Position numbers and translations under genes: made by a program. The notes below the pieces were generated by a model. The model saw only the letters and a list, made by a program, of their open reading frames with translations, was not told the origin of the DNA and ran no database searches. From Petrosia ficiformis (taxonomy: Eukaryota; Porifera; Demospongiae; Haplosclerida; Petrosiidae), in the NCBI GenBank assembly GCA_947044365.1, contig OX345653.1:4614001-4678000 (forward strand): 64,000 nt of DNA, read 5' to 3'. This document shows, in pieces, positions 1 through 64,000 of this stretch. Every line of letters begins with the position of its first letter. Positions within the stretch are counted from its first letter, which is position 1.

Positions 1-590
1 AATGCCAGAAGACGAGAGTACCCCGGAGAAACGGACAGATAAGATATTTAGACAAATGGATACCAATAAAGATGGCAAACTCTCTCTAGAGGTATATAGG
101 GTTCATTAGTTAACAACACTGGGTCCTAATATTAAAACTGGGTCCCAATATTAATACTGGGTCCTAATATTAATACTGGGTCCTAATAGTAATACTAGGT
201 CATAATATAATTCTGGGTCCTGGGTCCTAATATTAATACTGGGTCCTACTAGTAATACTGGGTCCTAATATTAATACTGGTTCCTAATAGTATTATTGGG
301 TCCTAATATTAATACTGGGTCCTACTAGTAATACTGGGTCCTAATATTAATATTGGGTCCTAATAGTATTATTGGGTCCTAATATTAATACTGGGTCCTA
401 ATAGTAATATTGGGTCCTAATATTAATACTGGGTCCTAATAGTAATACGCTGTAGTATTTTGTATAACACTGGGCCTAATTAATGTTTTTTTTTTTATTC
501 TAGGAATTTATAGAAGGTGCTAAAACTGATCCTTCAATTGTTCGCCTTCTGGAATGTGATCCAAGTTCCGGAATGGGGGCTACACCCTAG
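1..590 (+). CDS. Hippocalcin/neurocalcin-like EF-hand calcium sensor, 3' end only
   Basis: Two exons are visible: about 1-91, ending at a GTATAT donor, and 503-590, starting after a T-rich tract and TAG acceptor and ending in TAG at 588-590. The peptide reads [20 protein letters not shown], then an EF-hand loop [12 protein letters not shown], then a tail ending [10 protein letters not shown]. This matches the last EF-hand and C-terminus of hippocalcin, neurocalcin and visinin-like proteins almost residue for residue until the divergent end. The family are N-myristoylated neuronal calcium sensors that expose the lipid on Ca2+ binding and move to membranes. The Met at position 2 is internal in the family, so the start, myristoylation site and first three EF-hands lie upstream of the window. 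The exact paralogue cannot be decided. Its 3' end converges with the FAK gene on the other strand. Confidence 0.93.
115..465. repeat. Minisatellite, unit about 18-19 bp
   Basis: About 18 imperfect copies of ctgggtcctaatattaata fill the only visible intron of the hippocalcin-like gene. Copies alternate between the cores taatattaat and taatagtaat. Confidence 0.9.
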
Positions 591-869
591 TTTCTTTGTT
601 GTTTTTTTTAAAGGACAAGTTCATTTATTCTAAGTGCAATTTGATAAGTCACACTAAGTATATAATTATCATTATAATGTCATAAATCAACTTTATTTTA
701 CCTTTATAATTATAATTATATAAAAGAAGTGTTATCAAATTATTTGATATTAAATAATAGAAAATTGCCAATCTATAGAAAGTATAAAGTTATATATATA
801 TCTGTATACACACGAAACATTACATACATATATACATTACAGGTGAGTATGAAGTAATTTATTGGTACA

Positions 870-5875
<5,006 letters not shown>

Positions 5876-5932
5876 CTTTCCAAAAAACAACCAAGACACA
5901 CTATACTACTACTATTTACACTAGACTTACCG

Positions 5933-5940
5933 TTTATATA
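5933..5940 (-). promoter_or_regulatory. TATA box of the FAK kinase-FAT transcript
   Basis: TATATAAA on the minus strand, 58 bp upstream of ATG 5875. This would place transcription start near 5900-5910 and leave a leader of about 30 nt. The flanking DNA (5940-5970) is locally GC-richer than its surroundings. The spacing is what a core promoter needs; no expression evidence is available here. Confidence 0.55.
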
Positions 5941-6789
5941 ACCGCACACGGGTGTAAGACCACGCCCACAGCCAAGAGGTTAATTAATATCACTACATGT
6001 GTATTTACTACTGTAGTTGTGTCGCACCCTGATTGTGTTTTTTACACATAAACAGTTCACTAAACTCCTAACCATACAAGAAAGGATAATTTGTATATTA
6101 ATCATAAATTGAATCGTGTTTGTGGTAAATTGACTGAATTAGGAAATGATATAATTGATATGCGTAACATAACACCATTATGACCAAATTGATAGTCCTA
6201 AAAAATGACTATTAATGAACATGACTATATATTATTATATTAGTGTAATAAATGAAACTGCTTCTTAATACAGTAATATTTTACAGATCGAGGAACAGAT
6301 TTTATTACACTTTAGAGAGAAAATAATTTTAAATTCAAATATGCATTCCTCATGCATACCACACCATTAATGATTACATCAAAGGAAACACACTAGTTGT
6401 AGGAAATCTTCCTGTGTGATACACGGCATACATCATTTGAATGTCTATGTCTTCCTGTAGTGTCATCTCGTCACAAGTATATGGGAATTATTATAATATG
6501 CTGTCATAAACTGTTGTGTCTACAGCAACCATTAATATTTTAATAAGTATATGTAATTACATACAATACCATACATTCATAAACAATAATATAATATGCC
6601 CGGATAATGTGACTATATAACCACATCACATGACATAATGTCCTAATCATATGGCATTTAAACCCCATAGAGGATAGTAGTTACAAGCTACATGATATTC
6701 AATATCTCTGATAACTGGATGGTATGTATGATAACTCAATATCTGATATCAGAATGGTATATAATTATATACACTGTATGATAACTGAA

Positions 6790-7420
6790 TGGTACATAAA
6801 TACATACATACATACATACATACATACATACATACATACATACATACATACATACATACATACATGCATACATTACATACATACATATATACATAAAAAC
6901 ATACATTCATACATGCATACACATATATATACAATACACATAAATACACAGTATGATAACTGAATGGTATAATATAGTCATAAATCTCATATTTACATAC
7001 ACTATATTGATAATTGAATGGTACATACATACATGTAGTATGTATGTACCATTCAATTATTAATATAGTGTACATGTATGTATGTATGTACCATTCAATT
7101 ATTAATATAGTGTATATGTATGTATGTATGTACCATTCAATTATTAATATAGCGTATATGTATGTATGTATGTACCATTCAATTAATATAGTGTACATGT
7201 ATGTATGTATGTACCATTCAATTATTAATATAGTGTACATGTATGTATGTATGTACCATTCAATTAATATAGTGTACATGTATGTATGTATGTACCATTC
7301 AATTATTAATATAGTGTATATGTATGTATGTATGTACCATTCAATTATTAATATAGTGTACATGTATGTATGTATGTACTACATACATACATACATGTAC
7401 ACTATATTGATAACTGAAAG
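6790..7420. repeat. CATA microsatellite and a minisatellite bounded by inverted copies
   Basis: A (CATA)n run (6795-6875) is followed by eight copies of a 37-42 bp unit, TGTATGTATGTACCATTCAA plus ttattaatatagtgtaca (7040-7375). At each end the unit appears inverted (6995-7035 and 7378-7420), so the array begins and ends in a long hairpin-forming palindrome centred near 7037 and 7378. Confidence 0.88.
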
Positions 7421-8139
7421 GTAGGTGCATCATGGTATTGTATCTCCAGACATGTCTACTATAATTGTTTATTTATTTATTTTTTATTTATTGTCTTTGT
7501 AACGTCTGTTTATTTTTACAATATCTATTGTGTTAACATTATCATACTACTATTAAGGATTAAGGGAAGACAGAATGTGTCATCTACAAACAATGGAATT
7601 ATGTTTTACTACAAATTTAATTTTATATTTAGGTATGTGTGAAATAGTTTGAGGAAAGACAAGTGGAGACGGTTACCATGGCGATAACAAAATATCATTA
7701 ATGAGACACTCCTACTGACTTTTTCTTTCAATTAGAAAGGATGTTGTTTTGTGGTTGTGTGGTTAGTATCGAGTGTCTATTGATGGCATTTATGAGTTTA
7801 CACATTAACCATAACTAATTACATCCAGCCCATAGGTAGCAATTTAGAGAATTAAGAGGTGAGAACGATGTACCACAAACGAGATATATATCATCTGACA
7901 ACTAAAATACACTTTTATTTTTGAATGTGATGTGTAAGTACTATGAAGAATAGCATCAAGACAAGAAAAGAAGCATTTGTGATGTCTAGTCCTTTGCCAA
8001 TAAGATACTCAACATGTTAGAACTCTTCCATCAAAATCAGTCTCATCACTGCATATAGGAACTACTACCCATTTACACCAGTATAATAATATATATTATT
8101 ACAACTAATATCATAGTATGTGATATACACACACTAACC

Positions 8140-13262
<5,123 letters not shown>

Positions 13263-13394
13263 ATCTTTCTTGCTGATAAACTCTCCAGAAAAAAAAAGAA
13301 TTTTGGAAGATTACTGAACAAGATTACTAGTAACTAATGAATATCATTAAAAAGGGTGTGTCAATATTTATCTTGGGTATATACCGGTAATAAT

Positions 13395-13462
13395 AGATAA
13401 TCAATATACATCAGACACTGTTGTTCATAATTGAGTTACAACACTATCATCATACATTATCT
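13395..13462 (-). promoter_or_regulatory. SECIS element in the 3' UTR of the selenoprotein L-like gene
   Basis: The element starts 18 nt after the stop codon. Read on the minus strand: lower helix AGATAAT (13462-13456) with ATTATCT (13401-13395), 7 of 7 pairs; an internal loop; quartet strands TGAT (13452-13449, in the context ATGAT) and TGAT (13413-13410), giving the tandem G.A/A.G core; upper helix of 11 positions, 13448-13438 with 13424-13414, ten paired (one G-T wobble) and one G-G mismatch; apical loop of 13 nt (13437-13425) beginning with the unpaired AA. Core, helix length and AA position all fit a eukaryotic SECIS, which recruits SBP2 and the Sec elongation factor to recode UGA. Confidence 0.85.
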
Positions 13463-13479
13463 ACAATTATAATGAAATA

Positions 13480-14721
13480 TTAATTAACATTCTTTGTTCT
13501 CAATACGTCTAATAGTTCACTAACAGACGGTCTTTCATTTTCTTGAGTTTCATAAATATAAATAAGTTTACCATTATTATCAAATATATAATCTCCACCC
13601 ATTAAGAATATATCATCACCAGGATATGCAGGAGGTATATCAACACCCAAGAGACGCATTTGAGCATATGAGCTTATCATGTGTGTACCCATTAGTGTAC
13701 ACCTCCTACCTAAACCTAGTTGATGATACAGGACTTGATCCTGATCCAAGTAGACTGGGAATGAGACTGTATTACTAATTAATGAAAGATAATAATAATG
13801 ATATTAGCTACTAATGTATGTAATGGTGTGTTTGTATACCTTTTAATCCATATTTGTGCACCCTCATAATTACCCGCTGCTATAGCAATCACCTGACAAC
13901 CAAGAGCCTTAAAATCACCAAACCGAGTTGCTATAGCAACCAGATGATCTAATCATCCTAGTCATCCATAATGACGAATTAGAACAAGAAGTGCGTATTG
14001 ACTGGTCTATAATGTATGTGTCGTAATTGAATTATAATGTATTAATGAGATAACTTACTTTCAATAAAGAGTATAATTCTACAGTGTCTCCATTATTACC
14101 ATTGATTAATTTAATATCAGGGACTATCCCATTCAGTTTAGTTACATTAGATATTAGTGGATTTCCCAGCATCAGTTTATTATTTATCTTGAAAAATAAA
14201 ATAAACAATAAAAAATGTAATATTTGATATTATATCTCACCTCATCCACAAACAGTGCATGCATTTGTTCAGCAGTTACCAGCAGATCATAAGCTGTTTG
14301 AAGTTGATGATCACTGTTATATTTCTGTATTTTATCAGTTAATTGCTGACGTGTCTCAACACCACACACTCTGAATGATAGAATATATAAATAGACTGAT
14401 CGATATAGATAGATAGATAGACCACAAGAGCTAACTTGAAACAATCAGAATATTGTGTAAACAAGAAAATGCGTCTCAAACCATCTTTATCAGTTGCAAA
14501 ATCTCCAGTACTTTCATAATGTATTTGCTTTTCTTTGATATTTGCAACAGTTTCCTCTACAACTATATATAATTATTATGTGTATATTTCACATACAACA
14601 GTACATAGTTATTATTGTGTTCACATGTCATACAATATTATACAATTATATGTAAGATATATAACTTACTTTGTGCTAGTTTAGTTATGGAAGTTGTAAG
14701 TGAATCTGTTTGACTGGCCAT
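13480..14721 (-). CDS. SELENOL: Selenoprotein L-like thioredoxin-fold protein with a UxxU (two selenocysteine) motif
   Basis: Six exons: 14670-14721, 14436-14562, 14241-14370, 14059-14187, 13840-14006 and 13480-13774. All junctions are GT-AG and keep phase. The total is 900 nt, 299 residues. Exon 5 reads LLVLIRHYG, TGA (13962-13964), LG, TGA (13953-13955), then LDHLVAIATRFGDFKALG. The same frame is open on both sides and matches the PRX-like2/SelU/SelL fold, where CxxC or UxxC normally sits after RHFG. The two TGA codons fall exactly at the redox positions (residues 161 and 164). Downstream are FPVYLDQDQVLYHQLGLGR, then a loop and FDNNGKLIYIYET. A SECIS follows in the 3' UTR. SelL is known from aquatic animals and forms a diselenide. 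Its physiological substrate is unknown to me. FTCD ends 56 bp upstream on the same strand. Alternative readings, pseudogene or truncated protein, are unlikely given the intact frame and the SECIS. Confidence 0.88.
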
Positions 14722-14777
14722 TTTCCTAGCTACCTTTAGCCACTCCTCTATTAATAATCTCTTGATGATGTTATATT

Positions 14778-16220
14778 TTACATTATTAATCTTTTATTAA
14801 TTGTATCAAGTACAGATTTGCTTTCTGCACGAGTAGAGTCTAAAATAATTCCAACTTCTTGTTTTGTTTCCTCAACAAATACTGTATCATTTATGCTCTT
14901 CAAATTAATGATGACATTACAATACCCACCAAACACACCGGTCTCTAGACTACTAGCAGAAACCTGTGTGCATTAATTAGAAATATAAGATAAAGATATA
15001 CACGCATACACCTAGCTATAATCATCATCACCTGTAAATCAGACATAGTCTGGATATTCCCATGTTCTGCTAATGAATGAAGGTGTGGCCAGCATTTGTG
15101 AGCCGTTCTCATCAGGTTTAAAGGGACGTTCACAGCTTCTTTAAGTCCATCCTGCATAGCAACATGACGTCTATAGAAAAAGAAACAAGTAGTTGAATGA
15201 ATGAATGAATGTATAAAAATATTTATACTTTTGTTTTTCTTCTTCAGTAGACTGACTCATTTTCAATGCTTCCTATAATAAATAAACAATGTATAATAGT
15301 ATTGTGAATACTATTATAGACATACATGAATGACTACACTACACTTGAAAACAAAATAATAATCAGCTATACAATTACTCAATTGTAAAATATTATACAG
15401 CATTGTTGTGTAATAATACACACACAAGACAAACCATGTATTTATTAAATGCTTGAGCATCAGAATCAATCATAACAATTAACTCTTGTGTGATAGTATA
15501 TAAAGGAGTGATTGCTTGACGTATCACATGATCTAGAGACTCATATTGTCGTTTACCATAAGTCATAAACCCAACCTGAAAAGAAATGGTAACGAAGAGA
15601 GACAGAGAAAATGATAATCCTTACCATACTTCCTAACGCTGACCCAATACTAGCAATACATGCACTAGCAGATCCGCCACCTGGAGTAGATGTACGTGCT
15701 CCGATAGATTCTATAAAGTTTCTAACACTACTACTCAACAGAGGACCATCAGTATTAGCACCAATACTATACCTGGAGAACAATATATGGATAGACAAAC
15801 AAATAGACAGGTATAACATACTCAATAATCTTCTCTTGTGGTTTGAAATGAGAGATAGAATTGAGTCCTAATCTTTCAACTGCTAACATTATCTTTTGAT
15901 TCTCTCGAAGAATGAACAATTTTTCTTTTTCAATGTAGTAATCAGCAACCATTAATAAAGACTAAACATATTTAAGTAGTTTATAAATATAACAATAATA
16001 ATTGTACTTACCTTCAATGGAACTAATCCAACTATCTCTGAACCCACTACAGGTAAATTCAATTTAGTTGCATTCTCTACACATTCTTCATAAGCTGTAT
16101 GAATGGGCGTGGTTTCAAAATCTGTTAGATTCATAGACACTTGAGATAAATCCTTTTCTTCAAGGTACCAACCAATAGCCTTCACACATTTAAGACTACC
16201 AGGCTAATATAGAATAAACA

Positions 16221-16251
<31 letters not shown>

Positions 16252-16447
16252 TACATGCATGCATGCATGCATGCATGCATCTATGTATGTATGTATGTAT
16301 GTATGCATCTATGTATGTATGTATGTATGTATGCATGTATGTCTGTATGTATGTTTATATGTATATATGTTTGTATGTATATATGTATACATGTATGAAT
16401 GTATGTATGTATGTATGCATGTATGTATGTATGTATGTATACATGTA

Positions 16448-16480
<33 letters not shown>

Positions 16481-16553
16481 ACATGTATGTATGTATGTAT
16501 GTATGTATGTATGTATGTATGTATGTATGTATGTATGTATGTATGTATACATG

Positions 16554-16587
<34 letters not shown>

Positions 16588-17438
16588 TGTATGCATCTAT
16601 GTATGTATGTATGCATCTATGTATGTATGTATGCATCTATGTATGTATGACTGTAAGTATGTATTACATGTGTAGGTATGTATGTGCTTATTATATACTA
16701 TTACATACCTTATCAGGTCCTCTTCCATATTCTCTAATATCAAGAGCTATACGATGAGCTTGTTGTTTTGTACTGAGAAGATTTACATTATATGCTATAA
16801 GAAATTTTCGTGCACCTGTGACTGTAGCTCCCCATGAAGAAATAAACTCGGCTGGACCAAAATCAGGATTCCATTTGACATCTGTCAACTAAAGGAATCA
16901 TTAATGAATGAATGGATTTATAATATCTTGTACCTTATCTCTGAGTCCTTCATATTCTCCTGATCTGATTTGTGGTAGAGTTTTACGATAATCTTTAGTC
17001 GCTGAATATTCATAAAGATATACAGGAACATTCAGACTATCAGCAAGCTGACATCCAAACTTATGAGAACACTCAATACAATCCTCCATTGTAACTCCAC
17101 TGACAGGAACAAATGGACACACGTCTAAGGCACCCATACGAGGGTGATCCCCTAAAAACACTTATAATATGATATATCACGTGACTATTTGTGTATATAC
17201 CTCTGTGTTTAGTCATATCAATAAGTTTAAAAGCCACTTTTGCAGCATTTAGAGCTCCTTCAACAACTGATGAAGGACTTCCCACAAATGTATAGACAGT
17301 TCTGTTAGTAGATATTCCAGAATCTACATCAAGTAAAGTACATTCATTAGTATCTTTTATAGCATCTGATATTGCATCAATAACATCAGATCTTTTTCCT
17401 TCAGAGAAATTTGGTACACACTCTACAATAGCAGACAT
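14778..17438 (-). CDS. FTCD: Formimidoyltransferase-cyclodeaminase
   Basis: Start ATG 17438, [20 protein letters not shown], matches the N-terminus of the family exactly. Later blocks: [17 protein letters not shown] (about 17110), with the catalytic-region His; [20 protein letters not shown] (about 16840); then the cyclodeaminase domain with [19 protein letters not shown] (about 15680), the glycine-rich folate site; [12 protein letters not shown] (about 15110); and [16 protein letters not shown] (about 14920). Stop TAA is at 14778-14780. Both domains are present, so it is the bifunctional enzyme. It moves the formimino group from formiminoglutamate to tetrahydrofolate and then releases ammonia to give methenyl-THF, linking histidine breakdown to the one-carbon pool. 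A 445-bp TATG repeat sits in one intron. The start lies 74 bp from the divergent USP14 start. Confidence 0.95.
16220..16665. repeat. TATG microsatellite in FTCD
   Basis: About 110 tatg units with scattered gcatgcat, tatacatg and gcatctatg variants. They give spurious open frames on both strands. Confidence 0.95.
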
Positions 17439-17512
17439 TGGAGTAAACTATGAGTGGACTCCTGATATTAATATTAATTAATTAATCTCAGTAATCTGTT
17501 ATTAATGAAGGC
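17439..17512. promoter_or_regulatory. 74-bp shared promoter region of FTCD and USP14
   Basis: Only 74 bp separate the FTCD start (minus) from the USP14 start (plus). They include an attaatattaattaattaat tract. No TATA box or named factor site is clear to me. The two genes must share or overlap core promoter DNA, unless the transcripts start inside the partner gene. Confidence 0.6.
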
Positions 17513-19886
<2,374 letters not shown>

Positions 19887-20002
19887 TAGCATATTTTAAA
19901 CTAGTAAACTATTATTATTATTATTATACCATGTTGATGATATGACTACACAAGTGTTAAAAATGTATATAACATACCATAATAGTAATTCTGATGATCT
20001 AT

Positions 20003-21937
20003 TTATACCCAGTGATGGTTAGTATTATATAAAAATGACTGTTTTCCAATAGTCCTTGGCTCATAAGATCCTAGAGAATGATAGAAGCATGATGTATCAC
20101 AGATGGATGGTAATGACATTATCAGATGAAGTTGAGCAGATAAAAAGACGCAACATGCATAATTTCATATGATACATATAAAGATCAAACCTGGTCCTGG
20201 TTCTTGAGCAGTAGTTGATAATTGATTCAATCTGCAACTTGTACTTTTAAATACAGATGCTGTTACTAGATGAGTATCACTATCAGTGGAGACTAATTCA
20301 TAATGTCCTGGACCAGGTGATGGTGGGAGAGGAGGTAGAGGTATAGCAGGAGCTGAAATACATAGGTAATGCTTTTGACGATAATAAGGTATCGGTCGAC
20401 TAGTTTTTGATGTAGAGAGAATATAATCAGCAGGACCAGGAGTGTCCTTAACTATTAATGGTCTATTAGTTTTTGAGAGAAAGTTAGCTTTTTGAGAGCA
20501 GGAAGTAGGATATACCAGTTCATCATTAAGAGTATATTGACCTGGTCCAGGATTATTGACACAAGATTTTAATAAACTGTCACGTTTTGTTCGGCTCTTA
20601 AATGCAGCTCCTGCACTTACAATATTATTTGAACTAGGTGTTGGTATGTTATATGAATTGGGTGCTGGTCCTGATGAAGGACACTCGTGTTTATCAACTA
20701 TTGGTGTTTGAAAATTTCTGTGATAAAAATTATGAATATTAATAATCATTAAATGTTTCATATATATACCTGCTGAATTTAGCTCTACTGAAATCTACAC
20801 GAGTAGATGGCATGGAAAGATTGTATGTACCAGGTCCTAGTGAAAAACTACGATTACGAGGAAACCTTTGAGCCTTGCTTGCAAATCCACTAGTACCTCG
20901 CTAAAAATAAGCAAATTAATATTTAAACTACACTTATGATATATCCTCACTTTCGAAAATGATGCATTATCGTGTTGCCATGACAACACAGAATAGTTTC
21001 CTGGTCCTGGGTGGTCGTTGATGGTATGAGGATTGAATCTGGTAGATTGTGTGTTGAATCCATGAGGTTCACAATTAGAAGTGAAAAAGGTTTGATATTT
21101 ACTGGGAATGGATGCAGTTACTGATGGAGAAGATTGATGCGTAATCGCTGAAAACAAGGAGAGAAAAAGATTTTGCGCATATGATTGCTTGTCACTATTT
21201 TTGACTTGATTCCTTTATTTTTAGCCTCACTATATAATAATCACCCTTACTATATAATGATCACCCTCACTATATAATAATCACCCTCACTATATAATGA
21301 TCACCCTTAATATATAATGATCACCCTTACTATATAATGATCACCCTTAATATATAATGATCACCCTTAATATATAATGATCACCCTTACTATATAATGA
21401 TCACCCTTACTATATAATGATCACCCTCGCTATATAATAATCACCCTCACTATATAATGATCACCCTTAATATATAATAATCACCCTTACTATATAATGA
21501 TCACCCTCGCTATATAATAATCACCCTCACTATATAATGATCACCCTTAATATATAATAATCACCCTTACTATATAATGATCACCCTCGCTATATAATAA
21601 TCACCCTCACTATATAATGATCACCCTTAATATATAATAATCACCCTTACTATATAATGATCACCCTCACTATGTAATGATCACCCTTACTATATAATGA
21701 CTATCCTTACTAAATTAGCAATATACAAGATTCAGCATAACCCACAATAACACACACATGTACACACACACACGTACACACACACACAATACCTTTATAG
21801 ATGCCATTTTGACCCTTCAATCTTTTTCCAATTATGTTCTCTTCCTTTAAACTAGCGCTACAAGTCCCTGTAGTGTATGAAACCATTTGAGAAGGACACA
21901 AACTCACCTGGTCATTGATGCCTGCAGTATCATCCAT
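20003..21937 (-). CDS. STPG1: Sperm-tail PG-rich repeat protein, STPG1-like
   Basis: Exon 1 (about 21794-21937) begins MDDTAGINDQ. Later exons carry HGFNTQSTRF and DHPGPGNYSV (about 21000), LGPGTYNL (about 20830), NNPGPGQYTLNDEL, DTPGPADYIL and PSPGPGHYELVS (20187-20717). A small last exon ends in GKQSFLYNTNHHWV with stop 20003-20005. The repeated PGPGxY motifs are SHIPPO/STPGR repeats, and the GKQSFLYN tail is also found in human STPG1 (MAPO2). STPG proteins are found at sperm flagella and cilia; human STPG1 was also linked to alkylation-induced apoptosis. One intron holds a 20-bp minisatellite. An X-box-like GTTACTATGGATAC (21958-21971, one mismatch) lies 20 bp upstream of the ATG. Confidence 0.88.
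20974..20987. other. X-box-like palindrome inside an STPG1 exon
   Basis: GTTGCCATGACAAC fits RYYNYY-N2-RRNRAC fully. On the coding (minus) strand it encodes part of LSWQH. It is one member of the dispersed set described in the findings. Confidence 0.85.
21230..21705. repeat. 20-bp minisatellite in STPG1
   Basis: About 24 copies of tatataatgatcacccttac with variants in three positions (aataa/aatga, ccctc/cccct, cgc/cac). Blocks of four or five variants recur in the same order, which shows block duplication. Confidence 0.95.
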
Positions 21938-22501
21938 TTTCTTCCTCGTGTTGCTCAGTTACTATGGATACAAGATCACGTGATAACACGTGACTAGCCA
22001 AAAAAAGGGGGGTTGGATCATCTTGTACATCATCCTAGTGTAAATTAAAGGTTAGTTATTAAATATATCTTTATATGATATTGTCTAATACTATTTCCAA
22101 TAAGAATATTATTAATTAACCTCATTATAAAGTGGATTATCCTAGCTGCTTGTTACCTAAGGTTTTAGGGTTTCTTAGATATGATTCATTGTGATAACCT
22201 AGTAGGTGTTAATAATTGATTTGCTGTTTGAATCACAGATCATATGATTTTATTCGTACTGTTAGTGAATAATGAATGCCCTCAACTGATTCTATAAGAA
22301 GTCTCGTACTAATTAATTCCTGAATATAATTAAAAGATGACGCTGGTATTAGTTGAATATCAATACATCATAATTTAATTATCTTGCCTATAAAAAATAA
22401 ATTCTCATATTTCACAAGGTGTAAATTCCACTATGTTAGTACAGCAGCCATTATGAAACTAGAAAGGTCACCAGTCATCACATTATGGTTTCATTTTCCA
22501 G
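21938..22501. other. Divergent intergenic region STPG1/ELOC
   Basis: It holds the STPG1 promoter side (GTTACTATGGATAC at 21958, CACGTGA-type sequence at 21976-21992) and the elongin C leader. TTTCATTTTCCAG directly precedes the ELOC ATG, so a non-coding first exon of ELOC lies in this stretch. I see no gene in it. Confidence 0.5.
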
Positions 22502-23000
<499 letters not shown>

Positions 23001-23233
23001 AACCATGGTTCTTATTTCTACCTTCTATTGAGTTGACATAATATTTAATTTATGTTATGTACATACATTTATTATCTAGTGATATAACACTTTTATAACA
23101 CAAAGTGGATGTTATGACATTCCATGTGATGTGTTTGGTTTTACATTGTGTGTGTGTATTGTGTTTGGTTTCTGAAAATTCATTGGAAATTAAAGAGTTT
23201 GTTAAATTAAAAATAGTGAAAATGAATTATTAG

Positions 23234-25333
<2,100 letters not shown>

Positions 25334-25364
25334 TTTGAAACTCACTTATATCTCATTGTTATCT

Positions 25365-25378
25365 GTTACCATGGCAAT
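25365..25378 (-). promoter_or_regulatory. X-box (RFX site) in the MAPK15 promoter
   Basis: ATTGCC-AT-GGTAAC on the minus strand matches RYYNYY-N2-RRNRAC at every position and lies 32 bp before the MAPK15 start. RFX/DAF-19 sites just upstream of ciliary genes are well established. The same motif is frequent elsewhere in this window, which weakens the case from the match alone. Confidence 0.6.
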
Positions 25379-25813
25379 ATTGGGGGTGGGGCTCAAATAT
25401 GACCACGAGTAATTGTTGTCATATCTATTACCATCAAGTCTGTCTGTGGTTACAGACCACTAGCGCCGACTGTCTATCGGCAGTTCTTTGATGTCTGGCA
25501 TGATTGTTTTTTTCCTAGCCAGAAGACAACACTATTACAACCGGACGTGTACGATAGATTGTGGTGTCTGATGTTGCACCAAGGTGAAAATCATTGAATG
25601 GTTTTGTTTCTTACTTTCTTAGTCTTGGGTGATCGTAAAAGGGCTTCTTCCTTGCTGTTTTGTTGTTGCCAGACAGACATATCAACCAGGATTCCTTGAA
25701 CTCCAAGCAGATATATTTATCATCTTGGTATGTTAGTCGATATTATAATTATAATAATTATTAAAATTATTTGCTTAATAATTTGTACATATATATATTA
25801 TATCTTTAAGGTT
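25379..25813 (+). other. MAPK15/GREB1 intergenic DNA and GREB1 leader
   Basis: A non-coding first exon of the GREB1-like gene probably ends near 25726 (CATCTTG|GTATGT), and its intron ends at TTTAAG just before GTT-ATG at 25814. No other gene is visible. Confidence 0.5.
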
Positions 25814-28745
25814 ATGTCTCAAGATGTCACTTCTGCTGTTAATACTGGCTCTATAAGTCAATCTTCAGCTGCTGTAACTATTGGCTCAACTTATCCACCA
25901 TTAATGTCACAACAAACGGGCCTTAGGTATTTAATTATTTATTATTTCACTCGATGGTAACTAAAGTATTAATTATTTTATAAAAGGGATCTTTCCATAA
26001 ACTATATCTAATGCTTCGTATTCAGTTATTTGTTACAGAAAGCCAACACTTTCAATATATATTTGTGTGTTCATTTCAAAAAATAACTCCTCTAATAGTA
26101 TATGCAATAAATGGTGTGTTTGCAAAGTAGAACTAATATTATAATCACATTAAATATGCAGGATGAGCTCTTATCCTGTCAGAATAGTTGCTCTTCCTTG
26201 TGTGCTAAATTTCATTTTGCATTAATCTAAATTCAAATGATATTGAAGTCATGTGACACCTAATTAAATATTTTATCACTTATATCACCAGATATCCACT
26301 GTGTGCAGTGCAAGGAGGCTCCCTCATTTACTCACCAATGATGGGACAACCTCTGTTTCCATGGAGATCATTTTCGCCATTGACGACACCTACCACTCCT
26401 GTATCAGGTTAATTAATAATTAATGGTTCCTATGGCAACACATAATTAGCTGTTTTACTAGTATCCTAATTGATTTAGTCTGGTCACGTATATTATATAT
26501 ATTACATTAACGCTTCATAATGTCTGTGTCTTTCTCACCTCTAAACTGATTATTCCTGAGATCTTCTATGGACTCTTTAAGTTGTTTTACTAATCAGCCA
26601 TAATCTAATTGACATGTTTATTGTATGGAGTCAAACTAATACTGATTGAATCAAATGACCGATGATGTGAATGGATAGATGGATGGATAGATTGATGGAT
26701 GGATTGATAGATGGGTGATTGGATAGATAGATAGATGGGTAATTGGATTGATATATGGACCGGTGATTGGATAGATAGATAGATGGGTAATTGGATTGAT
26801 ATATGGACCGGTGATTGGATAGATAGATAGATGGGTAATTGGATTGATATATGGACCGGTGATTGGATAGATAGATAGATGGGTAATTGGATTGATATAT
26901 GGACCGGTGATTGGATAGATAGATAGATGGGTAATTGGATTGATATATGGACCGGTGATTGGATAGATAGATAGATGGGTAATTGGATTGATATATGGAC
27001 CGGTGATTGGATAGATAGATAGATGGGTAATTGGATTGATATAGGGACCGGTGAATGGATTGATAGATAGATGGGTAATTGGATTGATATATGGACCGGT
27101 GATTGGATAGATAGATAGATGGGTAATTGGATTGATATATGGACCGGTGAATGGATTGATAGATAGATGGGTAATTGGATTGATATATGGACCGGTGATT
27201 GGATAGATAGATAGATGGGTAATTGGATTGATATATGGACCGGTGATTGGATAGATAGATAGATGGGTAATTGGATTGATATATGGACCGGTGATTGGAT
27301 AGATAGATAGATGGGTAATTGGATTGATATATGGACCGGTGAATGGATTGATAGATAGATGGGTAATTGGATTGATATATGGACCGGTGATTGGATAGAT
27401 AGATAGATGGGTAATTGGATTGATATATGGACTGGTGATTGGATAGATAGATAGATGGGTAATTGGATTGATATATGGACCGGTGAATGGATTGATAGGA
27501 GATGGTGCCAGTTTGTTTTTAAATAACTCTGAAATTTGTTATTAAATTATCATATAAACAATTAAGAGAAAGTGTGTATGTAGTCTAGCTCAATTAATTC
27601 ACTTGTGAGGTCTTCTATTGAATATGCTATGTCTGTTGTTTCTCATATTTATATTATTATGACTAAAAAATAGTAACAATATAATACACTTTTTATTCTA
27701 TGTAGCCACGTGTCCATGTACATGTACATGTGTGTACATGTACATGTTTTTGTTCATGTACAGTACATGTGTTTGTTCATATGTAGTACATGTACATGTG
27801 TTTGTTTATGTACAGTACGTGTACATGTGTTTGTTCATGTACAGTAGATGTACATGTGTTTGTTCATATGTAGTATATACATGTACATGAACATGTGTTT
27901 GTTCATGTACAATACATGGTACATGTGTTTGTGGTGTATATAATTATAATCATGTATAATATAATTATAATTATACATAATTATACATAATTATATCCTT
28001 TATAGTTGTTCCAAATATGAGTCTTGTACCACCCACAACACAAGCCACACCTACACAGCCCCTCTCATTTACATCATTAATGCAATTACCTGGTTATCCC
28101 TATATGACAATGTCCTCCTTGTTACAACAGCAGCAGCAGCAACCCGGAGAGAGGACCAGACATAATGGTAAGATGCTTTGTCTAAATATCATTATCAATC
28201 TCTATTCATTAACATGGCTTCTCACAGACCCTGTTACTCTACATAACCACACCTCTCCTTTTTAAGAGGCTAATTAATTAGTTTAATTATTCATTAGGTT
28301 CATCACTCAAACGAGATAGTAGTAGCAGTGATGCACCATCTCCTGAACTCAATGTGAAGAGACCAAGATTAATTCCAGAATCTCAAACTATTACTAATAC
28401 ACAATTAAAAGGTTCCCAAAGATCTCCAGTTATAAAATTACTACCACATAGTAGTACATCAGGTGTGTGTCTGTCTGTCTGTCTATCTGTCTGTTTGTCT
28501 GTCTATCTGTCTGTCTATCTGTCTGTCTGTCTGTTTGTATGTGTGTCTGTATGTGTCTGTCTGTCTGTCTGTCAGTCTGTGTGTCTGTCTGTCTATCTGT
28601 CTATCTGTCTGTTTGTATGTGTGTGTCTGTAAGTGTGTATGTATGTGTCTGTCTGTCTGTCTGTCTGTCTATCTGTCTGTCTGTCTATCTGTCTGTCTAT
28701 CTGTCTGTCTGTCTGTTTGTATGTGTGTCTGTATGTGTCTGTATG

Positions 28746-28788
<43 letters not shown>

Positions 28789-31700
28789 AAGTGTGTATGT
28801 GTCTGTCTGTCTGTCTATCTGTCTATCTGTCTGTTTGTATGTGTGTGTCTGTAAGTGTGTATGTATGTGTCTGTCTGTCTGTCTGTCTGTCTGTAAGTGT
28901 GTATGTATGTGACTATCTGTTTATCTGTCTGTCTGTGACTGTTTGTTTATCTGTCTGTCTGTCTGTCTGTCTGTCTATTTTTGTATGTATGTGTGCATGT
29001 GTGCCTTTCTTTCTAATTATATCTGTGTGTGTGTGTGTGTGTGTTATATTGTAATGTACACTATAGTTCAGTTATCAGGACAGCAATGATCTTCTGTTCA
29101 TGTATTTCTAAGTGCATATGTATATATGTATTATATTGTACATATACACACTCATTAGTGAAGATGAATATAAACAATGAATTAGTTTATAACTCTCATT
29201 TCACATGACTAAACAAACACAAACAGATAGTGATAACAGAGCTGTATAATATATTAAGATATACCTGTTATATTATCTTATAATTGTTATTTCTACAGAA
29301 TCCATTGGTCGTTCAACTTCTCCAATAGACTCAACAACATATCATCATTCTATAATCACACCAGTTCAAGTATCACAAGTCACACAAACTCCCACAGTAT
29401 CGGAGGGTTCAAATGAAATGTCTTCACTAACACTTATATCATCATCATCAAATAGTCACATGACTGATCATATGACTGGGAGTCCTCCTAATAATATTGT
29501 TCTTATAAAATGTCTGGGTTCATTATCAGATAACACAGTGATAGAAAGATATGGAATGAAGGTAAATACTTTTAACCCTTTACTCACCAGTGTGTAATTT
29601 TAACCCTTTACTCACCCAATAGGTTTGTACGGTACTCCAGGAATTATACTATCCATCTCGTGTTCCCTCGTCAACAGCCACGCCCACACCAGGACCTGCC
29701 ACACCCTTATCACCTGAGACCTGTGTATTATTAACAATAAATTATCTTAGTTCTCTTCATGATGGTGAAGTAGTGAGTTTTGATGTACTGCGATCGATAT
29801 TTCAGTATACTCAATCTTGTGAATCTCATTGGCTGCAATATTATCGTAAACACAAGAAAATGTCAGAATCGACATTTGTCCAATGTCAGTTTGTTCATTT
29901 CGCTCGTATATCTGTATATCCAAACACAGGTAAAGTGTGGGTTATTGTGTCGCAACACAGTCTATCAGAGGGAATTACCATGGCAATGCAAGGTCTTGCA
30001 AAATCTGTTGATAATCTGTTACCAGAGTTTGTCGTCGTGGTAACAGTACATCAGAACATTCCAGTAGAGTTTTGTGTTTTAGTAGTAAGCACCTTTCAAG
30101 GCAAATGGATGATGGAATTACAGTATACAATTATAAATAAACGACTACCTTCATCTACTCATAAATTATGTCTGAGTCACATGCTTTTGTCACTAGTTCG
30201 TAAGATTCATAGACAGTTATCTAATAAAGTTCAGTTACCCTTCCTTCAGGCTGACGTACCTCATGATAAAACTCTAAATGAAAATGAAATTGATGGATGT
30301 ATACCTATTCCATCTCATGTCGTTGAACATCGTCCAAAAGGACCGTTCTCTGAGCAATACAATGTAGCATTACACCTCTTACAAAGAGTTTTGAGTTCAG
30401 GACAATTAGATTGTTATCAACGTCTGGATTTCTTTGTCCTTAGCCCTGCGCATCCTCCCGTGATATCTCAGTTAATAAAAGATGTTAGAGCAAGTGGTTT
30501 AGTACAGCATCTTAGTTTAGCTGAGAACAGTGAAGATGTAACACAAGCGATTAAACAGCGTGTAATATCTTGTCATCCGAGTAGACTTGAAGAAATGGCT
30601 GATATTATATCATCACATCCGCATATCCTCTTCCTTGTTATTATAAAATGTGCTAATATCACCTCACGTGTGTCATTACCTCATCGATCAGGAAATGAAG
30701 AGTCACCATACGAAGATGGTGCTTGTGATAGTAATAATATTCTCTCTCATTCTAATGCGATATTACTTTACACGTCAGCCCAACCATTTGTACTGCAGAC
30801 CAATCGTTCATTAATTCCAGTTGCTAATGAAGTTCATTGGCCAGTAGTTACTACCAGTACTTCTACAAATCATCCCGAAGCCAGTTCTGGAATGGAATTC
30901 TGCTCCATTCTTAGTCACTCACCTGATAAAAATCTTGATTGGGTGAATGTAAAAGAAGATGGTCTATTTGAACAGTCAGTAGCAAAGATGTGTGATGAAG
31001 AGTGGTGAGCATGTCACAATAATTGAAATTAAATTGAAATTTATTTATTTTTATAGTTTTTCAACACCCATCATAGCACTGAGGGCTCAGCTACTTATTA
31101 ATGATTATATTACTGCCCTTACTTCTACCGTAAGAGAAAGGATACAGCCTGTTGCTCTCCCGGAGACACAAGCAATAGTTAATAAATTAGTTCACACTCC
31201 AGTAACAAGTCTGAGAGGATATGGTGTCATGATTGTTATAAGATGTTATGATAAAGTGTTGGGATTAGAAGTATTCAGTAAATTAAAAGCCATTCGTAAC
31301 TCACTGGGTCTTCAATATCGATTTGAAGTAATATTTGATAATGGTGATAACAGTTTGAGCATATCTGACCATTTTCAAAAGAGGCTTAAAATATGGGGTA
31401 TCGATTGCTATGGCAACCAGGGAGTGGGACTGTGTTATGAAGATTTGGAGAACTTACCATGTCTTGTTATCATGACAGGAAGAGCACGACCTAATGTTCG
31501 GTTGCCAAGGTAACTAAAATTAATGTTAGTTTAATTAATATTGATGCCAGTAGATAATAAACATTAGTGGATAAGACCTACTATAATAGCTGATCATTAT
31601 TATAAATTATTCTTTTTTTCTGTAGTTCATTGAGTCATATTGACTTGCGTCTTTGTCACACTCCTTTAAATCGTACATTGTATGAAAGTGATCTGTCTAT

Positions 31701-34700
31701 CATCAATAGTTATCGTCACGTATCTTCATCTTATCGTTATCCTCCAGCACTACCACAATTTCAGAAACATCAAGGAAAAGATAGTGACATTTTCGTTCCC
31801 ATGACAACACAGCCTTTAATAGTAATGAATGGAGAAACACGTACCTCAACTAGTTCTTCAGGAAGTGTTGATGGAGTAGTTACTCATCCAACAACTCAAC
31901 AGAATGTTATTGAATGGAAACCACATGAAGATTCCTGTAATGACGATGTGATTCCATCAGATAAAACTCAATTAGAATATCAGACTACAGAGATGGACTG
32001 TAACGATAGTTTAAATGTCAGTGAAACAAATGATGGTGTAGCAGTTGTTGAAATTCCTCAACCGGAGGATCACCTGTCTAATGATATTCATGAGATTGTT
32101 GATTATATTCATGAGACAGAAGAAATGTTGTTTAATGATTTGGATAATTCAGATTGTGAAGACAGTGAAACAGAAGAAGGGGATGGAATGGATATCAAAA
32201 TCACTTGTCTCCTCTCTCGGCAATATTACCTTATTTGGAAGTCTGGGGGTATTATTGACCACTCCCTCCTTCTTCCTCCTGGAGATGGAGTTATATGGCA
32301 ATCATCAAGTAAAAGACCTCTATTGTTTGACCACTCTCCTTCAGCTCAGAGCTCGTATTATCGCACATGTACTAAACCAGAAGGTAAAGGTCGTCGTGTT
32401 GCCATGGAGACTATTATACGGGAACAGAACGATGCAGCTAATAAGAGATTTTTGTTAACAGGACCAGCACAGGTCTGTTAATTTGCTTATTTACTTGTAA
32501 ATGTGTTTGTTTGTTTGTTTATTTATTTGTTAATGTGTTTGTTTGTTTGTTTATTTATTTGTTAATGTGTTTGTTTGTTTATTTGTTAATGTGTTTGTTT
32601 ATTTGTTAATGTGTTTGTTTGTTTGTTTATTTATTTGTTAATGTGTTTGTTTGTTTATTTGTTAATGTGTTTGTTTGTTTGTTAATGTGTTTGTTTGTTT
32701 GTTTATTTATTTGTTAATGTGTTTGTTTGTGTGTTTATTTATTTGTTAATGTGTTTGTTTGTTTGTTAATGTGTTTGTTTGTTTGTTTGTTTATTTATTT
32801 GTTAATGTGTTTGTTTGTTTATTTATTTGTTAATGTGTTTGTTTGTTTATTTATTTGTTAATGTGTTTATTTGTTTGTTTAGTTAATGTGTTTATTTATT
32901 TATTTGTTAATGTGTTTGTTTGTTTGTTTATTTGTTAATGTGTTTATTTGTTTAGTTAATGTGTTTATTTATTTATTTGTTAATGTGTTTGTTTGTTTAT
33001 TTATTTGTTAATGTGTTTGTTTGTTTATTTATTTGTTAATGTGTTTGTTTGTTTATTTATTTGTTAATGTGTTTGTTTGTTTGTTTAGTTAATGTGTTTA
33101 TTTATTTATTTGTTAATGTGTTTGTTTGTTTGTTTGTTTATTTGTTAATGTGTTTGTTTATTTATTTGTTTGTTTATTTCATTATTTATTTACTATAGGT
33201 TGGTAAAACTGGCTCATGTCTTCTTCTTGTACAACTTCTTCAAGACTATTTACGTTCCAGTCAAGGAGTGACAGCTATCAGTCGATCTCCACACATTCTA
33301 CCTCTCCTCTCTCATCCAGTACCTACCTCTCCTATTCCTTCGTCTTATAGTCCTATCGTTCCTCTTGAGTTCTTGAAACATATTCACGAGTTGTCGCCTT
33401 CTCTCTCTTCCTTTTGTCCAAAAACACCAGAAAGATCACCAAATAGTATTTTAATCAATGCATATTCTAGTATTACGCACGATGCATCACATTCATGTCC
33501 TAAATGTTCATCATTCTTTTCTAATGGACAGAACACACCTTCAAACCAAATAGTCTCATCTCTCCTAACATACTGCTCTTCATTAATTACCATTCAGTGG
33601 AGTATACCATCAAATAAACTTGGAACGGTTGCTATGGGAACCAAACACACACTAGAATATATCAAGCTTCCAGTTTCATCATCCGCTCCTGTTATAATAC
33701 CAATATTTTCTATATCACCTGATCTTAAAGACAGCGCTCTACTGAATCTATCGCATTCAGCTCCAGATAACTTGCATTTTATTATAACAAAAATGTCAAA
33801 TTTTTCTGTCTATCAGAAGAGCTGGCCGCAACATATCATATCAGGTTTACCTGATCATTTGTTTTCTAGTATTGGAAGTTGTTTAAATGCAGTAAAAACA
33901 TTAGCTCAATGGAATTATCAACAGAATGTTAGTGGATTGGCAAGTATGGCTGGAGGAAGTGGTTCTGTGTTGCCATGGATACTGATAATGGATGATTCTG
34001 TATGTATGGTACAAGATGGTGAAGAAGAGAAAAGGTTAGTTATGATTACTAGTATTATTAATTCTTATTAATTATGTATTCCCTTCCTATAGTGTCAGTA
34101 TATATGATATCACTAATACTCTAATACAAACCAAAGCTGATGTTGTGAGTCTGAAACACTGGTATACATCATCTATCTCATCTTCCTCTCTAAAGTTTGT
34201 CCTGGACTCCAATTTCATTTTGCTAAATCTGTCTAAGCTTTCTGATATAAATTTTAACCCTCTAAATTTCAAATCTGCTGATATCGATTTTCATCTTCGC
34301 CTCCTTATCAATGGCTACACAGTTTACATACCAGAGCAGTGTGCTTATATCAAGAAATTAGTAAAACGAGAAGGTGCAGTATCATTGACTAATTTACCAC
34401 CGGATATCATATCCCAACCTGATCGTTTAGTCACATCTCTTCATCACGACTCATCTTCTCTTCTGTCGTATCCAGGACCACTATTATTAGAGAACTTTCT
34501 TTTATACAAAAGCCATACGTTTTTTCCATCAGCTCAATCTCCATCAAATTCAATATTAATGGTGGATAATTATATCAACTTAGGCCCAACCGTTCATGTT
34601 ACACTCTGTACTGCTGAACAACTAGTAGATGCTCGAGATATGATGTTTGGAGGACTCGTGCTTTATCTATGTGAGGGGCGTGTCACTAGCCAACAATTAC

Positions 34701-34888
34701 AAAAGTTACGTTTTGCATCGGGATCTTGTTTGTTGTTAATTACTCGAGATTGTAAGGGATTGGTGAAAGAGGTGTCTCGTTTAGATCTTGAAGAAACTTG
34801 GCGTTTTAAACTACGTGATGAGTTTCAGACATCATGTGATGATAGTTATCATCCTCTCTTTTTTTTGACTGGAAAATATGTGTGCTAA
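25814..34888 (+). CDS. GREB1: GREB1-like protein
   Basis: About ten coding exons: 25814-25926, about 26291-26406, 28004-28166, 28298-28460, 29299-29562, 29622-31004, 31057-31511, 31626-32472, 33199-34034 and 34093-34888. They give about 1,700 residues (human GREB1 is about 1,950). The N-terminal third is Ser/Thr/Pro-rich with a QQQQQQ run. A large exon (29622-31004) holds a conserved globular block. [18 protein letters not shown] spans the 32472/33199 junction and is a P-loop-like motif also seen in vertebrate GREB1. The C-terminus has [23 protein letters not shown] and [19 protein letters not shown] ending FLTGKYVC, as in GREB1/GREB1L. In vertebrates GREB1 is a chromatin-bound estrogen-receptor cofactor with a predicted glycosyltransferase-like C-terminal region. 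The family call rests on remembered motifs. The role here cannot be estrogen signalling if the host lacks that receptor. Confidence 0.83.
26426..26439. other. X-box-like palindrome in a GREB1-like intron
   Basis: GTTCCTATGGCAAC, a full match to RYYNYY-N2-RRNRAC in non-coding DNA. Confidence 0.8.
26680..27500. repeat. 48-bp minisatellite in a GREB1-like intron
   Basis: About 17 copies of a 48-bp unit made of gattggatagatagatagat, gggtaattggattgatatat and ggaccggt. A shorter variant with gaatggattgatagatagat recurs. The copies are highly uniform. Confidence 0.95.
27715..27930. repeat. Imperfect acatgtgtttgttcatgtac repeat
   Basis: Six or so diverged copies of acatgtgtttgttcatgtac with gtac/acat palindromic cores, in the same intron as the 48-bp array. 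Confidence 0.8.
28460..28985. repeat. TCTG microsatellite in a GREB1-like intron
   Basis: About 130 units of tctg/tcta with recurring gtttgtatgtgtgtctgtaa blocks. A further (GT)n run lies at 29025-29042. The open frames here are artefacts. Confidence 0.95.
32480..33190. repeat. tgtttgtttatttgttaatg minisatellite in a GREB1-like intron
   Basis: About 28 copies of variable length (16-32 bp) that differ in the number of tttg and ttta steps. The array fills the intron that interrupts the GPAQ/VGKT motif. Confidence 0.93.
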
Positions 34889-35249
34889 TATATATAGTGT
34901 ATCACCATTTAGTAAAATTATCAAATTGCTTCATTTTTATGTTTTTTTTCCATTTGTGTATATAATAATTACTTTAGTTCATAAAAATAAGTTGGGCTGA
35001 GAAACATTGATGAGATTGCATTGTGCTTGGTAAAGGAGTAACGAGTTATTGAAGACAATGCTCTTATTAGTACTACAATAATGTTTATTACTGATAATAT
35101 CACACATACATAATCCATTGTTCAGATGTTCTGTTTGTTGTCTCTCAAACTACCATTTTACTGTACAATATAATGTTGTGGTTCCATTATCAATACATAT
35201 AAATAGATGTATTCCAGTGGGTTGTACACTCATTTCCTGTTTCTTAATA
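34889..35249 (+). other. Spacer between GREB1-like gene and RNase H1
   Basis: Contains the GREB1-like 3' UTR and the RNase H1 leader. No gene or repeat is visible. Confidence 0.6.
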
Positions 35250-36373
35250 ATGTCCAAGTTCTATGCTGTAAGAAGAGGTAGACAAATTGGTATTTTTAAT
35301 ACTTGGTAAGCTGGTAGTAAGTCTGTATAGTTATGTTATAGTCTAGTATGATATCAGTTGTGTAATACACAGGGATGAGTGTAAGAAACAAGTTCATTTT
35401 TACCCAGGAGCGAGATACAAGAGTTTTAAATCACGTCAAGAAGCCCAGAAGTTTATTGATGCAGGGAAGGATATTAATATAGTCAAAAGTATGGAGAAAC
35501 TGAATATATACATCTTGATAAAATAATTATTATTATCAGGATCAATTTCTGGTTATAAACGAAGTTACCATGACAACACTGAACCTTCTGATGACTATTC
35601 TTACACTAAACGTCCTAAAACATGTAGCATTGATGAAGAGATGGATAGACCAGTGGTATTTTCTGATGGCTGTTGTTATGGTAACGGAAGAAGAAATGCA
35701 AAGGCGGGAGTGGGTGTATATTGGGATGTTGATCATCCACAGTATGTCATTAATTTTCAATTTAATATTTTTAAATTAATTATTATTACATCCATAGTAA
35801 TATCAGTGAAAGATTGCAAGGACATCCGACCAATCAAAGAGCTGAAGTGACAGTAAGTCATATGACCTACATGTGATTATAATCATTATTGTGTGATAGT
35901 CTGCTCGTAGAGCTATTGAAAGTGCTATAGCCCAGGGTTTCCAGAATGTAGAGGTTAAAACTGATAGTAGTTACACTATTAAAGGTTAGCTATCCCTAAT
36001 AATCTTTATAATTAATGGTCGTATTTCTTTTAAATTACGTAGCTGTAACAGAATGGATACCAAAATGGAAAATAAATGGATGGAAAACAATAAATGGAGC
36101 CAATGTAAAGAATCGTGAAGACTTGGAAAAACTACAAGAAGTTTGTTCTAAAATTAATGTAAAATGGGTAAGTTCAAATTATATATATACAACATACTTA
36201 ATTATATCTGTGTATGTATCAATGAGCATCGTCAGAAAGTTGTCTGGTTATATAGTATTAAGTATTATGATTACTTTTATTTACAGACTCATGTTGCTGG
36301 TCATTGTGGTATTCCAGGGAATGAGGCAGCAGACTTATTAGCTAAAGCTGGATCACAAAAACCCTTACAATAA
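35250..36373 (+). CDS. RNASEH1: Ribonuclease H1
   Basis: The N-terminal hybrid-binding domain starts at ATG 35250: [19 protein letters not shown], then DECKKQV and FPGAR-like [17 protein letters not shown] linker precedes the catalytic domain: [20 protein letters not shown] (first Asp), TNQRAEV (Glu), VKTDSSYTI (Asp), [31 protein letters not shown] (His and last Asp), with stop 36371-36373. All four acidic residues and the His are present. The enzyme degrades RNA in RNA-DNA hybrids in nucleus and mitochondria. Vertebrate forms have an upstream mitochondrial leader; none is clear before this ATG. Two full X-box-like palindromes (35564 and 35672) lie in its coding exon. The next gene begins 96 bp downstream. 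Confidence 0.95.
35564..35577. other. X-box-like palindrome in an RNase H1 exon
   Basis: GTTACCATGACAAC, read in the coding frame as YHDN. A second copy, GTTGTTATGGTAAC, lies at 35672-35685 and is read as CYGN. Confidence 0.85.
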
Positions 36374-36469
36374 TGAATAATTAATTATTATACTAATTTC
36401 AATTTCAATTAATTTCACTTGCAGCTGTTTTATTAAGATCAGGAGGTAGTTCAATACTGTTCATTCATA

Positions 36470-36632
36470 ATGACATTTGCAACTCGTAGTAGTGTATCTA
36501 TACCAGCTATCAAGTCTACAGTAAGCCAGTTAGTTTCAAAGCAAAGTAACAAGTATATGAAATGTGTTGCTCCATGGTTCACTACATCTCAATTCATCAT
36601 TAAAACATTAGAGATGGTAAGTTCAGTAGTAG

Positions 36633-36673
<41 letters not shown>

Positions 36674-37370
36674 ACTATTATTTATATTCTAGGTATTTTC
36701 TGTGGTAATGATTCTATTATTGTTTCTGTGGGAAAGTGAAGGGGTCAAGATCACGTCACTCCATCAGGAGGAATATAACTACAGGAATAAAGTCTTCTAT
36801 TTTGTAGGTGTAGCTTGTTTGACAGTACTCTATGCGGTTACTATGACAACTCTAGGTTTTACTGGTATTAAAATACCACCAAAGGCTGTAAGTAAAATTT
36901 CGTTACTGAAAATATATAACTATAATCTCTATTATATATACAGCTGACATTCTTTGCTGGTGTGTGTTTTCTCTGCTTGTTGTTAGCTACACCTATCATG
37001 AGTGCTACACTGGATACATTAGAACACTCGGTATATGCACGACAGACCCAACTGAATCTCCTCATGTTAAAACTTGCACTGGTATGTTAGTAATTGTATC
37101 ATTATACCCACTATAATCAATGCTCTATATTTAATACAGTTGTTTGGTTTCTTTCTTCTGATGAGTTTTCTGATCGATATATTGTTGGGGTTTCTAGCTC
37201 TTCAGAGATCAGATGGTTCTCATGTTTTTAAGTCTGAACTTAAACATTCAAGAAGTGTATTGGCTGCAGCAAAAATATCAGCTCGACAATCCAAAGTAAG
37301 AATACAATAACTAATTAATTATTATGTTTAAAAAATGTTATCTTTTAACTATTAGCTCAGAATGCAGTGA
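36470..37370 (+). CDS. Four-helix membrane protein, family not recognised
   Basis: Five exons starting at ATG 36470 (MTFATRSSVSIPAIK) and ending QSKLRMQ with TGA 37368-37370 after a small last exon. If that intron is retained the frame stops at 37310. Four hydrophobic segments: VFSVVMILLLFLW, VFYFVGVACLTVLYAVTM, FFAGVCFLCLLLATPIM and LFGFFLLMSFLIDILLG, with short loops and cytosolic-looking basic ends. The layout resembles a MARVEL-type tetraspan, as does the neighbour on the other strand, but I see no diagnostic motif. It starts 96 bp after the RNase H1 stop. A clear splice acceptor, CACTTGCAG, ends at 36424, so its leader is spliced to something upstream. AATAAA lies at about 37424. Confidence 0.75.
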
Positions 37371-37503
37371 AAACATATCAGATATATATATATATGTGAC
37401 ATTAAAAAAACTGGTTGAAATGTACAATAAATATTCATAATTAATATAACTGTATGATTATTCTATATAACTATAACATTAGCAGACAATAAAAAATGAA
37501 GAA

Positions 37504-38282
37504 TTAAATTTTATCACAACACGATCCCAAAAACAGTTTCTTCACACCCAACAATCTAGCTCTGAATATCATCGATATGACTTCCAATACTATATCACCA
37601 ATATATGCCATAAAACCTACTACTGCAAAGAACTGTGTGTGTGTGTTAACAGACTATATTAATGAACCTATTTCAAAACTACATGAAATATTATAAAGAA
37701 AAGTGTGTCAACAGATTACATACACAACTTTACAAATACAAGGCCCATTGCATTATCATGTATATACAATTATATATAAGTGTACTTACACAAGCTGCTT
37801 CTAGTGCAGTAATATTGAGATCAAGTGCTCTGACTAAAGATGATTGAGCTATTGTATCCACTCCCCATACAAATAAACTGGCTGCTATAATCAATAGTAC
37901 AGTTAGTACTGATGTTACTATGATTACCTGATGAGAAGGAATTTAACATTAAATGTTGATGAAGAAATGTATATATACATACCACTATAGGAGGAAGGTC
38001 CTGTTTAAAAGGCAGTATAATTAAGCTGGCAATGGACCACACCATTCCAAACACACACATTATAATGAGATATATAAATAAAGGCTCTTCATCCAGGTCT
38101 GTAAAACTAACTCCTTTACTAGACCACGCCCCAGCTAGAACAGCAGTAGTAAATAATGTTATCTAGTAGATAAACAGACAATATAACTTGTATTAATGAT
38201 ATTATATACTTATTCTTACCAACTGAACTATTTTCATAATGATTTGTCCATATGGTATGGAGTCCTGGTGAACTCGAATCAT
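37504..38282 (-). CDS. Four-helix membrane protein, MARVEL-like
   Basis: Four exons, from ATG 38282 (MIRVHQDSIPYGQIIMKIVQ) to TAA 37504-37506. Hydrophobic segments: LITLFTTAVLAGAW, FIYLIIMCVFGMVWSIASLI, VIIVTSVLTVLLIIAASLF and FFAVVGFMAYIGDIVLEV. The order, with a long first extracellular loop and a final helix bearing a GDIVL-type acid, resembles MARVEL proteins (CMTM, MAL, synaptophysin). That assignment is inference from shape only. It is tail to tail with the previous four-helix gene, so the two may be diverged inverted duplicates. It is head to head with the 635-aa gene across 195 bp. Confidence 0.7.
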
Positions 38283-38477
38283 CTTTGATTATCTTGAAAA
38301 TATTTAATTAATAATTAGTGGGTGGGGCTGGTATTACAACACTGCATTCACACAATCACCTGATGATGTATTTTACAACTGAACAGATAATGCATGGTCA
38401 TTTAAAGGTAATATTAGAAATATATTATAAAATAAAATTATTAATACTTTTTCCATTTATAGGACTGAGAGAAAATA

Positions 38478-40385
38478 ATGGTCTCCATTAGTCCGATACA
38501 ACTTATCATCATTTTATTTTCTACAGTAGCTACTGGTGCAGTGGTGTGTCCTCCTGGATTTATCAAGCAATTTCCAGATAATGACACTATTCCAATGTGC
38601 AAGTGTGCTGATGGTAGCTATAGAAACATTATCTCATGCGATAATATTGATGGGAATATTAGTGCATATATTCTGAGAGGTGGATGGATAGGAAACTATT
38701 CGGGGCAATTAGTAGCAGGATTCACGCCTTATTTCTTCCTTTCATCTGACACACCAGATATCATGCTTCCTGCTGATTGGTCGGAGGTTGATGAGGTGTT
38801 GTGTGGTCCATTACATCGTAAAGGTGTGTTATGTGGTACTTGTGAGAATGGTTTCGGATCATCCCTTGAAATATCATTATTTCAATGTGTTAAATGTACT
38901 CAAATAGAATCAAGAGTTAATTGGATTTGGTATTTATTTCTGGAATATTTTCCTCTTACTCTATTGTTTCTTGTCTTGTTACTATTTGATCTTCATGTCA
39001 CATCAGGCGGAGGTAGCGCTTTCATATTCTTTGCACAAATGATAACAACGACATTTGATATAAGAGCTGATGGTGTATTACCACTCAACACACTTACAGA
39101 CAATTATACTGATGTTATCATTATGTTGTATCGTTTACCTTACGGGATATGGAATCTTGAATTCTTTTCTATTTTAGCTTCACCATATTGTCTCTCTCCG
39201 AAGCTCGGTACATATGGAATGATGTTTATTAATTATGGTATTGCTATATATCCTCTTTTGTTAATTATCATTTTCTCATTTATGGTGTGGCTGTATGAAC
39301 GAGGATTAACCCCCATCGTTATTATATGTCGACCTCTTCATAAATGCCTTGTATGGTTGAAACAGAAATGGAAGTTTCATCAATCGATTATTGGAGTCTT
39401 CGCAACATTCATTACTCTCTCTTACTCAAAATTCATTTTAACTTCGATATTTTTAATTACATCGAACGAGCTATATGATGAAAGAGGTGATGTTAGTATT
39501 ACTAATCTACCTTATTACAATGGTAATACTGAATTCAGTGACAGTAAATTGATTGTAATGTATATCATAGCTGTCGTAATCCTACTAATGTTTGTGATTT
39601 TTCTTCCAATTCTTTTGGTAAGTCCATCTCTTTTACAAGCTCTACATCGTGTTACTGGTTGGAATTGGTTAGTACGATATTTACCGTGGGGAAGAACCCA
39701 AGAGTTCCTTCAAGGTTTTCATGGATGCTATAAAGATGGCAGTACAAATAAAGGTTGTGACTATCGTTGGTATTCAGGTTTCTTTCTGGTTTTACGTGCT
39801 GTGTTCTTTTTGATATATGCATTCACACCCAGTCTAATGATACAATATACTATACAAGGGACAATTTGTATATTAATAATGTTCCTTCTAACAGCTACTA
39901 AACCATTTAGAAAAGAAATTCATAATATTTTACATATCGGAGTGTTTTGTATATTGGGAGTTTCAAATGGAATCTCTATTCTCCATTTCTATCGTATGGT
40001 TATTCGATATAGAACCTCCCTCCCTCTTTTTGTGATCCAATACATAATGATATTTATTCCTCTGATATTTGTAGTGTTAGTCATTACATACCATATATGG
40101 AAACGTAACCGATTGAGTTTGTGTTGTCGTGGTAACCAGTCTGCATTGAGTTCATCTACTCTTCAAGAAATTTTAGAACAAGAGGAAAAAGAGAAGAGAC
40201 AATCTGATTTTAAAGATGATGTAACAGATTTTCTTAGATTCACAGAGAAAAGTGGACGTCTTAAAAGAAGCAGTCGTGAATCAACTTGGTTTGTATCTAC
40301 ACCAACTGATAGTCATGATGGCAGTTCTTCTTATGAGACTAGTGGTCATGGGTATAAATATGGATCAATTTTAGTAAATAACTGA
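38478..40385 (+). CDS. 635-aa multi-pass membrane protein, unknown family, uninterrupted coding exon
   Basis: The whole coding sequence is one exon, while its neighbours have many introns. A 54-bp intron does lie in the 5' UTR (AAAG|GTAATA at 38406 to TTTATAG at 38460). Residues 1-20 form a signal peptide. A Cys-rich ectodomain follows with CPPGF, CKCADG, and RKGVLCGTCENGFGS..CVKC (about residues 110-140). About eight or nine hydrophobic segments run from residue 150 to 555, including LTLLFLVLLLFDL, LLLIIIFSFMVWLY, IAVVILLMFVIFLPILL and IPLIFVVLVITYHIW. A Ser-rich cytosolic tail with an EQEEKEKRQ segment ends the protein. The short Cys motif before the helices suggests a receptor or channel. 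I do not recognise the family and assign no function. Confidence 0.85.
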   Translation: MVSISPIQLIIILFSTVATGAVVCPPGFIKQFPDNDTIPMCKCADGSYRNIISCDNIDGNISAYILRGGWIGNYSGQLVAGFTPYFFLSSDTPDIMLPADWSEVDEVLCGPLHRKGVLCGTCENGFGSSLEISLFQCVKCTQIESRVNWIWYLFLEYFPLTLLFLVLLLFDLHVTSGGGSAFIFFAQMITTTFDIRADGVLPLNTLTDNYTDVIIMLYRLPYGIWNLEFFSILASPYCLSPKLGTYGMMFINYGIAIYPLLLIIIFSFMVWLYERGLTPIVIICRPLHKCLVWLKQKWKFHQSIIGVFATFITLSYSKFILTSIFLITSNELYDERGDVSITNLPYYNGNTEFSDSKLIVMYIIAVVILLMFVIFLPILLVSPSLLQALHRVTGWNWLVRYLPWGRTQEFLQGFHGCYKDGSTNKGCDYRWYSGFFLVLRAVFFLIYAFTPSLMIQYTIQGTICILIMFLLTATKPFRKEIHNILHIGVFCILGVSNGISILHFYRMVIRYRTSLPLFVIQYIMIFIPLIFVVLVITYHIWKRNRLSLCCRGNQSALSSSTLQEILEQEEKEKRQSDFKDDVTDFLRFTEKSGRLKRSSRESTWFVSTPTDSHDGSSSYETSGHGYKYGSILVNN

Positions 40386-40492
40386 TATACATGTGTATAT
40401 ACGCGTGTGTGTGTGTGTGTGTGTTGTTTAAAATCAATTTCAATCTAAAGTTGTTTAACACAAATATTTAGTTGATGTGTTTACACTCTAAT

Positions 40493-42286
40493 TTATTTCT
40501 TCTTGCGAGGTTTCAAATCCTCGCTGGCCTGTCGCAAGAATATATAATTTTTCTTAGCAGGACTATAGTGTTCATGACCCTGTGTGAAAAAGATATTTGA
40601 CTAACATACAGGTTAGAAATTATAGGATTACCTTAGACCAATCATAGCTCACAGAATATGCAAACACTGCACCACTGCTATTAAAGCAACACGAAGTAAT
40701 TGGTTGCTCCAATGCTTCAGAGTGCTACAGTAAATACAGATGTAACTATTATGATGAGTGTGATGATCCTATGTCCACAAACCTTGAGTTTAGTACGAGC
40801 ATCTTTATCCCAAAAATAATATCTACCATCAGAGCCTACTGTTGAGAGAGTACCATGTACTGGGTGGAATGCTATGTCATTAACCTGTAACATAAAGATA
40901 TATTATATGTATATTTGTTTGTACACAAACACATACAGCAAATATATCTTGTGTCTGACCAGCTCCAGTTACCACTGAACGATGACATTTGAATGTGAAA
41001 TTATCTTTAGTACTATATACAAATAGAAATAATTATTAATATATATCTCATAAACAAATAACATACGGATTCATTGGATTAAGATATTGAATAGCAACTC
41101 TTCCCTCGATAGAACCTAGAGCAAATCCAGTAGGTCGCTGAGACTTATCTTTGAATATACTAACACATCTATGTTGATATTTCAAAGGATTCTCTATTTT
41201 CTAAAATAACATGTCAGGTGATGATCATGTGATTGTGTTTTTGATTATTTAGTAACCTTAAAGAACTGTGGTTGGTTCTCAAGACTGTATACTAAAAGAT
41301 GACGAGCTGCTGTCCCAACAACTGCTACTGGATACATCTAAAATAATTAATAACTACTTGATTAATATCTAACTATTTTATACATACCACATCCATACAG
41401 TAACATCTCTCTGGTATTTGTAAAACCATCACTGGTCCAGGCTGTTTACCATCCCAAAACTATAGAAAATATATACATATCACACATAAACCTCACAAAC
41501 ATCACATATCACACATAAACCTCACAAACATCACATATCACACAATCATCACAAATATCACATTATAATTATACTTTTAGAGTTTTATCCCAGCTTCCTG
41601 TAACAGCACACTGATAATTAGGAGCCTCAATCCAACGAACTGAACGAATAGGAGCATCATGCTATTACAAGGATCATTCAATATTCAACATAACAAATAC
41701 AATATTATATCTTACTGATCCAAAAACAATAGACTGGTTTGAATGTAAATCCCAAAGTTTACAAGTTTTATCACATGAAGCAGATAATACTTTAGTACCA
41801 TCCTAATAACAACAAGTAAATAATACATTATATATTATAACAATAATACATTATACATTATAACAATAATACATTATACATTATAACAATAATACATTAT
41901 ATATTATAACAATAACGATAATAAACATCACATTATACATTATTATATTATAACAATACAATAATACTAATTACAATACACACACATATATATAAAAGTA
42001 CGTACATTAACCCAACAACAGTCCAGTACAGGTCCAGAATGTTGCTGCTCAGCTTTAGCTATTGTATTTCCATTATCCTGAACTTCCCAACATCTGATAG
42101 TATTATTCCATGATGCACCAATCAGATAATTAGCTTGTGGACTAAAGGCAATCTGAGATAGATATGACAGATTATATAATATATAGCATTATATAATTCA
42201 TAATTTACTTTACTAATACTGTCTTCAGGACAATTAGACACTTCAATATCTTTGTTAGGATTATGACTGGATACACCAGAAAACAT
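40493..42286 (-). CDS. RAE1: mRNA export factor RAE1 (GLE2)
   Basis: Start ATG 42286, [18 protein letters not shown]40 repeats follow, with [91 protein letters not shown] and [20 protein letters not shown]. It ends YDWSKGHEHYSP and LKPRKKK, stop 40493-40495. The match to human RAE1 runs end to end in about nine exons. RAE1 is a seven-bladed propeller that binds the GLEBS motif of NUP98 at nuclear pores for mRNA export and helps spindle checkpoint control with BUB proteins. An AATACATTATACATTATAAC repeat fills one intron (41820-41950). Confidence 0.96.
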
Positions 42287-42698
42287 ACTGGGAGAGAATC
42301 ACTGACACACCTATACCCTTACTAACTCAAAACCACACCCACCATCACATTGACCACGCCTATTATTATTATTATTAATTTTGATCTAATAATTAAAAGA
42401 TTATATAATTATATCAGACATAAGGAAGCTCCAAAAAGAAAACAGATATAAATTATAATAATACAATATTATAATTATTAACTTAGAAAACAAGTGATGA
42501 TAAACAGTATATAATAATTATAGAGTATATAATATTTATTATATCCCTAAAAATTATTAAATCTAATTAACATTAACATAAAAGACTTGAATGGTCCAAT
42601 TTCGTTAATAGTTTACATGGTACAAGATTATGTGATATCTACTGAGAACGTGCATCTGTATAGAAAGATAATTAAAATGACATATCTTGTAGTCTCCA
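42287..42698. other. Spacer between RAE1 start and ROCK stop
   Basis: AT-rich, with the RAE1 promoter and the ROCK 3' UTR. I see no gene. Confidence 0.6.
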
Positions 42699-51712
<9,014 letters not shown>

Positions 51713-51996
51713 CCCTCCTCTTTTTTGTTTATACCAAACAAAATAATTCTGTCCTCTGGGAGTATAAGCACACAAGACACAACACTATAAATATATCTTT
51801 TTACAGATACTGAGGTGTTAATATATCTTCTTTATGTCAAATAGGATACTTCTTCCTCCCACCTACTCCTCCAGATGTGATATTTCACTCCTTTTGAGCT
51901 TCTCCCTCACCGCACGCAGTATTAATTGGTTGTTATGAAAATTAATAACTAGTGCAACAGTATCGATACAATATTCATTACGAGGATTGACGTGGC

Positions 51997-52069
51997 GGTT
52001 CGGTGGTGTAGTGGTTATCACGTCTGCTTTACACGCAGAAGGTCTCGGGTTCGAACCCCGATCGAACCT
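51997..52069 (+). tRNA. tRNA-Val(UAC)
   Basis: Seventy-three nt, no intron. Acceptor arm GGTTCGG (51997-52003) pairs with TCGAACC (52062-52068), with one G-T pair. Anticodon stem TCTGC/GCAGA encloses TTTACAC with anticodon TAC at 52030-52032. T arm TCGGG/CCCGA encloses TTCGAAC. The B box GGTTCGAACC is intact, and T-rich termination runs (TTTT, then TTTTTTT) follow at 52072. It lies between ROCK and IFT52. Confidence 0.97.
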
Positions 52070-52380
52070 CCTTTTGTTTTTTTGCGAGTGATTGTGTTTA
52101 CTATTAATTTTAGTATAATTATATATATATATAATTATATATTATTATATATAATTATAAATAAACGATGATATTTATTTTATTTTTTAAATTTATTTAT
52201 TAATCCTCGCACACATTGGGTTACTGTGATTGTTTTCATTGTTCAAAAGGTAGTACGACTAGAACCACAACAAATAATCTCCTTTTTTCCCCTTTGTGCT
52301 CTTATAACCTAGTAAATACATTATTTTTTGTTATTGTTATTAAAAAAGAAAACATATAAGCAAATAAGTGTCTTTTGATT
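52070..52380. other. Spacer after the tRNA
   Basis: Holds the Pol III terminator, an AT-rich palindromic stretch (tataattatatattattata, about 52118-52160) and the IFT52 3' UTR. No gene is visible. Confidence 0.6.
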
Positions 52381-54560
52381 CTAATTCTCAGGATCAACAG
52401 CACTAGTATTAGGAGTAATAACTCCCAGAGGTTCCTGTGTACGCATACATAAAACAAAATATTGATGAACAAATAAACATGTACCTGGTTGAATTTCTTG
52501 TATTCCACAATACGACTGAAAATATAATCCAATATATCTTTAGCCCCTCTATTATCCTCACCTAATTGCTTATTAACCCCGAGAATTTGACCACACTCAC
52601 GAACATAAAACTCTAGATCTTCATCAGTACCTAGCAACAAAGTGGAATGTAAACACTTGTATTGATTAGGAAACTGTTTTCATACATTTGTTAGTGACTT
52701 GGGCTAGTCGGACTCTTTCAGAAGAAAAGTGTTCATCTAGATCAAAGAGGTCAAGAGAAGGAGGAGGAATCTCATGAAATGATGGAGGGAACACAGCAGG
52801 TTGAAGAGGAGGGAGAGGAACTTCAAATTTAGGAGTTATCAGAGACAGAGTCTCATGTTTTAAGTGAAGCTCATCATATGCCCTATATATAATCAGAGTA
52901 TGAGAATGAGGATGAACAGTTTGACCAGATGAACAGTGTATACATTATTAATAGAATATGGAGATGAATAATCATCATAAGATAGAAATCAGAATAATTT
53001 CTCACATACTTTAATACTTGTGGTAATATATTCGTATCTAGGCCAAACTGGTTTGTACTGAACATTGAACTTTGAAGAACCTATATCAAGATTAATAGTT
53101 CATTATTATTAAACCATTTTAATTAACTACCTCTTCACTCTCTTGTAGACAAGTGCGAACTTTTTCTGCAGCTTCTGATGTGTCAGGCAGAAAATGAAAG
53201 TCAGATACCTATTCCAAGGAATAGGAATGAGAATATTACAATTAAATGAAATGTATATAAACCTCAGGATCTTCAGCATCAATTTGATTTAGTTGTATTT
53301 CATCTGTAGTCAACCATTGTAGAATCACATTAAATACCTAAAATACAAGAGATATACATCAAAAGATATAATACTCAACCTACCTTTTCATTTTCTTCTT
53401 TATTAATAAATGAATCAGAGAACATGTGAGCTGATCCCAAAACAACAAGTCTACCTCTTCCAGACTACATAGGAATGATAATGTTATCAAATATTAAGAA
53501 ATGTATTGAAAAAGTTTTACCTGACTAGAACAGAAAGCACATACTGGTCGGTTTAGTGGATAAGAGGTTGATCCAGATGATAGAACAGCTACGGAAGGTT
53601 TTTGAGCAGTCAAAGTTACTCCATACGGATATACAAATGATAACGACCTATTAAACTGTGAATTAATATTCAATAATAATTAATATTAATAGTACCCTTC
53701 AAAGGATGTGTGACTCTTCCTTGATGCTCTGTTCAATTCTCTATAATTATTAATAACGACATCATAATAATAACACCACATTAGTTCAGCCTACCTATTT
53801 AAAACTCCATTCGCTATTAGGGCTTCCTTAGGATGAAAGTATTTATGATAAACACTACGTACAACAGTATCTAGAATGGAAAGTATGTAATGTGATGTAA
53901 ACAAATAATGTGTAATGAAAACACATAATGTTAGAGTTCAACATATTTATAACATACATAATTACAAACACACACAGACAAATGAGCAATTATTATAACA
54001 CACCATTGTTAACAATAACTCCAAATTCTTCCAAGAGAAAGTTGATATTAGTATTACATTTAGCTTCCCCTCCTTCACTCATCATTACTAATACACTTCC
54101 TCCTGATTCAATGTATGTACGCAGTACATTAAACTGAGTAAAGACCAATAGGATCATAATGGAGAAGATGAAAACCAAATCAAAATACCTCTGAGACTGA
54201 GAATTTCTCTCTAGGTAGCCCAAATATAACAACTGCTACATTTTTTAGTTTTTCTGATGATATGTCATCTCTCTGCTGTTTGATTGTCCAATGAACTTTC
54301 AGACGACTATTTAGTATTTTATAACCTGCAGTGGGTGTGTATAACTCCTGCAATTTAATATCAATCATAGAATTTTCGTAGTATTAATCAATTGTACCTT
54401 TTTTGATGTGTTAAATAAAATGACTTTACTCTCATCTTGAGATAAGTGATCGGGTAGCCAATTCTAGTAAAGAGATAATACTATGTACAGTAAGAGGGTT
54501 TGTTTATTGTCTCACAGTTGCCATGGGATACGGTTGATAACCAACTTGTGGTTCAGGCAT
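52381..54560 (-). CDS. IFT52: Intraflagellar transport protein 52
   Basis: Start ATG 54560, MPEPQVGYQPYPMAT. Then KVILFNTSKKELYTPTAGYK, DDISSEKLKNVAVVIFGLPR, YIESGGSVLVMMSEGGEAKC, NTNINFLLEEFGVIVNNGV, PSFRELP-type proline region with LFDLDEHFSSERVRLAQ (about 52720), and TDEDLEFYVRECGQILGVNK before a final exon ending TSAVDPEN, stop 52381-52383. The N-terminal GIFT domain and the C-terminal IFT46/88-binding region are both present. IFT52 is a core IFT-B subunit needed to build cilia. It is divergent from RAB23 across 285 bp. A one-mismatch X-box, GTTGCCATGGGATAC (54517-54531), overlaps the end of coding exon 1. Confidence 0.96.
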
Positions 54561-54845
54561 AATACTTTGCCAAACCAAATTTTCACTGTTCCTGTCACTT
54601 CTTTCTCTATTCTTTACTTCTTCTTGAAATCAGAAGTCAATCAGACCCTTCAAGTTATGTAGTTATGCACCCAGTTACACTATAATACCAGAGTAAAGTT
54701 AGTATATTCCCGTATATTTTAGGGTGTGGAGGAGGAGGCAGGATGTATAAATAAATAAAAGAGCAGAGAGAGCTACAATTTACTTACACAAACAGGTGAG
54801 ACACATATTTATCTGTATAGTCATTTATGATTATAATATTGCAGT

Positions 54846-56983
54846 ATGCTGGAAGAGGACTTGGAAATTGCAATTAAGGTAGTTGTTGTTGGAAATGGAG
54901 CTGTTGGTAAGAGCAGTATGATACAAAGGTACTGTAAAGGTGTATATACACAAGATTATAAAAAGACTATTGGAGTGGATTTTCTTGAAAGAGAAATACA
55001 GTTAGTGATTCCTATAATAATTAATTATATACAGTACATACAAAACCACTTGTCAGCTAGAAGAGATTTTTTTGCATAAATGTATTATAATAATTATATA
55101 GTATTAATAAATGTCCACTCTTATAGTTGTTCAATATTTATATATTAATAGATCTAATCACAGGCTATATGAATATTTGCATACTTCATAGCTTTCTTAA
55201 ATTGCAAAACAGTATGGAGTTATCTGCAAGTTTATGTATTCATTACTGTAGTGTGTATACTATGTACTCATGTATAGATAGTATTACTATATTGTATGTA
55301 CTAACACCATTACAAATATGTGTTACTATGAACATTTAATTAGATGATATAATACTAAAGAATGTTCATTACAATGTAGGAGAATGTATCCCACACACTT
55401 ACATAAAGTACATACATATAATTATATATCCTGTGATAATGATAATTGATATACCTGGTAGGATTGATGATGAGGCTGTTCGTTTGATGGTGTGGGACAC
55501 AGCAGGCCAGGAAGAATTTGATGCTATCACTAAAGCATACTACAGAGGTATGTATGTTTCTCTATAACTGCTTTCTTTTGAAATTACTTACTATTTAGGT
55601 GCAGAGGTGTGTGTGCTGACATTCTCTACGACAGACAAAGCATCACTTGATGCTGTTGAAAAATGGAAAGAGAAGGTACAATATATGTGTGTGTAGACAT
55701 CATTATTAGTGGTACCTTTAAACTTGTCACTATGAAATGTTAATGATATTCATAATTACTAATTACTACAGGTTGAAGCTGAGTGTGGATCTATAGTTAC
55801 TGTTCTTGTGCAAAACAAGATTGACCTCATTGAAGAGTCCGTAGTATCACCAGAGGAAGTAGAGTCACTAGCTAAGAGATTGAAATTGAGATTAGTAAGA
55901 ACATCAGTGAAACAAAACTTTAATGTTGATCAAGGTAATATAAATAAAGGGGTTGTTAATTACTTAATATGATTAGTTAGTCGTACATACACGAGGCAAC
56001 TTTCAGAAATATAATATGCTATAAAGTATATGATACAGCTATAAATATCCTGTAGTCTCTGAATAGCAAGGGTCCAATTTCCCTTCAGCATGTAGCATGC
56101 TACAAGCCATGTAACAATTATATCCCAAATACAAGTAATAATTCATCATGCATATCAAATGACATCCATAGTGAAATTCCTGACAAACTTACATACAATA
56201 AACTGTCTGGGAATAAAACTGTTTGGTTATGTACTTGCTACTAATATGATGTTTATTATTATACTTCATTAAGTATTGTGTTAGTTATAATATGATGTTT
56301 ATTATTATACTTCATTAAGTATTGTGTTAGTTATAATATGATGTTTATTATTATACTTCATTTAGTATTGTGTTAGTTATAATATGATGTTTATTATTAT
56401 ACTTCATTAAGTATTGTGTTAGTTATAATATGATGTTTATTATTATACTTCATTAAGTATTGTGTTAGTTATAATGTGATGTTTATTATTATACTTCATT
56501 AAGTATTGTGTTAGTTATAATATGATGTTTATTATTATACTTCATTAAGTGTTGTGTTAGTTATAATATGATGTTTATTATTATACTTCATTAAGTATTG
56601 TGTTAGTTATAATATGATGTTTATTATTATACTTCATTTTAAGTATTGTGTTAGTTATAATATGATGTTTATTATTATACTTCATTTAGTATTCGAGTAT
56701 TTAGCTCGTAAATATATAGAGAAAAAGAAGAAAGCAGCCATTGAGAGAGCAGAGAGCCAAGAGAGGTCATCATCACTAGGTAAGTGCTATTGGTATTATT
56801 ATAATTATTATTATCTGTTCTTTAGCTGGTATCTTTAGCGCTAGTGTTGATAATAATTTAGATAATGCTGGTAGGACTAACACACCCACTAGTAATAATT
56901 CCACTGGAAATGGACAATCTTTTCAAATTAAACCAAACAAAGAACGAGTTAAAAAGAAACGTACATTTTGTGCTGTAATATAA
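54846..56983 (+). CDS. RAB23: Small GTPase RAB23
   Basis: A 48-bp intron in the 5' UTR (CAAACAG|GTGAGA at 54795 to TATTGCAG at 54843) places the acceptor two bases before ATG 54846. Motifs: IKVVVVGNGAVGKSSMIQRY (P-loop), YKKTIGVDFLERE (switch I), WDTAGQEEFDAITKAYYRG (switch II), VQNKIDL and RTSVKQNFNVDQVFEYLARK, then a hydrophilic tail ending KKKRTFCAVI. GNGAVGKSS and VDFLERE are RAB23 hallmarks. The end CAVI is a CaaX box, as in RAB23 (unlike the double Cys of most Rabs). RAB23 inhibits Hedgehog signalling and takes part in ciliary traffic in vertebrates. It sits head to head with IFT52. Confidence 0.95.
56230..56690. repeat. 46-bp minisatellite in RAB23
   Basis: About ten copies of ttataatatgatgtttatta, ttatacttcattaagtattg, tgttag. 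It ends directly at the acceptor region of the exon beginning VFEYLARK. Confidence 0.94.
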
Positions 56984-57046
56984 TAGATTCTTATCATATT
57001 ATCTCATTAATATATTACAATTTGTTCTGGTATATGATGTGTTCTC

Positions 57047-57058
57047 AATAAATTTATT
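57047..57058. terminator. Palindromic double poly(A) signal shared by RAB23 and RPA2
   Basis: AATAAATTTATT reads AATAAA on both strands (57047-57052 plus, 57053-57058 minus). It lies 64 bp after the RAB23 stop and 46 bp after the RPA2 stop, so one 12-bp palindrome can serve both convergent genes. Confidence 0.65.
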
Positions 57059-57103
57059 TTATTAACAATTAATTGATGCAAATATATAATCAGTGATTAT
57101 GGT

Positions 57104-58573
57104 TTAGAATTCTTCGGTTGACTTGTAATGTTCATCATCAATTGTTGAATATATATGGCCTTCATTACTAAGAAAATCAACAGCATTTCTATGGATTGAA
57201 GACAGGATCATATGACCATCACATGATTCTTACACAACTTACTTTATATTTTGGTCATTGAAACCATTCCTCTTAGCAACAGTTATTACTTCTCTGATAT
57301 GAACACCTTGTTCTGATCTGGTTTGACTTATGATTGATAGCACCTGAAGGAAATACAAACATCATAAAAAATCCTAAGAATTAAACTAGGATCCTTTGAT
57401 TATCATTCAGGTATTCTAATCACTACACTACTAGTTATAATGGTATATACATTCGGTATCAAGTATAACATATCATTCCATACCTGTTTCTGAACAGAAT
57501 CTAAGCCACTATCAACCCTTGCTCCACCTCCATATGGTGTTCTACCCACTTGTGTACTGGTTGCCATGGGATTCCATGTTCCTCCTCCATAACCACTGGT
57601 ATCCATTTGTTGAAGTTCTGTAAATTCTTTGGGCTAGATAATAAACAATTTAACTGTAGTTTACAATATAAACACTGTAGACAGACTTGTGTTAATACAT
57701 GTACAATAAAGGCAATACATATGGACACAGTAATGTTCATAGCAGTTTCACTTACAAGAGGTATGCCTTTCGTTAATGCCAAATGACCAAATACAGTTTC
57801 TACCAAATGATGAGTGACTTCATTAAAATCTTCAATTGGCTTAATATAAAATCCAATGACATTTCTTTGCTTATTAAACAATCTTAAATGTCCAACTATC
57901 TTCACATATATACCCTCTCTATTAATAGATTAATAATAAGAGGTACTGATACATACATACACACACCTGCATGCGGCTCTTCTTTGTAACTCCATTGGAG
58001 ACTCCTTTAATAATATAAATTAATTAATATAAGCTGTTACAGACACAGATCACACATACCTCATCATCTACCCATCTTCTAACTTCAATAATTGGTCCTG
58101 TCCTATCATCAATCTTATAAACGATATTAGTAGCCATTTCATTAACTTCAATAATTTCACCGACCAATGTAATCTGACCCACCTAATTAAGATAACTACC
58201 TCATTATATTCATTAATTATTAATTGCTCACATCTTCTCCATCAATTTTAAATGGTTCATCTCCTATAGGATTTTGAGCTGTTTCTAATAGTGCAGAGGA
58301 GAGCGGTCTGACTGATTGCGTCTTTGTAGATTTCTAAAAGCAATTAGTAAATTAACAAAAAAATAACACCAAAATTTACTTTTCGCCCATCCATGCCAGG
58401 AGACTGTCCCACACTCGGAGAACCAAATCCACCACCCTGTGTACTGGGCATGTAACCTCCACCCATTCCTCCATAGGCACTTCCCCCACCATACTCCACA
58501 GACTGATATCCTCCTCCTAAAAAGAGGTAATTTATGGTAATATCACTATCATTATCTTACTTCCAAAATTCAT
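57104..58573 (-). CDS. RPA2: Replication protein A 32-kDa subunit
   Basis: Start ATG 58573 (MNFGS), then a Gly/Ser/Tyr-rich N-terminus with [13 protein letters not shown], the segment phosphorylated in RPA2. The OB fold follows: [65 protein letters not shown] and [20 protein letters not shown]. The C-terminal winged helix has [19 protein letters not shown] sequence and ends [17 protein letters not shown], stop 57104-57106. RPA2 is the middle subunit of the single-strand DNA-binding heterotrimer used in replication and repair. It is divergent from RCC1 across 138 bp. Confidence 0.95.
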
Positions 58574-58711
58574 TCTGCTCTTATTCTTGCTCCACCTCTT
58601 CTATATAAATCTTGATTCGCGCCATTTCGCGGGAAGTAGAACAAACTGCGCATGCGTGTAACCCATATGGTAGCAGTATAAAACTAAGGAGGTGAGAGTG
58701 TTGCAGCAAGT
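58574..58711. promoter_or_regulatory. Bidirectional RPA2/RCC1 promoter with E2F- and NRF1-like sites
   Basis: In 138 bp: attcgcgcc (58615-58623) and TTTCGCGGGAA (58625-58635), both E2F-type, and TGCGCATGCGTG (58647-58658), one change from the NRF1 palindrome YGCGCAYGCGCR. This is one of the few CpG-rich spots in the window. Both flanking genes act in S phase or chromosome metabolism, which fits E2F control. Site identity rests on consensus matching only. Confidence 0.7.
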
Positions 58712-60715
58712 ATGCCTCCAAAGCGTCCTCGCAGACAAGTACAAGCACAGAAAGATACAAATGAAGTAGAGGAGTCTCATCCTGGTGATGATCCTCCTAT
58801 CACAAAGAGAAGAAAAAGAAAAGAAGGTGAGTATGAACTCAAAATATTTTATAATTAGTACACCTGCTGCTTCTAATATTGAAGAATCTAATTCCAATGA
58901 CGTTGCAATGGAAACTACAAATGGGCAGTCAATTGTCACCGAAGAGGAAGAGAAATCTCCAACAAAGATAGTTCGTACAAGTAAGAGGAAACAGAATATT
59001 AAAGTTACATGGGAAGGTGCGACAGATCAGGGTAAAGTCAAGGGGAAGCATATAAAAAAGGATGAAATTCTTAAAGAGACAAGAAAAAAAAGACAGAAAC
59101 CTAAACCAGAAGAAAAACCTGAACCTGAAAAAAGAACAATATCTCAACCACCTCCTCAGAAACAGAAGACTACAAGAAAACGAGGAAAAACAGTACAGGG
59201 TCTGTTGGCAATCACCATACCCTTTTCCTCTTTGAATAATATTATATGTGCATAATAATTGTATACATTACTAATCTTTCTCCTCATTAGGTCCAGAAAA
59301 AACACTACAATCGTTTATTGTCACTCCAGATGAAATAATCTCTCATCATTCTCATTCTACGTCTTGTGGAAGTGTCTTCATGCTAGGTCAAGGAGATATA
59401 GGTCAACTTGGACTTGGTGAAAATATGGTAGAGAGGAAGAAACCATATCCAGTTGGTGGAGCTTTATCTGGATTAAATATAATCCAGGTAGCCTGTGGAG
59501 GAATGCACACAATAGCTCTGACAGATGAAGGAAAAGTATGTGCTCTTTGTCATATGACTATCACATGACTATTCTATTTTAGGTATATACATGGGGATGT
59601 AATGATGAGGGCTCTTTAGGACGTACCACTTTGGAAGGAGAGGAGTATAGCCCAGGTCTTGTATCATTAATAGAACGTGTTAATGTTGTTCAGGTATCAG
59701 CAGGTGATAGTCATTCTGTGGCACTTGCTAATAACGGAAATGTGTATTGCTGGGGAATATTTAGGGTAAGAAAAGAAGGTAGATTATTATTTAGTAAGTA
59801 GTATCATTTATATTCTTTATAGGATTCTAATGGTCCATTTGGTATGATTGATTCATCACCATCTTGTACTCCTCAGTTAGTTTATAGCAGCCCTTTTAAC
59901 AAAGCTATCAAGACAGCATCTGGATGTGATCATGTTGTTATTCTTACAGAACAAGGAAATATATATACGTTTGGTAAGTAAATTCCTTTGCATTCTATTC
60001 AATCAATTAATCACATTCTTTAGGATGTGGTGAACAAGGTCAATTGGGACGTATTCCAGAATGCTTTAGTTCTCGTGGAGGTCGTAAAGGTGTTGGAATT
60101 TTACTTGCTCCACAGGTAGTGCGATTACGAAAAATCAGAGGTCACACACAGCCACAATTTGATGATGTGTTTGCTGGATCATATCACACGTTTGCCATTG
60201 CTAAAAGTAACAATGGAGTATATAGTTGGGGTCTTAATAATTATGGTCAGTTGGGAACAGGAGATACAAGAACTAGATATCAACCAGAGAAATTACCTGA
60301 TGACTGGTTGTGGACTTGGCATCAAAACAAAGAAACCCATTTAATGATAGCTGGTGGTCAGCACCATTCTATCTTGTGTGACAAAGGGAAAGTATACGTT
60401 ACTGGTAGAAAAGAATATGGTAGGCTTGGTCTTGGTAAAAATGAAGAAGAACCTATTTCACCTCGAGAAGTACCTAATTTAAGTGACATTGTTTCTGTTG
60501 CTTGTGGTAGCTGTTGTTCATTTGGTGTGACATCATCAGGTGATGCATATTCCTGGGGTATGGGTACAAACTTACAATTAGGATTAGACGATGATGAGGA
60601 TGTATGGAAGCCTCAAAAAATGACAGGGAAACATTTGGAGGGCAAGAAAGTAATTAATGTATCAAGTGGAGGGCAACACACTGCATTGCTGATTAGCCAG
60701 GAAACAGTAGAATAA
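58712..60715 (+). CDS. RCC1: Regulator of chromosome condensation 1 (Ran GEF)
   Basis: ATG 58712 gives [13 protein letters not shown], then a long Lys/Arg/Glu-rich tail of roughly 130 residues, joined through an intron 58829-58884 (phase 1). The seven-bladed propeller follows: [125 protein letters not shown] and [11 protein letters not shown]; stop 60713-60715. The match to human RCC1 is collinear. RCC1 binds nucleosomes and loads Ran with GTP on chromatin. The N-terminal tail is several times longer than the vertebrate one (about 20-30 residues). AATAAA is at 60809-60814. Confidence 0.95.
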
Positions 60716-60829
60716 CTATTATCTTTTTTTCTGTTATTGTTCATTCATTTCTATAACACTTACTAATTTTTATAACTATGTAATATATATAATAACATGT
60801 ATGTAACGAATAAAATATTATTATTATTA

Positions 60830-63800
60830 TTACATTTTGGAACATTGTAGTTCCCCTTTTAACGTCCCATCATCTGAATCATGGTAACTGGGAGTGTTAC
60901 TAGTTGGAGATTCTTCACTTTCAGTACGTCTCCTGATAAATATAAATTATAATATTGTGATCTTAATCTGATCTTACTAACCTTCTAGCTTTTAATTTTT
61001 TCTTAGTCTCTGCTCTTGTTTTTTCAGTGATTGGATATCGCCACAGAAAAAATAAACTAATTATTATAAATATAACTGGAGGACCAGACACAAGAATTTT
61101 AAACATTAGAGGTACACTCCATGGTTGATCACACTTCAACTGATCATATCCACCTAACCTAATAGAATAGTACAATAGTATTAATATAACATTTCTAATA
61201 ATAGTAACAATACTTGTTCTAATAATAGTAACAATACCTATAGTTTAATAATTGTAACAATACCTATTGTTCTAATAATAGTAGCAATACTTATTGTTCT
61301 AATAATAGTAACATGCTTATTGTTCTAATAATAGTAACATGCATATTGTTCTAATAATAGTAACAATACATATTGTTCCAATAATAGTAACAATACCTAT
61401 TGTTCTAATAATAGTAACAATACATATTGTTCTAATAATAGTAACATGCTTGTTCTAATAATAGTAACAATAATAGTAACAATGTTTATTGTTCTAATAA
61501 TAGTAACAATACATATTGTTCCAAAAATAGTAACAATACATATTGTTCTAATAATAGTAACATGCTTATTGTTCTAATAATAGTAACAATAATAGTAACA
61601 ATGTTTATTAATACCTATTGTTCTAATAATAGTAACAATACATATTGTTCTAATAATAGTAACAATGTTTATTGTTCTAATAATAGTAACAATACTTATT
61701 GTAGTAATGTTTATTGTTCTAATAATAGTAACAATACCTATTGTTCTAATAATAGTAACAATACGTATTGTTCTAATAATAGTAACAATACTTACTGTTC
61801 TAATAATACGTATTGTTCTAATAATAGTAACAATACTTACTGTTCTAATAATAGTAACAATGTTCTATTATTAATAAAAAGACCTACTGCTCTAATAATA
61901 GTAACAATAGTAACAATACATATTGTTCTAATAATAGTAACAATACTTATTGTTCTATTATTAATAACAATACCCAAAAATCTACTCTATATAGCATCAA
62001 TACATAGTCATATTGTAGCTAAAATATTAATTGTTACTTATAAATTCCTGTTGATATTCCAAGAGTTACTCCAGCACTGAACTTAATAAAAAACACAAAG
62101 AAAGCAAAAAACAATTCTTCTCTTCTTACACCTTTTTGTAAATATGCTTCATCTATCACATCCGGTAACATAGACCTAACAGAGAAGGGAATCATATATA
62201 TATATATATATATATAATTATATTATTGTCTATAGTTACCATGGTACCAAGTATGCTACAGACACTCCAGCTCCACCAGCGATATTAAGAGGATATATTA
62301 GCAGTGGTTCATAATTGAGAAATAGTAAACATATCATACAAGGCATTAGTATCTGAAATATAATAATAATAATATAATATATAATTGTAATAATGTGCGT
62401 ACCCACATTCCACATAGGAATGTTGTCTTTTTTCCAAATTTAGTCAGTACAATTTGCCATACTGGCATCCAGCATACACTACATATCTGTTAATAGTGAG
62501 TATGTTATAATTACATGTCACTACAAATATTATACTCACTAGTAAAGTAGCAACAACATATTGATATTGATCAGACAATGATAAAGAATATTTAGTATAA
62601 AAAGCAAAGTTACCCTGAACAAACTGAATCAATTGTTAATACATAATAATATAGACATTATGTGTGTACCTGAACAGCAAGCCATGAAAATAGTTCCATT
62701 AATAATAGTTCACGGTATGGGTTAAACCCAAAAGTTTCACGAATAGCAGTAAAAAATGATATATTATATTTTTTCATTGTTTCCTCTAAAATATCAACAA
62801 GTTAATATAATTACAATAATAGGAATCTGTGTACCTTTCTGTTCTCTAACAGTAAGAAATGTAATCATTAATACTATTATAGTTATTATTCCAATAGTCA
62901 CTGCATGATATCTGTAGGCATCTTCCTAGAAATAATTAATATTCTTGATAATTATCGTAATTTGTATTATTAACATACTTTTTCTTTATCATATACTCTG
63001 TTATTATCAGTACAATCATCTTCATTACTATTAACAAATGTGGAATAAAATAAAGTATATATTCCAATACCTACCAGTGTACCACACATCTCAAATATAA
63101 CTCCTATATAATATATAGCATTAATCACAAACACACACTACTATAATATAAACTTACTATACATTGTAACTGAATCAGTTTCTTTTTGATTGTATGATAA
63201 ATGAACTGTTAGTGCAGTATATGGCACATGTACACACTGAATACAATGTTAAGATAACAATTAAACGTATTTGTCAACACTATGTGTAGTGTTATCATTA
63301 GTCACTCACTGTTAATAAAGTCTGCATTATGAAATATATCAGTAAAAAATACACAAATGTGAGTTCATTTTTACTCCAATGAGGAACAAACCACAAAAAG
63401 AAATAAGCAATGGCAGTAGGAAGTGCCGAGAATAATAACCTTTTAGTTATAATAATCACATAATGTAGATTATAATATTTAGTTACTTACCAAGGTCTGA
63501 ATTGTCCAAGTTTTGTTTTAGTTCTACTACACAGAAACCCGACTACAGGATCAGTAATACCATCCCATACACGACCCAAAAACACTATTACAAGAACATA
63601 TGTAGGATCAAGCTGTACAAGGTGACTTCAGATGAGGGTTATACATTGTATTATCACAACTCACTAATGCTACTTCTAGTAAAAATATAGTCAGATAGAA
63701 TCCCATGACAGTGGTACACATTGCATATGCCATAGCTCCAACTGCAAATGATAACTTACGCCATAGAGGTGTCTTGATATGATCTGATGCTTTCCTTGCA

Positions 63801-63997
63801 TCACTGAATATCAATGGCTACAAATATGAAAAGATATGATCACATTAGTAATAACTAATATTTGATCTAACTTCTTGTTCTGTTCCTTTATTACTGAAGC
63901 TAAATGTCTTATTCTTTATTAGACTAGCCATCCCAGCTACACCTTCTTCTCTGTTAATTAATGAGCCACACCTTCTTTTTAATGAGCCAGTTCCCAT
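60830..63997 (-). CDS. MFSD2-like major facilitator (lysophospholipid symporter family)
   Basis: From ATG 63997 (MGTGSLKRRCGSLINREEG, with an alternative Met at 63931), the N-terminus is cytosolic. LWRKLSFAVGAMAYAMCTTV starts helix 1. FLGRVWDGITDPVVGFLCSR (about 63560) is the MFSD2/GPH family motif A with the cation-binding Asp. Next: LGQFRPWLLFSALPTAIAYF, TCVHVPYTALTVHLS, a loop, and twelve helices in all over some 16 exons. The C-terminus has LWRYPITEKTRAETKKKLKA and an acidic Ser-rich tail ending LQCSKM, stop 60830-60832. MFSD2A carries lysophosphatidylcholine with Na+; the substrate here is inferred. The first exon may extend past the window edge. Confidence 0.85.
61190..61960. repeat. 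24-bp minisatellite in the MFSD2-like gene
   Basis: About 30 copies of taatagtaacaatacttatt with gttc, with many one-base variants. The plus-strand open frames rich in CSNNSNNTY are artefacts of this array. Confidence 0.94.
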
Positions 63998-64000
63998 GTG

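Follow-up and report, generated by a model that had tools for sequence, protein, structure and literature searches.

A SelL-type gene with two predicted selenocysteines, and two tandem relatives, in a sponge genome

Background and comparison with described selenoproteins

According to the excerpts consulted of the papers cited here, selenoprotein L (SelL) is a peroxiredoxin (Prx)-like protein with two selenocysteine (Sec, U) residues two residues apart and one SECIS element (PMC3316567, PMC2398784), with which both Sec residues are inserted (PMC3316567); it is described as having a diselenide and as restricted to aquatic organisms (PMC2397514). The excerpt of PMC3473315 records SelL in five of six invertebrates and names Aq.SelL of Amphimedon, the SECIS of which has the form GUGA_AA. 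Genes with two SECIS elements include SelP, Ciona SelW1, and human Sep15, as given in part of PMC2874816; SelP is called unique in having two SECIS elements in the excerpt of PMC3316567, and variants of human SelP and SelS appear in a title from the same two-SECIS context (PMC5133445). Among the literature matches listed, no title reported a sponge SelL besides PMC3473315 and none reported a SelL with two SECIS elements, which is not proof of absence.

The gene described here resembles the SelL of fish and invertebrates, as far as the excerpts describe it, in being Prx-like, in having two predicted Sec residues two residues apart and in having one SECIS-like element; its own motif is U-L-G-U. 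Its SECIS-like element reads AUGA_AA, compared with GUGA_AA in Amphimedon SelL, and three SelL-like genes were found in this genome, compared with one per species in the list excerpted from PMC3473315. Like the Aq.AphC.like proteins, which are thioredoxin-like Sec proteins of sponges, the predicted product is thioredoxin-like, but those have 2 or 5 coding exons (PMC3473315) against six here. The gene is well supported as a new SelL-type gene, of a kind (two Sec, one SECIS) that has already been published, as has a sponge member. It adds a UxxU SelL-type selenoprotein gene and two relatives to what is known from a sponge genome, and the three genes allow one to ask how one SECIS serves two UGA codons and how SECIS duplication and loss accompany the change from Sec to Cys.

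Gene structure and family assignment

The window, that is, the whole 64,000-nt stretch analysed, corresponds to C18:4614001-4678000 in a 191-Mb assembly of 29 contigs. The gene lies on its minus strand in six exons (Table 1), separated by introns 1-5 of 107, 65, 53, 52, and 65 nt, all GT...AG. The spliced sequence of 900 nt comprises 299 codons and a TAA, in keeping with the exactly 300 codons and consistent phases given in the preliminary description, the exon coordinates of which were correct. The spliced frame also bore out its statement that exon 5 is open but for two TGA codons spelling U-L-G-U: codons 161 and 164 are the only in-frame stops ahead of the TAA. The 135 codons past the second TGA contain no stop, their splice sites are intact, and a domain match falls within them.

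Table 1. Window coordinates of the SelL-type gene and its SECIS-like hairpin
Feature	Position	Strand	Remarks
Exon 1	14670..14721	-	Start ATG 14721-14719; following intron absent from P0001
Exon 2	14436..14562	-	Spliced frame; adjoining introns absent from P0001
Exon 3	14241..14370	-	130 nt; equal size in both C1 paralogues
Exon 4	14059..14187	-	129 nt (C1 paralogues: 132 nt each)
Exon 5	13840..14006	-	167 nt, equal in both C1 paralogues; holds both TGA codons
TGA codon 161, predicted Sec 1	13962..13964	-	TGA in both C1 paralogues too
TGA codon 164, predicted Sec 2	13953..13955	-	Paralogue C: TGA; paralogue B: Cys codon
Exon 6, coding part	13480..13774	-	295 nt; 292 nt in both C1 paralogues; TAA at end
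SECIS-like hairpin, 3' UTR	13395..13462	-	5' TGA from 13452; 3' TGAT ending at 13410

Pfam searches, run with a copy of the protein carrying one extra residue, revealed the Prx-like domains AhpC-TSA_2 (PF13911, E 7.1e-13, residues 172-278) and AhpC-TSA (PF00578, E 3.6e-11), and the two TGA codons place a UxxU at the redox position, as in SelL, rather than the UxxC or CxxC of SelU/PRXL2 proteins. The best NCBIfam match was NF040769 (SelL-related redox protein) with 88.9 bits, and the same model was the sole NCBIfam match of the two paralogues described below (copy C, 68.9 bits; copy B, 76.1 bits). All three genes fall below the curated cut-off of 120 bits; at 88.9 bits, the window gene is thus related to NF040769 but lies outside the subfamily itself. 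This model is used for bacteria and archaea, and the window gene, while sharing it as best family match, differs by its N-terminal extension and its introns. A single-sequence search of the PDB with the window protein gave no match at 1e-3, and a profile search gave weak matches to ResA only (best E 0.0059).

Protein relatives and the TGA codons

An alignment search of the protein collection yielded three relatives (P0001, P0002, and P0003). A search with the full-length window protein found no relative among 1467 candidates, and one with residues 1-160 found P0001 as its sole protein. P0001 comprises 160 aa, with 149/160 identical to residues 1-160 of the window protein; introns 1-4 are absent from it, and it ends inside exon 5 directly ahead of the first TGA, its last residue lying exactly before codon 161. 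It was presumably derived from an mRNA of a close relative, and the stop after its residue 160 would most simply be the same TGA as codon 161 of the window gene. The preliminary description had conceded that its reading would suffer if introns excised the TGAs or if these were sequencing errors; because P0001 is intron-free and stops before codon 161, it speaks against introns removing the TGAs and also against an error in the assembly. Moreover, ordinary gene callers seem to cut such genes, given that P0001 ends exactly at the first TGA.

P0002 was considered as a further mRNA witness and rejected, being a fragment of paralogue C whose sequence continues into intron letters. P0003 is a bacterial-type relative with Cys in place of Sec (C-L-L-C) that scores 166.2 bits against NF040769, and it was the only protein in these searches to cover the part past the TGAs. 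The protein searches returned no named eukaryotic SelL sequence among their matches, and none of 66 pattern matches in the contigs of named genomes was a relative.

Tandem paralogues on contig C1

A protein search of the genome uncovered a tandem pair of SelL-like genes with large introns (copies B and C) at C1:3961000-3990700. Both were modelled from exon 3 onward; a search of 39.6 kb for exons 1 and 2 of the pair turned up neither. The modelled exons (130, 132, 167, and 292 nt) agree or nearly agree in size with exons 3-6 of the window gene, and the junctions interrupt the protein at corresponding positions; the C1 paralogues and the window protein are 32% identical. In the columns of the two window TGAs, copy C reads U-Q-P-U (TGA, TGA) and copy B reads U-Q-P-C (TGA, Cys codon). 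The dN/dS of copy B versus copy C was 0.49 over 239 codons, so that the two are under moderate constraint only.

SECIS-like elements

The preliminary description had drawn the 3' UTR of the window gene as a SECIS element with a TGAT/TGAT quartet, an upper helix of 11 positions with one mismatch, an apical loop starting AA, and a lower helix, and all of these were seen again in a structure scan and in the predicted fold. The upper helix has 10 pairs in its 11 positions (9 Watson-Crick, 1 G-U); the stem starts 17 nt past the stop codon, and ~440 nt of spliced sequence separate the core from the first UGA upstream. In scan 1, the hairpin scored 16 and was the sole match of at least 14 in the window on both strands, compared with one match at 16 and five of at least 14 in 1.536 Mb of first-order random sequence. 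In scan 2, it again scored 16 and was the sole window match of at least 15 on both strands, compared with one match of at least 16 and three of at least 15 in 2.56 Mb of such sequence. The chance of such a score in the 217 nt from the stop codon to the next ATG-started frame is ~1e-4, and both scans were devised after the hairpin had been seen and lean towards it.

With a 100-base query, Rfam listed SECIS_1 at the hairpin with 17.2 bits (E 0.36 over 4227 families, or ~1e-4 for SECIS_1 alone when divided by the family number); this falls short of the gathering score of 35, and snoRNA models of about equal match are placed ahead of it. SECIS_1 was not listed with an 801-base query (E up to 10) nor in the whole window at the gathering threshold. 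The folding z-scores of the hairpin (-1.12 and -1.81) were unremarkable. As a single 3' UTR SECIS, as expected of SelL, the window gene offers one scan match, with weak Rfam support.

The tandem SECIS copies of the C1 pair are the least expected result of the present study. Downstream of copy C, two SECIS-like elements lie 139 nt apart, and copy B has the same layout with a distance of 118 nt. Rfam SECIS_1 matched the first element of copy C with 27.9 bits (E 0.0015) and its second with 18.5 bits; in copy B, it matched the second element with 18.5 bits, and the first, in which nine bases of the 5' arm are missing, was not listed up to E 10. In a shuffle test of the second elements, 121 of 200 shuffles folded as well as that of copy C and 4 of 200 as well as that of copy B. 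Scan 1 reported none of the C1 elements at its threshold, and scan 2, at scores of at least 13, found the first element of copy C alone. The shared two-element layout suggests that the tandem SECIS is older than the duplication into copies B and C. Copy B has lost its first SECIS, and the second SECIS of copy C may have weakened, although the equal Rfam scores of both second elements argue against decay in copy C. Tentatively, then, and with rather less than even confidence, we propose a SelL family of three genes (U-L-G-U in the window, U-Q-P-U and U-Q-P-C on C1), in which the pair would stem from an ancestor with two SECIS elements and then have undergone complementary decay, the two-Sec copy using the first SECIS and the one-Sec copy, having lost the first, using the second. 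If true, SelL would here be caught in the course of a Sec-to-Cys loss tied to SECIS turnover.

Selenocysteine machinery and a possible further Sec gene

The preliminary description had asked whether the genome carries the Sec machinery, and a tRNA-Sec gene was found, scoring 76.8 bits with RF01852 (over the cut-off) and read by ARAGORN as tRNA-SeC(tca). A genome search with selB gave seven matches, none over the cut-off; those on C14 and C6 were considered as eEFSec and rejected, as by eye they are EF-Tu-type and EF-1alpha-type exons.

In addition, a reading frame at C18:760638-762610 contains FG-U-Q-L-C and an AhpC-TSA_2 domain, which we take, from its motif, to be SelU3-like. A SECIS-like hairpin near L026:5058-5110 accompanies it; this was noticed first by eye, then scored 17 in scan 2, and was absent from the Rfam matches up to E 10. 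Like the SelU3/prostamide synthase-like proteins, the window protein has AhpC-TSA_2 and a predicted Sec at the first active-site position, and it differs from their UxxC in its motif.

Proposed reading and alternatives

Very probably, the window gene is a functional SelL-type selenoprotein gene with both UGAs recoded through one SECIS. The UxxU, Prx-like, SelL-type identity given in the preliminary description is supported by the Sec/Sec or Sec/Cys columns of the paralogues, the NCBIfam match, the stop of P0001, the place of the hairpin, and the tRNA-Sec gene, and also by the presence, elsewhere in this genome, of the SelU3-like UxxC frame and the SECIS-like hairpin that accompanies it. Counted against it are the weak Rfam score, the NF040769 score below the cut-off, the lack of selB matches over the cut-off, and the lack of proteins covering the part past the TGAs other than the bacterial-type one. 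Given the frame, junctions, TGA codons, family similarity, hairpin, and tRNA-Sec gene observed, the spliced mRNA would have two UGAs three codons apart, and the single SECIS would recruit the Sec machinery and recode both. The predicted product would be a 299-aa Prx-like protein with an N-terminal extension and a thioredoxin-fold-type domain, in which U-L-G-U would replace the CxxC redox motif, and it might act as a thiol or peroxide oxidoreductase, passing back and forth between its diselenol and diselenide states.

That the gene is instead decaying, with the TGAs as real stops and a truncated 160-aa protein or none at all being made, is highly improbable. It is true that the searches found just one close relative, the 160-aa piece P0001, but truncation at that TGA is what an ordinary gene caller would make of a Sec protein anyway. 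Decay also fits poorly with the open, correctly spliced, domain-matching sequence past the second TGA, with both TGA columns being common to the paralogues as TGA or Cys, and with a hairpin at the expected place; the dN/dS between copies B and C also speaks against it, with moderate constraint only. Hardly likelier in our judgement, and still very improbable, is a SelU/PRXL2-type protein in place of SelL. The best Pfam match, AhpC-TSA_2, takes in PRXL2 proteins as well, but NF040769 is the best NCBIfam match of the window gene and matches three of three family members, the motif is UxxU and not UxxC, and a distinct SelU3-like UxxC frame lies on the same contig. Unlikely, though to be taken more seriously, is that efficient decoding is confined to a single TGA of the pair and that the full protein is rare, its amount being set by selenium supply. 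This overlaps with the SelL-type reading, as the gene would still be of SelL type, and it is favoured by the single SECIS-like hairpin for two UGAs and by the Sec of paralogue B at the first position only; paralogue C nevertheless retains the second TGA, and vertebrate SelL inserts both Sec residues with one SECIS, as stated in the excerpt of PMC3316567.

Neighbouring features

Upstream on the same minus strand, window positions 14778-17161 hold exons that match FTCD_N and FTCD_C and belong to a formiminotransferase-cyclodeaminase gene, the stop of which, at 14778, lies 56 nt before the SelL-like ATG. Downstream, ~130 nt past the SECIS-like hairpin, a further minus-strand reading frame (13125-13310) has its ATG at 13262. 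Long simple repeats were observed at 16210-16660 (CATA-type, between the FTCD exons) and at 12340-12500 (CA-type), and a tRNA-Val (TAC) gene lies at 51997-52071 on the plus strand.
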